The notes under the pieces were generated by a model. It saw only the letters and a program-made list of their open reading frames with translations. It was not told the DNA's origin and ran no database searches. This document shows, piece after piece, positions 1 through 64,000 of a stretch of 64,000 nt of DNA. The translations under genes and the position numbers were made by a program. The stretch's first letter is position 1. Every line of letters starts with the position of its first letter. The stretch is from an uncultured Bdellovibrionales bacterium (GTDB lineage Bacteria > Bdellovibrionota > Bdellovibrionia > Bdellovibrionales > Bdellovibrionaceae), in contig CAIYID010000008.1 in NCBI GenBank assembly GCA_903926205.1, positions 1-64,000 on the forward strand, in the 5' to 3' direction.

Positions 1-51
1 CGAGATCGTTGGCAGCGTTTTCGCTTTCCAATCCAATTTATCCCACTTTAA
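1..51 (+). CDS. C-terminal end of a truncated upstream gene
   Basis: From base 1 one frame is open and reads 16 codons ending ...RFPIQFIPL before TAA at 49-51. The composition looks like a real protein tail, but the piece is too short to assign a family. It could be a chance open frame. No other gene end is visible before the next start at 157. Confidence 0.3.
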   Translation, partial: RDRWQRFRFPIQFIPL

Positions 52-156
52 GACTGGCTTGATTCTGGCTTACATAACCCACTGAAACATCGTTCTGGTT
101 GAATCATGGGAAATCAATCCCACCAACATCGGAACGGTATCAACTAAGGAGAATTT

Positions 157-633
157 ATGAAAATGATGAATCAAACGAAAGTTCGTTGCAGTCTTTGCGG
201 CACAGCCCTGCTGCTTGCCTTGATCTTTACTCTTGTCAGTAAGCAAGCTTCTGCAGAGGATCTCACCATTGACGGAAGAGATGCTAAGAATGATCCTTGT
301 AGCGTGACTTTGGTCGGAGCCTCTAAAATTGTGGATCATAACTTGGATACACAAGTGAGTATGACTCCAGGAAATAAAACAAATGTGCGAATTAAAATTG
401 CTTCCCTCAGCTTGAAAATTCAAGGTGAGACGTTGAAAGTAAAGAACGTCGTCAATGATCATACTCCGGATGGTCTTCCGACTCAGTCAGTGATCGTAAT
501 AGTGAATGATTCGAAAGCATTGGCGATCTCCTTTGACGACAATACTTTAAAAAATGAAAAGAGTTCTGTTAAACTGAGCCGTATTAGTGTTCGTGCTCGC
601 TTGGGTATGCAACAACCTTTCTGTCAATTCTAA
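157..633 (+). CDS. Small exported protein of unknown function
   Basis: 158 residues. The N-terminus has a basic start, a hydrophobic core (about residues 15-30) and an SKQASA-type signal peptidase I site near residue 33, so the mature protein should be periplasmic or secreted. The rest is short beta-type segments, with cysteines in a DPCSV motif early in the mature part and in the C-terminal QPFCQF, which could form a disulfide. The ATG follows AAGGAG at 147-152. The gene stands alone and ends just before a strong terminator. I do not recognise the family. Confidence 0.75.
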   Translation: MKMMNQTKVRCSLCGTALLLALIFTLVSKQASAEDLTIDGRDAKNDPCSVTLVGASKIVDHNLDTQVSMTPGNKTNVRIKIASLSLKIQGETLKVKNVVNDHTPDGLPTQSVIVIVNDSKALAISFDDNTLKNEKSSVKLSRISVRARLGMQQPFCQF

Positions 634-657
634 CCAATTAGAAAAATCACTAATCAA

Positions 658-696
658 GCCCCGCAGTCTAGGAGCTCCTCCGCTGCGGGGCTTTTC
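658..696 (+). terminator. Rho-independent terminator of the 157-633 gene
   Basis: GCCCCGCAG (658-666) pairs perfectly with CTGCGGGGC (683-691). The loop holds a second small palindrome (GGAGCTCC, 671-678), and CTTTTCT follows. It lies 25 bases after the stop codon. Confidence 0.85.
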
Positions 697-1616
697 TATT
701 TCGGATGGGAACACAATTTATTGAAGTCTGTCTTTATTATCTTTGCTTGATTGCGTTCGATTCGTTTTCTAATTTTTATTGCTTCAGTGTCTTTATAGCG
801 ATGCCTTTTGGCTAAATAACGATTCATGGTCTCTAAGAGAACAGTGTCATTTTGAATTTTTCCAGCAACTGATTGCACTGTTTTTAAATGATCCAAATTT
901 GCTTGCGAGGATCCCATTATTGTATTTAGATATTCTTCTTGATAACGGAGTTTTTTTGCGAGGATTCGGAATTTGTGAATTTTTTTGGCTCGTTCAGGAT
1001 CAATTTTTCTCAGTGCGCGTTTAAATTTTAATTGCGTGGATTTTATTTTGAGAGCCAATCTGTGCTGAATTTGTTTTTTATTTTTTAGTTCTTCGATTCG
1101 CGTCAGCTTTTTCGCTAATTTATCGAGGCATTTTTTTTCAGGTTTGAGCGAAATGTTTTCAAGAATTTTTCGAGCCTTTTTCTTGATATCAATTTTTTCT
1201 TTTTTAAAAAAAATGAAAAACCCTTTGTGCGATTTTTTTTTTGATTTACTCTCGTTAAAATGATTGAGGGTATTTGACTCCACTTGGCAGTCCCTCAATG
1301 GGCCAAGATTTTTCCTCACTTTTTTTACTGAAGAGACAATGACTTTTGAGTCATCGGTGGGTTTTAAACCATCGATCAAGGTGAGCATGGCTTCAAGTCT
1401 CTGAGTGGCAATTCGAAGCTGATGAATATTTTTTGGTGAAGCCTTCCTCCTTGAAAGATGAACTTGGCTTTTATAGTTTTTCCAAGCTTGCAATAAAGAC
1501 TGACTCAGAAAATGATTTTTTAACAAAATGATCCCGCCCTTGTTTTGTTTCGGCCACTTGTGACGTTGAAAATGTGCAAAAGGCAGACCGTTGTCAGTAT
1601 TAGAGTTACTCTTCAC
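696..1616 (-). CDS. CHAD domain protein
   Basis: 306 residues, strongly basic and mostly alpha-helical. CHAD-type histidine and arginine motifs are visible: HQLRIATQRLEAM near residue 64, LGPLRDCQV near 103, and HKFRILAKKLRYQ near 214. CHAD domains are known to bind inorganic polyphosphate through such basic surfaces. No triphosphate tunnel (CYTH) domain is attached, so it is a stand-alone CHAD protein, probably cytoplasmic or associated with polyphosphate granules (inference). The start is taken as GTG at 1616. A GAGGAG lies upstream at longer spacing than usual, so the start is uncertain by a few codons. Confidence 0.8.
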   Translation of the reverse strand: MKSNSNTDNGLPFAHFQRHKWPKQNKGGIILLKNHFLSQSLLQAWKNYKSQVHLSRRKASPKNIHQLRIATQRLEAMLTLIDGLKPTDDSKVIVSSVKKVRKNLGPLRDCQVESNTLNHFNESKSKKKSHKGFFIFFKKEKIDIKKKARKILENISLKPEKKCLDKLAKKLTRIEELKNKKQIQHRLALKIKSTQLKFKRALRKIDPERAKKIHKFRILAKKLRYQEEYLNTIMGSSQANLDHLKTVQSVAGKIQNDTVLLETMNRYLAKRHRYKDTEAIKIRKRIERNQAKIIKTDFNKLCSHPK

Positions 1617-1726
1617 GACGGGGCATTACTCCTCATGGTGAGGGGTGGATTGGGGTTCTTGATGACAGCTCAAGCTACATTGGATTTTAGGAGAATTTGA
1701 TGGGCAGGGTTATATGAATTCTTCCA

Positions 1727-1954
1727 ATGACGTGTATGGATAAGTTTTCAGTTTTAAAAATTGCGAAATCTTTACCGAAACATTTTACAGCCAAAAGCAT
1801 CGAATTTATTTTAACAGATTTTGAAAATCAAAAGGGTTTGGTTTACAGGAAGGATAATTTGGTTTTGGGTTTTCTCATGTTTTACTTCAATCAAACTGTA
1901 GTTGAACTTGGTAACATCCTGAGACTCCTGAGTGTGAAGCTGAGCTGCTTTTGA
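1727..1954 (+). pseudogene. Truncated ORF resembling a GNAT acetyltransferase N-terminus
   Basis: 75 codons. The pattern KIAKSLPKHF...NQKGLVYRKDNLVLGFLMF resembles the first two strands and helices of GNAT N-acetyltransferases, where an IAKSLP...GLVA...VVGFL arrangement is usual. The acetyl-CoA binding half is missing and the frame closes in a sequence unlike the family. It sits in the decayed left edge of the island beside Fic remnants. A chance ORF is possible. Confidence 0.35.
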
Positions 1955-1972
1955 AAATGGAACTTTCATAGG

Positions 1973-2188
1973 TTATTAGTTAAGCTAACTCCCTGGCTGA
2001 TAAAGGCTTGTGTCTTTCATTATGAAATTGAGTTCATCCATCCCTTTGCCGATGGCAACGGTCGCATGGCTTAAATTTTCATAAAGGCTTATCTACAGCC
2101 ACAGCCAGTCGACATTTGAACACAGCAGTGGAAAGTGGTTTGTTGAAAAGAACTGGCGACAAGGCACAAGCTAGGTATTCAGCGTAAT
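1973..2188 (+). pseudogene. Fic (AMPylase-type) gene remnant
   Basis: Two pieces of a Fic protein are readable. The first ends in HPFADGNGRMA (about 2038-2072), which matches the Fic active-site motif HxFx(D/E)GNGRxxR up to the second arginine, and then meets a stop at 2071-2073. The second piece, 2095-2188 in another frame, reads TATASRHLNTAVESGLLKRT, like the winged-helix tail of Fic proteins, and ends in TAA. There is no intact frame, N-terminal domain or start. Fic enzymes transfer AMP or similar groups to protein hydroxyls; this copy is dead. Confidence 0.7.
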
Positions 2189-2230
2189 GATATCGATCGA
2201 GGATTTTTGGTGCTCCGTTTAAGAGAATAA

Positions 2231-2335
2231 CAAAACGAAAAATCGCAAGATTTTGGCGGCATCGCCAACACCCTGATTTTCGACATAAAAAAACCTGCCA
2301 TTGGGCGGGTCTTGAAATTTGGTAGTGAGAGGCGG
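2231..2335. repeat. Island repeat A: terminator plus tRNA 3' end
   Basis: About 105 bases. Bases 2231-2325 recur almost unchanged at 3341-3435, and the right part recurs at 4928-4995. Read on the minus strand it is the last ~20 bases of the tRNA at 10279-10355 (2315-2335), then a GC hairpin (ACCCGCC...GGCAGGT, one mismatch) and a run of T. It therefore looks like a displaced tRNA 3' end with its terminator, as left by integrase action. Confidence 0.85.
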
Positions 2336-2451
2336 CGGTAGCTTGCAAAAACATAACCCCTAGTAAGCATTGCGTATTAGGAAAAACAATAACTTACCAT
2401 CGGACAAATCAGGACACTTGAAGACAAAAACAGCCTATTTTCTCATACAAA

Positions 2452-2500
2452 CCTGAGAATGCCTGAGAATTTTCTAGCAAAGTACGCCAATTTGGAGTAC
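2452..2500 (+). promoter_or_regulatory. Probable operator of the HigBA-type module
   Basis: A 19-base palindrome at 2482-2500 has GTAC ends and a CCAA-T-TTGG core, with one mismatched pair (2486/2496). It lies 8 bases before the toxin start. Just upstream, CCTGAGAAT occurs twice exactly 10 bases apart (2452-2460, 2462-2470). Toxin-antitoxin operons of this class are normally repressed by the antitoxin HTH at such sites. Confidence 0.6.
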
Positions 2501-2508
2501 CGTTTGTC

Positions 2509-2784
2509 ATGGATAAAGTGATCTTCGACAAGGTCCACAAGCAATTGAAGAAACTCCCTGACTTCGTTCACATCAAATTGTTGGCGTGGGCAAAATCAGT
2601 TGAACTCAGAGGACTAAGAGAGATCAGGAAAATTCCAGGCTATCATGACGAACCTCTGAAAGGGGATCGCAAGGGGCAGCGCTCGATTCGATTGAGTAAA
2701 GCTTACCGAGCGATCTACACAGAGGAACATGATGGCACAGTGAACTTGGTCGTCATTGAAGAGGTGAATAAACATGAGTACTAA
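2509..2784 (+). CDS. Type II toxin, RelE/HigB family
   Basis: 91 residues. The family pattern is visible across the second half: GYHDEPLKGDRKGQRSIRL, then SKAYRAIY, ending VVIEEVNKHEY. RelE/HigB toxins are ribosome-dependent mRNA endonucleases. The conserved basic residues and the C-terminal NKHxY suggest an intact active site (inference). The toxin precedes its antitoxin and overlaps it by 11 bases, the gene order typical of HigBA. A near-perfect palindrome lies just upstream. It sits between repeats A and B of the island. Confidence 0.85.
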   Translation: MDKVIFDKVHKQLKKLPDFVHIKLLAWAKSVELRGLREIRKIPGYHDEPLKGDRKGQRSIRLSKAYRAIYTEEHDGTVNLVVIEEVNKHEY

Positions 2785-3100
2785 AAAAGTTGGAATAGCA
2801 GAAATTGAAAACGAGTTCGGCGCCCTTACTTTTGCAAGCTTGCTCAAAGCACACCGTCTTGGTGAAGAGATGACTCAAGTTCAAATGGCAAAAAAACTTG
2901 GTTTGTCCAAACAAAGCCTAAATGATCTTGAGAGTGCTCGCAAAACTCCAACCATTCGACGAGCGATGGCTCTTGCAAAGAAAATGTCTTTGCTCCCTGA
3001 GCTAGTTGTACAAGTTGTTTTGCAAGACCAAGTGAACAAAGAAAAATTGAAACTCTCAGTTTCGGTGAAGAAGACGCAAGCCATGCCCAAGGCTTCGTAA
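2774..3100 (+). CDS. HTH antitoxin, HigA-like
   Basis: 108 residues with an XRE-type helix-turn-helix at about residues 33-65 (TQVQMAKKLGLSKQSLNDLE). It should bind the toxin encoded upstream and repress the operon at the 2482-2500 palindrome. The start ATG lies inside the toxin gene with an 11-base overlap, so translation is probably coupled. The C-terminal tail (after about residue 85) is basic and polar. Large reverse-strand frames across this gene are shadows. Confidence 0.85.
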   Translation: MSTKKVGIAEIENEFGALTFASLLKAHRLGEEMTQVQMAKKLGLSKQSLNDLESARKTPTIRRAMALAKKMSLLPELVVQVVLQDQVNKEKLKLSVSVKKTQAMPKAS

Positions 3101-3340
3101 CTCACGAACCGTGCAATAAATATTTTCAGTGTGAATTTTCTCAATGAGCAATGACTGAATTTGCTCTGCTTTCCGTATCTGTTTAATTTCATCGAGCCGT
3201 TTCGCTTGCATGAGCAGCGAGACAACTTTTGCAAGGTCACTATTTTAGCTGACGAGGAATTGTTATGGCTCAAGATAAAATAAATGAACCGAATCATGTA
3301 ACGCTTCAAGAGTGCGAAACTTGAGAAGATCTGAGAACCA
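3101..3340. other. Non-coding stretch after the toxin-antitoxin pair
   Basis: No convincing gene. A 19-codon frame (ATG at 3264, weak GAGGA-like upstream) is present but too short to support. The sequence leads directly into repeat B. Confidence 0.4.
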
Positions 3341-3435
3341 CAAAACGAAAAATCGCAGGATTTTGGCGACATCGCCAACACCCTGATTTTCGACATAAAA
3401 AAACCTGCCATTGGGCGGGTCTTGAAATTTGGTAG
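3341..3435. repeat. Island repeat B: second copy of terminator plus shortened tRNA end
   Basis: Nearly identical to 2231-2325, with a few substitutions (for example CGCAGG for CGCAAG and GGCGAC for GGCGGC). Both share the same mismatch in the terminator stem, so A and B are closer to each other than to the copy at 4928-4995. Identity stops at GGTAG (3431-3435), where A continues with the tRNA sequence. Repeats A and B are 1110 bases apart and flank the HigBA-type module exactly. Confidence 0.85.
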
Positions 3436-3592
3436 CCATCCTCCGACAACCTGCAACTGGGGTCAACTACACGATTTTATTGGAATCACATTCTCCGATT
3501 TTTCGCAAATTGTAGAGGTCTCTTTTGACGGTGGCGGCACATATTACTCAACTTATGAAGTGGAGGAATACGTCGAGAACAATCTGCCCTGA
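3436..3592 (+). pseudogene. C-terminal gene fragment joined to repeat B
   Basis: One frame runs out of repeat B without a start codon and encodes about 50 residues rich in aromatic and acidic residues (FSQIVEVSFDGGGTYYSTY...), ending NNLP before TGA at 3590-3592. It reads like the tail of a real protein cut by recombination at the repeat. Family unknown. The stop overlaps a small hairpin, CTGCCC-TGA-CGGGCAG. Confidence 0.4.
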
Positions 3593-3719
3593 CGGGCAGA
3601 ATACTACAAATGGGGTCCTTGAAAAGTTCATACATTACAATATGTTGCAAATCAAAAACCTGTGTTATATTAGTTAAAAATACGCCCCCCTTGTGGGAGC
3701 GCAGACCGTAGGAGATCCC

Positions 3720-3908
3720 GTGTTAGAACAAAAGCCCAAACTCGGAAAAATTGGAGCCCTTAAAGAAGTCACAAAAAAACTGACCGAGCTTCGTAAAAAG
3801 CCTCTGTCAAAAAAGGTTTTTGAAATCGTTCATGAGAACTATGATCGCCAGCAGCCAAATCAAGGCAACAAGAAAATTGCAAAAACCAAAAGTGACCTTG
3901 AGGCGTAA
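3720..3908 (+). CDS. Small protein, candidate antitoxin for the PIN protein
   Basis: 62 residues with a GTG start at 3720, chosen because TAGGAG (3709-3714) is well spaced; an in-frame GTG at 3693 is possible but has no good site. The protein is highly basic and helical (EVTKKLTELRKKPLSKKVFEI) with no recognisable DNA-binding fold. Its TAA is followed at once by the ATG of the PIN gene, so the two are translationally coupled. Position, size and pairing suggest an antitoxin or partner. This is inference only. Confidence 0.6.
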   Translation: MLEQKPKLGKIGALKEVTKKLTELRKKPLSKKVFEIVHENYDRQQPNQGNKKIAKTKSDLEA

Positions 3909-4670
3909 ATGAGTGTTTGGGGGTACTCTGAATTTTCAATTTTGTTAAAGCAACATCCTGACACCAGAAATGGCTTTTGGATTGATACCAATATTTTGGT
4001 ATCCGCGACTTATGATTCCGACAAATACCACGATGACTCTGCGGCTTTTATCGAGCAAATTCTTGCTGAGAAAATTCCGATTTTCTGCAATGTAAATATC
4101 CGTGCTGAGTTTTTAGAAGTTCATCGACGGATTCTTTTTTCAGAGGCAATTTTGGATTTTGAGCGACAGTGTTCAAAGTCTCTTCTTCCTCTGGCGCTTT
4201 CAAATGCCCTTTCAAAATTTAGAAACAAATACGAGCGAAGACTAAAGGAAAAACCTGACGAAACCCCATTGAAATTATCTGAAACCGAAATCAAAGATTT
4301 TAAGCTGGCAATGATAAAGATTATTGGTCGGGAAAAAGATTTGTGGTCAGAGCTATGCGATGATCGTATTGGGTCAAAAATTAGTGAGATTTGGCAGGGA
4401 ACAGAATCTGCCCTGGGGCTTAATTTTTTAACACTAAGAAAAGAAGACAATGACCGTCATCTTGTTGCAAGGCCTGAGTGGGAAGGCGTGACTGATTTAA
4501 TTTCCAAGCAAGGACTGTCCAGTTCAGACGCAATGATCGTGAATATGTTTTTATCTTCCAAGTTCATGGTTATTGCCTCCAGCGATTCAGACATTGGTTT
4601 GACGATCAGCCGACTAAACATCAATGAAAAACACTGTATTTTGCCTGATGAAATCGTGGAGAAATTTTAA
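3909..4670 (+). CDS. PIN-domain protein, candidate ribonuclease toxin
   Basis: 253 residues. The PIN acidic residues are visible: D in WIDTNILV (about residue 24), E in RAEFLEV (about 67), D in SSSDAMIVNM (about 206), and an ASSDSD end motif (about 224). PIN domains are metal-dependent ribonucleases and form the toxic half of VapBC modules. This one is long for a VapC (usually about 130-150) because of a charged helical insertion at about residues 75-165. The stop codon of the small gene touches its start codon. No strong terminator follows. It could also be a stand-alone RNase. Confidence 0.75.
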   Translation: MSVWGYSEFSILLKQHPDTRNGFWIDTNILVSATYDSDKYHDDSAAFIEQILAEKIPIFCNVNIRAEFLEVHRRILFSEAILDFERQCSKSLLPLALSNALSKFRNKYERRLKEKPDETPLKLSETEIKDFKLAMIKIIGREKDLWSELCDDRIGSKISEIWQGTESALGLNFLTLRKEDNDRHLVARPEWEGVTDLISKQGLSSSDAMIVNMFLSSKFMVIASSDSDIGLTISRLNINEKHCILPDEIVEKF

Positions 4671-4678
4671 TCTGCCTT

Positions 4679-4816
4679 TCAAAGTATCATGACTAACGAA
4701 ACCCCGTAGGAGTTTGACGGAACTTCATTACCAAAATTTGTCCTTCGGCCCAGCCGAGCAGCTCGCCGCACGTAAGTCCACTGCTCCCACGAGGAAATCT
4801 GTCGAATTTTGGGCAT
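4679..4816 (-). CDS. 45-residue ORF with a strong ribosome binding site
   Basis: It starts MPKIRQISSWEQWTYVRR and continues RAARLGRRTN, then runs to a TGA at 4679-4681. A perfect AGGAGG (4824-4829 on the plus strand as CCTCCT) lies 7 bases before the ATG, and a perfect 6-3-6 palindrome (4831-4845) lies just upstream of that. It ends 9 bases from the stop of the convergent PIN gene. The N-terminal half is arginine-rich and could bind nucleic acid. No family is recognised. A remnant of a longer gene is possible, but the ribosome binding site argues for expression. Confidence 0.5.
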   Translation of the reverse strand: MPKIRQISSWEQWTYVRRAARLGRRTNFGNEVPSNSYGVSLVMIL

Positions 4817-4830
4817 GACAGGGCCTCCTA

Positions 4831-4845
4831 CCGACCGCCGGTCGG
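4831..4845. promoter_or_regulatory. Perfect palindrome upstream of the 45-residue ORF
   Basis: CCGACC-GCC-GGTCGG, a 6-3-6 inverted repeat, directly upstream of the AGGAGG of the minus-strand ORF. It could be an operator or an mRNA hairpin that controls access to the ribosome binding site. Confidence 0.4.
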
Positions 4846-4927
4846 CATGGAAATAAATTTTTAGAATTTTAATTTTTGAAAATCAGATTTGACTCGGCTT
4901 ATCCACCGATTCCGGCTCTCACTTAGT

Positions 4928-4995
4928 CAACACCCTGATTTTCGACATAAAAAAACCCGCCATTGGGCGGGTCTTGAAATTTGGTAGTGAGAGGC
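4928..4995. repeat. Island repeat C: terminator plus tRNA 3' end
   Basis: Matches repeat A from CAACACCCTG onward, but its terminator stem is perfect on the minus strand (ACCCGCC-CAAT-GGCGGGT then T7). The core TTTGGTAGTGAGAGGC (4980-4995) matches the end of the tRNA at 10277-10292. This is the best candidate for the left attachment site of the 5.3-kb unit carrying the 8968-10143 integrase. Confidence 0.85.
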
Positions 4996-5108
4996 ATTAC
5001 TGAAGAGGTTACCCCTGCGACCATACAAGAATGAATCGCGGATGTAAATGATTTCGTTGATCTTTTGGGTATGTGGCCGAATTGACCTGCCAAAGAATAA
5101 GTAGGAAA

Positions 5109-5166
5109 TAGGTCGATATTCGACCTAGAAAAACCCTAACTTATTGGAATTTGCCTAATTTTAGGC
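5109..5166. promoter_or_regulatory. Two perfect palindromes inside the island's left end
   Basis: TAGGTCGA-TAT-TCGACCTA (5109-5127, 8-3-8, perfect) and GCCTAA-TT-TTAGGC (5153-5166, 6-2-6, perfect). Both lie within 170 bases of repeat C, in a gene-free stretch (4996-5204). They could be recombinase or excisionase binding sites, an operator, or replication iterons. Confidence 0.45.
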
Positions 5167-5204
5167 TTAGAGACGGAATGGCTGTAGGTAGCTATAAGGC
5201 CCTA

Positions 5205-5513
5205 TTAGCAGCCTGGAAGCTCTGGGTTCAGCGGATAGAAGGTAATCTTCATAAAGTCACAAAAGGCTTCGGCAGACCTAATCAGTCCAACCGTACAAGG
5301 GTTCGCATAGCCCTCAGGTATGAAGAAGCTAATCCACAAATTATATCGACCCACATAAAATACCTCGCCGTCGAATACCAGAAATGCGCCTGTAATTTGA
5401 TCGAACTCATCGATACGTGCGTTGTATTCGTATAGGCCATCGGGCAATTCAGGATGCATACTTCGCATCCCAATCATAAAGGCGGCCATGTTCATAAAGT
5501 TCGGAGAGCACAC
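5205..5513 (-). CDS. Hypothetical island protein
   Basis: Up to 102 residues from a GTG at 5513; the true start may be one of the internal ATGs, since no good ribosome binding site is seen. The middle is protein-like, with alternating hydrophobic strands (ITGAFLVFDGEVFYVGRYNL) and a FFIPEGYANP loop. It overlaps the end of the 5449-5766 gene by 65 bases in another frame, so it is probably the last gene of that recombinase operon. Family not recognised. An opposing frame on the plus strand looks less protein-like. Confidence 0.45.
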   Translation of the reverse strand: MCSPNFMNMAAFMIGMRSMHPELPDGLYEYNARIDEFDQITGAFLVFDGEVFYVGRYNLWISFFIPEGYANPCTVGLIRSAEAFCDFMKITFYPLNPELPGC

Positions 5514-5766
5514 TTACCATTCTCTTTCTTGCTTCAATAACTTTGGCTTCTGAAGTGCCGCAAAATTTATTGAGATCGTCATTAAAATATTCAACGGCAG
5601 TTTTAGAAAAAACTGATCTGATTCTAAAAAGCACTAAGTCATCTGCTTTCTGGCAAGCCTGAAGAATGGTCACATTGTCGTTCTCGGCCAATAGAAGCCA
5701 AAGATCTCTATTGGACAAAAATACGATATGTTGGAAAGTAAAATCTGAGCTATCAACTTTGATCAA
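5449..5766 (-). CDS. Hypothetical protein downstream of the recombinase
   Basis: 105 residues, mixed alpha/beta, no signal peptide or membrane segment. It begins MIKVDSSDFTFQHIVFLSNR and has an acidic-basic C-terminal helix. Its start overlaps the end of the recombinase gene by 14 bases, which indicates coupled translation and a possible accessory role such as directionality factor, partner or cargo. The family is not recognised. Confidence 0.55.
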   Translation of the reverse strand: MIKVDSSDFTFQHIVFLSNRDLWLLLAENDNVTILQACQKADDLVLFRIRSVFSKTAVEYFNDDLNKFCGTSEAKVIEARKRMVSVLSELYEHGRLYDWDAKYAS

Positions 5767-6709
5767 TTTTATCCTCCAAAATTGTATTTGCCACTAAAGT
5801 GGAAATCGCTCCCTGAGCATCGCGCTCACGATCTCGATAGATCATCAATGTTACAATCGATTTGTGTCGTGAATGATCGAGGACCTCTTCTAATGCAAAA
5901 CCATTATTTTGGGCCGCCTTGCATGCCTCGGTGATACTCAAGTGCCGAACCCCGTGAGGCCGTGTCTTTACGTCAACCTGTTGGCCCAACCATCGAATAA
6001 GTTTATATAGACCCGTGCGAGTCAGTCGTTTTCTCTGATTTGTTGCACGAACTAAATTTGCAAACAATGGGCCCGCATCAAATCCACGAATTGCGATCCA
6101 TCTTTTTAAAGCTTCAATGCTGGTTGCTGGCAAAGAAAGAAACTCCCTCTGAGTTCGACCTTTACCTTTTATAGAAACTCTCTTTTGTTCAAATTCAACA
6201 TGGCACAAATCCAACTCAATAAGTTCTGATGCACGAAGGGCAAGATCAAACAGCAAACGCAAAATTGCATGATCCCTTGCTGCCTTTTCGTAGGATTGGC
6301 TAGCGGCTTTGGATAGCATACGCTTAAAGGCTGGAAGTCCCGGGCCCTTAGTATCTCGATATGATTCTGATTTAATATTTGAAATCTCAATTCGCACTGA
6401 AGTGAAACCTAAAAGCCGCGACAACTTAAAAAGACTTCGAACTGCACCTAAACGTCGATTCACTGTCGATGGGCTGAATGCTTTTTCGACAAGGTGATCT
6501 CGATATCCAAGAACTGCAAAATTTAACTCTCCAGGCAAAAGAGAAAGTAATCTCTGAACCGATTCAATCTGGTGCACTTTCAGAAGATAACTTTGAAAGC
6601 ATTTGAGATCTTGCCTATAAGCCTCTCTGGTAGCAGGCCCTTTACTAGAGAGAAAAGTAGAGATCAGTGTTGCCGCTTGTGCATCTGCAGTTATCGGAAG
6701 TAAATTCAC
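5753..6709 (-). CDS. XerC/XerD-type tyrosine recombinase
   Basis: 318 residues. An N-terminal SAM-like core-binding domain (about 10-105, TREAYRQDLKCFQSYL) is followed by a catalytic domain with R in ALRASEL (about 160), HGVRH (about 250), DHSRH (about 279) and the nucleophile Y in LMIYRDRER (about 291). All catalytic residues are present. The GTG start at 6709 is preceded by AGGAGG at short spacing. It heads an operon with the 5449-5766 and 5205-5513 genes. It is a different subtype from the integrase next to the tRNA, so the island carries two recombination systems or pieces of two elements. Confidence 0.88.
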   Translation of the reverse strand: MNLLPITADAQAATLISTFLSSKGPATREAYRQDLKCFQSYLLKVHQIESVQRLLSLLPGELNFAVLGYRDHLVEKAFSPSTVNRRLGAVRSLFKLSRLLGFTSVRIEISNIKSESYRDTKGPGLPAFKRMLSKAASQSYEKAARDHAILRLLFDLALRASELIELDLCHVEFEQKRVSIKGKGRTQREFLSLPATSIEALKRWIAIRGFDAGPLFANLVRATNQRKRLTRTGLYKLIRWLGQQVDVKTRPHGVRHLSITEACKAAQNNGFALEEVLDHSRHKSIVTLMIYRDRERDAQGAISTLVANTILEDKIDQS

Positions 6710-6736
6710 TAGTCCTCCTGAAACCCAGTCTTCTTC

Positions 6737-7012
6737 ATGAGATTTTGGATTCTAATAGTTTTATTAAGTTTCGGGACAAGCATCGAAGCACAACAGTCAA
6801 AAACGATGTTCAATGCATTGGATTCATGCAAACCGTGGCCGGCGAAGAAAACCGCCAGCTTGCTCTTGAAAATCGATCATTCGGAACAAAAATTTGAGTT
6901 CAAAGTAACCGATGGGGTTGTTACACTTCAAAATAAGAATTCGGGAAAGCCCTATGCCATTTTTTTTGATACAGCGGCTTTATGTAGAGCTCGCAAAACT
7001 AAGCAGCCTTGA
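6737..7012 (+). CDS. Small exported protein, hypothetical
   Basis: 91 residues with a classical signal peptide (MRFWILIVLLSFGTSIEA) and a mature part of about 70 residues with two cysteines (DSCKPWP and ALCRARK) that may pair. It is divergent from the recombinase, 28 bases from its start. No good ribosome binding site is visible. Its last 14 bases overlap the end of the broken primase gene on the other strand, so the C-terminus may have been created by a rearrangement. Confidence 0.45.
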   Translation: MRFWILIVLLSFGTSIEAQQSKTMFNALDSCKPWPAKKTASLLLKIDHSEQKFEFKVTDGVVTLQNKNSGKPYAIFFDTAALCRARKTKQP

Positions 7013-7724
7013 AGTCAAACTCGAGTTGGCCGTCACTGCTCTCATTCACTGACACTGCTTCGCGAGCTTTGATTCTAATGCTCCAGGTTGTACCTCTATT
7101 GGTCTTTTTGGATGCGGGCCCTTGTCCAGATACCTCAAGGATTCGTTTGATGTCCCGGGCGAACTTCTGGAATTGTGGGAATGACTTTTGGTTCTGCCAA
7201 AGACAGAACTCTTTAAATGATTCATAGAGTTCCGAAGTCGTCAGAGCTGACTCATCAAAGCTCACCACCTCACAAACTTCCTCTGTCCATTGCTCTACTA
7301 TGTCTTTCACTCGTATTTCAGACTCTTGGATTTTCCTAACCTCGTTCAGATGAGCAAGGATTGGAGATGGTGCCTTTTCGTCAACCGAGCGCCATAGGGC
7401 CAAGTAGTCGATGCTATTGATTGCCTGCCAGTTGATCTGGTCAGCACAGTTAATCTGCCAAAATCGGCGAGACGAAGTTGGATCCTTGATTCGATCGCGG
7501 ACAGGATCATTGCTGCATCCAATGAAAGTTGCATTTTGAGGTGCAGACATAACTCGCTCTGACCGCATAGCCCGCCACTCGACGACAGGGGCCGTGATGA
7601 TCTGCTTCATAACGTTCACATCCGCATTGTCACTTCCTTGAAGCTCGTCAAAGAAAACAAGAAAGTTACGGGCAAAAGCGCGGCGACTGAACTGGTCGCT
7701 AAAAATCGACATATCTGTTTGCAA
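6999..7724 (-). pseudogene. 5'-truncated primase-helicase (VirE/D5-like) fragment
   Basis: 241 codons. It contains a Walker B-like FLVFFDELQG (about residue 26), VMKQIITAP, a sensor-like FIGCSNDP and DPTSSRRFWQIN, the signature order of VirE/P4-type superfamily 3-like helicase proteins of phages and plasmids. The Walker A part should lie upstream. In the same frame readable sequence continues to about 7790 (GQDGISKLIEPLLAVALQTD) and then meets a stop, and no P-loop is found before the divergent gene at 7875. The C-terminal ~100 residues could be a helical or winged DNA-binding part. It probably drove replication of the ancestral element and is now inactive. Confidence 0.65.
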
Positions 7725-7874
7725 AGCAACTGCAAGAAGTGGCTCGATAAGCTTCGATATGCCATCTTGTCCATGCGTCGCACGATCGGAAGTTCTATAA
7801 GCTCGTTGAGCTCATGATGCCTGACTGGCGTGAACGTGAGATAGCTCTCAAAGCAATTTAGCAGAGGAACCATT

Positions 7875-8672
7875 ATGGAATATGAAGAAAGAATAATTCT
7901 TTTTATCGACATCTTAGGATTTAAAGAATTAATTGATTCAACCGTCGACAAAGATGGAAACGCGATCCCAAAGAAGGTTAAGGAAGTTGCAAGTCTTCTA
8001 AAATTACCTGACGAAATTTTTCGAGACCATCCTGAGATTCAAAAATCGAAAATAATCACCAGATTTTCGGACTGCATTGTGGTCTCTTTCAAATACCACG
8101 AAGAAAGTGAAGTGTTTTATACACTTTTGGATATCGTCCATTTACATATGAATTTCATCTCTAGGGGGGCTATTTTCAGGGGCGCTCTGGTAAAGGGACA
8201 GATTTGCCACACTGAAGACTTAATATTCGGACCTGGCCTTGTTGAAGCCTATCTTCGCGAATCAAGAGCGGCAGTATATCCAAGAGTCATTTTAGATGAA
8301 GAGATTATTAAAATTGGGGCCAAATTTGCTGTGGATGGACACACATCAGAAAGAGAACGAGAGCACATCGAGGCTCTGGTAAACAAGGACACCGACGGAT
8401 TTTATTATGTGGATTACTTTTTCAAATCTCAAGGTGAACTTGATGATCCCGAACTTCAATTTCCAGACTTCATAAAAATGATTCAGGCAATTATCAAAAA
8501 AGGCCTTAAAAAGCGGGACCCCGGTGAAAGAATAAAATTTACCTGGATGCGGGAGCGCTTCAATCAGCTTGCAAAAACCTGCAAAGATCCCGAGTTTTTG
8601 AAGTCCATCGAGTCGAGCGTGGGTCTTGAATTTCGGGAGTTCTACGAGGACCTAGAGTTATTTGAAGACTAA
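7875..8672 (+). CDS. Orphan class III nucleotide-cyclase-like protein
   Basis: 265 residues, soluble. The order of motifs resembles class III adenylyl/guanylyl cyclase domains: ILFIDILGFKELI at residues 8-20 (first metal Asp), TRFSDCIVVSF near 61 (second metal Asp), a RGAIFRGALVKG strand near 98, and FGPGLVEAYLRES near 117, at the place of the usual GDxVNxAxRLES. The Asn and Arg that normally stabilise the transition state are not conserved, so activity or base choice may differ, or the fold may be non-catalytic. The C-terminal ~100 residues are charged and helical. AGAGGA precedes the ATG. It lies in the mobile island between a broken primase and an integrase, where defence genes are common. 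No obvious membrane or TIR effector neighbours it. Confidence 0.6.
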   Translation: MEYEERIILFIDILGFKELIDSTVDKDGNAIPKKVKEVASLLKLPDEIFRDHPEIQKSKIITRFSDCIVVSFKYHEESEVFYTLLDIVHLHMNFISRGAIFRGALVKGQICHTEDLIFGPGLVEAYLRESRAAVYPRVILDEEIIKIGAKFAVDGHTSEREREHIEALVNKDTDGFYYVDYFFKSQGELDDPELQFPDFIKMIQAIIKKGLKKRDPGERIKFTWMRERFNQLAKTCKDPEFLKSIESSVGLEFREFYEDLELFED

Positions 8673-8762
8673 CGTTCTCAAAATCACCATTATGCGAACC
8701 ATTAGCAAATCGCATTTTGGCCTAAACAAGTTAAGGCGTAATTAACTTAAATTGTGCTGTGT

Positions 8763-8966
8763 ATGGAATACTATGTTGCCCATCTTAAAGTAACAAAACA
8801 AGAGTACGACGAAATTCGAAAAAACGTTGAAGCTGAACTAAGTTTACTTCTTCTTTTGAAAAAACTTTCTCTTAAATCAATCGATAATTCATATTTTGAA
8901 GGGTGTTATTTTTCTCTAATATCGGAAAATTTATCCAGAAAAATTTCATCCGTCCTCAACACATAG
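8763..8966 (+). CDS. Small hypothetical protein after the cyclase-like gene
   Basis: 67 residues from ATG at 8763 (an upstream in-frame start at 8754 is possible). No clear ribosome binding site. The sequence has a helical, leucine-rich stretch (ELSLLLLLKKLSLK) too short and charged to be a sure membrane segment. It lies 90 bases after the cyclase-like gene on the same strand and ends 1 base from the convergent integrase. Function unknown; it could be a partner of the cyclase-like protein. Confidence 0.4.
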   Translation: MEYYVAHLKVTKQEYDEIRKNVEAELSLLLLLKKLSLKSIDNSYFEGCYFSLISENLSRKISSVLNT

Positions 8967-8967
8967 G

Positions 8968-10143
8968 CTAACTTGCTTTGCTCGGCTGCCTTGTCCATCT
9001 TACTTCTTGCTTGTCCGTATAATGCCTGTAAGTCGTCTCAGTCGATTGATGTCCAAGCCAGGCACTAATATCGACATAGTCCTGCCCAAGGTCTCTCATG
9101 AGCGAAATAAAGCCTTTTCGTCCGCCATAGTGAGTAATCACGCCTTTATAAATTTGTCGCATCTTTTGGTAAATTGGTTTCTTGAAGTTGCCGCCTTCAA
9201 TTATGGATAGCACAGCCTTCTGTTGCTCGGTAAAGCAGGGAATTTTCTTCCATCTTTTTTCTTCAGGGAGCGTAATTAGTTTCGATTGGTATACACAAAG
9301 CACAGGAATGGACTCAACTTCCTCAAGCTGCCAGGTAGCAGGATCTTTCAAAGAGTCAATTTCAGCGGGGCGAAGTCCCAGCCAAATTGAAATGTACATC
9401 CAATTATTTTCTTCCTCAGTAAATCTGTCTTTGTTCTTTTTTTGTAGCTCAGGAGTTAAGGGCTTCGATTCCATTCGTACACCGCGAACAGAGTCAGTGC
9501 CTGTTTTCTTGGACTGGGCTTTCGCGATCGCCGCTTTGTCGAAGTTGGAGGTAAGTCGAATTGGCTCATACCTTTTTTGAAACTGCTTGCTGTACCAATC
9601 ACCCCAAAGGTTCACCATTTTAATCAAAACTTTGCTGTAATTGACGGAGTATTGATTCTTGATAAACAGAGTGATGAATTTACGTTCCACGCTTTTGTAT
9701 TTGTCAGGGTAGACTTTTAATTCTTTCACAATCGACTGAATCGTCAAGAATTGAGAGTGTAGTTTCTTTTTGTGATCGTCTGAGCCGCGATTGTCGCCAA
9801 TATATTCATTCCAAAATACCTGGGCCATTTCCTGTGGAAAAAATCTTTCGTCGCGTGAAAGTTCCTCGAATCGTTTTGCAGAGTTAATTTCTTTGCGCAG
9901 ATCATGGCGCTCTTTGTTCAACTGCGAAGCGAGTTCTTTGGCTTTCTGGACTGAAACGCCTGGTTGAAAACCGTAGTTCATCCAAAGTTTTCTAGGAATA
10001 TATTTTGTGACTTTCTCTCCATCAACTCGATACTCCAAATAGAGTTTGAATCCATCGTTTTCCTCTCGAGTGTAGTGAGGTCTCACAATGAAATATCCTT
10101 TTGGATCTTTCGTATCGACGACTGAATTTTTCTTCTTCTGCAT
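8968..10143 (-). CDS. Tyrosine integrase next to its tRNA target
   Basis: 391 residues. The N-terminal part has a short arm-binding-like domain (YFIVRPHYTREENDGFKLYL), and the catalytic part carries R in LGLRPAE (about 256), HYGGRKG (about 336), the H of WLGHQS (about 361) and the nucleophile Y in TYRHYTD (about 372). Phage-type integrases of this kind insert elements into tRNA 3' ends. This gene starts 136 bases from the 3' end of the CAU tRNA and points away from it on the same strand, the typical layout. GGTTACC repeats lie between the gene and the tRNA. Confidence 0.88.
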   Translation of the reverse strand: MQKKKNSVVDTKDPKGYFIVRPHYTREENDGFKLYLEYRVDGEKVTKYIPRKLWMNYGFQPGVSVQKAKELASQLNKERHDLRKEINSAKRFEELSRDERFFPQEMAQVFWNEYIGDNRGSDDHKKKLHSQFLTIQSIVKELKVYPDKYKSVERKFITLFIKNQYSVNYSKVLIKMVNLWGDWYSKQFQKRYEPIRLTSNFDKAAIAKAQSKKTGTDSVRGVRMESKPLTPELQKKNKDRFTEEENNWMYISIWLGLRPAEIDSLKDPATWQLEEVESIPVLCVYQSKLITLPEEKRWKKIPCFTEQQKAVLSIIEGGNFKKPIYQKMRQIYKGVITHYGGRKGFISLMRDLGQDYVDISAWLGHQSTETTYRHYTDKQEVRWTRQPSKAS

Positions 10144-10203
10144 ACTTGCCTTTCACAGCGTATGCCTCTCATCGGCCCACTCTCTAAATGACTTTAGAAA
10201 ATG

Positions 10204-10250
10204 GGTTACCCAGGTTACCCATTTTGGGTAACCTTTTATTTCGTAACCTC
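10204..10250. promoter_or_regulatory. GGTTACC repeat cluster upstream of the integrase
   Basis: GGTTACC at 10204-10210 and 10213-10219 (direct, 9 bases apart) and its complement GGTAACC at 10227-10233, with a further GTAACCT at 10243-10249. The site lies between the integrase start and the attachment core. Such clusters are expected for integrase arm sites or an integrase/excisionase operator. Confidence 0.6.
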
Positions 10251-10273
10251 TTGATATTGTTGATCTTTTTAGA

Positions 10274-10294
10274 AAATTTGGTAGTGAGAGGCGG
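10274..10294. repeat. Attachment-site core at the tRNA 3' end
   Basis: The 3' end of the tRNA gene plus three flanking bases. The same sequence recurs at 2315-2335 (21 of 21) and 4977-4995 (19 bases), and 11 bases recur at 3425-3435. This is the probable crossover region used by the adjacent integrase. Confidence 0.8.
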
Positions 10295-10355
10295 ACTTGA
10301 ACCGCCGACCCTCAGATTATGATTCTGATGCTCTAACCAGCTGAGCTACCCCACC
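10279..10355 (-). tRNA. tRNA with CAU anticodon (elongator Met, or Ile2)
   Basis: 77 bases including encoded CCA. The cloverleaf is complete: acceptor GGTGGGG pairs with TCTCACT with three G-U pairs, D stem GCTC/GAGC, anticodon stem TCAGA/TCTGA with loop ATCATAA (anticodon CAT), T stem GGCGG/CCGCC with loop TTCAAGT. No initiator-type C1-A72 mismatch is present, so it is not the initiator. Elongator Met and lysidine-modified Ile2 both carry CAU, and I cannot separate them by eye. Its native terminator appears to have been moved away by island integration. Confidence 0.93.
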
Positions 10356-10556
10356 ACCGTGACTTGTTTCATCTTTTATAAAACCAAGCGAAGAAGATTT
10401 AATGCGTGGACACAGGATCTGTCAATGGTCCTACAGACTTATATTCACATTTTCATGGCGCAGGCCAATTCCATTGACAATTTTTTCACCACTGACTGGA
10501 ATAGATCAGACAAGCAGCCCATGGAAGACCTGCTTGGCTGAATTAGGAGGATGTGT

Positions 10557-12029
10557 ATGAAATTTTTTTCTTATCTATCATTAGCATTTACAGGGTTGTT
10601 GACCCTGATGGTTTTAACAAGCTGTTCCAATAACGATCCAAACGACCCAAAAACCGGGAAACTTCTTCCTTCTGCGAAGATGGGTGCTGAGTTCCGCTCG
10701 TTACAAAGAGTGCTCAGTGAGGACGGGCAAGCGATCGCTAATGCCCAAATTTTAATCGGCACTGCCGTTGATACTCCTTTCAAAGGAAATTTTTTAACCA
10801 CAGACCAAAATGGTCAGTTTCCAGTTCCAGAGGGCTGGATTGCTCCTCAGGCGGTGACGATTTCAGCGCCAGGATTCGTGAGGGCCACTTATTTGGCTCA
10901 GTCGTCAGGCGGTCAGCCATTTGTTTTGCGTAAGGATGGAGCACATGGGAACTTTGAGCTCACAGGGCAAACTCCTGGAGTCAATATCGTGGGTGGAGAT
11001 GGAAATGCTTATTTTTCATTGATTGTTCCAGTGTTGCAAAGAAATGACATTCTTCACTTCAATCTCGGAATGTTTTTAAGTCCGCAAAAGGATGAAATTT
11101 CAGTTCTTGGTCAAACGATGAGTGTGCCAAGTAATTTGACCTTGCCTAAACAGAAGCAGTCCTACGTGTTGCCATTCACTTTGAATAAACCCATTTATCG
11201 TAATTACTTTGAGACCTCTGGGCCAAAACGAGTTTTGGCTTTGAGCGGAAAATTTCCATTTAAAAAAGTGGTGGATAAAATTCGAGGGGGCACGCCTTTT
11301 TATTTAATCTCTAACGATATGCAAATTTTATCAGGGGGAGTAACGGACGCGAGCCTCGTTGCCCCATCAACAACTTCTGACATTCCGGCGAATCAGTTTT
11401 CAATTAATGAGAGTCGTTCTTTTTCAAGCGCAGCCGTGGGAAGTGGTGAATTACTCTTGGGTGTGGCTTTGACGAATAATAAGGGAGATCTCGTTCTAAC
11501 GGACGTGAAGGTTTTAACTCCTAATGCTCAAAATGCCCTCGGTGTTCAGTCGGGAAATGATGTTCAACTTTTGAGTTTACTTAAGAAACAAAGTGAAATG
11601 CAGTCAGGCCCCGGAGAAGATCGCTTGAGTGCGGTGATGTTGCCATTCACGAGTGGAGCGACTCCGCAGCATCTGCCTTTGTTGGAGAATCCTCGGTTGA
11701 TGTCAAACACGACTGTACAAATTCAAAAGATCCAAGTTCCAGGGCCTCTGAAGGCGTTGGCGACTTATGGATCTTTGCAGACGCTCAAACGTGAAACTTT
11801 GAAAGACGGTTCTTTATTGGAAACTCCCACGCAAGTGTGGGAAGTTTATGCTTCTGACTGGGTCGACACCATTGAGATTCCTCTCTGGCCTGGAGACCCT
11901 GCAATTAGTACGGGAAATATGCGTTGGTCAGTGGCTCTTGTTGCGGGAGCGCAACAGGCGAATGTTGATCTTGGTCCAAGTTTAATGCAAAATGTAACTC
12001 ATGTTACAAACACATCGATCGATTTCTAA
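10557..12029 (+). CDS. Large exported lipoprotein
   Basis: 490 residues. AGGAGG at 10545-10550 is 6 bases before ATG 10557, so this start is preferred over the ATG at 10551. The signal peptide ends in an LTSC lipobox with the lipidated Cys at residue 23, followed by SNNDPNDPK. Residues about 45-110 look like a carboxypeptidase-regulatory or Ig-like beta module (DGQAIANAQILIGT...TTDQNGQFPVPEGW). The rest is beta-rich and not recognised. The downstream lipoprotein gene overlaps its end by 29 bases. Probably a surface or periplasmic outer-membrane lipoprotein. Confidence 0.8.
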   Translation: MKFFSYLSLAFTGLLTLMVLTSCSNNDPNDPKTGKLLPSAKMGAEFRSLQRVLSEDGQAIANAQILIGTAVDTPFKGNFLTTDQNGQFPVPEGWIAPQAVTISAPGFVRATYLAQSSGGQPFVLRKDGAHGNFELTGQTPGVNIVGGDGNAYFSLIVPVLQRNDILHFNLGMFLSPQKDEISVLGQTMSVPSNLTLPKQKQSYVLPFTLNKPIYRNYFETSGPKRVLALSGKFPFKKVVDKIRGGTPFYLISNDMQILSGGVTDASLVAPSTTSDIPANQFSINESRSFSSAAVGSGELLLGVALTNNKGDLVLTDVKVLTPNAQNALGVQSGNDVQLLSLLKKQSEMQSGPGEDRLSAVMLPFTSGATPQHLPLLENPRLMSNTTVQIQKIQVPGPLKALATYGSLQTLKRETLKDGSLLETPTQVWEVYASDWVDTIEIPLWPGDPAISTGNMRWSVALVAGAQQANVDLGPSLMQNVTHVTNTSIDF

Positions 12030-12525
12030 ATTTTGGTTGTTGATGATTTTTTTTGTTGGGGTGGGCTGTAGCACTCCCCAACAAAAGCTTGTTCGCTCTG
12101 AGCAGGGCTTTGATAAAGATGGTCAATCTTATTATACTAAAGTACTTTATAGTCCTTTTGAATTGGTGTGGCGGGCGGCTCAATTGAGCGTGAAGTATCC
12201 CATCGCTGTGAATAATATGGATAATGGAATTTTAGAAACTGAGTGGATCAAAGGGATTGATGGATTTGTCTCGCCGTTGAATCCTGGTTCTCCTGCAGCA
12301 GGGTATCGCTACAAACTTGCGGTGAATATGGTGAAGGGCCGAGTGGATTCCAAACCCAGTGTGCGAGTCACTATTCGTAAAAAAATTGAGAAACAAAAAG
12401 ATTTTTTTTCTGATGTTGAAACTTTAAGCTCCGATGGCTTGGAGGAAAAAATCATGCTCTACCGTATCGAAAGAGAAATCGTCATCGACGAAGCGATCAA
12501 AAAGTTTGCAAAGACGACGAACTGA
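12001..12525 (+). CDS. Lipoprotein, unknown function
   Basis: 174 residues. The n-region (MLQTHRSISK) and hydrophobic core lead to a VGVGC lipobox, Cys at residue 23. The mature part resembles small outer-membrane lipoproteins with an alternating strand-helix pattern: SPFELVWRAAQLSV, then a DNGILETEWIKG element, and a basic strand RVTIRKK. It overlaps the preceding lipoprotein gene by 29 bases, so both are probably co-translated and may form one complex. Confidence 0.75.
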   Translation: MLQTHRSISKFWLLMIFFVGVGCSTPQQKLVRSEQGFDKDGQSYYTKVLYSPFELVWRAAQLSVKYPIAVNNMDNGILETEWIKGIDGFVSPLNPGSPAAGYRYKLAVNMVKGRVDSKPSVRVTIRKKIEKQKDFFSDVETLSSDGLEEKIMLYRIEREIVIDEAIKKFAKTTN

Positions 12526-12546
12526 AGTCCCTCTTCAATTATTAAG

Positions 12547-12879
12547 CTAAATTTTTACATTGAAGCTAGTACCGCAACTACAAGATTTGGTAGCGTTGGG
12601 ATTGCTGAAGATAAAACCCTTGCCGTTCAAACCACCTTCGAAATCCAAAGTCATGCCGATTAAATACATAAAGCTTTCTGGATCAACGACCACTTTTTGG
12701 CCTGCGCATTCGAAGCTTTTGTCTCCTGTGCGAAATTCGGAATCAAAATTCATTTTATAAGACAGCCCAGCACAGCCACCTTTTCTCACTTCCACTCGTA
12801 AAAAATCGCTCTCGTTTCGAGATTCTTCCTCTTTGAGATTTTTAATTTTCTTCGCTGCCAAACTTGAAACTTGAATCAA
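12547..12879 (-). CDS. A-type iron-sulfur carrier (IscA/ErpA/SufA)
   Basis: 110 residues, the usual length. The three cluster-binding cysteines are present: one in RKGGCAGLSY (about residue 36) and two in SCSCGTSF (about 97 and 99). These proteins deliver Fe-S clusters to apoproteins. The neighbour upstream on the same strand is a cysteine desulfurase, the sulfur donor, so the pair forms a small Fe-S assembly locus. There is no scaffold (IscU) nearby. The exact subtype cannot be settled by eye. Confidence 0.9.
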   Translation of the reverse strand: MIQVSSLAAKKIKNLKEEESRNESDFLRVEVRKGGCAGLSYKMNFDSEFRTGDKSFECAGQKVVVDPESFMYLIGMTLDFEGGLNGKGFIFSNPNATKSCSCGTSFNVKI

Positions 12880-12988
12880 AGGAAACCTCCAGAACCTAAA
12901 TTTTTATAAGTTCAGAAAGAATGATAACAGAAGGTTGATAAAAAAGTCTATGCAGTTATCGTTTGGTTTTCATCTTAAGGTGCTGAAA

Positions 12989-14140
12989 TTATTTTATTTT
13001 TTTAAATCTGCTAAATAACATTTCGGAAAGCGTCTTTAGCTCCTCTGTGGTCGTCATTCGACCGAAAGAAAAGCGAAGAGTCTTTTCAGCTTCGAGCGAA
13101 TGAAGGCCAATGGCGCGAAGAACATGACTCAACTCCTGTTTTTCGCTGTGACAGGCGGAGCCTTTGCTAAAGGAAATTCCAGGAAGTTGAAAAGAGCCTT
13201 CGGGTTCTAAAAAAGTGATATTCAAAATTTGAGGAACGGAGTGGTTGATAGCGCCGTTCACTCGAAATCTAATTTCTGCTTCAGTCCAGATTTTCAACAA
13301 AGTTTGGCGCAGCTGCAGAGCTTTTTTAAACTCCTCAACAATTTGATTTTTTACTAAATCCATCGCTTGTCCAAAACCAACAATCCCTGGCACATTCAAG
13401 GTACCAGAGCGCAAACCGCGCTCCTGACCGCCACCATAAAGCAGCGGCCGAATTTGCACAGTGGGATTTTGGCTGCGCAAATAGAGCGCTCCAACACCTT
13501 TGGGACCGTAAAGCTTGTGCGCCGAAAAGGAGAGCAAGTCGACTGGAGTTTCCTTCAAGCTAAGAGGAATTTTCCCGATGGCTTGAGTTGCATCGGTATG
13601 GAAGTAAATTTTTTTTTCTCTCGTGATTTTTGAAATTTCCTGTATAGGATTCAACGAACCCAATTCATTGTTTGCCCACATGAGGGAGATCAATTTGGTG
13701 TGAGGTTTTATTGCTTGAAGCACTTGTTCTGTTGAAACTCGGCCATCAGTTCCTACGGGTAGAAAATCCACTTCGACATGACGGTTCTTTTGTGCATATT
13801 CCAAAACTCTTAAGATGGAATTGTGTTCCGCATTCGAGCTAATGATGTGAATGGACGCTTGCGGTGCTTCTTCTTGCCAGGCTTCAATGAGCCCTTGAAT
13901 GGCCCAGTTATTACTTTCTGTTGCGCCCGACGTAAAATAGATTTCCTTCGGAAGAATTTCTAGCGCGGAAGCGATTTGTTTGCGGGCTTTTTCTACGGCA
14001 GACTCGGCTTCCCAACCATAAGGATGTAATTGGCTAGCGCTATTGCCAAACCTTTCAAGAAAATAAGGTTGCATGGCGGTGAAAACCTTTTCATCCACAG
14101 GGGTTGTTGCACTGTAATCGAGATATATTGACTTCTGCAT
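12989..14140 (-). CDS. Cysteine desulfurase, NifS/IscS family
   Basis: 383 residues, class V aminotransferase fold. It opens with YLDYSATTPVDE. The PLP lysine lies in SFSAHKLYGPKG (about residue 208) and the catalytic cysteine in SKGSACHSEKQ (about 328). It converts cysteine to alanine and a protein persulfide for Fe-S clusters and tRNA thiolation. The active-site loop is of the group I (NifS/IscS) kind. It lies 109 bases upstream of the A-type carrier on the same strand and is divergent from the ribonucleotide reductase gene. Confidence 0.92.
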   Translation of the reverse strand: MQKSIYLDYSATTPVDEKVFTAMQPYFLERFGNSASQLHPYGWEAESAVEKARKQIASALEILPKEIYFTSGATESNNWAIQGLIEAWQEEAPQASIHIISSNAEHNSILRVLEYAQKNRHVEVDFLPVGTDGRVSTEQVLQAIKPHTKLISLMWANNELGSLNPIQEISKITREKKIYFHTDATQAIGKIPLSLKETPVDLLSFSAHKLYGPKGVGALYLRSQNPTVQIRPLLYGGGQERGLRSGTLNVPGIVGFGQAMDLVKNQIVEEFKKALQLRQTLLKIWTEAEIRFRVNGAINHSVPQILNITFLEPEGSFQLPGISFSKGSACHSEKQELSHVLRAIGLHSLEAEKTLRFSFGRMTTTEELKTLSEMLFSRFKKIK

Positions 14141-14270
14141 GACTCAGGACCTAACAAAAAAATCGTGTACCTGCAACAAATGTGTTTTAAAGTAAAAAGG
14201 TGAAACCAGTGGAAAATACTAAAGAAATGAATTGTCGGAAGAATTTTAGAAAGAGTGTGATTTGACGCTG

Positions 14271-16514
14271 ATGGATTTGAAACCCCACTTCACGCAAGGT
14301 CGGGAAGCTTCTCGACTTTTTAAATGGAAAACACAGGACTGTGAGATTCATGATTCTCAAGGGGGTGTCGTATTTTCCATGAAAAGAGTGAAGGCGCCAG
14401 CACAATGGAGTTCTCTTGCCATCGAAATTGCGGCCGCAAAATATTTTCGTAAAACGGGTGTCGGTCGGAAAAAACACGAAAACTCTGTGCTTCAAATGGT
14501 TGAACGAGTGGTGAGTTCAATTAAAAAGTCAGGACTTAATCAAAGGTACTTTCAAAATAAAAAACAAGCTGAAATTTTTGCGAGTGAGCTCACCTTTATT
14601 TTATTGGATCAACGCGCCTTTTTTAATTCTCCGGTTTGGTTTAATTGTGGTTTGCAAGAGGCTTATGGAATCACTTCTCAATCGGAACAATGGGCTTGGG
14701 ATGAAAAAGCAAAAAAAACTCGCCCTATCGGCGAGGCTTTTTCCAGGCCTCAGATTTCGGCTTGCTTTATTCAAGGAGTCGAAGATCATTTGGAAAGTAT
14801 TTTTGAATTAGCAAAAACTGAGGCGCGTTTATTTAAATTTGGTTCAGGTTCAGGAACTAATTTTTCAAAAATTCGTAGTAAATATGATTCCCTCGAAGGT
14901 GGTGGCCAAAGCTCTGGGCTCATTTCCTTTCTTGAAGTTTTAGATCGAGGGGCTGGTTCGATAAAATCCGGTGGCACCAAGAGGCGCGCGGCCAAAATGG
15001 TTTGCCTTGACGTTGATCATCCAGAAATTTTGGAATTTATTTGCTGGAAATCCACCGAAGAGAAAAAAGCCCGGATTTTAGCTCAAGCGGGTTATGGCGA
15101 GGGCATTGAGGATGAATCCTATCGAACCGTCTCTGGTCAAAATTCAAATAATTCAGTTCGTGTCTCAGACTCCTTCATGAAAGCGCTGGCGCAGGAGGGG
15201 GAATGGTCTTTACGATCGCCAACTTCAAGCAAAGTTTTAAAAAAACTGAAGGCCTATGAGTTATGGGAGGCCATGGCCACCTCGGCCTGGGAATGCGCGG
15301 ATCCAGGTCTTCAATTCGACGATACCATTCAGCGTTGGCATACCTGTAAAAATTCTGGTGTCATTCGTGCGAGTAATCCTTGCTCTGAATTTATGTTTTT
15401 GGATGATTCCGCCTGCAATCTTGCCAGTCTGAATTTACTTCGTTTTTTTTCGCCCACAGGGACCTTCGATCTTGAAAGTTATTTGCACACGATCAAGGTG
15501 ATTTTTTTAGCGCAAGAAATTTTGGTCGATTTGGCTGGTTACCCGACAGAAAAGATAGCTCGTAACACTCATGACTTCCGACCGCTCGGAATTGGTTTGT
15601 CGGGAGTTGGGGCCTTTCTCATGCAGATGGGTGTGGCCTATGATTCAGAGGCTGGAAGAAATTGGGCTTCTTGTTTATCCTCAATTTTAACAGCGCAAGC
15701 CTATGAGGTCAGTGCTCTTTTGGCTTTGCAGAAAAAGCCATACGCCAGTTTTCGTTTGAATCAAAAACCACATCTGACTGTTCTGCAAAGGCATGCCAAA
15801 GCGGCGCGATCAATCTCCGCCTGCGCTCAAGTACCTAAAGAAATAAGTGAAACGGCAAAAGCTCTTTGGCTGAGAGTATTACCTTTGGCAAAAAAAAATG
15901 GTTTAAGAAATGCACAGGTTTCTGTGATGGCGCCCACAGGCACTATCGGCTTGGTCATGGATTCTGACACAACTGGAATTGAGCCGGAGTTCTCTTTGAT
16001 CAAACAAAAAAAATTATCGGGTGGTGGTAACCTGCGTCTGGTGAGTCAAAGTTTTGAAATTGGTCTTCGCCGTTTGGGTTATACCGAAGAGCAAATTTTA
16101 GACATAAAAACACAAGTGGAAGTGACTGGTCGGCTTCAAATCTCTCAATTATTAGATCCAGCACATGAAAAAGTTTTTTTAACGGCGATGGAAATCTCCC
16201 CCCTAGCACATCTGCAAATGATGGCAGCGATTCAGCCATATATCAGTGGATCCATTTCCAAAACAATCAACATGCCAATATTTTCGACGGTCGAAAATAT
16301 CAAAGAAATATATCAAGCGGCTTGGACTTTTGGACTTAAATCCATTGCCATTTATCGTGATGGCTCAAAGCTGGATCAGCCTCTGCAGTCCTTGTCAGTA
16401 CCAAAAAAGCAAAGAGATTTTTCTCTTAAATGCAGTGAGTGCGGTGCTCCGACGGAATTTGCGGGAGGGTGTTTTCGTTGCGTGAATTGTGGAAATGTGA
16501 TGGGCTGTGCTTAA
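14271..16514 (+). CDS. nrdJ: Adenosylcobalamin-dependent ribonucleotide reductase (class II)
   Basis: 747 residues from ATG 14271; a TTG at 14262 is an alternative. It reduces ribonucleotides to deoxyribonucleotides using a B12-derived thiyl radical, without oxygen. Visible are FNSPVWFNCG (about 122), the substrate-site and radical cysteines in SNPCSEF and DSACNLASLNL (about 370-388), MAPTGTIG (about 552), and a C-terminal cysteine cluster (CSECGAP...CFRCVNCGNVMGC), a zinc-ribbon end typical of class II enzymes. No ATP-cone domain is present. The next gene starts at its stop codon (TAATG overlap). Confidence 0.93.
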   Translation: MDLKPHFTQGREASRLFKWKTQDCEIHDSQGGVVFSMKRVKAPAQWSSLAIEIAAAKYFRKTGVGRKKHENSVLQMVERVVSSIKKSGLNQRYFQNKKQAEIFASELTFILLDQRAFFNSPVWFNCGLQEAYGITSQSEQWAWDEKAKKTRPIGEAFSRPQISACFIQGVEDHLESIFELAKTEARLFKFGSGSGTNFSKIRSKYDSLEGGGQSSGLISFLEVLDRGAGSIKSGGTKRRAAKMVCLDVDHPEILEFICWKSTEEKKARILAQAGYGEGIEDESYRTVSGQNSNNSVRVSDSFMKALAQEGEWSLRSPTSSKVLKKLKAYELWEAMATSAWECADPGLQFDDTIQRWHTCKNSGVIRASNPCSEFMFLDDSACNLASLNLLRFFSPTGTFDLESYLHTIKVIFLAQEILVDLAGYPTEKIARNTHDFRPLGIGLSGVGAFLMQMGVAYDSEAGRNWASCLSSILTAQAYEVSALLALQKKPYASFRLNQKPHLTVLQRHAKAARSISACAQVPKEISETAKALWLRVLPLAKKNGLRNAQVSVMAPTGTIGLVMDSDTTGIEPEFSLIKQKKLSGGGNLRLVSQSFEIGLRRLGYTEEQILDIKTQVEVTGRLQISQLLDPAHEKVFLTAMEISPLAHLQMMAAIQPYISGSISKTINMPIFSTVENIKEIYQAAWTFGLKSIAIYRDGSKLDQPLQSLSVPKKQRDFSLKCSECGAPTEFAGGCFRCVNCGNVMGCA

Positions 16515-17821
16515 TGAGAAGCACAATGAAGAAAATTCGACAAATTTTTGAAAACATCGCTAACGGCGGAGTCACTCCTTACCTGACTACGGCGGGGAAA
16601 ATTTCGCTAAGAAATGCCAATCTGATTCTTTTTGGTTCAATTTTATTCGTTCTTATTTTTACTATTATTGCTTTGTCCGTAAATCTGGTCGCTTTTGCTA
16701 TGGTTATGTTGTTTGCCAATATCGGTTTAATTTGCGGAGTCGGCTTACTCCGATCTGGTTATCTTGATGAAGGTAAATTTGTCGCCTGGTTTTTTGGAAA
16801 TATTGTCGTATTTTCCGTTCATGATTTGCTCGCTCCAGCGCTTGGGAGTGGACTTTTTTATTTGGTTTTGGTTTTTTGTCCGTTGGCTGTTTTTCCAGAA
16901 CGACCAAAGGTCCGAAAGTTTTTAGCTTTTCTTGCCTTTGTTTTTTGGATTTTATCAGGACAAATTCCGCCGCATTTGTTTTTTAATCCAGGCACAGCTG
17001 CAGTTTTTTTTCCTTCCTGGTTTTTGCAAATATCTGGAGGCTTGCTTTTAGTGGCCCTTTTTATACATCTCACTAGTAATCTCCAGGAATCTTTGATCGA
17101 ATTACAAATGAAAAATTCTGAGATGACTCGATCGAGTCAGATGATTGTTTTGGGAGAAATGGCTGGTGGCATCGCTCATGAAATCAATAATCCTCTTCAG
17201 AGTATTCTTGGGCGAGCTGAGATCATCAGCGTGCTTGCGACCAAAGGGGCGAGTAAAGAAAAACTCATTGAAGAAGCGGAAAAAATTATTTCTACCGTTG
17301 AACGAATTTCAAAAATTATTAGCGGATTAAGGACCTTTAGTCGAACACCTGAACTAGTCCCCCGAAAAAAGCAAAAACTTTGCGATCTTTTGTCAGAGGT
17401 GATCGAGTTGTGCCAAGTGAGATTTCAGCGCAATCAATTACAAATCCGCATCAATGTAGACTTAAATTTGTATATCACCTGTAATGCGATTGAGCTTTCA
17501 CAAGTTTTTTTGAATTTACTCAATAATTCCTATGATGCGGTTCATGAGTTGCCAACTCCTTGGATTGAAATTTCCGCAGAAAAAGGGGAACACTCTATTC
17601 GAATTTTTGTGACGGATAGTGGGAGTGGAATTCCTGCTGATTATGCCGACAAAATCATGAAACCTTTTTTTACCACCAAAGAGCTTGGCCAAGGAACGGG
17701 TTTGGGTTTAAGTATCAGCAAGGGGATTGTTGAATCCCACGGTGGAAGGCTTTACTACGATCCAACTTGTTCTAATACTCGCTTTGTGATTGAGCTGCCT
17801 CAAGAGTCTGAAGAAGTTTAG
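16514..17821 (+). CDS. Membrane sensor histidine kinase
   Basis: About 435 residues from the ATG that overlaps the nrdJ stop; ATG 16526 is equally possible. An N-terminal set of about six membrane helices (residues 35-195) has no periplasmic sensor domain. It is followed by a dimerisation helix with the phospho-accepting His in GGIAHEINNPLQ (about 218), an N box LNLLNNSYDAV (about 335), and G boxes DSGSGIPADYAD and GTGLGLSISKGIVESHGG. It is an intact NtrB-like kinase without a neighbouring response regulator. The HExNNPL motif is shared with the kinase at 38899-40425. Confidence 0.9.
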   Translation: MRSTMKKIRQIFENIANGGVTPYLTTAGKISLRNANLILFGSILFVLIFTIIALSVNLVAFAMVMLFANIGLICGVGLLRSGYLDEGKFVAWFFGNIVVFSVHDLLAPALGSGLFYLVLVFCPLAVFPERPKVRKFLAFLAFVFWILSGQIPPHLFFNPGTAAVFFPSWFLQISGGLLLVALFIHLTSNLQESLIELQMKNSEMTRSSQMIVLGEMAGGIAHEINNPLQSILGRAEIISVLATKGASKEKLIEEAEKIISTVERISKIISGLRTFSRTPELVPRKKQKLCDLLSEVIELCQVRFQRNQLQIRINVDLNLYITCNAIELSQVFLNLLNNSYDAVHELPTPWIEISAEKGEHSIRIFVTDSGSGIPADYADKIMKPFFTTKELGQGTGLGLSISKGIVESHGGRLYYDPTCSNTRFVIELPQESEEV

Positions 17822-17944
17822 AAATAGTAAGAAATTAGGGTATATTAAGACGGGCGCTTTGCGTTAATGCTGGCAAGCCAGCGAATATCATTGCAGATTC
17901 CAACTCTGCTAACAGCCTAAACGTTTTGTTAAGGAGGCTTTGCG

Positions 17945-19144
17945 ATGTCAGCGAATGTCGATTTAAGAACATTTGATTTATTTAACCCCACAGAAGAACA
18001 TTCCATGCTTCGCCAAACGATCAAAGATTTTGTGAAAGCAGAGGTTGAGCCTCAAGCGCTTCACCATGATCGTAAGGAACTTTTCAATTTGCCACTTTTT
18101 CGAAAATTAGGAGAGCTTGGGCTATTAGGAATCACTGTTCCTGAAGAGTATTCTGGCAGTGGTATGGATGCCCTCGCGGCAGTTATTGTGCATGAAGAAC
18201 TTTCTTACTCAGATCCTGGCTTCTGTTTGGCTTATTTAGCCCATGCGATGCTTGCGGTAAATAATTTTGCTTTCAATGCCAGTGAAGTTCAGAAAAAATC
18301 TATGCTACCAAAACTTTGCTCTGGCGAGTGGGTCGGCTGTATGGCAATGAGCGAGCCCCATGTGGGTACCGATGTCATGGGGATGAAGGCGACAGCGGTG
18401 GCAACGGGTGACCATTATATCTTGAATGGTCGAAAAATGTGGATCACTAACGGAACCATCGATGAAAGTGGTACTCCAGCCGATTTTGTGCTCGTGTACG
18501 CCATCACCGGAGAAAAAAACGGGCGACCACAAATTTCCTCCTTCGTGGTGGAAAAGGATTTCGTTGGCTATAGTGTTGGACAAAAAATTCGCGATAAGTC
18601 CGGAATGAGAGCTTCTAACACAGCAGAATTAGTTTTTGATAATTGCAAAATTCCAAAAACTAACTTGATTGGTCATGAAGGCGATTCAATGCTTCATATG
18701 ATGCGCAATTTAGAAATTGAACGAGTGACTTTAGCGGCGATGAGCTTAGGAATTGCCAAGCGTTCGCTGGACGTCATGATCAGGTACGCCAAAGAGCGAG
18801 AGGCTTTTGGTAAACCCCTTAATCATTTTGGCCAAATTCAAAAATACATCGCCGACTCTTATGCTGAATACAAAGCGGCCGCTTGCTATGTTTATGATAC
18901 GGCCCGAAAAATGGACCTAACAAAAGAAGGTCAGCGAGTGGATTCCGACGGAGTTAAGCTCGTCGCTACGACCATGGGAAAAAATGTTGCAGACCGTGCC
19001 ATCCAAGTTTTGGGTGGCTATGGCTATGTCGGAGAGTACGTTGTGGAAAGGCTTTGGCGGGACGCTAAGCTTTTGGAAATTGGTGGCGGTACGATTGAGG
19101 CTCATCAAAAAAATATCACTCGTGATTTATCGAAACATTTATAG
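17945..19144 (+). CDS. Acyl-CoA dehydrogenase
   Basis: 399 residues, all three domains present: N-terminal helical (1-125), middle beta (MAMSEPHVGTDVMGMKATA, GRKMWITNG) and C-terminal helical (YAKEREAFGKPLNHFGQIQ, VLGGYGYVGEYVVERLWRD). It uses FAD to introduce the alpha-beta double bond into acyl-CoA and passes electrons to ETF. GYGYVGEYVVER resembles the end of short/branched-chain or butyryl-type enzymes; the substrate cannot be fixed. AAGGAGG precedes the ATG. The following methyltransferase gene starts 12 bases after the stop. Confidence 0.92.
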   Translation: MSANVDLRTFDLFNPTEEHSMLRQTIKDFVKAEVEPQALHHDRKELFNLPLFRKLGELGLLGITVPEEYSGSGMDALAAVIVHEELSYSDPGFCLAYLAHAMLAVNNFAFNASEVQKKSMLPKLCSGEWVGCMAMSEPHVGTDVMGMKATAVATGDHYILNGRKMWITNGTIDESGTPADFVLVYAITGEKNGRPQISSFVVEKDFVGYSVGQKIRDKSGMRASNTAELVFDNCKIPKTNLIGHEGDSMLHMMRNLEIERVTLAAMSLGIAKRSLDVMIRYAKEREAFGKPLNHFGQIQKYIADSYAEYKAAACYVYDTARKMDLTKEGQRVDSDGVKLVATTMGKNVADRAIQVLGGYGYVGEYVVERLWRDAKLLEIGGGTIEAHQKNITRDLSKHL

Positions 19145-19156
19145 AAATAGAGTTTC

Positions 19157-19888
19157 ATGTTTCCATTTGAAGACTGGCTCCAAATAAAAAATGCACAAAT
19201 CTCTGCGGAGAACGTTGTCGAAAAGCTGCTGCCGCTTTTGACAGCTGAGCGTCGTCAGAAGATCGATCAAGTTCTAGAAGGACGGACTTTCAATGTTTCT
19301 GTAGTGCTGGAAAATATATATGACCGTGGGAACGCCAGTGCGGTGATGAGGTCGGCGGAAGCCTTGGGGTTGACTCGCGTTCATCTGATTGAAAGTGGTG
19401 AGAAATTTAAGGAATCGCAGCGGACCACCGCCGGCGCGGACAAATGGATTGAACTTAAAAAATACAAATCAACCCCAGAGTGCTTAGCGCAATTAAAAAG
19501 CGAAGGTGTTCAAATCATTGTGACCCATTTGGATTCAACCTCAAAGCCCATTGGTGAAATTGATTTCACTCAACCCTCGGCCTTGGTTTTGGGAAATGAA
19601 AAAGATGGAGTGTCTCCTGAAATGCTTGCGGCGGCGACTCATCGAGTGATTTTACCCATGGTGGGCTTTGTTCAGAGTTATAATATTTCTGTCGCAGGGG
19701 CCTTGAGCTTTTATCAAATCTACGCAGATCGAATGCAACGCCAAGGACGACACGGAGATCTTTCAGAAAAAGAAAAAATGATTTTAAAAGCACATTATTA
19801 TTTAAGGACTCAGCCGTCGGCAGAAGATGTTTTATTTGAGATGGTTCAGCGGGGTCAAATTGAGGAGGCTCAAAATGGCAAAAAATAA
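19157..19888 (+). CDS. trmH: tRNA (guanosine-2'-O-)-methyltransferase, TrmH/SpoU family
   Basis: 243 residues. The SPOUT knot motifs are present: motif 1 NIYDRGNASAVMRSAEALG (about 52-70), motif 2 ALVLGNEKDGVS (about 141-152) and motif 3 PMVGFVQSYNISVAGAL (about 169-185). The basic DRGN...R and the C-terminal helical tail fit TrmH, which methylates G18 of tRNA, better than rRNA relatives. The downstream queF start lies inside this gene (14-base overlap), so two RNA-modification genes are coupled. Confidence 0.85.
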   Translation: MFPFEDWLQIKNAQISAENVVEKLLPLLTAERRQKIDQVLEGRTFNVSVVLENIYDRGNASAVMRSAEALGLTRVHLIESGEKFKESQRTTAGADKWIELKKYKSTPECLAQLKSEGVQIIVTHLDSTSKPIGEIDFTQPSALVLGNEKDGVSPEMLAAATHRVILPMVGFVQSYNISVAGALSFYQIYADRMQRQGRHGDLSEKEKMILKAHYYLRTQPSAEDVLFEMVQRGQIEEAQNGKK

Positions 19889-20375
19889 ATCCAGTCGCTC
19901 CACAGAGTTAAAAAAATTTCAGCTGGGAAGTATCAAAACAGACTATCCAACGACTTATGCACCACAAGTTTTAGAAGCCTTCGGCAATAAAAATCCCAAA
20001 GCCATCGCATGGACGAGTTTGATTTGCCCTGAGTTCACTTCCCTTTGCCCAAAAACAGGACAGCCTGATTTTGCAAAAATTTTTATTAATTATATCGCCG
20101 ATCAAAAAATGGTCGAAAGTAAGTCTCTTAAACTGTATCTTTTTAGTTTTCGCAATCATGGTGATTTTCATGAAGATTGTATTCAAACCATTTGTGACGA
20201 TTTATTTACTTTGATGAAACCCAAATACATTGAAGTGATCGGGGAGTTCACTCCTCGCGGAGGAATTTCTATATTCCCTTTTGCCTCGAGGGCTAATTCC
20301 AATAAAGATTTTAAGGGTTTACTACGTGCCCGACAGCAGGGATATGCGCCTGGGAAGTATTCGAAGTCGCTTTAG
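19875..20375 (+). CDS. queF: NADPH-dependent preQ0 reductase QueF
   Basis: 166 residues, the unimodular QueF type. The start ATG 19875 follows GAGGAGG. The thioimide-forming Cys lies in FTSLCPKTGQPDFA (about 57), followed by an ESKSLKLYLFSFRNHGDFHED segment with the QueF signature ESxSLK and substrate-binding Asp/His/Glu. It reduces 7-cyano-7-deazaguanine to 7-aminomethyl-7-deazaguanine in queuosine synthesis. It overlaps trmH by 14 bases. No other queuosine genes are in the window. Confidence 0.93.
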   Translation: MAKNKSSRSTELKKFQLGSIKTDYPTTYAPQVLEAFGNKNPKAIAWTSLICPEFTSLCPKTGQPDFAKIFINYIADQKMVESKSLKLYLFSFRNHGDFHEDCIQTICDDLFTLMKPKYIEVIGEFTPRGGISIFPFASRANSNKDFKGLLRARQQGYAPGKYSKSL

Positions 20376-22031
20376 TTAGTTTTCAGAAGTCTTTATAGGC
20401 CCTGGCGCGGGCTTACATCTCTCATTGTCCATTTTTTCTAAAATTAAAGCTTTCATCAAAGAAATTTCGCTAGGAGTTTCAAAATCGAGAGGTCGAAGGT
20501 CGGGAGCTCTGATGCTTTTTAATTCCCTTCCTAAGGTTTTTTCAATTTGAGAACGAAAAGTATTAAAATCCCATTTCTCAAAATTCGAACTACAAAGAAT
20601 CATTCCACCGGGAGCTAAGCAATCAAAACATAATTTTAAAAGTTTTGGAAAATCTTTTTCGAATTTCCAAATTTTTTTCCCGCTGCGAGAAAAGGAGGGA
20701 GGATCAAGAATGATCACGTCAAAACTTTTTTTTCTTTTCAGTGTTTGTTGGAGAAACTCTTCGGAGTCTTGACTGAAAAAGAGAGCTTTAGATTCTTCTT
20801 GGCTGTTAAGTGATTCACTGTTTAGTTCCAAATTTCGTTGGCCCCAAGATAGAAATACCTTACTGAGATCCACAGAAACCACTTCGCGAGCGCCACCAGC
20901 GGCGGCCGCGACACTGAAACCACAAGTGTAGGAAAATAAATTAAGCACTCTTTTGCTCGCGCAATTTTGGCTGAGCCAAAAACGGTTTTCTCTTTGATCA
21001 AGGAAGAGCCCGGGGGATAGGCCCTGATTTCGCCGAAATTCAAAATGCAATTGATTTTCCTTAGCAACCCAAGTTTCCGGGATATTTTCAAAACTCCATT
21101 GTTTTTGACTCAAGGGATCTTGTCCACGGTTTTGCATTTTTTGAATCAACACTTTTCGACGGGTTAAACTTTGCAAAAACTCAAATCTTTCTAAATCCTG
21201 AGAAGAGGGGTCTTCGTCAGCATACCAGTAAACCCAAATCATCGAACCAAAAAGATCTATGCGGAAATCTTTTTGATCAAGGTGAGCCAGACGCAAACAC
21301 ACATCAGGTTGAGTTAAAAATTCATAGAGGCGTTGCCGACGATCAAAGGCGGATAAAATGGCCGCCAACTTTTTATCTCGAATTAAACCCATACGTTCAA
21401 AAAATATCGGGTGAAATCTTTGCCATGACCCAATTCCAGGAATTTCTAAAGACTGTGCGTGAAGACACAAATGGGGATAGAAGTCGTCTTTATTTCCATA
21501 AAGTGAATCGCCCAAAATTGGAATTCCGGCTTGAGCGGCATGAAGACGAATTTGATGAGTCTTTCCGGTTTTAGGAAAGGCCTCCCATTGCTGAAAAAGG
21601 GCATTGAGTTTAACTAATTTAAAGTGAGTTTCCGCATTGGCCTCGGCTGGAGAGCAAGGTGTATTAACTAGCTCTTTATCATGCATTTCAATTTTTGAAT
21701 GAATAATGATTTCAGTGAAATCAGGATAAGCCGATGTTAATAAAACATAGCGTTTTTTGACCTTATTTTGCTTAAAGGCTTCAAAGAGTTCTTGGGCTCT
21801 TTTTTGGTTGGTGGCAAAAAGAAGCACTCCCGTCGTGTTTTTATCTAGGCGGTGAACCAAATGTAATTTAATATTTTTGCCCTGTGCCAAAAATTCTTTT
21901 TCAAGGAGCTCAGCCAGCCCAGGTCGGCCAGGAGCCACGGCATGAGTCGAAAAGCCCGCCGGCTTATTGACAATAATAAGATCTTCCCCAAATTCAATGG
22001 CGAGTGGTAGTCTTTGCATGGAGTTTTTCAT
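20376..22031 (-). CDS. Fusion of RluA-type pseudouridine synthase and SAM methyltransferase
   Basis: About 551 residues from ATG 22031. A longer frame to 22226 exists, but it would run across the lemA start region and lacks family similarity. Residues about 10-215 form an RluA/RluD domain: IIVNKPAGFSTH, the catalytic Asp in LVHRLDKNTTG (about 71), and GKTHQIRLHAAQAGIPILGD. Residues about 300-550 form a class I methyltransferase like RlmI/RlmK: LFLDQRENR, VLNLFSYTCGFSVAAAAGGA (SAM site), DVIILDPPSFS (catalytic loop) and CSSNFEKWD. The substrate is probably rRNA, so two modifications may be made by one polypeptide. It is convergent with queF, touching its end. Confidence 0.85.
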   Translation of the reverse strand: MKNSMQRLPLAIEFGEDLIIVNKPAGFSTHAVAPGRPGLAELLEKEFLAQGKNIKLHLVHRLDKNTTGVLLFATNQKRAQELFEAFKQNKVKKRYVLLTSAYPDFTEIIIHSKIEMHDKELVNTPCSPAEANAETHFKLVKLNALFQQWEAFPKTGKTHQIRLHAAQAGIPILGDSLYGNKDDFYPHLCLHAQSLEIPGIGSWQRFHPIFFERMGLIRDKKLAAILSAFDRRQRLYEFLTQPDVCLRLAHLDQKDFRIDLFGSMIWVYWYADEDPSSQDLERFEFLQSLTRRKVLIQKMQNRGQDPLSQKQWSFENIPETWVAKENQLHFEFRRNQGLSPGLFLDQRENRFWLSQNCASKRVLNLFSYTCGFSVAAAAGGAREVVSVDLSKVFLSWGQRNLELNSESLNSQEESKALFFSQDSEEFLQQTLKRKKSFDVIILDPPSFSRSGKKIWKFEKDFPKLLKLCFDCLAPGGMILCSSNFEKWDFNTFRSQIEKTLGRELKSIRAPDLRPLDFETPSEISLMKALILEKMDNERCKPAPGPIKTSEN

Positions 22032-22098
22032 TGCAGGTAAATTTCTCAGGTTTTTGAAAAATAAGCTAGCTGATAAAATAGCTGAAAGGATTTTGTTC

Positions 22099-22746
22099 AT
22101 GAATAAAATTGTTATTGGAAGAACTGTTCGTGGGAAAATAGTGAGCGAAAAAATTGTTAAGCTTTTGGCGATTGTCGCCTTGAGTGTTTCGACTCTTTTG
22201 GTGAGTGCCTGTGGAGTGCAATCCATTCCTCAAACAAAGAATGCGACAGAGGCGGCGTTGGCAGAGGTGACAAATCAATACAAGCGTCGGATGGATTTGA
22301 TTCCTAATTTAGTGAACACTGTGAAGGGTTATGCGACTCATGAAAAAGAAACTTTAGAGGGCGTTATCGAGGCTCGCTCAAAAGCGACTGCAATCAATAT
22401 TGATCCGTCGAAGGTCTCTCCTGAAAAATTGAAAGAGTATCAGCAAGCCCAAGGGCAGTTGAGTACGGCGCTGGGGAAGTTAATGGTTTTGACTGAGAAT
22501 TATCCCAATCTTAAAGCCGATGCTAACTTCAGAGATTTGCAGGCTCAGCTTGAAGGAACGGAAAATCGAATCACTGTCGCTCGTCAGAGATTCATTCAAG
22601 CGATCAATGAATTTAACAATCAAGTGACAGTTCCTCCGACAAGTTGGACTAATTCTGTTTTTTATCATTATGAAAAGATGCCTCAATGGGATCTCGAGGC
22701 GACAGAAAAGACCAAGGCGGAAAAAGCTCCTGACGTGAAGTTTTAA
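22099..22746 (+). CDS. LemA family lipoprotein
   Basis: 215 residues from ATG 22099 after GAAAGGA. A basic N-terminus and hydrophobic stretch end in LLVSAC (Cys at 38), a lipobox, so it is probably membrane-anchored by lipid. The body is the LemA helical fold: QYKRRMDLIPNLVNTVKGYA near 57, LTENYPNLKADANF near 136, ENRITVARQRFIQAINEFN near 156 and a FYHYEKMP-like tail. It is divergent from the fusion gene, 67 bases away, and is followed within 7 bases by two TPM-domain genes, the common LemA/TPM cluster. The role of LemA proteins is not established. Confidence 0.88.
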   Translation: MNKIVIGRTVRGKIVSEKIVKLLAIVALSVSTLLVSACGVQSIPQTKNATEAALAEVTNQYKRRMDLIPNLVNTVKGYATHEKETLEGVIEARSKATAINIDPSKVSPEKLKEYQQAQGQLSTALGKLMVLTENYPNLKADANFRDLQAQLEGTENRITVARQRFIQAINEFNNQVTVPPTSWTNSVFYHYEKMPQWDLEATEKTKAEKAPDVKF

Positions 22747-22752
22747 TTGACG

Positions 22753-23475
22753 ATGAACTTATTTTTGAACTTTTCATTTTTGGCGCTGATCTTCACGGCA
22801 TGGTTGCCGTCGGAGGTGTCCGCTTTAAACATTCCGGAGCTCACGGCTCCGGTGATGGATGAGGCCGGAGTCATTGGTGGCCGGGCGGCTCAGTTTTTAG
22901 ATCACCTGCTGAGAGAAGCCAATGCGCGAGAAAAAATTCAACTCACGATTTTGACTCTACCAAGTCTTGATGGCGAGCCCATCGAGCAGGCCACAATTAA
23001 AATTGTAGATAAGTGGAAATTAGGAAAAAAGGGTAAAGACAATGGCGTGTTATTTCTTGTTGTTCCTGCTGAACGCAAAGCCCGCATTGAAGTAGGGCAG
23101 GGGCTTGAGGGTGATCTTCCAGATGTTGTTGCCAAAAGAATTCTAGCTGACATCGCGCGCCCCTACTTTAAAAAGGGTCTTTATGCTGATGGTATTCTTG
23201 CGGGCACGGTGCAAATTTTAAAAAGAGCGGATCCTGAATTTTCCATTGAAGGTTATTCCCAGCAACCCTCAGCAGAATCGAAGCAAGAGCAATTGCCCAG
23301 CTGGGCACAAATTTTAATTTTGATCGCCTTGATCGTGATCGTTATCTTTGGTCGGTTCCTTGGATTCATCGGTGGTGGATTTGGTGGAGGAGGTTGGGGC
23401 GGCGGTAGCGGTGGTGGCGGTTGGTCTGGCGGCGGTGGTGGATTCAGTGGAGGAGGCTCCAGTGACAGTTGGTAA
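22753..23475 (+). CDS. TPM-domain membrane protein (YgcG-like)
   Basis: 240 residues. It has a signal peptide (about 1-22), a TPM domain (about 28-155: PVMDEAGVIG, REKIQLTILTLPSLDGE, DNGVLFLVVPAERKARIEVGQGLEG), one membrane helix (about 185-205) and a very glycine-rich C-terminus ending in SGGGSSDSW, typical of YgcG proteins. The start ATG 22753 (or TTG 22747) lies directly after lemA without its own clear ribosome binding site, so coupling is likely. The plus-one frame opens the second TPM gene at its end. Confidence 0.88.
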   Translation: MNLFLNFSFLALIFTAWLPSEVSALNIPELTAPVMDEAGVIGGRAAQFLDHLLREANAREKIQLTILTLPSLDGEPIEQATIKIVDKWKLGKKGKDNGVLFLVVPAERKARIEVGQGLEGDLPDVVAKRILADIARPYFKKGLYADGILAGTVQILKRADPEFSIEGYSQQPSAESKQEQLPSWAQILILIALIVIVIFGRFLGFIGGGFGGGGWGGGSGGGGWSGGGGGFSGGGSSDSW

Positions 23476-24136
23476 TTCTCAAGCAGCGGATTCTTCATGG
23501 GCGAAAAAATATTTTTCTCATGAGGGCACTCAAAAAATTTTAGCGGCGGTCAAAGCTGCGGAGAGGAAAACTCGAGGGGATATTGTACCGATGGTTGTGC
23601 ATCGATCGGCGAATCTTTCCAATGTTTCTCCAACTCTGTTTTTGTTATTCTTTGTTTTGGTTTTATTGATTGGAACCAAGCCAATCATTGAAGAATATGA
23701 AATTAGTTTTTTTCTATTTTCTTTTTGTTCGGCTCTTGTTTCTCTGACGTTATCCTTGTTATTAGCGCGATGGGAATTCATCCAAAGATTGGTGATCCCT
23801 GGAAGTCTGTTGAATCACGAAGTTCACACTCGGGCAGAGCTTGAATTTTATCGAAATCATTTTGATCAAACAAAAAGTCATGGCGCCGTACTCATTTTTG
23901 TGTCTTTGCTTGAACGACGAGTCGTGGTGCTCTGTGATGAGTTCTTGGCAAAAAAAATCCCGCAGGAGCGTTGGGATTCAGTTTCTGAATTGATTTCGAC
24001 TCATATGAAGCAGAATGAATTAGTTAATGGAATGATTCAGGCCATTGAAAAAACGGGTCAATTTTTGGCAGAGGTTCTACCTGGCGATGGGACCCAACTT
24101 AATGAAATTTCTACAGATTTTTGTATTAAAGAGTGA
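23462..24136 (+). CDS. Second TPM-domain membrane protein
   Basis: 224 residues. The GTG start at 23462 lies 13 bases inside the preceding gene. GGAGGAGG upstream (within the glycine codons of the first gene) serves as ribosome binding site, which rules out the longer frame from 23348. A TPM-like N-terminal part (ILAAVKAAERKTRGDIVPMVV, about 20-45) is followed by two membrane helices (about 58-105) and a cytoplasmic or periplasmic domain (SHGAVLIFVSLLERRVVVLCDEFLAKKI). It completes the lemA/TPM/TPM operon. Confidence 0.82.
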   Translation: MTVGNSQAADSSWAKKYFSHEGTQKILAAVKAAERKTRGDIVPMVVHRSANLSNVSPTLFLLFFVLVLLIGTKPIIEEYEISFFLFSFCSALVSLTLSLLLARWEFIQRLVIPGSLLNHEVHTRAELEFYRNHFDQTKSHGAVLIFVSLLERRVVVLCDEFLAKKIPQERWDSVSELISTHMKQNELVNGMIQAIEKTGQFLAEVLPGDGTQLNEISTDFCIKE

Positions 24137-24200
24137 GTTTAGGATATTCCCTGAAGATAAAACTTGAAGAAGCCTGCTCTCTCAGTTTATTGATCTGTTT

Positions 24201-25160
24201 ATGAAATTCACTATCGAAAAAGTAGGTATGCTAACGGGTTTGCCTGCAGTAACCCTTCGAAATTGGGAAAAACGTTATGGATTTCCGCGTCCTGAGCGAG
24301 CAGGTTCTGGCCATCGTTTTTACAAGAGTGAAGATGTTGAGTTTTTAAAACAAGTGAAAGAGTGGCTTTCGAGCGGTCATAATCTTTCCCAAATCGGTGA
24401 GTTTTACAAAGAGATACAGGAAAAAGGGAGTCAGAAAACTCAATCCACTCAAGTCACTCAGGCCAAAGATGAACAAGGCATAAAATTTCTTCAGAAATCA
24501 GCCTCCACATATTTGATTGATGACGTCGATTATCGGGTTCAGCTTCTTTATGAAAATCTAGTGAATTTCAATTCGATTCAGGCGTTGGGGCATTACACGA
24601 TTCTCAATTCCAAACTAAGTCCTGATAAATTTTTTGACCGGGTGATTGAGGTGGTTCTAGGTAAAATTGAAAAAGAATGGAAAGCTGAAAAGATTTCTTT
24701 GGCTCAGGAAACTTTTGCTTTTTCCTTTTTACGAATGAGAATGATGAGTTTTCTCTGCTTGGATTTACCAATAGCTCAGCCGCATAAAATTTTAGCGGCC
24801 ACCATGGTTAATGAGAAATACGATGGAAATTTGCTCCTTGTGAGTGCACACCTTAAATTTCGTGGCTATCCTGTGAATTATTTTAGTTCCGAATTGCCTT
24901 GTGAAGAGTTTGTGGAATTACTAGGAGCTGTAAAGCCAAATATTTTGCTGCTGTCTTATGTGGATCCGCGTCGTTTTTTACAAGATATTCGTCTGATACA
25001 AAAATTAAATGTGGTCACCTGTGTTGGTGGAGCTGCTTTTTCAGAACCTCAATTTTGCCTTCGTGCGCTCAAGCAAATTCCAAACAATGTTTTTATTTCA
25101 ACAAAATCAGTTGGAAGCGAAATCGCCTCTTTTGTTGAAATGATTTGCCAATCAAGATAA
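24201..25160 (+). CDS. MerR/CarH-like regulator with degenerate cobalamin domain
   Basis: 319 residues. Residues 1-75 are a MerR winged helix (TLRNWEKRYGFPRPERAGSGHRFYKSEDV). The rest matches the CarH/LitR layout: a helical cap (about 105-185) and a Rossmann-like B12 domain (about 190-315). The residues that bind cobalamin in CarH seem to be lost: the E/DxHxxG-type motif reads NEKYDGN (about 202, Tyr for His) and the cap EH pair reads AQETF (about 168). It may have become a light- and B12-independent regulator, or bind another ligand. No carotenoid genes are near. Stand-alone gene. Confidence 0.8.
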   Translation: MKFTIEKVGMLTGLPAVTLRNWEKRYGFPRPERAGSGHRFYKSEDVEFLKQVKEWLSSGHNLSQIGEFYKEIQEKGSQKTQSTQVTQAKDEQGIKFLQKSASTYLIDDVDYRVQLLYENLVNFNSIQALGHYTILNSKLSPDKFFDRVIEVVLGKIEKEWKAEKISLAQETFAFSFLRMRMMSFLCLDLPIAQPHKILAATMVNEKYDGNLLLVSAHLKFRGYPVNYFSSELPCEEFVELLGAVKPNILLLSYVDPRRFLQDIRLIQKLNVVTCVGGAAFSEPQFCLRALKQIPNNVFISTKSVGSEIASFVEMICQSR

Positions 25161-25293
25161 TTCTCAAGGACTCTCGTTGATTTTGATCACGTGATTTCGA
25201 GCAATTAGATTCAATTGTCTTTTTTTCAAAAGCTGTGCGCATTTTAGTCATTTGACCTATTGTGTAAAATACCTTTTTGAGATATAAGGGATC

Positions 25294-25346
25294 TCCTTCA
25301 AGGGACAAATTAAATACGCGCACTGGGGTGATGTCCCTTCGAAGGA
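25294..25346 (+). promoter_or_regulatory. Long leader hairpin before the acidic protein gene
   Basis: TCCTTC-AAGGGAC (25294-25306) pairs with GTCCCTTCGAAGGA (25333-25346), 13 base pairs with one bulged base around a 26-base loop. It ends about 20 bases before the ribosome binding site AAGGGGG and GTG start at 25380. It may control mRNA stability or translation, or be a protein operator. Confidence 0.5.
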
Positions 25347-25379
25347 ACGAATTTACACGGAAAAAATAAGGGGGTCTTC

Positions 25380-25958
25380 GTGATTCACAACGACACTGAG
25401 GGTATGAATACAACTGGTGGAGCAGCAGGTGTAGCAGGCATGGGATTTCAGCCGACCAAGAAAGAAGTTGAGCTCGACTCAGATTCTGATTTGGATGAGG
25501 ACGAAGATCAGCGGAAAGCCTTGGAAGAGCAAAATGCCGATATCGCCGCACTGGAAAAATTAGCCGCCGCGGGTCAACTCGAAGAAGTCGAAGACTCAAT
25601 TAGTCTTGATGAAATCGAAAACATTTTAGATCTTGAAGAGGCTCAGTATCCACGGTTCACTTTAGCAAAAAACAAAGCGCGCTTTTTGCGTATGGTGAGT
25701 TGGTATCGTCAAAAAGAAGAGTGGATTGAAGTGGCTCCTGTTTCTGGCGTGGCAAAACTTTTCAAACAGCAGACCAAAGAATTGGAAAGTATTCGTTCCA
25801 GTAAATTGGATTATGAAATGGAACTGGAAACTGGAACTTTAACTCCGAGCCAACGATCTTATCGCAAAGACGAGTTGAAAATGTGCCGAGTCCAAGAAAA
25901 AATGGCCGTGCATTTGATTTCCAAATTACAGATCAAAATTAAATCTGGTCGAAGATAA
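25380..25958 (+). CDS. Acidic cytoplasmic protein, unknown function
   Basis: 192 residues with a GTG start behind AAGGGGG. After a glycine-rich opening there is a strongly acidic stretch (VELDSDSDLDEDEDQ, about residues 30-45), then helical segments with ENILDLEEAQ and a basic end. There is no signal peptide or membrane helix. The acidic region is a typical low-complexity interaction segment. The gene has a long leader hairpin and a strong terminator, so it is a single-gene unit. Family not recognised. Confidence 0.7.
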   Translation: MIHNDTEGMNTTGGAAGVAGMGFQPTKKEVELDSDSDLDEDEDQRKALEEQNADIAALEKLAAAGQLEEVEDSISLDEIENILDLEEAQYPRFTLAKNKARFLRMVSWYRQKEEWIEVAPVSGVAKLFKQQTKELESIRSSKLDYEMELETGTLTPSQRSYRKDELKMCRVQEKMAVHLISKLQIKIKSGRR

Positions 25959-26012
25959 TCATTTTTTATAAATAAAGTTCACAGATAAAAGGGTTTTCCC
26001 TTTGAATTATTT

Positions 26013-26040
26013 CGAGCGTCTCTTAAAGGACGCTCGTTTT
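26013..26040 (+). terminator. Rho-independent terminator
   Basis: CGAGCGTC (26013-26020) and GACGCTCG (26029-26036) form a perfect 8-base-pair stem with an 8-base loop, followed by TTTTATTTT. It ends the 25380-25958 transcript. Confidence 0.85.
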
Positions 26041-26243
26041 ATTTTCAAAGTCCCATCGAATCTTTCTCAAAAAAGTGAAGAAGCCGAGTTAAAATCGTCC
26101 TGATAAAAAGAGCTTTGCTTTTTTAAACTCATTTCGGCCAGTCACTTTTTCATGAACAATAGTCAGAAATCTCAAGTCCAAAGAGTTAATCTTCATGAAA
26201 TTTGTTTGAGTGCTTAAAAAATAAGACAAACTCGACAGAAGAC

Positions 26244-26260
26244 TGTCTCAGGCTGAGACA
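26244..26260. promoter_or_regulatory. Perfect palindrome TGTCTCA-N3-TGAGACA
   Basis: A perfect 7-3-7 inverted repeat about 150 bases before the Fis-type regulator start. Near-copies with the same 3-base spacer occur at 36992-37008, 40554-40570 and 54028-54044, and half-sites at 45737 and 60008. Probably an operator for a dimeric regulator. Confidence 0.6.
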
Positions 26261-26407
26261 CTTTCAAGCTTTTCGTCCAAATTATTAGCGTTTTATTTTG
26301 AGAAAAAAATATATTTCGTTTGGCCGTTAATTCCCACAATGAATCGCCGATAGGTAAATGTGCGTCGAGTTGGAACGCTCAATGTATCAAATCGAGGGAG
26401 GTTAAAC

Positions 26408-26833
26408 ATGCCACGTACAACAGTTTATGTTGTGAGTGACGAAGCAGAAGTGGTGGAGAAAGCCAAAGCCTATTTTGGCCCACAGGGGATCACTATCACT
26501 TCATATAGTTCAAATCAATGGCGCGAGGGACTTGAGCAGCCACAGTTTCGCTCACAGCTTTCTGCCGGAACTCCAGCTTTAGCGGTTGGACTAGGCGGGA
26601 CTGATCGCAGTAACGTTTTGCCGTTTCCAGGAACGACTCCGTCGTATCCAGAAACAAAAACTGTAACGATGGAAGAACTAGAAAGTAAAGCCATCGAGGC
26701 AGCAATTGTGCAGCACCGTGGAAATCTCACGGAAGCCGCAAAAGCACTTGGCATCGGCCGTGCGACTTTGTATCGCAAAGTAAAACAATTTCATATCGAC
26801 CCCTCCCAAGCTCGTAAAAAAAGAGTGGCATAG
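26408..26833 (+). CDS. Short Fis-type HTH regulator with receiver-like stub
   Basis: 141 residues with ATG 26408 behind GGGAGG; the longer frame from 26360 is not supported. The C-terminus (about 95-132) is a Fis/NtrC-type HTH (NLTEAAKALGIGRATLYRKVKQ). The first ~30 residues (TTVYVVSDEAEVVEKAKAYF) resemble the opening strand and helix of a response-regulator receiver, but no phospho-acceptor Asp or AAA+ domain follows; instead there is a linker of about 60 residues. It is a DNA-binding regulator, perhaps descended from an NtrC-family protein by loss of its middle. A terminator follows at 26893. Confidence 0.8.
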   Translation: MPRTTVYVVSDEAEVVEKAKAYFGPQGITITSYSSNQWREGLEQPQFRSQLSAGTPALAVGLGGTDRSNVLPFPGTTPSYPETKTVTMEELESKAIEAAIVQHRGNLTEAAKALGIGRATLYRKVKQFHIDPSQARKKRVA

Positions 26834-26892
26834 TAGGTTCGATCCGAGTGGCAGGATCGAACATCGTTTCGGTCAATTACGCTCAATGGAAA

Positions 26893-26919
26893 CGTCGACG
26901 AAGGTCGGCGTTTTTTTTT
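26893..26919 (+). terminator. Rho-independent terminator after the Fis-type gene
   Basis: CGTCGAC (26893-26899), GAAG loop, GTCGGCG (26904-26910), then nine T. A second inverted repeat, GTTCGATCC and GGATCGAAC, lies at about 26837-26863 without a T run. Confidence 0.8.
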
Positions 26920-27107
26920 CACGACCTAGGTCTTTATATTTATTCTTTCGCTAATACTTCTTTAAGGTCTCTTCTAAAATTGAGACAATTAAATCGAGAC
27001 ATGTCGTGCTGACGGTCAGGTGTGCAATGTGTGTACGCCAATCTGCAAAAGGATTTGCGGAGAGGTCGGCATGCACTTCGCATCTCCAGAATGGAGAGGT
27101 GAGAGAT

Positions 27108-27743
27108 ATGGGTAAATTGATTTCTTTTCCATCAAAAACGTCGAACAAAGTGACAGCACTTCAACGTCGCGAGGCCAGACGCTTGGCTTTAGCGCTCTCG
27201 CTACTTTCAGTGGCTGTGATGGCCATCACGCTGAATGAACGGTTGCGTTCAGATCAAAGGCCTCAATATGTGTTGGCTGGTGAAAAGTTGTCACAGTTAA
27301 ATCGTGCGATCGCCAGTGCGCAGCCTTTTAATCTCATTGAAGATGTTCAAACAGAGCATGATTGGGCAAAAAAAATGAGTGATTATGAACGTCGTCCCGC
27401 AGCTATTGGGCAACGACCTTCGAAGGAAGATCAATTCCGCTATGGGCAGCTGGCAGGAAAGTATCGTATCGAAGGGAAATCTGATCATATTTCCGAAGTG
27501 GAGTACGTCGATTCCTCAGACATTACAGATCGTCCTGTGATGGTCAGAGATTCTCAGGGCTTTTTGTTAGAAAATAAAGAGCTCTTTGCTGTGCATTTTG
27601 AAAAAGCCGAAGTTGATTCAAAATCCACTCGCGATGAAACCTTCAAATTATTTAATAATACTGGGCAAGTCGTTGGTCGAGCGGCCTTTCAATATGACAG
27701 CGCTGGGCATTTGCTTTCGCTGAAAGTCCAGGACAGTCAGTAG
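27108..27743 (+). CDS. Membrane-anchored periplasmic protein, unknown function
   Basis: 211 residues from ATG 27108 (ribosome binding site GGAGAGGTGAGAG; the frame before it is not used). A basic N-terminus with RREARR leads into one membrane helix (about residues 26-43), then a periplasmic part of about 165 residues with a TEHDWAKKMSDYERR segment and beta-type C-terminal half (VVGRAAFQYDSAGHLLSLKV). No family recognised. The following gene starts 60 bases downstream. Confidence 0.7.
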   Translation: MGKLISFPSKTSNKVTALQRREARRLALALSLLSVAVMAITLNERLRSDQRPQYVLAGEKLSQLNRAIASAQPFNLIEDVQTEHDWAKKMSDYERRPAAIGQRPSKEDQFRYGQLAGKYRIEGKSDHISEVEYVDSSDITDRPVMVRDSQGFLLENKELFAVHFEKAEVDSKSTRDETFKLFNNTGQVVGRAAFQYDSAGHLLSLKVQDSQ

Positions 27744-27803
27744 CCAATTTTTAGCTCCGTTTTTTTCTCTATTTTTTTATAGAAAAGTCCGATCAATACC
27801 TGA

Positions 27804-29561
27804 ATGGTATTTCAGGATTTATCTCAATATTCTAAAGACTCCGCGGTGTCCGACTCTACGGCGTCATTTCGCATTGCCCCTGTGAGCGATCGCGTTTTGG
27901 CCTTTTGTTTTGATGTGGCCTTGTTTTCGCCGCTGTTTACGCTCATTCTCAGTCGTATTTTTCAAAAAATCGAACTCCGGTATTACACAGATCCCGGGAG
28001 TTTAGAATTTTCTGTCTTATTAGGTTTGGGTGTTTTTGGAATTGCTGCCTTAACGCTTTTTACCCAAGCTTATTGTTTGTGGCGCTGGGGTGCGACCCCA
28101 GGTAAATATTTTTTTAAACTCAAAGTCCTTTCAATCAATGAAAAAAAACTCACTTTTGTCCAAACGACTTTGCGCTCAATTCTTTGGATCTTGGAGTTTT
28201 GTGCTTTCGGTTTAGCTTTCTTTGAAATTCTCAGCCAAAAACAGCGTCGTCCTTTGCATGATCGAGCGGCTGAAACAATGGTTGTCACTCTGAAAATTCA
28301 AGGTGATCAAGGGCCCCATCCCCTGGAAGCTCATTTTGTGAGAAATCTTCTGCTGATGTTTTCTACCGTCATCCTTTTGTGGGGCACTGTTTTTATTGGG
28401 CAAATTTATCGGATGGCCACCCAGGGTGAGTTTAAGAAAATGGAATTAGAGGAAAATGAATTTCTTTGTTCGGCCATTTCAACACATGTGGAAAAAGATC
28501 AAACTCGGCTAGATCTAGCGATTGCTCAATTCCTTGCTGGGGAAATCGAAGAAGATTGCCTTTTGAGTGAGTCTGATTTTTCGTTATGGACGGGAGAAAA
28601 AAATCAACTAGCTTGGGGTTATTTTGCAAAAAGTATTTTTTATCAATTCGATCAAGAAAAATCGAATGAGTATCTTGGAAAAGTATGTATTTCCGACCGC
28701 ACCAGCGAAGCTTGTCGATTGGCTCAAGCTCTACAAACTCAGAATCGAAACGAAATCCTCAAAGCTGCAAGCAGTCTTACTGGGCAAATTATGCAAATTA
28801 GAGAATTTACGAATCGTGGTGATTTTTCCTCAGCGTTGAAAAGTGTTACAAAGTTAAGTGCAAGCTCGGCGGGGTTTGAAAAGTACACTCAAAAACAAAC
28901 CGTCAAATATTTATGGATGCTTGGTAGAAAAGAAGAAGCTGCAGGCGCTTATATGAACACTTGGAAGTTTATGGCTGAACAAGATCAAGCGGATTTAGCC
29001 TCATGGCTTTGTTTGGAAAATGTGAATGACCGTTGTGAGAATAAAAATTATAAGGCCTGCAATGATTTGAAAGAAAACTTAAAAGAAACTTCTTACACAA
29101 CAGCCACAACGGAGTCGTTGATTGGACTAGTGATGGAAGCTGAGTGCAAGAATTCCCATGATTTGTCACTGATTTCATTTCAAAAAATTTTGGAAGGTAA
29201 TGAGTCCTTAAAAAACTTGGTGTTGGCTTTGTCCTCAGAGTCGGAATGGAGTTCAGAACGTCGATTGGCCAGTCTTCGCCAATTGAGTTTTGATTCAGAG
29301 GCTAACGTCAGTCGACTGGTGCAAAGACGGGCTCAGATGGTACTGCTTGATAAATCAAAAAACGTGGAAGACTCCCTTAAATTATTAGAACTACTTCGTG
29401 GCACAGAAAAGCATGATTGGGTCTGGCAGTCGTTGATGCAAAAAATTTCTCACTTAGCAGAGAAGAAAAATTACGCAGCACTAGCTATAGAACTTCAAAA
29501 AATAAAACCGCAATTAAAAAATACTTCCAATCGAATTCCTGCCAGCGAGACTGAACCATGA
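27804..29561 (+). CDS. RDD-family membrane protein with TPR-like C-terminal region
   Basis: 585 residues. The N-terminal ~165 residues form an RDD domain (SDRVLAFCFDVALFSPLFTLI, ATPGKYFFKLKVL, RRPLHDRAAETMVV) with three membrane helices. A further helix lies at about 180-200, then about 380 residues of helical repeats with a YxxG/A pattern and several cysteines. The RDD family is of unsettled function, often linked to transport. The end overlaps the rhomboid gene start (ATGA), so the two are one operon and may act on the same envelope process. Confidence 0.8.
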   Translation: MVFQDLSQYSKDSAVSDSTASFRIAPVSDRVLAFCFDVALFSPLFTLILSRIFQKIELRYYTDPGSLEFSVLLGLGVFGIAALTLFTQAYCLWRWGATPGKYFFKLKVLSINEKKLTFVQTTLRSILWILEFCAFGLAFFEILSQKQRRPLHDRAAETMVVTLKIQGDQGPHPLEAHFVRNLLLMFSTVILLWGTVFIGQIYRMATQGEFKKMELEENEFLCSAISTHVEKDQTRLDLAIAQFLAGEIEEDCLLSESDFSLWTGEKNQLAWGYFAKSIFYQFDQEKSNEYLGKVCISDRTSEACRLAQALQTQNRNEILKAASSLTGQIMQIREFTNRGDFSSALKSVTKLSASSAGFEKYTQKQTVKYLWMLGRKEEAAGAYMNTWKFMAEQDQADLASWLCLENVNDRCENKNYKACNDLKENLKETSYTTATTESLIGLVMEAECKNSHDLSLISFQKILEGNESLKNLVLALSSESEWSSERRLASLRQLSFDSEANVSRLVQRRAQMVLLDKSKNVEDSLKLLELLRGTEKHDWVWQSLMQKISHLAEKKNYAALAIELQKIKPQLKNTSNRIPASETEP

Positions 29562-30454
29562 TTTTTCCTTGGCTCAAAGGTTTTTTAAGAGCCGAGGCTA
29601 TTCCACTCACCTGGACACTAATTTTTTTGAATTTTTTTATTTTTTTGCTCAGCTATGATCCGTCACAACATCACAGTGCGGAATTTTTTTCCGATCAAAA
29701 AAAATTCGAATTAACTGCAAAGTTATATTATCAATTTCAAGGAGGAGAAGATCTTCCAAAAAAATCACAGTTATTTTCTTTTGGTATGCGCGCCTTACAT
29801 GATGTGAAATTTATTTCTGAGGCTGATCAGCGTGAATTTAAAGGTGATCAAGTGGCTATTCAGCGTTGGAAAGAAGACTTGGTTCGTTTTAGAAATCAGT
29901 TGGATCTAAGGCCCTCGCAGGTTTTTGGTTTGAATTGGAATCGAAAAGCGCCGCTGACTTGGATCACTTACCAGTTCATGCACGCAGGTTGGCTCCACTT
30001 GTTTGGGAATATGGTCATGTTGTTGATTTTTGCGGGCGCGGTGGAAATGCAGATTGGTGGTTTTTCACTGATTCTCATTTATCTCCTGAGTGGGCTTGCA
30101 GGAGTTCTGGGCTTTACTAGTTTAGGAGAACCGACCTTAGCACCGATGATTGGGGCGAGTGGCTCTTTGAGCGGAATTATGGCTTTTTATGCTGTTTACG
30201 AACGAAAAAAACGAGTTCGATTTTTTTATTTTTTATCCCCAGTTCGCGGTTTTTTTGGTCATCTCTGGTTACCAACCTGGATGATTTTTCCACTGTTTTT
30301 TGTGACCGATATCGCTTCGTATTTTGGCACCGCCTCAGAGCTCGGAAGTGGCGTGGCTTATACTGCGCATATCGGAGGTATGATTTTTGGTCTTATGAGT
30401 GGCCTTCTTTGGAAAAAATGGATTTCGCCGTTGAGTCCTTCCGTTCAGCAGTGA
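29558..30454 (+). CDS. Rhomboid family intramembrane serine protease
   Basis: 298 residues. The catalytic Ser is in GASGSLSG (about 201) and the His in YTAHIGG (about 269). HAGWLHLFGN (about 141-150) supplies the conserved His and Asn of the oxyanion region. The six-helix core follows a large loop (about 25-115) after the first membrane helix, which is longer than in GlpG and may carry an extra domain. It cleaves membrane protein segments. The gene overlaps the RDD/TPR gene by 4 bases. Confidence 0.88.
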   Translation: MIFPWLKGFLRAEAIPLTWTLIFLNFFIFLLSYDPSQHHSAEFFSDQKKFELTAKLYYQFQGGEDLPKKSQLFSFGMRALHDVKFISEADQREFKGDQVAIQRWKEDLVRFRNQLDLRPSQVFGLNWNRKAPLTWITYQFMHAGWLHLFGNMVMLLIFAGAVEMQIGGFSLILIYLLSGLAGVLGFTSLGEPTLAPMIGASGSLSGIMAFYAVYERKKRVRFFYFLSPVRGFFGHLWLPTWMIFPLFFVTDIASYFGTASELGSGVAYTAHIGGMIFGLMSGLLWKKWISPLSPSVQQ

Positions 30455-30519
30455 GGACTTACACGAAGATTATCCGTCCATGAAAACGCGAAGGCTGGCC
30501 AACGCAAGGCCGCCCTCTT

Positions 30520-33468
30520 CTAAGTTTCTTCCACCGGTGCAAAACCACGTCGCATGGTATTTTCCGTGACCGCTTTTGGCTCCATGAACTGTTTCAAATA
30601 ATCAGGGCCACCAGTTTTTGAACCAATGCCTGACATTTTAAATCCGCCGAAAGGATGACGATCGACCATGGCTCCGGTGATTCCACGGTTGATGTAGAGA
30701 TTCCCACATTCAAACTCCTCTCGAACCTTTTCAATATTCTGAGGGCTTCGTGAGAAGACTCCGCCGGTGAGCGCGTAAGCCGTGCCATTAGCCATCTCGA
30801 TGGCTTGATCTAAATCTTTTGCTCTAAGAACTGCGAGCACAGGACCAAAAACTTCCTCTTGAGCAAGGTCAGCTTTTGAATCTTTCACTTCAAAAATTGT
30901 GGGGGGTACAAAATATCCTTCAGCAGGAGCGGTGCCACTGAAAAGTAATTTGTGATTTTGTTTAGCCTCTTCAATCGTTTTTAAAATCCGTTGATGAGCT
31001 TCTTTATCAATCACAGGTCCGTAATAGCATTGTGGATCTTGCGCCTCCGCGACAATGAGACTCTTCGTTGATTCAATCAAACGATCAACAAACTTATCGT
31101 AAACTTCGTCAAGCACGATGACCCGACTGCACGCGGAGCATTTTTGACCAGCAAAACCAAAGGCGCTGTAAACCACCCCATCAACGGCTTCATCAAGATC
31201 GGCGTCGTTGTCGACGATGATGGCATTTTTTCCGCCCATTTCTATGAGGCAACGTTTGACGTGCGTTTGTCCTTTATGAACCAAAGACGCACGATTCAAA
31301 ATATGAAGCCCAACATTTTTAGAACCAGTGAACGCAATTGTTGTAATGTCTGGATGGTTCACCAAATGTTCACCAACCTCTTCCCCTAGGCCTGGAAGGA
31401 AATTCACCACTCCAGGAGGGAAACCCACTTCCTTCATCAAAGTCATCAGTCCTGCGGCTACAATACTACTTTGCTCGGCAGGTTTCATGATCACGGTATT
31501 ACCTGTGACAACCGCCGCTGCGGCCATGCCACACAAAATAGCGAGTGGAAAGTTCCAAGGAGCGATCACTAAAGCCACACCACGAGATTGGTATTGATAG
31601 AGAGAGCTCTCGCCAGGGACCCGTCCCATTTTTTGTGGCTGAGCAAGGTTCTTCATATCTCGAGCATAGTACCGACAAAAATCGATGGCTTCGCCGATAT
31701 CGCCATCGGCTTGATCCCAAGGCTTTCCAACTTCAAGAACTTGCTCTGCGATCAATTTGAATCGGTCTCTGACCATGAGATCTGCTAACTTTTCAAGTTT
31801 AGCGGCTCGTTGTTCTGGGGGTACTTTTTTCCAGGTTTTCCATGCAGTCTTGGCGGCTTGTACGGCTTGCTCGGCCTCAGTTGTAGAAGCTAAACAAATT
31901 TTCGCTAAAACTTGAGTCGGTCGTGAGGGATTTTCTCTCGCCAGGGTTCTTGTTGTGGTAATGTCTTTTCCGCCAATATGCAGAGAAATAGTATTATTTG
32001 CTTGTGCTAAAAACTGCTTGATAGCCGTTAAGGTTTTCTCTCGATTTTCTTTCACAGCAAAATCTAGCAGCGCTTCATTGTAGAAGTGATTTTCCACTTT
32101 CAAAGCAGAAGTCGTCTTAACTAAATCCACGGCAGGATCACGTAAAAGTTTTTCTGCACTGGCGCCATCAGCAAATTTCCCGCGGAGCCAAGATTCGTTG
32201 GACGTATTTTCAAGCAAGCGACGAACCAAATAAGCCATTCCAGGAATGAGGTCTCCCACCGGAGCGTATTCTCGCACCCGGAAGCCCATATCAACCAAAG
32301 ATTTTTTAATTGGATCGGCCATTCCGTAGAGCATTTGAATTTCAAAGCCATTTTTTGGAACTTTGTATTTTTCGGCCGCAGTGATGGCGGCAGCAATGGA
32401 ACGCACATTGTGCGAAGCAAACGCTGAGTGTATAAATTTATAATTTTTCAAAAGCAAATCAGCGCAAGCTTCATAATTGGCATCAGATTCTTGTTTGTTC
32501 GTGTAGACTGGGATGGGCCAACGTCGTTGCTCGGACTCAATGGTTTCATAGTCCCAATAAGCACCTTTGACTAAACGAACGGTGATGGGAACACCTCTTT
32601 GCTCACTGAATTTTATCAGGTCTTGAATGTCTTCGTAAGAATCGCGCAAATAAGCCTGAATCACGCAACCAAAGAAGGGATAAGTGCGAAATTCAGTTTC
32701 AGTGACGAGCTCTTTAAAGACCTCTAAAGTGAGGTGTTTCACAGAGTACTGTTCGATGTCCAAATTCACAAAAACGCCTTGGTCACGACCAGAGCGAAAA
32801 ATCGGACGCAGACGATTTTTTAATTCAGTTTTTGTTTTGTCCCAATCACGATCGTTCATTTGGGAATACAGTGCAGACATTTTTACGCTGACATTCACTT
32901 TAGGCAGAGGACCGCTCGCCGCCTGATCGACTTGCGGAATATCTTCCCAGGTTTTTGCATCTTTTGCTAGCCAGTCAATTAGCTCTAAATATTTACGTTG
33001 ATATTCCAGGGCTTCTTTCTCGCTCAGAGTGGCTTCGCCTAAAATATCCACTGTGAAAGCGATTTTATTTTTACGAGCTTTTTTAAGCACGGGAAGAGCT
33101 TCTTCAGGATTTTCGCCAGTGATAAACATTTTTGCCATCTGGGTGACGTTTTTTCGAATAGCACCTGCCATTAAGCCTGGTGCTAAAGAACCTAAACCAA
33201 TTCCAACATTAAAAACCGAAGGAAGTTCTTCTCCGCTTTGAGAAAAATATTCTTTGAGATGGCGAGCCACTTCATTTCCTGAATTCAGAGAGGGCAACAC
33301 ATCAACAAAGCGAAACATTTGCGTTTTGAATTGTTCATTTTTCATGGACCATTCCATGATGTTTCCGTACCAATAATCTTTGCTGAAGAGCGAAACTTTT
33401 GAGGCCCCTTCCATGCGCTTCATGATCTCTTCACCTTGAGCAACAATTTTTGACTGCATTTCGGACAT
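30520..33468 (-). CDS. putA: Bifunctional proline dehydrogenase / P5C dehydrogenase
   Basis: 982 residues. The PRODH barrel carries VRLVKGAYWDYE (about 300) and an REYAPVGD-type C-terminal motif (about 410); the aldehyde dehydrogenase half (from about 500) carries APWNFPLAI, FTGSKNVG, the Glu in IEMGGKNA (about 735) and the catalytic Cys in FAGQKCSACS (about 773). It oxidises proline to glutamate using FAD and NAD, with channelled intermediate. It lacks the N-terminal ribbon-helix-helix, so it cannot repress its own gene as E. coli PutA does. GGAGG precedes ATG. Confidence 0.95.
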   Translation of the reverse strand: MSEMQSKIVAQGEEIMKRMEGASKVSLFSKDYWYGNIMEWSMKNEQFKTQMFRFVDVLPSLNSGNEVARHLKEYFSQSGEELPSVFNVGIGLGSLAPGLMAGAIRKNVTQMAKMFITGENPEEALPVLKKARKNKIAFTVDILGEATLSEKEALEYQRKYLELIDWLAKDAKTWEDIPQVDQAASGPLPKVNVSVKMSALYSQMNDRDWDKTKTELKNRLRPIFRSGRDQGVFVNLDIEQYSVKHLTLEVFKELVTETEFRTYPFFGCVIQAYLRDSYEDIQDLIKFSEQRGVPITVRLVKGAYWDYETIESEQRRWPIPVYTNKQESDANYEACADLLLKNYKFIHSAFASHNVRSIAAAITAAEKYKVPKNGFEIQMLYGMADPIKKSLVDMGFRVREYAPVGDLIPGMAYLVRRLLENTSNESWLRGKFADGASAEKLLRDPAVDLVKTTSALKVENHFYNEALLDFAVKENREKTLTAIKQFLAQANNTISLHIGGKDITTTRTLARENPSRPTQVLAKICLASTTEAEQAVQAAKTAWKTWKKVPPEQRAAKLEKLADLMVRDRFKLIAEQVLEVGKPWDQADGDIGEAIDFCRYYARDMKNLAQPQKMGRVPGESSLYQYQSRGVALVIAPWNFPLAILCGMAAAAVVTGNTVIMKPAEQSSIVAAGLMTLMKEVGFPPGVVNFLPGLGEEVGEHLVNHPDITTIAFTGSKNVGLHILNRASLVHKGQTHVKRCLIEMGGKNAIIVDNDADLDEAVDGVVYSAFGFAGQKCSACSRVIVLDEVYDKFVDRLIESTKSLIVAEAQDPQCYYGPVIDKEAHQRILKTIEEAKQNHKLLFSGTAPAEGYFVPPTIFEVKDSKADLAQEEVFGPVLAVLRAKDLDQAIEMANGTAYALTGGVFSRSPQNIEKVREEFECGNLYINRGITGAMVDRHPFGGFKMSGIGSKTGGPDYLKQFMEPKAVTENTMRRGFAPVEET

Positions 33469-33635
33469 GAAATTTCCTCCGCCGTTACGAATAATTCTTC
33501 TTCATTGAGTCGATTGAGCGGGCAGATATTCACTCCGACAGAGGGGAAACTCAAGAATACTTTTTTGAATTGGAGGGATTTTTTTAACTATCCTGACTCG
33601 CGATGTTAGACGTTGATTCAGTTGGTTTTTTGGAG

Positions 33636-34259
33636 TTAGGCGCCATCTTTCACTGTTGGGGCTTTTTCTTTGGAAACTTTCCATTGATGACGAAGCTCAT
33701 TTTCGAGTTCCACCTTGACGTGATTCCCATCTTTTAAGGGGCCAACTCCGGCGGGAGTGCCGGTTAAAATCAAGTCACCGGCACAGACAGGAAAGTGGTT
33801 TTTGATGTATTCGATTAATTTTTCAAAACCAAAAAGCATCTGTGAAGTTCGACCGTCTTGGCGAAGTTCATCATTGACCCACAGGCGTAAACGGTGATCG
33901 CCAAATTCCTCTAATTTTCGAATGGAAAAAAAGGAGCTCACGGCGCAAGCACCATCAAAAGATTTCGATAAAGTCCAAGGAGCTCCGGCTTTTTTTGCTT
34001 CGTTTTGAAGTTTTCTTTCTGTCAAATCCAGAGCGAGGGCTCCTTCAACGATAGTCATATATTGACTGAATTTCAGAGCAATCTCCACTTCGTGGTGCAC
34101 TTCTTCCGTCCACCAAGGAAGAATAATTTCCGTGGAATTGACGGAGCAAGAACTTCCTGCTTTTAAAAAAATCATGGGCGTTTGAGGAATGGTATTTCCG
34201 AGCTCTTTTGCATGGTCAGCATAATTGCGACCAACGCACCAAACATTTCGAATGATCAT
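33636..34259 (-). CDS. Fumarylacetoacetate hydrolase family protein
   Basis: 207 residues, the short single-domain form. It opens NVWCVGRNYADHAKELG, carries the metal ligands in EEVHHEVEIAL (Glu pair, about 51-56), then KSFDGACAVS, and ends with GDLILTGTPAGVGPL, which are FAHD1/YcgM-family marks. Members hydrolyse acylpyruvates or decarboxylate oxaloacetate. The exact substrate is unknown. It is co-directional with sixA, 16 bases upstream on the minus strand, and lies between it and putA. Confidence 0.9.
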   Translation of the reverse strand: MIIRNVWCVGRNYADHAKELGNTIPQTPMIFLKAGSSCSVNSTEIILPWWTEEVHHEVEIALKFSQYMTIVEGALALDLTERKLQNEAKKAGAPWTLSKSFDGACAVSSFFSIRKLEEFGDHRLRLWVNDELRQDGRTSQMLFGFEKLIEYIKNHFPVCAGDLILTGTPAGVGPLKDGNHVKVELENELRHQWKVSKEKAPTVKDGA

Positions 34260-34275
34260 GGGTGAGACTCCCTTA

Positions 34276-34761
34276 TTAAGTTAAATTCCTAAAATTGTTA
34301 AGTTGCCAGAGACCGTCTTTGATTTCAAATTCCATCAATTGACCCGAGGGCCAGGAGTGATAGGCGCCTTCATAAAAATCCGTGTCGGAAGAAACCACTG
34401 TCAAAAAATCTTCGATCCAATCGTAATGAGTGACAGCGTAAATCACTCCACTGAGTTTTTCGACTTGGGCGATGGTGCTCTTGATTCTTTTGACAAATTG
34501 CAAAGAGGATTCTTGGCTTTGCCGCTCAAGCAAATCGGGAGTGATTTGCACGCGAAGTTGGAGGTCCTTTGCCAGGGGCTGAAAGGTTTGCTGGGCTCGG
34601 AGCTTAGGGGAGGAAAGAAGCACGGTCGGTTTTGAGAGTTCGCCATCCGTGACCAATTGAGCCAGCGCCAAAGCTTGATTTAAACCTCGCGAGGAAAGAG
34701 AGGGATCTACTGAGAAAGATCTCTCTTTTTCTGCATGTCGAAAAAGAAAAAATTGCATCAA
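34276..34761 (-). CDS. sixA: SixA-type phosphohistidine phosphatase
   Basis: 161 residues of the histidine phosphatase fold, with the nucleophile His in LFRHAEKE (about residue 9), LSSRGLNQALALAQL next, and a second His in AVTHYDW (about 107), matching SixA-like branch-I phosphatases. SixA removes phosphate from the histidine-containing phosphotransfer domains of signalling proteins. In a genome rich in histidine kinases it could reset these systems (inference). Function beyond the fold is not settled. Confidence 0.82.
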   Translation of the reverse strand: MMQFFLFRHAEKERSFSVDPSLSSRGLNQALALAQLVTDGELSKPTVLLSSPKLRAQQTFQPLAKDLQLRVQITPDLLERQSQESSLQFVKRIKSTIAQVEKLSGVIYAVTHYDWIEDFLTVVSSDTDFYEGAYHSWPSGQLMEFEIKDGLWQLNNFRNLT

Positions 34762-34873
34762 TAAAATCTATCTGTAAAAAACCTAAATTAAAAACATTAA
34801 AAAAAAACAAATAAAACAAACAACAAACAATTGAGACTTGCTTTTGAGCATGTTAGTTTCGACACTCCTTTTT

Positions 34874-35806
34874 ATGAATAGTAAAAACAAGAACCTAAAT
34901 TCTGAATCACTTAAGTCCAGAGTCCACCGGTACGTCACCGATGATCTGACTGTTCGAGTGGCAGCCGTCGATGCAACTGCTGTAGTGCAAGAGATGCAGC
35001 GCATTCAAGCTTCAATGCCTTTAGCGACTCTAGGAGTAGGAAGAGCCATGGTGGGCTCGCTGCTGATGTCCTCGCAGTTGAAAGAAGGACAAGAGGTGGG
35101 ATTGCTTTTTAAGGGCAATGGTCCCTTGAAAAGTATTTATGCTGAGTCTTCCTTTAGTGGTCATGTTCGTGGCTATTGTCCTCATCCGCAATATCAAGCA
35201 CCACAACCAGAAGATGGATTGAATCTCAGTAAAGCGATGGGTTCTGGAACGTTGAGCGTCGCCAGACATCAGCCTTATCAACGTCAACCTCATCAAGGCT
35301 TGGTCAATATGGTCTCTGGAGAGATTGGCGAGGATATTGCGCATTACCTCCAGCAATCCCATCAAATTCGTAGCTTAGTGAGTTTGGGCGTTTATTTGGA
35401 TTTGAATGGTGGAGTTTTAGCTGCCGGCGGGGTTTTGGTTGAGGTTATGCCTGGAGTGGAAGATTCAGTGGTTGAGGCTCTCTATCAAAATTACGAGAAA
35501 CATCAAGTCAATGTCTCTAAGCGTTTGGCCGAGGGAGAAAATGTGACTGATCTCGTCGGTCTTTTCCTTGAGGGAATTCCTTTCACCGAGCTAGATCACC
35601 CTTATCAAATCCAATATTTTTGCCCCTGCACGGAAGAGCGTGTGCTAGCGGCTTTGACGACCTTGGGTGTTTCTGAATTGGAAGAGATGATCCAAGAACA
35701 AGCTCCCGCGAAGATCACTTGCCAGATTTGTGGACGTCCTTATGAAATTTCAATTGAAAAACTTGATCTCCTAAAGGAAAGCTTAAGAAAAAACTCGATG
35801 CATTAG
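34874..35806 (+). CDS. hslO: Hsp33 redox-regulated chaperone
   Basis: 310 residues from ATG 34874; in-frame TTG/ATG codons from 34838 are less likely. The N-terminal domain has VAAVDATAVVQEMQ and GVGRAMVGSLLMSSQL. The zinc-binding switch is present as CPC (in YFCPCTEER, about 249-251) and CQIC (about 283-286). Oxidation releases zinc, forms disulfides and activates holdase function. ClpS/A, DnaJ/K and the small-heat-shock fusion elsewhere in the window complete a chaperone set. No strong ribosome binding site is seen. Confidence 0.92.
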   Translation: MNSKNKNLNSESLKSRVHRYVTDDLTVRVAAVDATAVVQEMQRIQASMPLATLGVGRAMVGSLLMSSQLKEGQEVGLLFKGNGPLKSIYAESSFSGHVRGYCPHPQYQAPQPEDGLNLSKAMGSGTLSVARHQPYQRQPHQGLVNMVSGEIGEDIAHYLQQSHQIRSLVSLGVYLDLNGGVLAAGGVLVEVMPGVEDSVVEALYQNYEKHQVNVSKRLAEGENVTDLVGLFLEGIPFTELDHPYQIQYFCPCTEERVLAALTTLGVSELEEMIQEQAPAKITCQICGRPYEISIEKLDLLKESLRKNSMH

Positions 35807-35907
35807 TACTTACATCCTAATGCACCATGTGTTGTTCTAAGCTCTACACCAAGTTTTGACCTTTGAGTAAACCTGTTGCAGATTCAATTCGCGGAGGCAT
35901 TAATCTT

Positions 35908-36600
35908 ATGACCGAGGAAAAACCAGTTAAAGTTCTAATCATCGAAGATGAAAATGAAATTCGAGAAATTTTAGTGAGCAATCTAGAATCTTCTGGATTT
36001 ATTCCTCGCGGAATTGATGGCGGAAAAGAAGTGATTCTTCATCTTGAACAATTTTCTCCTGATGTCATTTTACTTGATCAAATTATGCCGGGAAAAACAG
36101 GACAAGAAGTTATGCAGGAAGTTCGAGCCAATGCGCGTTTCTGCAATATTCCAATTATCGTCGTGACAGGCTTGAATAGTGAAGAGCAAAAAATTGCGGC
36201 TTTAAATTTAGGTGCTGATGACTATGTGACAAAGCCGTACTCAACCAAAGAATTACAAGCAAGAATTTTAGCTTTGCTTCGTCGCTCGAATGTGGCTCAT
36301 AAATCTCAACAAAAAAATATTTCGATAAAAGATATCACGGTTGATTTAGGAGCTCATAAAGTTTTATTGAATGGCCAAGAAGTACCGCTCACTTTAACTG
36401 AATTTAAAATTCTTTGTGAGTTGATCAAACAATCGGGCCAAGTCTTGAGCCGCGATAGTTTGCGTGAACGAGCTCTGGGTAATTTAAATGTCACCGATCG
36501 AACGATTGATGTTCACATGGCCTCATTGCGAAAAAAATTAGCGCATATGGGTGACTCCATTGAAACAGTTCGTGGTGTTGGCTATCGAATGGCAGTTTGA
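35908..36600 (+). CDS. OmpR/PhoB-type response regulator
   Basis: 230 residues from ATG 35908, GGAGG upstream; an upstream TTG at 35863 is possible but unsupported. Receiver: EDENEI acidic pocket, phospho-acceptor Asp in ILLDQIMPGK (about 59), T in VTGLN and K in TKPY. C-terminal winged helix: LTLTEFKILCEL, RTIDVHMASLRKKL and GVGYRM. It binds tandem DNA repeats once phosphorylated. No kinase adjoins, so the partner could be either orphan kinase in the window or one elsewhere. Confidence 0.93.
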   Translation: MTEEKPVKVLIIEDENEIREILVSNLESSGFIPRGIDGGKEVILHLEQFSPDVILLDQIMPGKTGQEVMQEVRANARFCNIPIIVVTGLNSEEQKIAALNLGADDYVTKPYSTKELQARILALLRRSNVAHKSQQKNISIKDITVDLGAHKVLLNGQEVPLTLTEFKILCELIKQSGQVLSRDSLRERALGNLNVTDRTIDVHMASLRKKLAHMGDSIETVRGVGYRMAV

Positions 36601-36669
36601 CCCTCTGGTGCGCTGGAATCATTTTTTTCGGCAATGAGAATCAACTGGGGTCTCTGACTTTGGTCATAT

Positions 36670-36684
36670 TGGCACTATGTTTGT
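36670..36684 (+). promoter_or_regulatory. Possible sigma-54 type promoter
   Basis: TGGCAC, 5 bases, TTGT matches the -24/-12 form TGGCAC-N5-TTGC except for the last base. It precedes the decayed small gene below. A chance match cannot be excluded in this AT-rich stretch. Confidence 0.25.
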
Positions 36685-36926
36685 AAATAATTGAAATAAT
36701 TGAAATTATTCGGTCTCAGAACTTTGGCCTGCGTCTTGCTTTATTCATTCATCAAGACGACCTGGCCGCTTCCACAATCGTGGATACCGATAAGCGAGCC
36801 GCGCAATCCAATCACTCATCCCACCTTGCTGGACGGGGAGATAAAAAATCTCCTCCCTCCAGTCCTGTCGTCAGGGGTGAAAAAGAACCTTTAACGGACC
36901 AAGAATGGGCTTCATCTAGAGCTTAG
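36685..36926 (+). pseudogene. Remnant or frame-disrupted small exported protein
   Basis: Two frames overlap. One (TTG at 36700) starts with a signal-like MKLFGLRTLACVLLYSFI. The other has no start codon but reads a soluble, protein-like tail (DDLAASTIVDTDKRAAQ, then GEKEPLTDQEWASS) ending at TAG 36924-36926. Joining them by a single frameshift would give a small secreted protein. Either a decayed gene or, less likely, one needing frameshifting. Confidence 0.35.
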
Positions 36927-37174
36927 GGTGTCTCAATTCTGAACACGAAAAAAAATGAATTATTTCAGAGGATTAGGTGGTTTTTTTTGATTTTCTCAAA
37001 TTGAGGCAACAAAAATTAATCACTCAATCTATTTGAAACCTGATAATTAATCGACCCTGTTTATTTCATAAAATTAATCGATTTCATATAGTTAGTAAAA
37101 TTTTTTACAAACATGGAACTCTGGGCTTTTGTTGGCGCGAAGATTGAATTACTCAAGTGTACGAGGTTCAGCAC
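36927..37174. other. AT-rich region before the matrixin gene
   Basis: No gene. It contains a TTTCTCA-N3-TGAGGCA palindrome at 36992-37008 (one of the 7-3-7 family), a TGTCTCA half-site at 36929-36935, and two ATTAATCGA copies around 37046 and 37073. Promoter elements for the protease gene probably lie here. Confidence 0.45.
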
Positions 37175-37825
37175 ATGCGGTATTTGATTGCACTACTACT
37201 TCCAGGTTTATTGGTATTGGCAGGATTACAGGCCTTCTCCAAAACTGAGGGCAATGCTTCCACACGTAGTGATTGGGAAGATGATAGCTGTGGTTTTGTT
37301 CAGAATATCTATAGCAAGAAATTATCTTGGCAGGGAAATCTTCCCATTAAACTTTATATTCACGAGTCCGTCCCTTCAAATATGAGACTTCCCATTCAAC
37401 GAGCCATCGACACTTGGGAAAAAACGAGCGGTAAAAAGTTATTTGAAATAGTCGCCACAGATAAGCGTGGTGGAAAAGACCTAAGTAATTTCAAGGATGG
37501 CACAAATACCATTTACTGGTTCAACAAAGGTGAATGGAAGGGTGACAAAGACGACCAAGCCAAGACTGTGATTTCATGGATTGGAAGTCAGATTAACCAA
37601 TCGAATATACTCATTAATTCTGATACAATGAAATTCTATTCTGAAATGGCGACGGGACTTAACCAAGTGGATCTTGAGAGCGTGATTCTTCATGAGCTGG
37701 GTCATGTGCTTGGTTTAAAACATAATGATAAACGCCCAGGAATTATGGCTACTTATTTAAAAGAAAACTCAGAAAGAAGAAACATTTTAACGGCCGACAT
37801 GGATTCAATTAGATGTGTGTATTAG
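37175..37825 (+). CDS. Secreted matrixin-family metalloprotease
   Basis: 216 residues from ATG 37175. A signal peptide (RYLIALLLPGLLVLAG) targets it outside the cytoplasm. The zinc site is complete: HELGHVLGLKH (about residue 173) with the Met-turn GIMATY downstream. There is a pair of cysteines (DSCGF near 39 and RCVY at the end) that may bond. No propeptide cysteine switch is evident. It probably digests proteins in the periplasm, outside the cell or in prey (inference). It stands alone between gene-poor flanks. Confidence 0.88.
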   Translation: MRYLIALLLPGLLVLAGLQAFSKTEGNASTRSDWEDDSCGFVQNIYSKKLSWQGNLPIKLYIHESVPSNMRLPIQRAIDTWEKTSGKKLFEIVATDKRGGKDLSNFKDGTNTIYWFNKGEWKGDKDDQAKTVISWIGSQINQSNILINSDTMKFYSEMATGLNQVDLESVILHELGHVLGLKHNDKRPGIMATYLKENSERRNILTADMDSIRCVY

Positions 37826-37944
37826 ATCTGATCAGCCATGTCATTTTTTCATGTCAGGTTATTTAAGTTGAGAAAAGAAAAGCTGATTCCCTAGACTAGA
37901 ACTTCGGGCAGGTGCTTAGGCCTCCCGCAAACGGAAGGATTGAT

Positions 37945-38208
37945 ATGAACAAACATACGACGCAAATGAAGGCCGGATCGGTTAATACTTCCGCACAATC
38001 AATTGAGAATTTTTTGAGTAGCACTCATTCAGTTCCATCTACGACCTCACAGAGCGTGACACAGCTGGCTTATCATGAAATGGGCGAGAGGCATGTACAC
38101 CAGGTCGATGATCTTGAGCAATTGGAAAAGAATATTCAAGCTTTGTCAGATTTGCGTTTCCGTTTACAATTTATGAACCGTGAAATTCGCTATTTGATGA
38201 AAGTTTAA
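37945..38208 (+). CDS. Small hypothetical protein
   Basis: 87 residues from ATG 37945, chosen for the GGAAGGATTGAT context; the longer frame is not used. It is polar, with a Ser/Thr-rich first half (SVNTSAQSIENFLSSTH) and a charged helical second half (HQVDDLEQLEKNIQALSDLRFRL is over two helices). No signal peptide. Family not recognised. It is followed after 47 bases by the thioesterase gene. Confidence 0.65.
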   Translation: MNKHTTQMKAGSVNTSAQSIENFLSSTHSVPSTTSQSVTQLAYHEMGERHVHQVDDLEQLEKNIQALSDLRFRLQFMNREIRYLMKV

Positions 38209-38255
38209 TTTCAAGACCTGAGTCGTAACCTTCTTCAAGGAATGAAGAGCCGGAA

Positions 38256-38846
38256 ATGGCAAAATCAAAGAAAAAAAATTTAAAACGAGCGATCCCATCA
38301 AAAGGGTCCAACAGGTCTTATAAAAATAAAAAAGACTCGTTGAAAAGTCTTATTTCAACCCCGCTGCCGGGTTGGAAGAAAACAGATGGAATCATGGCGG
38401 TAACGGGTAAGCCCCCGCGCTTTGTTTCTCAAGGGCAGAGTCAAAAAAGAATTCAGATACAATTTTTTACTGATGATGTGGATCAATCCATACACGCCAA
38501 ATTATGGTTTGGTCCCGATTGTGAAGGGCCACCGGGGCATGCTCATGGCGGCGCTGTGGCGGCCGTTTTGGATGAAGCCATGGGACAGGTGGCTTGGGTG
38601 GTCGGGCATAAAGTTGTTGCGGCGAAGATCGAAGTTAATTTTCGAGCACCAGTGCCGTTGAAAAATCTGTGCTTTGTGCACTCAGAAATAGTGAAATCCG
38701 AGGGGCGAAAAATATTTACATCTGGTAAAATTTTATCTGAGACTGGCCAACTACTGGCGGAGTCCACCGGTTTATTTATCACTCTGAATGAAAATCAAAT
38801 TCAAAATTTCAAAATGAAATTTAAGCAAATCCGCCCGTTGACTTGA
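38256..38846 (+). CDS. PaaI-type hotdog thioesterase with basic N-terminal tail
   Basis: 196 residues. The first ~45 are lysine-rich and low complexity (KSKKKNLKRA), possibly a nucleic acid or membrane-binding tail, unusual for this family. The hotdog domain (about 60-190) carries the catalytic-helix motif GHAHGGAVAAVLDEAMG and a VNFRAPVPL strand. These enzymes hydrolyse acyl-CoA thioesters. Substrate unknown. It is convergent with the histidine kinase at 38899. Confidence 0.85.
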   Translation: MAKSKKKNLKRAIPSKGSNRSYKNKKDSLKSLISTPLPGWKKTDGIMAVTGKPPRFVSQGQSQKRIQIQFFTDDVDQSIHAKLWFGPDCEGPPGHAHGGAVAAVLDEAMGQVAWVVGHKVVAAKIEVNFRAPVPLKNLCFVHSEIVKSEGRKIFTSGKILSETGQLLAESTGLFITLNENQIQNFKMKFKQIRPLT

Positions 38847-38898
38847 GAAGAATACTTTTTTCACTCAACAAAGAATACTAAGGATAGTTTCAAATATA

Positions 38899-40425
38899 TC
38901 AAGCCGACGGCTTCGGGGTGGCTAGGCATTTGGGCAAGTGGATAGTAAATTCGACCCCTGGATTGGTGTTCTTGAAGCTGAGTTTTCCACCATGCTTTTC
39001 CACAATTCCTCTAGCAACACTGAGCCCGAGGCCGACGCCGCTGCCAACTGGTTTTGTCGTGAAAAACGGAGTCATAATTTTTGAAATATTCTCTTCCGCA
39101 ATGCCAGGTCCGTTGTCTCGACATTTAATTTCGATTTTTTCTTCAAGGTCATTGAATTCAATAAAGAGCTCTGGTTTTGCAATATCTTTCAGAACGTCGA
39201 CCGAATTATTAATTAAGGCCAGGATGGTTTGGATGATGCTATTTTTATGGCATAGAATATCTACCACTGGAATTGGTGCTAAGTGAATCTCAATTCCCTT
39301 GGCCGTGAGTTTCGCCTTCGAAAAGGAAATGACTGACTCGATGAGTTCCTGAAGCGATAATTTTTGTTCTGATTCAGTTCCTGAATATTCAGAAAAATTG
39401 AGAAGTCCGCTAACGATCTTCGTTGCGCGAATTGAGGCTCTTGAAATGGCATCCGTGCATCTCGTCAATTTTTCAGGATTGCTCGCATATTTCAAAATGA
39501 GTTCTGAATTCGCCGTGATGATGGCCAGGGGATTATTGATTTCGTGAGCGACTCCTCCGGCCATTTCTCCAAGAGCTGAAAATTTGGCAATTTGGACCAT
39601 CTCAGACTGTTTTTGAATAATTTCAGCATTTTTTGAGGCAATTTCTTCTTTGGCTTTTTTGAGTTCGTTGTTTTTCAAGCTCATGTAAAGGTTGTTGTAA
39701 TATTCGCGTCGTGCAAACAACTCCAGCAGGCGTGAAATAAACAAGAAAGCAAAAAGACTTGCGGTGTACCACATAAATCCATTCATAAAGAGTGCTAATT
39801 CCTGAGATCCCCATTTAGACTTAAATCCTGACTGAAGGACGATAGTCACGATGTAAAATAAAATTGAGTTGGAGACGCAAAGAAAGGTCGCATATTTAAA
39901 CAAAATTCGCCCTAGGCCGCAGGCCCAGAAATTTAAAAGCATAAGTCCGCCAAAGTAAGATCCATAGGCGACTTCAGAGGGAGGGGTTGAATATATAAGA
40001 TAATTAACTAAAAGCCCCGTGGCCATCCAGGGAACGCAAACGATCTCTTGAAGCCATCGGGCAGCGAATTTTTGATATTGAGAAATCAATACGAATGCCA
40101 GGAGGCACAACGGAATGATAATTCCTGCGCGTGCAAGCAAGGCCATGTTAAAGTTCGAGGGGCTCGAAAGTCTATCCAGCGGAATCAATGCAAGATGGAC
40201 AAGTCCCCCTGACACAGCAGCGAGCTTCGCTGAAAAGATCCCATTCCTGCAGAAATCATCAAAAAATTCTTTTTCAGTGACGATCGAACCAAAGCTAAAA
40301 TTGGCAAAGGTTGGATAACGAATTAAAATATCATCACTGACTGCGGGGCTGTCATCAATAACAGCTTTCAGTTTAGGCTTTTCCTGATCCTTAATATTAT
40401 CAAATCGATAGGTTTGTTCACTCAT
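38899..40425 (-). CDS. Membrane sensor histidine kinase
   Basis: 508 residues. A long N-terminal cytoplasmic segment (1-75) precedes about six membrane helices (80-235), a coiled-coil linker (LKNNELKKAKEEIASKNAEI), then His in MAGGVAHEINNPLAII (about 290), N box (LINNSVDVL), and G boxes DNGPGIAEENISK and GVGLGLSVARGIVEKHGG. Intact and NtrB-like, related to the kinase at 16514. No regulator is adjacent. A TGTCTTA-N3-TGAGACA palindrome lies about 130 bases upstream. Confidence 0.9.
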   Translation of the reverse strand: MSEQTYRFDNIKDQEKPKLKAVIDDSPAVSDDILIRYPTFANFSFGSIVTEKEFFDDFCRNGIFSAKLAAVSGGLVHLALIPLDRLSSPSNFNMALLARAGIIIPLCLLAFVLISQYQKFAARWLQEIVCVPWMATGLLVNYLIYSTPPSEVAYGSYFGGLMLLNFWACGLGRILFKYATFLCVSNSILFYIVTIVLQSGFKSKWGSQELALFMNGFMWYTASLFAFLFISRLLELFARREYYNNLYMSLKNNELKKAKEEIASKNAEIIQKQSEMVQIAKFSALGEMAGGVAHEINNPLAIITANSELILKYASNPEKLTRCTDAISRASIRATKIVSGLLNFSEYSGTESEQKLSLQELIESVISFSKAKLTAKGIEIHLAPIPVVDILCHKNSIIQTILALINNSVDVLKDIAKPELFIEFNDLEEKIEIKCRDNGPGIAEENISKIMTPFFTTKPVGSGVGLGLSVARGIVEKHGGKLSFKNTNPGVEFTIHLPKCLATPKPSA

Positions 40426-40553
40426 ATATGCCTTAACTCATCGGAAAAAGATCCTCGTTACTAGAGACTAGGGACTGGAGGCTGATAAAATTTAATCTTT
40501 TTCAAGGCTTACTCTTTTTTAGTCGTTAATTTTAAATCTAAATATTTAAGAGT

Positions 40554-40570
40554 TGTCTTACAATGAGACA
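40554..40570. promoter_or_regulatory. 7-3-7 palindrome upstream of the histidine kinase
   Basis: TGTCTTA-CAA-TGAGACA, one mismatch from the perfect site at 26244-26260 and with the same spacer. It lies about 130 bases upstream of the minus-strand kinase start. Confidence 0.5.
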
Positions 40571-40639
40571 TTTATTCTAAATAGGCCGAGGAAACAATTT
40601 GCTGACGGGACTAAAGTAAGGCCTTCTCGCCAGGTCTAA

Positions 40640-42208
40640 TTATATTTTCTTATTTACTTTGGCGAAGGCCAGTTTCGGAATGATGTAGGTCACGGTGTCG
40701 CCATCTCGTTGCTCAATGATTCCATAGTTGGCCACGGGTTTTTCAAAATCAAATTGTTCTCTGAAGGTTTGATAAGAATTCGTTTCTAATTTCTTACCGT
40801 CATGATCGGCCTTGTCGACGTAGGCGCGAGCCCCTGATACGACGGCGTGATCTTTCTCAATTTTCACTTTGATATTATTTTTTTCATGATCCGGAATTTG
40901 AGTGCGCAACACATAAGAATGTTGATTTTCTTCTAACTGAGAGCCCGGATTTTCCATTTTGTAAAAAGGATCATCTTTGCGTTCGTCGTAATATTGAATT
41001 TTTCCAATGGCTTCTGATTTATCCGTAGCCAGTTGTTTAACCAGCATTTCTTTTTGAATATTCAAGGCCTCTTTGTTCGCTGAAATGTTTTTACCATAGA
41101 GCGAGTTGAATTGTTCATTTTGGTGCTTCAAATTGTCTTGATTCGATTTAGCGTTGTGTTGGAATTGTTTACCGTAGGAATCATTCATTTGGTTTAATTG
41201 TGTTTCGTAGCGCTTGCGAGCATGCTCCAACTCGTGCTTTTTGGTCTCTTCGACTTGAGTCACTTGGCGGTGAGTTCGATCTTTCACCTCGGTGACTCGT
41301 TGATCGCCGAGCTGCTTTTCAGATGCCAAACGTTTTTCGTTCACTTCTGTGGTTTTTTCGATCTTATGTTCACCTGTCGCTTGTTCCTGTTCGATTTTTT
41401 CTGAAGATTGAGCTTTCAATGTTGTTAATCGGTCGGCATTGATTCTCTGCGTGCTCTCTTCTTGCTTCTGATAATTTTTTTTAATCATCGACAGACGTCG
41501 TTCTTCGTCAACGTGTTCCTTCGTAAGCTCGGAATTGGTTCGTTTCTTGGCCTCTTCGATGGAACGTTGGGATTCGGCTTTTGTATGAGTCAGAAGTTCT
41601 TGATGTTCATTCCGAACATCAGACTGTGCCGTTTCAAAATGCTCATTTATTTTTTTTAATTCTTCTTCGTTTTTTAGATTCGCGTTTTGTTTTTTCTCGT
41701 TTGTCGCTTTTGTGAGTTGTTCAAAATGCGCGTTAGATTTTTCTTCTGCTTGGCGTAAATTCTTTTGATGTTCTTCAAAGGACTGTTGAGCTGATTTGTT
41801 AAGACGCTTGGATTCCTCGTCTTCATGTGACTCAAGCTTTTTGATTCGGGATTCGACCTCTTCAGACTTATCTTGGACTCTCTGTTTGAGCCCTTGCTCT
41901 GTGCCTTGTGCATATTTTCTGAGTGCATCTAAAACTTGTTTATTTTCATCTTTGGTGGATGTTACTTTGTGTTCTTGTTCAGATTGAATATTATCGAGTT
42001 GCTCTGCATTTTCTTTACGAATGTGATTGATGACGGCTTCATTGCCGGACTGAATTTTTTCGCGCTCCGTTTGGAATTTTTCGCGTAGGTTATCAAGCTC
42101 TCGATTTTGATTTTCAACTAAATCTCGACGACGCTTAGCTTGCTGAGATTGTAACTCAGACATATCTTGAGAATAGTCAGCATTGCGGGAAGTCACTTCA
42201 GAAGCCAT
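40640..42208 (-). CDS. Long coiled-coil protein ending in an Hsp20/alpha-crystallin-like domain
   Basis: 522 residues. Residues about 1-390 are nearly unbroken, very charged coiled coil (Glu, Lys, Gln, Asn rich; no membrane helix or signal). Residues about 400-515 look like a small heat-shock domain: YVLRTQIPDHEKNNIKVKIEKDHAVVSG, a loop, FREQFDFEKPV and DGDTVTYIIPKL. Small heat-shock proteins normally have short disordered N-termini, so the coiled coil is unusual. It might be a filamentous scaffold that holds unfolding clients. It is the third gene of a minus-strand set (43053, 42619, 42208), 39 bases after the exported-protein gene. Confidence 0.75.
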   Translation of the reverse strand: MASEVTSRNADYSQDMSELQSQQAKRRRDLVENQNRELDNLREKFQTEREKIQSGNEAVINHIRKENAEQLDNIQSEQEHKVTSTKDENKQVLDALRKYAQGTEQGLKQRVQDKSEEVESRIKKLESHEDEESKRLNKSAQQSFEEHQKNLRQAEEKSNAHFEQLTKATNEKKQNANLKNEEELKKINEHFETAQSDVRNEHQELLTHTKAESQRSIEEAKKRTNSELTKEHVDEERRLSMIKKNYQKQEESTQRINADRLTTLKAQSSEKIEQEQATGEHKIEKTTEVNEKRLASEKQLGDQRVTEVKDRTHRQVTQVEETKKHELEHARKRYETQLNQMNDSYGKQFQHNAKSNQDNLKHQNEQFNSLYGKNISANKEALNIQKEMLVKQLATDKSEAIGKIQYYDERKDDPFYKMENPGSQLEENQHSYVLRTQIPDHEKNNIKVKIEKDHAVVSGARAYVDKADHDGKKLETNSYQTFREQFDFEKPVANYGIIEQRDGDTVTYIIPKLAFAKVNKKI

Positions 42209-42247
42209 CTGCTTTATTTTAGCAAAGGAAAAGGCTTTGCGAGCAGA

Positions 42248-42619
42248 CTAGTTGTTCGCAGGCTTTCTTTCTGGACTTTTCGAGGTCGTAGTTTCGTCGG
42301 GTCTGCTACTAGGTAGGCCTGCAGCACTGTCTGTCTCGGCTTTTTCCGCAGCAAGTTCTTTGGGGCTTTTACAAATTGGTAGCAGGCCACCAGTACGGCC
42401 AGAGCATCTCCAAGTATCAATATAGGTGATGGTTTCGTTGGATTTTAGAGGATAATAGCCTCGGTATTGCTTTGGATCCAAACTTGATTTGACCAATTTT
42501 GGAGTTTCTTCCTCTGGAGATTTTATTTGGAGGAGAAACGCGCGATACTCGGCTTTGGTCCAGTCAGGAATCACCAGGCAAACCGCAAATAAAAATAAAA
42601 TCTTCTGAAGAGCCTTCAT
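42248..42619 (-). CDS. Small exported protein with proline/serine-rich tail
   Basis: 123 residues. The signal peptide (MKALQKILFLFAVCLVIPDW...KA) is followed by a short folded part with two cysteines (WRCSGRTGGLLPICKSP) and a low-complexity C-terminal third rich in Ser, Pro, Glu and Lys. Function unknown. It lies 39 bases before the coiled-coil/small-heat-shock fusion gene on the same strand. A repeat of the hairpin pair at 42673-42722 separates it from the gene above. Confidence 0.7.
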   Translation of the reverse strand: MKALQKILFLFAVCLVIPDWTKAEYRAFLLQIKSPEEETPKLVKSSLDPKQYRGYYPLKSNETITYIDTWRCSGRTGGLLPICKSPKELAAEKAETDSAAGLPSSRPDETTTSKSPERKPANN

Positions 42620-42672
42620 CTTTGGCTCTTTCGGTACAATTTAGAAATTTATTTAGTTGATCTGGTTATCGG

Positions 42673-42722
42673 CAGATCAGTGGTGCTGATCTGGATATTG
42701 ACCGATCAGTGGTGCTGATCGG
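42673..42722. repeat. Twin hairpins with identical loops
   Basis: CAGATCAG-TGGTG-CTGATCTG (42673-42693) and CCGATCAG-TGGTG-CTGATCGG (42702-42722), both perfect 8-base-pair stems with the same 5-base loop, 8 bases apart. The second overlaps the last codons of the 42706-43053 gene. On the minus strand they could terminate, process or regulate the mRNA of the genes below. No T run follows directly. Confidence 0.65.
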
Positions 42723-43053
42723 TTGCCGCTCGAACTGTGTTTTCAACGATGTGGAAATAGGTGCGAATAAGCATTTTATAGGATTCTGGATCAAGCTCTT
42801 TCAAGAAAGCGACTTTGTCATTGTAGGAAGGTTTTGCAATGAGAGAGGTCATTACATCTTGAACCCTTTTCATTTTATTAAAATCAAAAAAATCGGTATT
42901 ATCTTTGAAGTCTCTCATGGCATCAGCGATGTCATTGTTTTGGAAGAGTATGTGAATTCCCATAGCAGAATGTTTGAGCAGTGCTTCCATTCGCTCAAGA
43001 CTTTTTTCCTGCATTGGTTTTGACTGGATCTCTTTTGGTGCAGACTCAGACAT
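42706..43053 (-). CDS. Small helical cytoplasmic protein, unknown function
   Basis: 115 residues, no signal peptide. It begins with a polar tail and then a helical part with EALLKHSAMGIHILFQNNDI, FFDFNKMKRVQDVMTSLI, and a C-terminal helix KMLIRTYFHIVENTV. GGAGGG is well placed before the start (plus strand CCCTCC at about 43059). It is the first of three minus-strand genes leading to the coiled-coil/Hsp20 fusion. Family not recognised. Confidence 0.7.
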   Translation of the reverse strand: MSESAPKEIQSKPMQEKSLERMEALLKHSAMGIHILFQNNDIADAMRDFKDNTDFFDFNKMKRVQDVMTSLIAKPSYNDKVAFLKELDPESYKMLIRTYFHIVENTVRAATDQHH

Positions 43054-43262
43054 ACACGCCCTCCTTGGTGTGACTACTTGTCATAAACTATAGACAAACA
43101 AAACCTTAACTCCATCGTGAGGAATCGACAGTGGACTTGCAAGTAAAAACGATGAAGCTATGACGGGGCTCATCAATTTATTTTGCTGATGTCCATTCGA
43201 AACTCCTTCGCAGTAAAATAACAAAAAGCCAATCTTGTACGAATTAGAGGGAGTTGAACATC

Positions 43263-44147
43263 ATGGCAAAATCTAAAGTTCCATCGCGAAAGCCGAAGGC
43301 CGTAAAAAATAAAAAGCTTCGATTGCGTCGTAAAAAAAATCAACCGGAACAGATTGTTATTGATCGTGAATTAGGTCTTATCTTTAATTCAGAGGAAGAG
43401 CTTTACACTCATTTTAAAACTCAAATTGATCAATTGGAGCAGGAGTATGAATCTGTTCATACTCAAGATGATTTCAAAGATGAGGAAATTCTCGATCTTG
43501 AGACGCAGCTCGACAAGACTTTGGATGAGCCCGCAGAAATTTGGCATGACGACAAGACCTTCAAAGAGTTTCCAATTTTTCACTTCATTCGTCCAATTGA
43601 TGACATGAATGCTTTTCATGTGGCGGTAACTTATGTCTCTTCAGATGATGAACCAACTTTTATTTTTTTTCATTTCCTCACTAGAGATCTTCACTTAGTG
43701 GAAAAATTTCGTCGTGGTGATTTGGTTTATGATCGAGCTTTTGAAGAAGTTGGTTTTGGTGCTATTGAAGGGGATTCGCTCTCGGAAGGAGACCCGCTTT
43801 CTATTGGTCTTTTTATTGCCATGCTCAAAGTTCGTGGCGAAACCGACATCCCTTATGAGAAATTTCAAGAGTTGGGTGCCGAATTGCGTGAGGAAACGAT
43901 CGAGCATGCAGATGAAATTTGGCGTGCGGCTGATATGAATGGACACAATGTTGTCAATTTCATCAAAGAATATCCGGATCATATTATTCCCAATTTGTAT
44001 TACGTTGGCAGTACACTCGAAGATGCTTCCAGCCAAATGCACACTCTCCTTTTTAGCTTTCCAACGAATGATGAAAGCTTAGTGGATCGTTATCGCCAAG
44101 GGGATAATTTGCAGGCAGAAGAAGTCGTGCAGGAATCCAGCCACTGA
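43263..44147 (+). CDS. Internally duplicated acidic protein, unknown function
   Basis: 294 residues from ATG 43263; the frame before it (TTG 43254) is not needed. A lysine/arginine-rich N-terminus (about 1-30) precedes two copies of one unit: about 90-155 (AEIWHDDK...FIRPIDDMNAFHVAVTYV, LVEKFRRGDLV) and about 222-288 (DEIWRAAD...FIKEYPDHIIPNLYYVG, LVDRYRQGDNL). The shared pattern is EIW, a hydrophobic strand, LV(D/E)(K/R)(F/Y)R(R/Q)GD. No family is recognised. It may be a basic-tailed RNA- or protein-binding factor. Confidence 0.75.
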   Translation: MAKSKVPSRKPKAVKNKKLRLRRKKNQPEQIVIDRELGLIFNSEEELYTHFKTQIDQLEQEYESVHTQDDFKDEEILDLETQLDKTLDEPAEIWHDDKTFKEFPIFHFIRPIDDMNAFHVAVTYVSSDDEPTFIFFHFLTRDLHLVEKFRRGDLVYDRAFEEVGFGAIEGDSLSEGDPLSIGLFIAMLKVRGETDIPYEKFQELGAELREETIEHADEIWRAADMNGHNVVNFIKEYPDHIIPNLYYVGSTLEDASSQMHTLLFSFPTNDESLVDRYRQGDNLQAEEVVQESSH

Positions 44148-44231
44148 TAGAGAGCTGATTTGGTGGCACTTCCGTTGCAATAGTAAGCAATCCTAGGATT
44201 TAAGTTTTTCAGTTTAAACTAGGAGCGGACT

Positions 44232-44861
44232 ATGCGGAGCGTATTAACAATAATCGTCACTCTGTTTATTTCTTATGCGGCATTGGCTGAGTCGCCAATC
44301 GAAGGCAAAGTTTCTTTGTCTTCAGAGCAGGCGTCAGAAGAAGTTCGACAGATCTTTGATGGAATTATTAGTTCGGGAGATAATAAAAATCTGCCCTTTG
44401 TGATTCTTGATAAGAAACAGGCAAAAATTTTTGCATTTCAAAAGGATGGGCAACTTCTTGGGGAGGCGCCGGTGCTTCTTGGTATTGGGATTGGTGATGA
44501 TTATTTCCCAGGCACTGGAGAAAAAAAATTATCTGAGATTCCTGTTCGGGAAAGGACAACTCCGGCTGGTCGATTTCACGCAAAGCTTGGCCTTGATTCC
44601 CACGAAGAAGAGGTTTTGTGGGTCGACTTCGAAATGGCTATTGCAATCCATATTGTTGTTAAAGGAACAGTGAGAGATCGCAGGTTAGAGAGGTTGGCCT
44701 CACTAAATCCCAAAGATCATCGGATTTCATTTGGGTGCATTAATGTTCCAAAAGAATTTTACACTTCAAGTATAAGTCCATTGTTTGCAGGTCAGGGGGG
44801 CATTGTTTATGTTCTTCCTGACACTAAAAAGCTCAGTGAGATTTTTTCTTTTTCATTTTAA
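44232..44861 (+). CDS. L,D-transpeptidase-like (YkuD) exported protein
   Basis: 209 residues with a signal peptide (about 1-19, ending ALA-ES). A YkuD-type catalytic domain covers about 55-190: FVILDKKQAKIFAFQKDG, GDDYFPGTGEKK, RTTPAGRF, AIHIV, and the Cys motif HRISFGCINVP (about residue 168). The usual motif is SHGC; the SFGCINV variant is also known in this superfamily. Such enzymes make 3-3 cross-links or attach lipoproteins to peptidoglycan. AGGAGCGG precedes the ATG. Confidence 0.85.
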   Translation: MRSVLTIIVTLFISYAALAESPIEGKVSLSSEQASEEVRQIFDGIISSGDNKNLPFVILDKKQAKIFAFQKDGQLLGEAPVLLGIGIGDDYFPGTGEKKLSEIPVRERTTPAGRFHAKLGLDSHEEEVLWVDFEMAIAIHIVVKGTVRDRRLERLASLNPKDHRISFGCINVPKEFYTSSISPLFAGQGGIVYVLPDTKKLSEIFSFSF

Positions 44862-44882
44862 CCTTGTGAAAAAAACGCGAGA

Positions 44883-45671
44883 TTAGAAACAAAGATTGCT
44901 TCCGAGAGTCGAGAATTGAGTCTCAGTGTAGCCAGAATTTCTATTTGCATAGAAGGGGTGAAGACCAAGCAAGGTGCTATTGTGTGTGAGGATATAGTTG
45001 TTTGGATTTGCTAAAAAAGAGGGAATCAACGCCTGCAAGTAGCGATCAGGGGACGCCGGAGCCGCTGAAGTTCCCATTCCATTTGTGTAAAGGGCTGCGC
45101 TCAGTACAGTTGATGTGGAGACGGAGCTTAAATCGATCACGAAAGTAATATTTTGCAGTGTTACGGCCGCCGAGGAATTGCTCACACCATTGGTCGTCGC
45201 GATCGAGGCTAATTGCTGCCAAGTCAGAGTGTACATACTACTAGATATCGAAGTGAATGATCCAGTGCCGGTATAATGTTCAAGAGTGAAGGGGACTTCC
45301 GTCATGGTCGTGTAACTCCCACTGGAATCAGTGCCATATGCCCAAAATGCGATGGTTGACCCCGCATTCACAAAGGCTGCAGGAAAAGCATTAAAGCGCA
45401 CACGAATTGAATTCATATTTTGCACGCCACCAGAAGAGTAAACTTCAAGACCCATTGAAAGATCGGAGATATTAGCAATGTCATGACTACAGTTGGTGAG
45501 GGCTTGCCCTGAAGAATTGAAGTTTGATGAGGACGTTGTGTTTCCACTTGTCGTCGTCGCAGTCGAACCAGGAGAGGAGTTGCTTGATTGAGAACTACAG
45601 CCCACCATACTGGTCATTGCCAGAGCTACGACGATGAGGGTTAAAATTTTATTTTGAAATTGAGAGTTCAT
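44883..45671 (-). CDS. Exported lipoprotein, serine/threonine-rich
   Basis: 262 residues from ATG 45671 (the ATG at 45686 is less likely). The signal peptide ends in a MVGC lipobox, followed by a linker of about 35 residues almost only Ser, Thr, Gly and Asn, then a beta-rich domain of about 210 residues with few charges and scattered cysteines. It resembles surface-exposed lipoproteins in which the linker lifts a small domain off the outer membrane. Family not recognised. Confidence 0.72.
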   Translation of the reverse strand: MNSQFQNKILTLIVVALAMTSMVGCSSQSSNSSPGSTATTTSGNTTSSSNFNSSGQALTNCSHDIANISDLSMGLEVYSSGGVQNMNSIRVRFNAFPAAFVNAGSTIAFWAYGTDSSGSYTTMTEVPFTLEHYTGTGSFTSISSSMYTLTWQQLASIATTNGVSNSSAAVTLQNITFVIDLSSVSTSTVLSAALYTNGMGTSAAPASPDRYLQALIPSFLANPNNYILTHNSTLLGLHPFYANRNSGYTETQFSTLGSNLCF

Positions 45672-45936
45672 AAATCCCCCGAGCAAAGTTAGTCGATACT
45701 CATAGAGTAAAGCAAAAGAGAGGCCATATATCAGTCTGAGACAGATAAAATACGAGGGAAAATCAAGGAGTTAAATTCCTGTGAAATTTCATTATGAGAA
45801 TGACTGTCAAAGCATTGAGCGAGTGCTCGCGATTTTGTAACAGAGTTTCACTTTGAGACGCTTTGCCGTGTTAAGAGAAAATCACAGAAATGACTTCGAG
45901 AAGTGTTTGTGTCATTTAGCGGAAGTTCTGTATCAC
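45672..45936. other. Promoter region between lipoprotein and acyl-CoA dehydrogenase
   Basis: No credible gene. A TGAGACA half-site of the recurring palindrome lies at 45737-45743 (minus strand TGTCTCA-N3-TGATATA). It probably holds the promoter of the lipoprotein gene. Confidence 0.4.
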
Positions 45937-47619
45937 TCAAAAATCGCAAATCAGACGACTGTCCTCTCTGCGTGAGGGATTGGCGTGCAGATATTTGCGA
46001 CTGAGTTCGACCCAGCGCTGAAGTCTGGCCGTCGATCGAGGGGTGGCCTCTTTCACGGCGGACTCGGCCAAAAGCGAAGCAATAGAAATTCGCCCCAGCG
46101 ACAAAGCGAATTCTCGTGAACAAGCGTTCGCTGTTTCAAGATCTCCTTCAAGAATTTCTTTCGCAAATTTTGTGAGCTCTTGAACTTGTTCTTGCAATTG
46201 ATTCGCAACAGACGTCGAAGGTAAGGCCTTGATGCGGCCCTGAATGTCTTGCAAGAGATTTTCAAACGGGCACTCTTTAGTGAGAGCTCTTAAAACATCG
46301 AGACTCAGCACATTGGTGGTGCCTTCCCAAATCGGAAAAACTTGCGCATCTCGAAGTTGTTTAGGAATTCCGGAATCTTCGCAGTAGCCCACTCCTGCAA
46401 AAACTTCGACCATTTCGCTCACCACGCTGACAGCGGATTTTCCGGTGTAAAGTTTTGCAATAGGAGTAAGAAGTCTTCGTAGGCCAATTTCTGCTGGTGA
46501 GGCTAAGCCCGATTCTTCTTTTCCAAGAAGATGTGCCACTCGGAAAATCAAATGCAAGCAACCTTCAAATTCCACTACGGCATCGGCAAAACTTTCTTTG
46601 AAGAGCGCGTGGTTCATCACATTGTCACCAAAGGCGGCGCGTTTTTTGGCGTAGTCTTGGGCCCAGGCGATGGCTCGTCGCATTTGAGCCACAGAGCAAA
46701 TGGCATTATAAATTCGAGTGACATTAAAAAGAGTCGCAATTTTTTTAATGCCATCACCAGTGCCGCCAACAAGATAAGCGGGTGTTCCTAATAATTTTAA
46801 CTCTGCGGTCGGCAAGGCGCGGGTGCCTAATTTGTCTTTCAAACGAATGATTTGGATGTGGTTCGGTTTTCCATCGGCCAAGCCGGTATCGAGGTAAAAA
46901 AGACTTAAACCCCGTCCGCCACTTTCGGCACCTTCAATGCGAGCGAGAGTCATCGTCATGGGACAAGTTGTTGCTGAAGTAAAAAACTTTATTCCGTGAA
47001 GTGTATAGCCTTTACCATGGACTTTTGCGACGGCTTCTGATTGGCCAACATCAGAGCCTCCAATTTTTTCTGTCATCCACTGACCACTGGTCCAAAAATC
47101 CTTCGGATTTCGACTGATCAAATGTTTGAATGGTCCACTTTTATTTTCCGGGCTTCCGTAGGTTTCAAATAATTTAGCCGCACCATCGGTCATCGCGAGC
47201 GGGCAACTAAAAAAAGCACTGGAGGGATGAAAGAGATAAATCAGTACCATTTGGTAAACGCGCGTCCATTCTGAATACTTTCTTTCGTAGGCCGAGGCCA
47301 CGAGACCATGCTCTGCAGAATAAGCTTCAAGCTTTTTCCAGGAGTCACTCATTTGAATAAGATCGATTCGTTTTCCCCAAGGATCAAATTGCGTGAGCAC
47401 AGGAATATTGGTTTCAGCATCTAAAGACCAGCGAAGTAATTTTCCAGCCGCGTCCTCACCAACTTGTAAAAAATCACTTTGAGTTTTTTGCAAAATATCT
47501 TTTGGTAAATAAGTGGCTAAAATATTTTTTAAAGCGAAATCAGTGCTGTATTGATTTCCGAGTTCTGGAGAAATTTGAAGGAAACCTTCAGTCATTTCCA
47601 AGTTCTGCCCAAGTGACAC
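45937..47619 (-). CDS. Acyl-CoA dehydrogenase, large (AidB-like) form
   Basis: 560 residues with a GTG start at 47619 behind AGGAGG (5-base gap). It is longer than the usual 380-400 residue enzymes because of N- and C-terminal helical extensions, like the AidB/FadE-type members. Middle-domain marks MTEKIGGSDVGQSEA and LHGIKFFTSA and a C-terminal VFAGVGYCEDSGIPKQLRDAQVFPIWEGTTNVLSLDVLRAL region (IWEGT is the family hallmark) are present. The start overlaps the end of mutS2 by 32 bases, so it is the last gene of an lnt-mutS2 operon. Confidence 0.88.
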   Translation of the reverse strand: MSLGQNLEMTEGFLQISPELGNQYSTDFALKNILATYLPKDILQKTQSDFLQVGEDAAGKLLRWSLDAETNIPVLTQFDPWGKRIDLIQMSDSWKKLEAYSAEHGLVASAYERKYSEWTRVYQMVLIYLFHPSSAFFSCPLAMTDGAAKLFETYGSPENKSGPFKHLISRNPKDFWTSGQWMTEKIGGSDVGQSEAVAKVHGKGYTLHGIKFFTSATTCPMTMTLARIEGAESGGRGLSLFYLDTGLADGKPNHIQIIRLKDKLGTRALPTAELKLLGTPAYLVGGTGDGIKKIATLFNVTRIYNAICSVAQMRRAIAWAQDYAKKRAAFGDNVMNHALFKESFADAVVEFEGCLHLIFRVAHLLGKEESGLASPAEIGLRRLLTPIAKLYTGKSAVSVVSEMVEVFAGVGYCEDSGIPKQLRDAQVFPIWEGTTNVLSLDVLRALTKECPFENLLQDIQGRIKALPSTSVANQLQEQVQELTKFAKEILEGDLETANACSREFALSLGRISIASLLAESAVKEATPRSTARLQRWVELSRKYLHANPSRREDSRLICDF

Positions 47620-49951
47620 CGTCGCCTCCTTGCTCTGGAGAACCGGCCTTCCATTTCTTCACGTAAACACTGCGAGAAAGGTAAGTCCTCACGGCCCTTT
47701 TTAGAGCTTCTGTCCCATGCCCATGGATAATCTTGATCCGATCTTCTTTGCGTGTCGAGGCCTGATCGAGTTCTAACTCCAATTGACTAAGTGCTTCTTC
47801 AACAGTGTGTCCTCGAAGATCAATCAGTTTTTCTTGATTCGTTAGCGCAATGCTGGCGCCAGAAGAGCGTCGCACCAAAGTCGCCGTGGGATTTTGTGCG
47901 GATTGAGGAGGTTTAAGTTCCTGCCAAGGAAGAGTTAAACGCATGGAGTTGGCGAGAATAAGCACTTCACCTTTTTGACTCACTGAGCTTTGCACGATGC
48001 CATCTTGTTTTAAGGAATTCACATAGACTTTGCTTCCAGGCGGAAAATTCTTAGCAAAATCTTCGGCAGAGTTCATATTCGAACTTTGTCCCGTGCCTGG
48101 CTTACTTTTAATGATTTCTGGTAATTCGTTTTTTATTTCTTGTAAACTTGTATGTCGTTTGAAGGTTTGTTCGACCTTTGATTGGGAAATCAATTCATCG
48201 ATTTTTTTCTCCGCCTGGCGAACTGATTTATACAAGAGCTGTTCACGCTCGGCTTCAAATTTTTCCATTAGATGATTATATTTTTCCTGATCTTTTTTTG
48301 CCTTGGTCGTTTCACGTTTGAGGTTTTCCCGTAAATTTTGAATATCGACTTTGATTTGCTCAATCTCTTCTAATCCCGCGAGGCGTGACCTTGTGACCGG
48401 AGACAAAAGCTCCATGGAGCGAGCAATTATATCTTTCGGCACACCGACTCTTTGAGCCGTTTGAATCGCTAAGGAATCCCCTGGAATGCCGGGCAAAAAT
48501 TGATAAGTCGGGCGACCGGTCTTACTGTCATACTCAAGACTTCCACTCATGATTTTGGAATTTTTATCCCAGCCTGATTTTAAAGGTCCTAAGTGAGAAG
48601 TGATGACAGCGAAGCCCTCATTCGTCGAAAACTTTTCAATGAAACTTCGCGCCAGTGCCGCGCCCTCTTCAGGGTCCGTGCTGCCGCAAATTTCATCGAT
48701 CAATATCAAATGGTCTGCGCCTTTGAGCTCCGTGGCTTTCATTAAAAGTTTCACATGAGCAGCAAAAGTCGAAAGTTCCTCATCGAGACTTTGAGAGTCT
48801 CCGATTCCGATATGAATATTTTTAAAAAAAGGAATTCGGCTGCCACTTTCGACACAGACGGGTAGTCCACAGCGTGCCATATGGGCCGCAAGTCCAATGG
48901 ATTTGAGTAAAACAGTTTTGCCGCCGGCATTGGGGCCAGATAAAATAAGAATCGATTTTTCTTGATTGAGTTGGACGGTATTAGCGATGGGTTTTTTAGT
49001 CGAAAGTTGCATTAAGGGGTGTCTCACCTCGACAAGAAAAATTTCGTTCTCCGAAAAATCAATCGTTTTTGCTTCCAGTTGTAGGCTCCATTGCGCTTGA
49101 GCAAAGAGCACATCGGCCTCTTCCATTAATTCTCGCGTGCGCCGGAAGGCTTCCACATGTTGACCTAAGTAATTGGAAAGGTCTGTGAGCAAACGCTCGA
49201 TTTCCTCTTCAATTTCGACTTCCACTTGGCGCAAGCGATTATTAAGAGGGATCACTTGGCCGGGCTCCATAAAAACAGTTTGTTTAGTGTGACTGGAGCC
49301 GTGAATCACGCCTTCAATGCTATGCTGATTGCCAGAGCGAATGGGGAGAACCCAGCGCCCTTCACGAGTCGTGACGTAACGATCTTGCAAATAATTTTGC
49401 ATTTCATGAGCTTTAACCAAACGATCCAAAGTGGTTTCCACTTGGCGGGTGAGGTTTTCTTTTTCGCGAAAGAGTCGATAAAGTATTTCACTGGCATCAC
49501 TGCGGATTTCCCCGCGAGGAGTTAAAATCTGATCAATGGCTGACAAAGGTTCAGAGGCATTGAGCAATTGGGAGCGAGTGCTTTCAGCCCAAGGATTTTT
49601 GAATTCTTTGAGGACTTCATCCAGAGCAACACACTCAAAACAAAAGGAACGAGCATCTTTGATTTCCAAAGCTTTCAAAACGGCCTTGCGTTTCAGACGA
49701 CCGTGCCAGGGCTCAAAAAGATCCAAAGACTCCATGAAGGGACGAAGGCCTTTACTCAAGACTTCGATCGCATCAAAAATATCGCGCATGTGTTTTTGTG
49801 CTTCTGCTGGAGTTGAGAAAGACTCAATTTGTCCAAGAGAAATTCTGCCAGAGCCTGAGGTTGCCAAGTTCTGAATGTGTTTGAGAATGTCCAACCAATC
49901 GAGATTATTAAAAGCCATTTTATGATTGTCGTAATTATTTTTATTATTCAT
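47588..49951 (-). CDS. mutS2: MutS2 DNA mismatch-family endonuclease/ATPase
   Basis: 787 residues. Walker A is GPNAGGKTVLLKS (about 335), Walker B LILIDEICGSTDPEEG (about 415), and the C-terminal Smr domain has LRGHTVEEAL (about 710) and IIHGHGTEALK (about 742). A coiled-coil region lies between ATPase and Smr. MutS2 proteins suppress homologous recombination or rescue collided ribosomes, depending on the organism; the role here is unknown. Its start overlaps the stop of lnt (ATGA), so translation is coupled. Confidence 0.93.
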   Translation of the reverse strand: MNNKNNYDNHKMAFNNLDWLDILKHIQNLATSGSGRISLGQIESFSTPAEAQKHMRDIFDAIEVLSKGLRPFMESLDLFEPWHGRLKRKAVLKALEIKDARSFCFECVALDEVLKEFKNPWAESTRSQLLNASEPLSAIDQILTPRGEIRSDASEILYRLFREKENLTRQVETTLDRLVKAHEMQNYLQDRYVTTREGRWVLPIRSGNQHSIEGVIHGSSHTKQTVFMEPGQVIPLNNRLRQVEVEIEEEIERLLTDLSNYLGQHVEAFRRTRELMEEADVLFAQAQWSLQLEAKTIDFSENEIFLVEVRHPLMQLSTKKPIANTVQLNQEKSILILSGPNAGGKTVLLKSIGLAAHMARCGLPVCVESGSRIPFFKNIHIGIGDSQSLDEELSTFAAHVKLLMKATELKGADHLILIDEICGSTDPEEGAALARSFIEKFSTNEGFAVITSHLGPLKSGWDKNSKIMSGSLEYDSKTGRPTYQFLPGIPGDSLAIQTAQRVGVPKDIIARSMELLSPVTRSRLAGLEEIEQIKVDIQNLRENLKRETTKAKKDQEKYNHLMEKFEAEREQLLYKSVRQAEKKIDELISQSKVEQTFKRHTSLQEIKNELPEIIKSKPGTGQSSNMNSAEDFAKNFPPGSKVYVNSLKQDGIVQSSVSQKGEVLILANSMRLTLPWQELKPPQSAQNPTATLVRRSSGASIALTNQEKLIDLRGHTVEEALSQLELELDQASTRKEDRIKIIHGHGTEALKRAVRTYLSRSVYVKKWKAGSPEQGGDGVTWAELGND

Positions 49952-51597
49952 GTTGATTGACTGTGTTTATTGTCCTGTTTACTAACCATTTTTTTTGCCC
50001 GGCCTTTTCCTATCAAGACGGACAAGATCACAATTAGCAACAGAATCAGTGGAAGCCAAGAATGATATTGAGTGAAGAAGGTCATAGGGGCTTGCTTTTT
50101 AAAAGGAATCTCAAAGCGGCCATACCAGGGAGTAAATTGTGCAGATTTCTGTAACTGTGTGCCATCGGCCAAAATGGCGGTGGTGATGCCCGTGTTGGTG
50201 GTGCGCAAAAGCGGCCGGCGGGTTTCAACTCCACGGGCCAAAGTCATCATCATATGTTGATGAGATTCAGAGGTGGGGCCAAACCAAGAATCATTTGTCA
50301 GATTCACTAAAATATCTGCACCGAGGTGTGCGAGCTCCGCTGAAAATTCTGGGTAAAGGCTTTCATAACAAATCTGCGGACCAATCTTGTATTCGTTGAA
50401 GGGAATAATTTGAGGACCGGTGCCCCGAGACCAACCTTCGCCAGCGGGGCTAATTTTGGTTAAAATTGGAAAGTAATCAGTCAGTGGAGTGTATTCTCCA
50501 AAAACTAATAAATTTGTTTTATGATAAGGCGAGCCAAACAACTGCCCGTTTGCCCCATAAAGAAAAAGTCCGTTGTAATTTCGATTCAAACCCTTGGCAT
50601 CGAATGTGTGTGCGTAACCGCCAGTAAGAATCGGCTTTTTGATCTCTTTGAGAAAATGCTGAAACTGGTTGGCATAGGGTCTATTGACCAGATCCATCAC
50701 TTCAAGATAATCAGGATAGGCGGATTCGGGCCAAATGACTAAATCAATGTCGGAATATTGTCTGAGCCCTTCGCGTGTGAGTTCAAAATATTGATTCACG
50801 ATGGATTGTTCGAAGCCCGCTCCTTTTTCGGCCATGACTTTTTCAAAATTGCCGATGTTGGCCTGAATTTGAAGGACATTGAGTTTTGAGTCAGTGACTC
50901 TCCATTCAGCGCGCTTTTCTAAACCCCAAAAGTGCAAGCCGGCGAAGATTCCGATAATGGCCAATGATTTCCAAATTAAATAGAAATATTTTCCGGTGTT
51001 TTTTGCTTGCAGAAAGGCCCAGGTGAGTCCGGCGTTGGCAAATAAAACCAAAAGGCTCAAGCCTTGAAAGCCAAAGACATCGGCCGTTTGGGCGATGGGA
51101 GATTTCATCCACAAAAAAGTGTAGCCAAAATTCCACGGAAAGAGGCTCGGCCAATAGATTTCGCCAAGTCCTGTGAAAGCCGCCAAGAGCACGAGGGTGA
51201 CGGACTCTGAAAGCTGCAGCCGTGATCTGAGCCACTGAGCGCCTCCTGCGGCCACAGCGTAGTAGGTATGCACCGTGGCGACGAAGAGTAAAAGCACCAG
51301 AAGCGCCACCGGCCAAGGCATATAGCCAAATTCGTGGCTGACGTAGGCGATCCAGTAAAATCCAATGAGAGACAAAATGAACTGCGTCCACCAGCCTCGA
51401 GCGAAGCTGCTCCAAAAACTTTCTTGATTCTCAAGAACTTCTAGCCACAGCGGTATCAGACAAAAGAGTAACGCCCACGGTGGAAAGGGAATGTAGGAAG
51501 TTCCAATTAAAACACCAGAAAAAATTGCACCTTTGTTTTTACGAAGAATTGCAATAGTTTTACTTTTAAACTTGAAAAATCTTGAGTCTCGATTCAT
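49948..51597 (-). CDS. lnt: Apolipoprotein N-acyltransferase
   Basis: 549 residues. About seven or eight membrane helices (1-240) lead into the nitrilase domain with the triad: Glu in VIWPESAYPD (about 286), Lys in YHKTNLLVFGEYTP (about 359) and Cys in GPQICYESLYPE (about 409). It adds the third acyl chain to lipoproteins before export to the outer membrane, which agrees with the many lipoproteins here. It heads the lnt-mutS2-acyl-CoA dehydrogenase operon and starts only 12 bases from the divergent gene at 51610. Confidence 0.95.
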   Translation of the reverse strand: MNRDSRFFKFKSKTIAILRKNKGAIFSGVLIGTSYIPFPPWALLFCLIPLWLEVLENQESFWSSFARGWWTQFILSLIGFYWIAYVSHEFGYMPWPVALLVLLLFVATVHTYYAVAAGGAQWLRSRLQLSESVTLVLLAAFTGLGEIYWPSLFPWNFGYTFLWMKSPIAQTADVFGFQGLSLLVLFANAGLTWAFLQAKNTGKYFYLIWKSLAIIGIFAGLHFWGLEKRAEWRVTDSKLNVLQIQANIGNFEKVMAEKGAGFEQSIVNQYFELTREGLRQYSDIDLVIWPESAYPDYLEVMDLVNRPYANQFQHFLKEIKKPILTGGYAHTFDAKGLNRNYNGLFLYGANGQLFGSPYHKTNLLVFGEYTPLTDYFPILTKISPAGEGWSRGTGPQIIPFNEYKIGPQICYESLYPEFSAELAHLGADILVNLTNDSWFGPTSESHQHMMMTLARGVETRRPLLRTTNTGITTAILADGTQLQKSAQFTPWYGRFEIPFKKQAPMTFFTQYHSWLPLILLLIVILSVLIGKGRAKKMVSKQDNKHSQST

Positions 51598-51609
51598 GAT
51601 TAAAATGTG

Positions 51610-52473
51610 ATGGAAAATTTTGAATCTGTAAACAACAATACGAGCGCCGTTAAGAATGGCGCAAATTTCGGTGCAAGCCTAGTTGGCGATTTTGCAAGTA
51701 TTGAATTTCGTTGTCCGCAGTGTTTCAAGCTCTATCGTGTAAATACGAAAGATATTTATTCGTCTCAGCCGCAATTTGAATGTCAGACGTGTCATGCCAA
51801 TTTTGTTTTTGATTATCCGCCCAAAAATGTAAAGGCCATTTACACTCGAGCCCTCTCACTTCCCCAGGTTGGAAAATTATCTAAATTGGGAAATCGTGTT
51901 TTAAGTAAAAAGGGATCTGAGTTGAAGGCTTGCCCAAAGTGTCTGACGATGAATCCTCGTGGTGTGAATGAATGCTACAAATGCGGAGTTGTTTTTTCAA
52001 AAATAGAAATGGTCCAACATGAGCCCAAGGCTGGGCATTTACCGAGTCTTATGAAAATGTGGCAAGATCTTATGCATGATTATAATAACATGACTAAGCA
52101 CATGGCTTTCGTTGATCGCTGCGAAGAATTACATGCTCTTCCTTTTGCTCTAAAAAAATATAAAGATTTGAAGGAAGTGCAGCCTCAAGATTCTTTGGCT
52201 CACCAAATGTTGAATTCTGTTTTGATCAAGTCCTTATCTCGGCAAGCGAGCCAGGTTGTGGACCATCGATTTTTGAGTTTCCTGAAAGAGGTTCCCTACG
52301 CCAATTTGCTGCGTGTTTTTCCTCTAGTTCTAGGGGCTCTATTGATTTTATTAGGCCTTTTAAGTAATGGCAGTCGTAATTTTGCAGGCGGTGGAGTGGC
52401 CTTTTTGGTTCTTATCCTTGGACTTACCTATGTCCTCAAAGGGCGATTGGACTGGCGCGATTTCTGGCGCTGA
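51610..52473 (+). CDS. Double zinc-ribbon membrane protein
   Basis: 287 residues from ATG 51610. Two zinc-binding sites: an MJ0042-type ribbon FRCPQCFKLYRV...FECQTCHANF (about 34-63) and ACPKCLTMNPRGVNECYKCGVVF (about 108-130). About 100 helical residues follow, then two adjacent membrane helices near the C-terminus (about 235-280). MJ0042 ribbons are common in delta-group predatory and gliding bacteria, and their role is not known. The start is 12 bases from the divergent lnt start. Confidence 0.8.
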   Translation: MENFESVNNNTSAVKNGANFGASLVGDFASIEFRCPQCFKLYRVNTKDIYSSQPQFECQTCHANFVFDYPPKNVKAIYTRALSLPQVGKLSKLGNRVLSKKGSELKACPKCLTMNPRGVNECYKCGVVFSKIEMVQHEPKAGHLPSLMKMWQDLMHDYNNMTKHMAFVDRCEELHALPFALKKYKDLKEVQPQDSLAHQMLNSVLIKSLSRQASQVVDHRFLSFLKEVPYANLLRVFPLVLGALLILLGLLSNGSRNFAGGGVAFLVLILGLTYVLKGRLDWRDFWR

Positions 52474-52555
52474 ATCGCTCCCAGATATTCTTTTGAGAAT
52501 CAAATTCGTTAGCGACTTATGTAGCCATATCTTCATGAGTCCCAAAGAAAACCAA

Positions 52556-53887
52556 TCAAAGATTGTCGTTCTTGATCGCTTGTCTTAAACGAGGCTGATT
52601 CGTTGCCTTTGGATCGGTGATGGGTAACTTCTGCAAAATTGCATGAGCCGTTTCCTTCGGCGTAGGATAGAAACTGGTTGAAACAAAGGTGTCTTCACTA
52701 TGCCCCGAGCCACCAAAGGCTGTGATGCCCTGATCCTCTTTGACGACGGCTTTATAGAGATTTAATTTCCGATATTGTGCGGTCTTATTTACTAACTTTT
52801 CATCGGCATCACCGGTGGAGATAATGTAGCGTTTGACTTGCTCTGGATCGGTGATACCTCGACGAGCCATCACCAGCACGGCCGCTCCTGTCACAAAAGC
52901 AGTCGCTTGCGAAGTTCCAGTCATATACCCGTAAGCATTTCCTGGCAAAAGTGACAAGATATTTTGTCCGGGAGCTGCGATGTCGACTGATTTTATTCCA
53001 TAGTTTGAAGAAGCGAGCACTTGGTGGTTGGGGTCTAAGGCTGTCACAGAAATAATATTACTTAAGCCATAGTCCGCGGGATAATAATGGTTGATATCTG
53101 AATTTGACCTTTCGTTTCCTGCGGCTGCAACAAAGAGGATTCCCGCTTTGCGAGCTTCTTCGATGGCATCGTGTTCCTCTTGACTGAATTCAGTTCCGCC
53201 ACCGGAATAATTGATGATTTGTGCATTCATTGATTTGGCATAATGAATGGCGTTCACAGTGTTGCGTAAATTATCTGTGCCCACAACTTTTGGATCGAAA
53301 TACTTCAAGCACATAATACTGACATCAGGAGAAATTCCAGCGATGCCTTTGTTATTGCCGGCTTCCGCTCCAATAATTCCAGCGATATGAGTGCCATGCC
53401 CGTGGTTGTCAGTAAGATCGCCATTGTTAGAGACAAAATTCCAGCCATGCACATCATCAACGAAACCATTGCCATCATCGTCGATACCATTAGTTGCTTT
53501 ATCGTGACCTTTGCTGTCTTTTCCTGATTCGCCCGGATTGGTCCAAATATTAGTTTGTAAATCTTCATGATTAATATCACAGCCAGTGTCGATCACTGCG
53601 ACCACGATATTTTTACTGCCTTTGGTGATATTCCACGCTTTCAAAGCGCTCACATTGTGAATACCCCAGGCTTGGGCGATCGCGGGATCATTCATGATGA
53701 CACTGGGCTCATCATGAATTTTGGTGGTGGTATTGGTTGCATCAGGCAGTTCTAAATTTCGTTTATTGGATTTAACTTTCGACGAGAATGAAGATTCACC
53801 GTGATTGTAGTAAAAATACAATCCCACGCCAAAGCTTGCAATTGCGATGAGAACTGCCGTTCGAAAAAACCACTTTGAGACACTCAT
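52556..53887 (-). CDS. Subtilisin-family (S8) serine protease
   Basis: 443 residues from ATG 53887 behind GCGGAGG. An N-terminal hydrophobic segment (about 8-24) is a signal anchor or signal peptide. The triad is complete: Asp in AVIDTGCD (about 98), His in HGHGTHIAG (about 165) and Ser in GTSQATAF (about 325). DDDGNGFVDDVHGW (calcium-like loop) follows the Asp. Residues 30-70 may be a short propeptide. The C-terminal ~90 residues after the domain are unusual. A TNTCTCA palindrome lies about 145 bases upstream. Confidence 0.9.
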   Translation of the reverse strand: MSVSKWFFRTAVLIAIASFGVGLYFYYNHGESSFSSKVKSNKRNLELPDATNTTTKIHDEPSVIMNDPAIAQAWGIHNVSALKAWNITKGSKNIVVAVIDTGCDINHEDLQTNIWTNPGESGKDSKGHDKATNGIDDDGNGFVDDVHGWNFVSNNGDLTDNHGHGTHIAGIIGAEAGNNKGIAGISPDVSIMCLKYFDPKVVGTDNLRNTVNAIHYAKSMNAQIINYSGGGTEFSQEEHDAIEEARKAGILFVAAAGNERSNSDINHYYPADYGLSNIISVTALDPNHQVLASSNYGIKSVDIAAPGQNILSLLPGNAYGYMTGTSQATAFVTGAAVLVMARRGITDPEQVKRYIISTGDADEKLVNKTAQYRKLNLYKAVVKEDQGITAFGGSGHSEDTFVSTSFYPTPKETAHAILQKLPITDPKATNQPRLRQAIKNDNL

Positions 53888-54027
53888 TTGGCCTCCGCCA
53901 TTTAACTTCACTCTTCATTTCCTTTACGGAAAATTTAAGAAAAAAGTTAATGAGTTAATGGGTTTTTACGATTTACGAATTGCCCGCAAAAAACTGTTAC
54001 CGAAGCGGCTCAAAATAAGCTAGATTG

Positions 54028-54044
54028 TCTCTCAATTTGAGACA
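54028..54044. promoter_or_regulatory. 7-3-7 palindrome between slt and the subtilase
   Basis: TCTCTCA-ATT-TGAGACA, one mismatch from the perfect site at 26244. It spans the slt stop codon and lies about 145 bases upstream of the subtilase start on the same strand. Confidence 0.5.
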
Positions 54045-56191
54045 GTGTTCTTATTGTTGAGATTTTCCAGTGCGCTCTTGTTGAGTTGTAAATTCTCGAG
54101 GCAATTTCGAGGAAAGGGGAGGCTTTCTCCAATTTTATTCATTCTTCGGTAGAAAATATAATTGCGAAGCACCAACTTGACGTAAGCCCGGGTTTCTTCG
54201 TAGGGAATGTCTTCTATGAATTCCAGAGGATCTTCGCGCAGTCTTGTTTTGAGCCAAGTATTGATGGCTTTCTCACTCGCATTGTAAGCCGCAGCGGTTA
54301 ATATCAACTGACCATGGTATTTATGCGATAACTGAGACAAGAGAGAGACTCCGACAGGAATATTGATTTTTGGCAAATAAAGATCTTCGTGGTTTTCCAA
54401 ATGCACATTCGCATTTTTTTCGTGCAATTTGGCAATAGTGGGTAGCAATTGCATTAAGCCAAAGGCATCGGCGGAACTTCTGGCCATGGGATCAAAAGAA
54501 CTTTCTTGGCGAATGATGGATAGAACTAACTCTGATTCGATACCAAACTTTGTGGCGGCGGGTTCTATCAGTTCAAGATATTTTTTAGGAAAGAGTAATT
54601 CGGGATGTGTTTCCAAAAGTTTATTTTTTGTATCGGAATCAAGTAAAGCTAATTGGGTAAAAAGCGGTTGATAGAGGCCTCCCTCGGCTAGATTTTTGAA
54701 AATAAAAAGCATGACTTCCTGGTTTAACACCGCAGGCGTGCGAAGCTGGGGAAAACTGGTAGTGATGAGTTTTGCTAAAACTTCTTTTTCTTCAACTTCA
54801 ACCAGCGCGCGCATTTTTCTTTGAAGCGTAAGATCCAAAGGTAAGTTGGGCGTTGGTTCAATTGATCCCGAATTATTTATTTTTAAAGCTGGAATGGCCT
54901 CGTTCAATTTATAGAAAGAAACTAAACCATAATAACCGAGAGGATCTTCTTCCGTGAGGCCTTTAAAAAGGCGATGACTCACCTCGGGTTGCCCAGCTTG
55001 TTCCCAGCTCTGGCCTTGCCAAAAACGATATTTAAATTTGGCATATCGATCATTCGAAATTTTTTCCAACTCGGCAAACTTGACAGCGGCTTTTTCAAAT
55101 TCTTCTGTTTTTCTTAAAATCCAGGCTTGCGCAAAGAGGATTTTCTCTTTCGCGGTTTGTGAATCGTGAACTTCAGTTTCTGCAACTTGAAAATATTTTA
55201 TGGCGGATTTTTCATCGTGAGCTTCTTCCGCAATTTTTCCTAAAATAAAATTGATGTCGTTTAAAGGAAAGCGACCTTTTAATTCTTTCATGGCTTGATT
55301 GAGTGTTTGGCGTGCCATCGAAATATCACCCTCAGTCCAATGAGCGCGGGCTAAGGTCAGGTAGGCTTCATTTATTCGACCTTCATTAGAGGATTTCTCT
55401 GTGCGATTTTTTTTAAGCCACGTGACCAATTCTTGTGCGGCTTTAATATGATCTGTTTTTTTTTGCTCTAATTTGTAAGTACTTCGAATTTGTTTAAGGG
55501 CTTGATATTTTTCATCCGCAGAAAATTCTTTATCACTGAGAATTTTCTGACAATACTTGCGAGCTTCATTGAACTCTCTTTGTAATAAAAAATCTTGAGA
55601 GATTCGAAACCATTCTTTTTTGCTTGGACTCGGATTTAATCTTGGCGCCACATGATAATATCTATCTTGGGTGTCGCTCAAGAGTTCTTGATCTTGACTT
55701 AATTTGGCTTGCTCGAGGGCGCGCTGGAGGAATTCTAATTTTTCTTTATTGAGAATTGATTGTTTAGAGCGTTCAATCAAGGCTTTCGCTAACTTTTTTG
55801 AGTCGTTGCTGACTTCTGCTTCCCGTAATTCTCGCTCCACATTCAATGGATTGAGCCAAGGTTTTTCCTCCAGCCACTCTTTTGTGATCACGGGAAGAGC
55901 CCCGGGATGTTCACAAGTAAGGTGAGCCCGCATCAAGGCTAAATCAGATAATAAAAAAGTAGAATTACTGGCTAGATAGGTAAAGATTTCGCAAGCCTGT
56001 GGAGGAGTGTTGGCACTAACAGCTCTTGCTAATTTATATTTCGCAAGCCATTCCTTTTGCTGAAGGGTTTGCTTTTGACTTAAATCCTCGAGGTTGGTTT
56101 CCTTATGAGTGGTACTGCAACTTAAACTCAAGGCGGCAAAAATAAAAAAAGCCGGCAAAAGAGAAAAAAAATTTGTTACTACTGAGCGCAT
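54032..56191 (-). CDS. Soluble lytic murein transglycosylase-like lipoprotein
   Basis: 719 residues. The signal peptide ends in a LSLSC lipobox (Cys near 25), so this Slt-like protein is lipid-anchored. A long superhelix of helical (TPR-like) repeats (about 30-530) precedes the SLT domain, with catalytic Glu in RQESSFDPMARSSADAFGLMQLLP (about 563; the first Glu of ESS) and a PKINIPVGVSLLSQL/AAYNASEKAINTWL region. It cleaves the glycan strand to 1,6-anhydromuramyl products. It lies between the subtilase and htpX. Confidence 0.9.
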   Translation of the reverse strand: MRSVVTNFFSLLPAFFIFAALSLSCSTTHKETNLEDLSQKQTLQQKEWLAKYKLARAVSANTPPQACEIFTYLASNSTFLLSDLALMRAHLTCEHPGALPVITKEWLEEKPWLNPLNVERELREAEVSNDSKKLAKALIERSKQSILNKEKLEFLQRALEQAKLSQDQELLSDTQDRYYHVAPRLNPSPSKKEWFRISQDFLLQREFNEARKYCQKILSDKEFSADEKYQALKQIRSTYKLEQKKTDHIKAAQELVTWLKKNRTEKSSNEGRINEAYLTLARAHWTEGDISMARQTLNQAMKELKGRFPLNDINFILGKIAEEAHDEKSAIKYFQVAETEVHDSQTAKEKILFAQAWILRKTEEFEKAAVKFAELEKISNDRYAKFKYRFWQGQSWEQAGQPEVSHRLFKGLTEEDPLGYYGLVSFYKLNEAIPALKINNSGSIEPTPNLPLDLTLQRKMRALVEVEEKEVLAKLITTSFPQLRTPAVLNQEVMLFIFKNLAEGGLYQPLFTQLALLDSDTKNKLLETHPELLFPKKYLELIEPAATKFGIESELVLSIIRQESSFDPMARSSADAFGLMQLLPTIAKLHEKNANVHLENHEDLYLPKINIPVGVSLLSQLSHKYHGQLILTAAAYNASEKAINTWLKTRLREDPLEFIEDIPYEETRAYVKLVLRNYIFYRRMNKIGESLPFPRNCLENLQLNKSALENLNNKNTVSN

Positions 56192-56261
56192 GTCACCATT
56201 CTAAAATTGAAGAGCTCGAGAGTCCACAGAACCTGGCCCTCATGGGCTTTAAGTTTTAGCC

Positions 56262-57158
56262 TCAAATTTGAGCTTCAAGTCGTGCAATGCGTTCTTTTAA
56301 GTCGGGGTGTGTGGAAAATAAAGCTGAAAAAGACATTGGGCCAGAGGGCCGATTGGTGATTTTCAAGGTGGCAAGTCCAGAGTGATCAGGCTCAATTCGA
56401 TCCACTTGTTGCTGCAAGCGTCGAAGTCCTGCAATCATTTTTTGGCGACCAGCAAAACGAGCGCCACCGGCGTCGGCGCGAAATTCTCTTTGACGAGAAA
56501 AATAATTAATCGCAATGGAGCCAAGAATGGTGAAGGCAATATCAAAAACAAAAGTGAGCAGCATGCGCACCCAGTAGCGAGACTTTTCTTCGAAACTTTG
56601 AGAAACAATCTGCGCCACCACTCTTGAAAAGAAAAGAACAAAAGCGTTCACGATTCCCTGGATCAAAGTCATGGTCACCATATCACCGTTAGCAATATGA
56701 GCAATCTCATGTCCTAAAACTCCTTCGATTTCGTTTCGTTCCATCACTTGGAGCAGTCCGGAGCTCACGGCCACCAGGGAATTATTCCGAGTCGGTCCCG
56801 TAGCAAAGGCATTGATTTCCGGAGCTTCATAAATTCCCACTTCAGGCATTTTTGAAAGCCCAGCGTTCTGTGCCAGTTGATGAACCAGATCAAGCAACGT
56901 TCTCTGCGCAGGCTCGTTGGTGTTTGGATCAATGACCTTCACACCCATGGCCATTTTGGCCATGAACTTAGATAAGAGCAAAGAAACAAAAGCGCCGCCC
57001 ATCCCCCAGACAGCAGAAAAAACAATCAGATATCCTAAATATCCATTCATTCGATTGAGGTGAAAAACCTGAGTGATCAGGGAAAAAACAACACTGATCG
57101 TGATCATCACCAAAATGTTAGTAAGGAAAAACAAACCAACCCGACGAAACATTTGCAT
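56262..57158 (-). CDS. htpX: HtpX membrane metalloprotease
   Basis: 298 residues with four membrane helices (about 8-30, 38-60, 160-180, 195-215). Zinc site HEIAH in GVLGHEIAHIANGD (about 149) and a third ligand Glu in FRADAGG (preceded by RQRE, about 226). It degrades damaged membrane proteins in the cytoplasm-facing side of the inner membrane. A perfect 8-3-8 palindrome lies 13 bases upstream of the start, with the ribosome binding site GGAGA beside it. Confidence 0.93.
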   Translation of the reverse strand: MQMFRRVGLFFLTNILVMITISVVFSLITQVFHLNRMNGYLGYLIVFSAVWGMGGAFVSLLLSKFMAKMAMGVKVIDPNTNEPAQRTLLDLVHQLAQNAGLSKMPEVGIYEAPEINAFATGPTRNNSLVAVSSGLLQVMERNEIEGVLGHEIAHIANGDMVTMTLIQGIVNAFVLFFSRVVAQIVSQSFEEKSRYWVRMLLTFVFDIAFTILGSIAINYFSRQREFRADAGGARFAGRQKMIAGLRRLQQQVDRIEPDHSGLATLKITNRPSGPMSFSALFSTHPDLKERIARLEAQI

Positions 57159-57170
57159 GTAAAAATCTCC

Positions 57171-57189
57171 TGCAGTTAGATTAACTGCA
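57171..57189. promoter_or_regulatory. Perfect palindrome upstream of htpX
   Basis: TGCAGTTA-GAT-TAACTGCA, 8-3-8 with no mismatch, 13 bases before the htpX start. TTGACA (minus strand, 57211-57216) lies upstream as a possible -35, so the palindrome would cover the transcription start or -10 and act as an operator. Confidence 0.6.
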
Positions 57190-57258
57190 TTTTGTGACTA
57201 AAATAAAATTTGTCAATCTCTTACTGAGTCTAACTAAAGACACCAGTGAGCCGCCTCA

Positions 57259-59547
57259 TCACTTCGGTGAAAAGGCAAACTCCAGTGGATTGATACTGTC
57301 TAATTTCGTACCTAAGCTCACACTCACTTTGCCCCCTTGACTCAGGCGACCAAAGAGCAATTCTTCCACGAGTGGTTTCTTGACGTATTCATCCAACGTG
57401 CGCGCCAGAGGTCTTGCTCCATAAATTTTGTCGTAACCCTTGTTCATAAGCCATTTTGTCGCCGCTTCATCCACAGAGAGATCCACATTTTTCGCTTGAA
57501 GTTGTCGACGTAATTCTTCGACAAATTTTCCGACCACGCGAAGAACTACCTCTTCGGGCAAATTTGAGAAGCTCACGATAGAGTCCAAACGATTAAGGAA
57601 TTCTGGAGTGAACATTTTTTTGAGAGCATCTTGTGAAATATGTTTACTCGATTGCTGCACAAAACCGATGGAGCCTTTTGCCATGTCGGAGGCTCCAGCA
57701 TTAGAGGTCATTATCAAAATCACATTGCGGAAATCCGTCACTCGACCATTGGAATCAGTCAATCGACCGCCATCCATGACTTGCAACAGAATTGAGTAAA
57801 CATCCGGGTGCGCTTTTTCCATTTCATCCAATAAGAGCACGCTGTAAGGTGACTTATTTATAGTTTCTGTTAATTGTCCACCTTCTTCAAAGCCCACGTA
57901 TCCCGGAGGTGCGCCGACAAGGCGAGCGACGGTGTGTTTTTCTTGATATTCACTCATGTCAAAACGCACGAGAGGAATTCCCATGATCTCTGCCAACTGC
58001 TTACAAACCTCAGTTTTTCCGACGCCTGTTGGGCCAGTGAAGAGATAGCTTCCGATAGGTTTATTATCTCGTCCTAAACCTGTGCGCGACATTTTTATGC
58101 TGGCAACAAGTCGTTCGATAGCTTCGTCTTGACCAAAAATCACCGCTTTTAATTTATTATCCAAGTCTTTAAGTTGAGCTCGATCATTGACCGTAACGGA
58201 GGTGGGTGGCACTTGTGCAATTTGCGCAATGACTTCTTCGATGTCATGGCTATCAATAACACTGCCCACTTGACCTTTCAAACGCGCCAATGATCCGGCC
58301 TCATCAATCACATCAATGGCCTTGTCTGGTAAAAGTTTTGCGTGAATGTATTTCGTCGAAAGTTCCACCGCACTTTTGAGGGCTTCTTCAGTGAATGTCA
58401 CTTGGTGAAATTTTTCAAATTGAGTTTTTAATCCTTTAAGAATTTCTATTGATTCAGCCACAGAAGGCTCTTTTACATCGACTTTTTGGAACCTTCGATT
58501 GAGAGCGCGATCTTTTTCAAAATGTTGACGAAACTCTTGATGTGTTGTTGATCCTATGCAGGAAATTTCACCATTTGCCAGAGCGGGTTTCAAAAGATTG
58601 CTTGCATCCATACTGCCGCCGCTAGTGGCCCCTGCGCCAACGATTGTATGAATCTCGTCAACAAACAACAAAGCATTTTTACGTTTTTTTACATCTTTAA
58701 GAATGGCCTTCAAACGGCCTTCGAAGTCGCCACGAAATTTTGTTCCTGCAATGAGAGAGCCCATGTCGAGAGAAAAAATCACTTTGTCTTTCAATAAATC
58801 AGGAACTTCCCCTTTAACGATTTTTGCCGCCAGACCTTCTGCGATCGCGGTTTTTCCTACTCCGGGTTCGCCAATTAAAAGGGGATTGTTTTTAGTGCGA
58901 CGGCAAAGTATTTGCATTACACGATTGATGACGTCCTCCCTTCCAATCAAGGGATCGACTTTACCGGCTTTGGCTTTTTCATTGAGATTATGGCAAAAGC
59001 TTTCTAACGGAGAGGACTTGCTATCATCTTTTGGTATTCCATCAATATCAGTTCCTGGAGCAGAGACTGTTGGAGAAAAACTTTCATCGCCTTCTTTTCC
59101 TACTCCATGAGATACATAATTAATGATGTCAAATTGTGTCACACCTTGTTTCATCAAAGAATAAGTCGCAAAAGAGTCTTGCTCAAAAAATAAGGCCACC
59201 AATAAACTGGCTTCATTGACTTTATTCCTCCCTGCGCTTTGCATTTGTAAAGCGGCACGTTGAAAAAGACGATGACAGGCTAAGGTGAATTCGGGATTCC
59301 AAGACTCAAAGCCACCGCAAGCACCTAATTGCTCTGTGGATATTTGCTGACAATGTTTTTTTATCTGATCGCGCAAATCTTTTTTTAGTGATTGGACATT
59401 CGTACCTGCCCCAGTCAAGATTTCTACAGCCGTCGGCGAATTAGTTAGTCCCAATAAAACATGTTCAAGCGTGACGAATTCATGTCGTTGCTGTTTAGCT
59501 TCATCGACCGCTTCTGCTAATCTTTTCTCAAGTTCTCGTGTCATCAT
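57259..59547 (-). CDS. clpA: ATP-dependent ClpA unfoldase
   Basis: 762 residues from ATG 59547 behind GGAGTGA; the upstream frame to 59601 is not used. N-domain (MMTRELEKRLAEAVDEAK, HEFVTLEHVLLGL), then two AAA+ modules: Walker A GEPGVGKTAIAEG (about 229) and GPTGVGKTEVCKQL (about 502), Walker B LLFVDEIHTIVGAG. It unfolds substrates for ClpP, in cooperation with ClpS, whose gene lies 4 bases upstream. The absence of a ClpB-type middle coiled coil confirms ClpA. A sigma-32-like promoter precedes clpS. Confidence 0.95.
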   Translation of the reverse strand: MMTRELEKRLAEAVDEAKQQRHEFVTLEHVLLGLTNSPTAVEILTGAGTNVQSLKKDLRDQIKKHCQQISTEQLGACGGFESWNPEFTLACHRLFQRAALQMQSAGRNKVNEASLLVALFFEQDSFATYSLMKQGVTQFDIINYVSHGVGKEGDESFSPTVSAPGTDIDGIPKDDSKSSPLESFCHNLNEKAKAGKVDPLIGREDVINRVMQILCRRTKNNPLLIGEPGVGKTAIAEGLAAKIVKGEVPDLLKDKVIFSLDMGSLIAGTKFRGDFEGRLKAILKDVKKRKNALLFVDEIHTIVGAGATSGGSMDASNLLKPALANGEISCIGSTTHQEFRQHFEKDRALNRRFQKVDVKEPSVAESIEILKGLKTQFEKFHQVTFTEEALKSAVELSTKYIHAKLLPDKAIDVIDEAGSLARLKGQVGSVIDSHDIEEVIAQIAQVPPTSVTVNDRAQLKDLDNKLKAVIFGQDEAIERLVASIKMSRTGLGRDNKPIGSYLFTGPTGVGKTEVCKQLAEIMGIPLVRFDMSEYQEKHTVARLVGAPPGYVGFEEGGQLTETINKSPYSVLLLDEMEKAHPDVYSILLQVMDGGRLTDSNGRVTDFRNVILIMTSNAGASDMAKGSIGFVQQSSKHISQDALKKMFTPEFLNRLDSIVSFSNLPEEVVLRVVGKFVEELRRQLQAKNVDLSVDEAATKWLMNKGYDKIYGARPLARTLDEYVKKPLVEELLFGRLSQGGKVSVSLGTKLDSINPLEFAFSPK

Positions 59548-59551
59548 ATAT

Positions 59552-59929
59552 TCACTCCGGTTCAAGTGTTGTTTTGAATGGGTGTTGACGGGACCTTGCA
59601 AATTGGTTGCATTGCATAACTTTCATCTCTGCGACTTCCAAAGTAAAAACACCAGCAATGCCGGCGCCTTTTTTGTGCACCTCCAGCATGATCCGACTGG
59701 CCTCCTCATCCGTTTTTGCAAAAAAACGTTTGAGAATTAAAATGACAAATTCCATCGGCGTATAATCATCGTTCAACAGAACTACTTTATACATTTTTGG
59801 AGTTATCACTTGGTTGATAGTCTCTAGCTCGCCCTGAATCTCGCCCTGACCCCCAAGCTCATTCTCTCGAGGAATCTGAGGGGGCATTGACTGCATCTTA
59901 AATGGTGATTCTACTGCTGCATGCATCAT
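59552..59929 (-). CDS. clpS: ClpS adaptor
   Basis: 125 residues; the N-terminal ~45 are an extended polar tail. The core has MYKVVLLNDDYTPMEFVILIL (about 46-66), KTDEEASRIMLEVHKKGAGIAGVFTLEVAEMK, the usual ClpS N-degron pocket with DDYT and the M/V-lined site. It delivers N-end-rule substrates to ClpA. Two nearby ATGs (59929, 59926) compete and the second fits the AGG better. It heads the clpS-clpA operon. A -35/-10 pair of heat-shock type lies at 60021-60049. Confidence 0.93.
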   Translation of the reverse strand: MMHAAVESPFKMQSMPPQIPRENELGGQGEIQGELETINQVITPKMYKVVLLNDDYTPMEFVILILKRFFAKTDEEASRIMLEVHKKGAGIAGVFTLEVAEMKVMQCNQFARSRQHPFKTTLEPE

Positions 59930-59980
59930 ACCTATTAATTATATCCCTTTTTTTGTTTCTTTACTCCGCCTAACACAATC

Positions 59981-60000
59981 TACGAGGCGAAAGTCTCGTA
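59981..60000. promoter_or_regulatory. Leader hairpin in the clpS 5' region
   Basis: TACGAG-GCGAAAGT-CTCGTA. It lies between the proposed heat-shock start and the clpS start, with a TGTCTCA half-site at 60008-60014 next to it. May affect clpS translation or RNA stability. Confidence 0.4.
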
Positions 60001-60020
60001 AGGCGATTGTCTCAAATAGA

Positions 60021-60049
60021 AATGTGGGGAGTTTTTTTTGAAGGTCAAG
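60021..60049 (-). promoter_or_regulatory. Sigma-32-like promoter of clpS-clpA
   Basis: On the minus strand CTTGAC (60044-60049), 15 bases, CCCACATT (60021-60028). The same elements and spacing occur before dnaJ and dnaK. The predicted start is about 85 bases from the clpS ATG. Confidence 0.75.
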
Positions 60050-60131
60050 GTGCAATCCACAAGATGCTTTGATCGGTCTTCTTGACAATCATAAATTGAG
60101 TCGCAAATTTACTTTGAATTATGAGTAAAGT

Positions 60132-60160
60132 TTGGCACAATGTACTGATACATTTATTAT
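60132..60160 (+). promoter_or_regulatory. Probable pilA promoter
   Basis: TTGGCA (60132-60137), 17 bases, TATTAT (60155-60160), close to a vegetative promoter. A second TATAAT starts at 60162 with a longer gap. The ribosome binding site GAGGAG is just upstream of ATG 60204. Confidence 0.5.
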
Positions 60161-60203
60161 ATATAATGCGCGGTCAGTTAAAATCATTTGTAGAGGAGTT
60201 TTC

Positions 60204-60794
60204 ATGAACCCCATTTCTGGATCTTGTGTTGAAAAACAGTCGGGATTTTCGCTGATTGAGTTAATGGTTGTTGTTGCTATCATAGGATTGTTGGCAGCTG
60301 TTGCCGTGCCTAAATTTTCTAAATTTCAAGCCAAAGCAAAACAGACCGAAGCACAATCGATGTTGACTGGGATCTATACAGCAGAAACCTCCTTTTTTTC
60401 CCAATTCAATACTTATTATGAAAAGTTGCTAACGATTGGTTATACTCCTACTGGTCGCGTTCGTTATAATTCGGGTTTTACTGGAGGTTCAGGGGTTGCG
60501 ATTGCCAATTTTGGCGCCACTGATGCCGCTGGCGATTTCCCCACAGTTGGCCAAATCTGTCAATCGACTTGCACTGGAACAACTTGGACTAATGATTGTT
60601 GTTTACTTCCAGAAGCTCAAGTGGCTGGAGCAATCCCTGCGGCTAACACCTGGAATGTTAACGCGGGCGGCGCTGCAACAGCTTTTATGGCTGGAGCAGG
60701 GGGATTGGTTTATCATAACACGACCTCATTACCTGACCAATGGGTGATCGATCAGGCCAAAAACTTAAGGCAGACTCAGAATGGTATTTTTTGA
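60204..60794 (+). CDS. pilA: Type IV pilin (PilA-like)
   Basis: 196 residues from ATG 60204 (AGAGGAG upstream; the longer frame is not used). Prepilin peptidase site G14|F15 and the conserved E5 of FSLIELMVVVAIIGLLAAVAV, followed by the N-terminal helix. The globular part has four cysteines (ICQSTCTG and DCCLL), likely a disulfide-bonded loop. It forms the main pilin fibre used for motility, attachment or prey contact. A strong terminator-like hairpin lies 65 bases downstream, inside the next gene. Confidence 0.88.
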   Translation: MNPISGSCVEKQSGFSLIELMVVVAIIGLLAAVAVPKFSKFQAKAKQTEAQSMLTGIYTAETSFFSQFNTYYEKLLTIGYTPTGRVRYNSGFTGGSGVAIANFGATDAAGDFPTVGQICQSTCTGTTWTNDCCLLPEAQVAGAIPAANTWNVNAGGAATAFMAGAGGLVYHNTTSLPDQWVIDQAKNLRQTQNGIF

Positions 60795-60813
60795 TTAGAG
60801 GGTTGATGAGTTC

Positions 60814-61494
60814 GTGTTTCAAAAATTAAAAGATTTTTTTTATTTGCACTCAAAAAAAAGCCTCGCCGTCGCGGGGCTTTTTTCTTTGGTTTTAATTCTG
60901 ATTTCAAACATCATTGATGTGGAAGTTGAGCCCCGGGCTCGAAATTTTTATTTTTCACCCCCTGCAGGAATTGAACATTTTCAATTTGGTTTTCAAGAGA
61001 GCACCGCGGATGCACTCTGGATTAGGGTCATTCAAGATTTTGACTTTTGTGAAGAGCTCGCGGGAGAAAAAATTTGTAAAGGCAGTGGTTGGGTTTATCA
61101 AATCATTCATTCAATCAGTCGGCTTTCGCCTCATTTCCGGGATGCAATTTATTTTGGAGGGCTGATGTTAACTGTTGTGGTTAACGATATTGAAGGTGCT
61201 TCAAAAATTTTTAATCGTGCCGTGGAGTTATTTCCTGATGATTGGCCTATTTTATATGCAGCCGCTTATCAGGCAATGGTGGAAGAAAAAGATCAGCCGA
61301 AAGCAGGGCGGCTTTTGCAAGCTGCCGCTAGTCATGGTGCCCCAGCTTGGGTTTATGCTCTGGCAACTAAAATGTATATGGAAGCCGGCCAGCAAGAAAT
61401 GGGTGAAAGACTTTATGAATCCTTAAAACATTTGGGAATGTCAGAGGAAATTTTGCAACAAGTGCGTAAACGATTAAATCAGCAAAAAAATTGA
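60814..61494 (+). CDS. TPR-containing membrane-anchored protein
   Basis: 226 residues with a GTG start at 60814. One membrane helix (about 16-34, LAVAGLFSLVLILISNI) is followed by a periplasmic region with TPR-type repeats (about 115-215: DIEGASKIFNRAVELFPDDW, MVEEKDQPKAGRLLQAAASHG, GQQEMGERLYESLKHLG). It may serve the pilus or envelope machinery given its position after pilA, but this is inference. Its codons for the helix start form a terminator-like hairpin. Confidence 0.7.
   Translation: MFQKLKDFFYLHSKKSLAVAGLFSLVLILISNIIDVEVEPRARNFYFSPPAGIEHFQFGFQESTADALWIRVIQDFDFCEELAGEKICKGSGWVYQIIHSISRLSPHFRDAIYFGGLMLTVVVNDIEGASKIFNRAVELFPDDWPILYAAAYQAMVEEKDQPKAGRLLQAAASHGAPAWVYALATKMYMEAGQQEMGERLYESLKHLGMSEEILQQVRKRLNQQKN
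60852..60883 (+). terminator. Terminator-like hairpin inside the coding sequence of the TPR protein
   Basis: GCCTCGC (60860-60866), CGTC loop, GCGGGGC (60871-60877), then six T, with an A run before the stem. It has the shape of a strong Rho-independent terminator, 65 bases after the pilA stop and 46 bases after the GTG of the next gene. Confidence 0.65.
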
Positions 61495-61546
61495 GTTTTG
61501 CTTCTATAAAGCCCTTGTCAGTTAGGCTCATCTCGGAAGGCTTGAG

Positions 61547-61575
61547 CTTGACTCACGGGGAGGACTTCCCATATT
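61547..61575 (+). promoter_or_regulatory. Sigma-32-like promoter of dnaJ
   Basis: CTTGAC (61547-61552), 15 bases, CCCATATT (61568-61575). The -10 ends only 10 bases before the dnaJ ATG, so the mRNA would have almost no leader. Confidence 0.75.
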
Positions 61576-61585
61576 CTGCGCCGAC

Positions 61586-62728
61586 ATGTCTACAGAACGA
61601 GATTATTACGAAATTTTAGGTGTTGAAAGAACGGCTGATGCGGAAGTCCTAAAAAAGGCTTATCGCAAACTCGCAATGCAATTGCATCCGGATAAAAATC
61701 CTGGAGACAAAATAGCAGAGGATAAATTCAAAGAGGCCGCAGAAGCCTACGGAGTTCTTTCCGATCCAGAAAAACGAGCTAAATATGATCGTTTTGGAAA
61801 AAATGCTTTTGGACAAGGTGGCTTTGGGAATTCAGGCTTTGCAAATGCCAATGATATTTTTTCAAATTTCGGAGATATTTTCGGAGATATTTTTGGTGGA
61901 AGTATGGGCGGAATGGGTGGTCAGCAGCGACGACGTTCTACAGGAGTTCGCCGTGGTGCAGACCTGCGTTACGTGACGGAAGTTACACTCAAAGAAGTGA
62001 TCGAAGGTATAGAGCGCGATATCGAATTTGACACTGAAGATAATTGTCTAACTTGCAACGGCTCAGGTGCCGAAAAGGGCTCAACTCCTGTGACTTGTCC
62101 TCATTGTAATGGCCAAGGACAAGTGATCAGACAGCAAGGCTTTTTTACCATGGCCTCACCGTGCACAAATTGTTCCGGAGAGGGCACTGTCATAAAAAAT
62201 CCCTGCAAAAAATGTCATGGAAAAGGCCGAGTTCAGCAGCACCGAAAAATTAGACTTACAATTCCTTCTGGTGTGGATAATGGAACTCGGCTCAGAGTGA
62301 CTGGTGAGGGTGAAGGCGGATTTCGCGGGGGTGGCCCTGGGGATCTTTTTGTCGAAGTCGTCGTGAAAGAGGATCCTCGTTTTCAGAGACAAGGTGATCA
62401 TTTAATAGGCGAAGTGAATATTGACTATTTGCATGCGCTCTTGGGCGGAGTGATGGAAGTAACCACAGTGATGGATTCGACTCAGATCGAGATTCCTGCG
62501 GGGACACAAGTCGGGGACACCATCAAGGTTCCGGGTGAAGGAGTGCCAAATTTACGAGGCAAGCGCCGTGGTGACCTGTTTTTAACAGTTAGCGTTGAAT
62601 TTCCTCATAAATTATCAGTCAAAGAAAAAGAATTACTGGCTCAATTAGCTGAAATAAGAGGCTTGGATTTAACAGGTCCTACTGATAGTGAAAAGTCCAA
62701 GGCTGGCTTTTGGCATAAAAAGAAATAA
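61586..62728 (+). CDS. dnaJ: DnaJ (Hsp40) co-chaperone
   Basis: 380 residues, canonical class A J protein. J domain with HPDKN (about 33-37), a Gly/Phe-rich linker (about 75-118), four CxxCxGxG-type zinc repeats ([32 protein letters not shown], about 150-215) and a C-terminal substrate domain. It delivers clients to DnaK and stimulates its ATPase. The gene lies upstream of dnaK, the reverse of the common order, and both have their own promoter of the same form. Confidence 0.96.
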
Positions 62729-62735
62729 AAACCGC

Positions 62736-62764
62736 CTTGACGTCGAAAAAATCTCACCCACATT
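62736..62764 (+). promoter_or_regulatory. Sigma-32-like promoter of dnaK
   Basis: CTTGAC (62736-62741), 15 bases, CCCACATT (62757-62764). The start would fall near 62771, giving a leader of about 27 bases with AAAGGAG (62785-62791) before ATG 62798. Confidence 0.78.
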
Positions 62765-62797
62765 CATAATGAAAATCACAGTTTAAAGGAGAAAATT

Positions 62798-64000
62798 ATG
62801 GGAAAAATCATTGGAATTGACTTAGGTACGACAAACTCGTGTGTGGCAATCATGGAGGGTGGCGAAGCTAAAGTTCTTGTGAATGAAGAGGGCGCTCGCA
62901 CGACTCCATCGGTGGTGGCGTTCACAAAAGATGACGAACGTTTGGTGGGACAGATTGCAAAACGTCAATCCGTCACAAATCCGGAGAACACAATTTATTC
63001 AGCAAAACGTTTCATCGGTCGCCGTTTTGCAGAAATCAGCGAAGAGATCAAATTAGTTCCTTACACCGTTGTTGAAAAAGGGAATGATTGCGCTTTTAGA
63101 CTGAAAAATGGCAAGACTTTGTCTCCGGAAGAAATCGGTTCAGGAGTCTTGGCCAAACTAAAAAAAGTTGCCGAAGATTATTTGGGTGAACCCGTGACTG
63201 AGGCTGTGATCACTGTTCCTGCTTACTTCAACGATGCTCAGAGGCAGGCAACGAAAGATGCGGGACGAATTGCAGGTCTTGATGTGAAGCGGATCATCAA
63301 TGAGCCTACGGCCGCAGCGCTTGCTTACGGTTTGGATAAAAAGAAAGATGAAAAAATTGCGATCTATGACTTCGGTGGAGGAACTTTCGATATTTCCATT
63401 CTCGAAGTGGGTGACGGAGTTGTGGAAGTTAAAGCGACCAATGGAGACACTCATTTGGGTGGTGATAATTTAGATACTCGTATCCTTGAGTGGATGATTT
63501 CTGAATTCAAAAAAGATCAAGGAATTGATTTGAAATCAGATAAAATGGCTCTGCAACGTTTGAAAGAAGCGGCAGAGAAAGCAAAAATTGAATTGTCAAC
63601 CTCTCAGGAAACTGAAATCAATCTGCCGTTTGTAACTGCTGATCAATCTGGCCCGAAACATTTGCAAATGAAATTATCTCGAGCAAAATTTGAACAAATG
63701 ATCGAAGATCTTGTGACTCGCTCGATTGAACCTTGTAAAAAAGCTTTGGCCGATTCTGGTTACAAAATCACTGAAATCGACGAAGTTATTTTGGTGGGTG
63801 GATCGACTCGTGTTCCTGCTGTTCAAAAAGCAGTGAAAGATTTCTTCGGAAAAGAGCCAAACCGAACAGTGAATCCAGATGAAGTTGTTGCTGTTGGAGC
63901 TGCAGTTCAAGGTGGTGTTCTTAAAGGCGAAGTGAAAGACGTCTTGTTGTTGGATGTATCCCCTTTGTCGCTTGGTATTGAGACTGCTGGCGGTGTGCGT
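62798..64000 (+). CDS. dnaK: DnaK (Hsp70), 5' part; runs off the window
   Basis: The first 401 codons, with no stop before the window ends. The nucleotide-binding domain has [13 protein letters not shown] (phosphate 1), [13 protein letters not shown] (phosphate 2), [14 protein letters not shown] (adenosine) and [11 protein letters not shown]. The start of the substrate domain ([13 protein letters not shown]) is reached. It binds and refolds unfolded proteins with DnaJ and, elsewhere, GrpE. Start ATG 62798 follows AAAGGAG. Confidence 0.97.

Follow-up and report, generated by a model that had tools for sequence, protein, structure and literature searches.

Several described regulatory systems can be compared with the operator considered here. 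NtrC-family activators of sigma-54 promoters combine an HTH_8 DNA-binding domain with an AAA+ domain, and they act from palindromic upstream activating sequences. Escherichia coli Fis, a small stand-alone HTH_8 protein with a degenerate binding site, activates from upstream and represses its own gene, and dimeric HTH_8 domains fit dyad-symmetric operators of the kind reported below. In Bdellovibrio bacteriovorus, FliA (sigma-28) governs an attack-phase regulon whose promoters are of the TTAAG-N16-CCGATA type, with CCGATA as the -10 core. The accessible part of the study in question describes sigma-28 boxes alone; for the remaining third of the attack-phase promoters, Karunker et al. report no strong motif (PMC3627812). 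A search of the Bdellovibrio literature returned no mention of the palindrome described here.

The palindrome, a 17-letter dyad of the form TGTCTCA-N3-TGAGACA, recurs in a 64-kb stretch of DNA from an uncultured Bdellovibrionales bacterium (hereafter the window). Every site position given in the preliminary description was recovered in the window; the copy reported as perfect has no mismatch, and the near-copies with a 3-base spacer carry one or two (Table 1). Of the three half-sites also reported, the one at 45737 proved to be the right arm of a two-mismatch palindrome (45727-45743), while those at 36929 and 60008 were set aside, the opposite arm being mismatched at 4 of 7 bases. The suggested link to clpS/pilA is left without a basis, because these half-sites lack a second arm in this way and the bare 7-mer occurs 12 times in the window. 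Allowing up to three mismatches, the window holds 8 matches against 2.87 expected, a number reached by none of 100 shuffles. The site at 54028-54044 overlaps the last codons, or 3' end, of an SLT gene (54032-56191, minus strand).

Table 1. Operator copies, regulator gene and regulator promoter in the window
Feature	Position	Strand	Context or basis
Operator TGTCTCA-GGC-TGAGACA, perfect	26244-26260		Centre 156 bp upstream of Fis-type regulator gene
FliA (sigma-28)-type promoter TTAA-N15-GCCGATAG of regulator gene	26327-26353	+	CCGATA/T box in orthologues
Degenerate operator ATTCCCACAATGAATCG in promoter spacer	26330-26346		Lies within the 26327-26353 promoter
Stand-alone HTH_8 (Fis/NtrC-type) regulator, 141 aa, proposed operator binder	26408-26833	+	Pfam, orthologues, AlphaFold model
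Operator, 2 mismatches	36992-37008		175 bp upstream of matrixin metalloprotease gene (37175-37825, +)
Operator, 1 mismatch	40554-40570		136 bp upstream of histidine kinase gene (38899-40425, -)
Operator, 2 mismatches	45727-45743		63 bp upstream of lipoprotein gene (44883-45671, -)
Operator, 1 mismatch	54028-54044		About 150 bp upstream of subtilase gene (52556-53887, -)

Pattern searches and retrieved sequence stretches, on which the statistics are based, extend this picture to whole genomes. The source genome (3.34 Mb) contains 8 sites at up to one mismatch and 56 at up to two, compared with 0 and 9 for a control in which the same pattern is read backwards. Across the order, identified as Bdellovibrionales from named loci, sites at up to one mismatch are present in 140 of 141 genomes, mostly 3-40 in each against controls of mostly 0-2, several of these genomes being incomplete and related ones not independent. 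Elsewhere in the phylum, site counts in 228 genomes were at control level. The spacing is equally strict: when spacers of 0-10 bases were allowed, nearly all exact-arm matches listed had exactly 3, the four listed exceptions having 0, 4, 8 and 10. Judged by its sequence signature, TGTCTCA-N3-TGAGACA is a real regulatory operator.

The placement of the sites points the same way. An equal frequency inside genes is ruled out, as 51 of 64 sites at up to one mismatch in four genomes are intergenic in a setting where non-coding DNA makes up about 17%, with genes called by a simple home-made caller and gene starts taken from simple scripts. All but one of these 51 (50/51) lie upstream of at least one gene start. 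A further 72 sites, drawn largely from other genomes and for the most part perfect, form a second set, of which 59 fall outside genes. Overall, the sites show a strong preference for positions 20-200 bp upstream of gene starts.

Promoter elements accompany the sites as well. CCGATA occurs between site and gene start in 18 of 63 targets but in 4 of 133 control upstream regions, which were taken from neighbouring genes, and the second set gives a similar result (17/71 versus 2/70). Combined, 35 of 134 sites have this FliA-type box downstream as opposed to 6 of 203 controls (p = 4e-10), which rules out the absence of a link with promoters. In the second set, 39-66 bp usually separate the palindrome centre from the CCGATA downstream of it, which places the site immediately before the -35 box, a position typical of activators.

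The products of target genes tend to look exported under a rough signal-peptide rule (34/63 versus 33/109 other genes, p = 0.003; 43/67 versus 32/79 in the second set). Targets common to several genera include the regulator itself, a matrixin, a PilZ-like protein and large exported proteins, among others; for example, a related matrixin gene in another genome (G007) also has a one-mismatch operator upstream. The TAD flp1-flp2 operon is an operator target both in the source genome and in B. bacteriovorus HD100, where a one-mismatch site precedes the flp1 promoter, which is FliA-dependent by experiment and drives a gene needed for predation (PMC5430801). The preliminary description had proposed that a dimeric regulator binds the palindrome and so controls protease and envelope genes. 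As a prediction, this is supported by the dyad symmetry, the strict N3 spacer and the intergenic sites upstream of gene starts, and further by the enrichment of exported products, the matrixin protease that is a target in a Bdellovibrio genome as well and the restriction to one order.

Other targets were observed at individual loci. The window histidine kinase and a related gene elsewhere in the source genome (L009) share 32% identity and each follow an operator-like site, that of the second gene having 2 mismatches, so the regulon may feed signalling. In the source genome and its congener (L002 and L290), a perfect operator lies between divergent genes for a lipoprotein and a 279-aa protein, and the lipoprotein gene has a near-consensus sigma-54 promoter (TGGCAC/T-N6-TTGCAAT). 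In genome G031 (L287), a perfect operator separates cheW-like and cheA-like genes, with a GCCGATAAG box on the cheA-like side.

The perfect copy in the window lies beside the start of the Fis-type regulator gene, and exact or near copies occur at about the same distance from the orthologous gene in several other genera. The encoded protein matches Pfam HTH_8 (PF02954) with 53.7 bits against a curated cut-off of 22; no AAA+ Sigma54_activat domain was found in it, only HTH families being matched in 141-157 aa. Orthologues at E <= 1e-8 are present in 127 of the 141 genomes of the order. Outside the order, no stand-alone orthologue was detected, and the matches there are HTH domains of larger activators. 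Among 58 orthologues, residues 105-126 show essentially no variation, and even strongly diverged orthologues retain the recognition helix GRATLYRK.

The AlphaFold model of the regulator (mean pLDDT 77.7, pTM 0.39) has a beta-alpha-beta unit at the N-terminus, joined by a disordered linker (57-82) to the HTH domain, which superposes on the DNA-binding domains of NtrC1, NtrC4 and Fis (rmsd 0.7 for NtrC1/NtrC4). The proposed binder thus shares its DNA-binding domain with NtrC-family activators, as its operator shares with theirs a palindromic form and a position upstream of promoters, but it differs from them in having no AAA+ domain and in sites tied more to FliA than to sigma-54 promoters. It resembles E. 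coli Fis in being a small stand-alone HTH_8 protein. Unlike Fis, it is restricted to one order, is paired with a high-specificity 17-bp dyad and is predicted to combine a partial receiver-like beta-alpha-beta fold with the disordered linker in its N-terminal half. Full-length orthology to Fis, including its N-terminal beta-hairpin arms, was not found, whole-chain comparison of the predicted model giving no significant match.

The promoter of the regulator gene provides a further layer of evidence. CCGATA or CCGATT is present in 101 of 106 distinct orthologue upstream regions, mostly about 60 bp before the start, and in 16% of 421 control regions; by its promoter, the regulator gene belongs with FliA (sigma-28) controlled genes of the TAAA-N15-GCCGATAA type. 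The promoter spacer is itself conserved as TTCTCAnnnTGA, and a TCTCAnnnTGA core (at least 6 of 8 positions) is found in 80 of 100 regulator promoters versus 0 of 42 other CCGATA promoters. The position of this conserved core, inside the -35/-10 spacer, is consistent with autorepression. Exact operators occur upstream of 5 of 106 orthologues versus 0 of 421 control genes, and operators at up to three mismatches upstream of 34% versus 11%. Full palindromes lie upstream of the regulator gene in several genera, around -120 to -245; in Bdellovibrio itself, the regulator promoter retains just the weak spacer operator and a half-site.

The stand-alone HTH_8 protein is the most likely predicted reader of the operator: its gene adjoins the perfect site, its autoregulatory sites are conserved, its taxonomic range matches that of the motif, and the reading head is invariant. 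Probably, then, the palindrome is the operator of the protein encoded at 26408-26833, which would be made under FliA control, activate its targets from upstream and repress itself. The regulator gene would be transcribed from its FliA (sigma-28) promoter and its product would dimerise, placing one recognition helix on each arm (TGTCTCA/TGAGACA). On FliA promoters the dimer would sit 40-65 bp upstream of the -10 box, and from there, as from sites upstream of sigma-54-like or other promoters, it would most likely activate its target genes. Genes activated in this way would encode exported hydrolases, lipoproteins, the TAD pilus and motility or chemotaxis functions. When the dimer occupies the weak operator in the -35/-10 spacer of the regulator promoter, it would repress its own gene, and this pairing of autorepression with upstream activation would follow the same logic as in E. 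coli Fis.

The presence of the regulator and the abundance of its proposed sites vary together to some extent. Motif density is lower in genomes where the orthologue has diverged or been lost (Mann-Whitney p = 2e-4, ignoring phylogeny), a trend only, as the comparison is confounded by assembly gaps and phylogeny. One 4-Mb genome of the same family (G017; L066, L394) has the regulator and a FliA-like promoter, yet 0 sites at up to one mismatch; its operators may have drifted.

A different reader is conceivable, namely a sigma-54 activator with AAA+ and HTH_8 domains for which the palindrome would be the upstream activating sequence, the stand-alone protein sharing or competing for its sites. 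About 13 further HTH_8 proteins, the majority with the size of activators, are encoded in the source genome, and some genomes without a detected stand-alone orthologue keep 7-18 sites, although most such assemblies are fragmented or incomplete. Sigma-54-like TGGC-N7-TTGC elements are also mildly enriched near and downstream of the sites by a simple score (28/134 versus 18/203, p = 0.002), with strong examples at perfect-site targets (L002, L290, L333 and L355), and these would suit an AAA+ activator better. Their enrichment is nevertheless much weaker than that of FliA promoters, which need no AAA+ activator. Moreover, the recognition helix of the regulator recurs in no other HTH_8 protein of the source genome. 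None of the other HTH_8 genes there has a site at up to one mismatch nearby, and a single one has a site at all, with 2 mismatches and about 500 bp away. Since this reading would also fail to account for the operator core that the stand-alone gene carries in its FliA promoter, it is considered unlikely.

Still less probable is a reader from another family, such as TetR, MarR or LacI, with the Fis-type gene among its targets. Odd-length palindromes are bound by many families, but dimeric HTH_8 domains suit such dyads too, and among sampled targets in four genomes the Fis-type gene is the sole regulator gene recurring in three. A role in chromosome organisation, suggested by the resemblance of the arms to parS (TGTTTCA-CG-TGAAACA), is rejected because the copies are dispersed, have an N3 spacer and tend strongly to precede gene starts and FliA promoters by 20-200 bp.

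Control by the stand-alone HTH_8 protein, the preferred reading, also bears on Bdellovibrio predation. The regulator gene and part of its targets share the promoter type of the B. bacteriovorus FliA attack-phase regulon, but the palindrome and the regulator do not figure in that regulon as described in the accessible part of its source (PMC3627812). With a FliA promoter, the regulator would be made in the attack phase in predatory members, an assignment transferred from B. bacteriovorus through the promoter type, which would apply to the window organism if that is itself a predator. On this basis, it is tentatively suggested that FliA and the HTH_8 regulator could give the Bdellovibrio attack-phase programme a second layer that extends across the order. 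This would be a feed-forward loop with autorepression, in which the regulator together with FliA, and partly sigma-54, would switch on secreted enzymes, the TAD pilus and prey-directed surface proteins. If so, the HTH_8 protein would be one missing regulator of attack-phase genes beyond FliA. What is gained is an operator and a candidate protein that can both be named, are conserved throughout the order and connect to the TAD pilus operon, which predation needs.

Two FliA-controlled regulators listed in the accessible part of the attack-phase study (PMC3627812), bd0931 and bd1891, were considered as the HD100 orthologue. The first was rejected, as it belongs to the MerR family (PMC5941755), and the second is unlikely, judging from the map position of the HD100 orthologue (1,174,418-1,174,849).

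Two further FliA-like boxes were observed in the window. One -10 box, ACCGATAAG at 36786 (plus strand), falls within the 575 bases that separate the matrixin gene from a response regulator gene (ending at 36600), and may drive a short transcript. Another, GCCGATAA at 42673 (minus strand), lies about 54 bp upstream of a 123-aa open reading frame (42248-42619, minus strand), possibly a FliA-driven gene.
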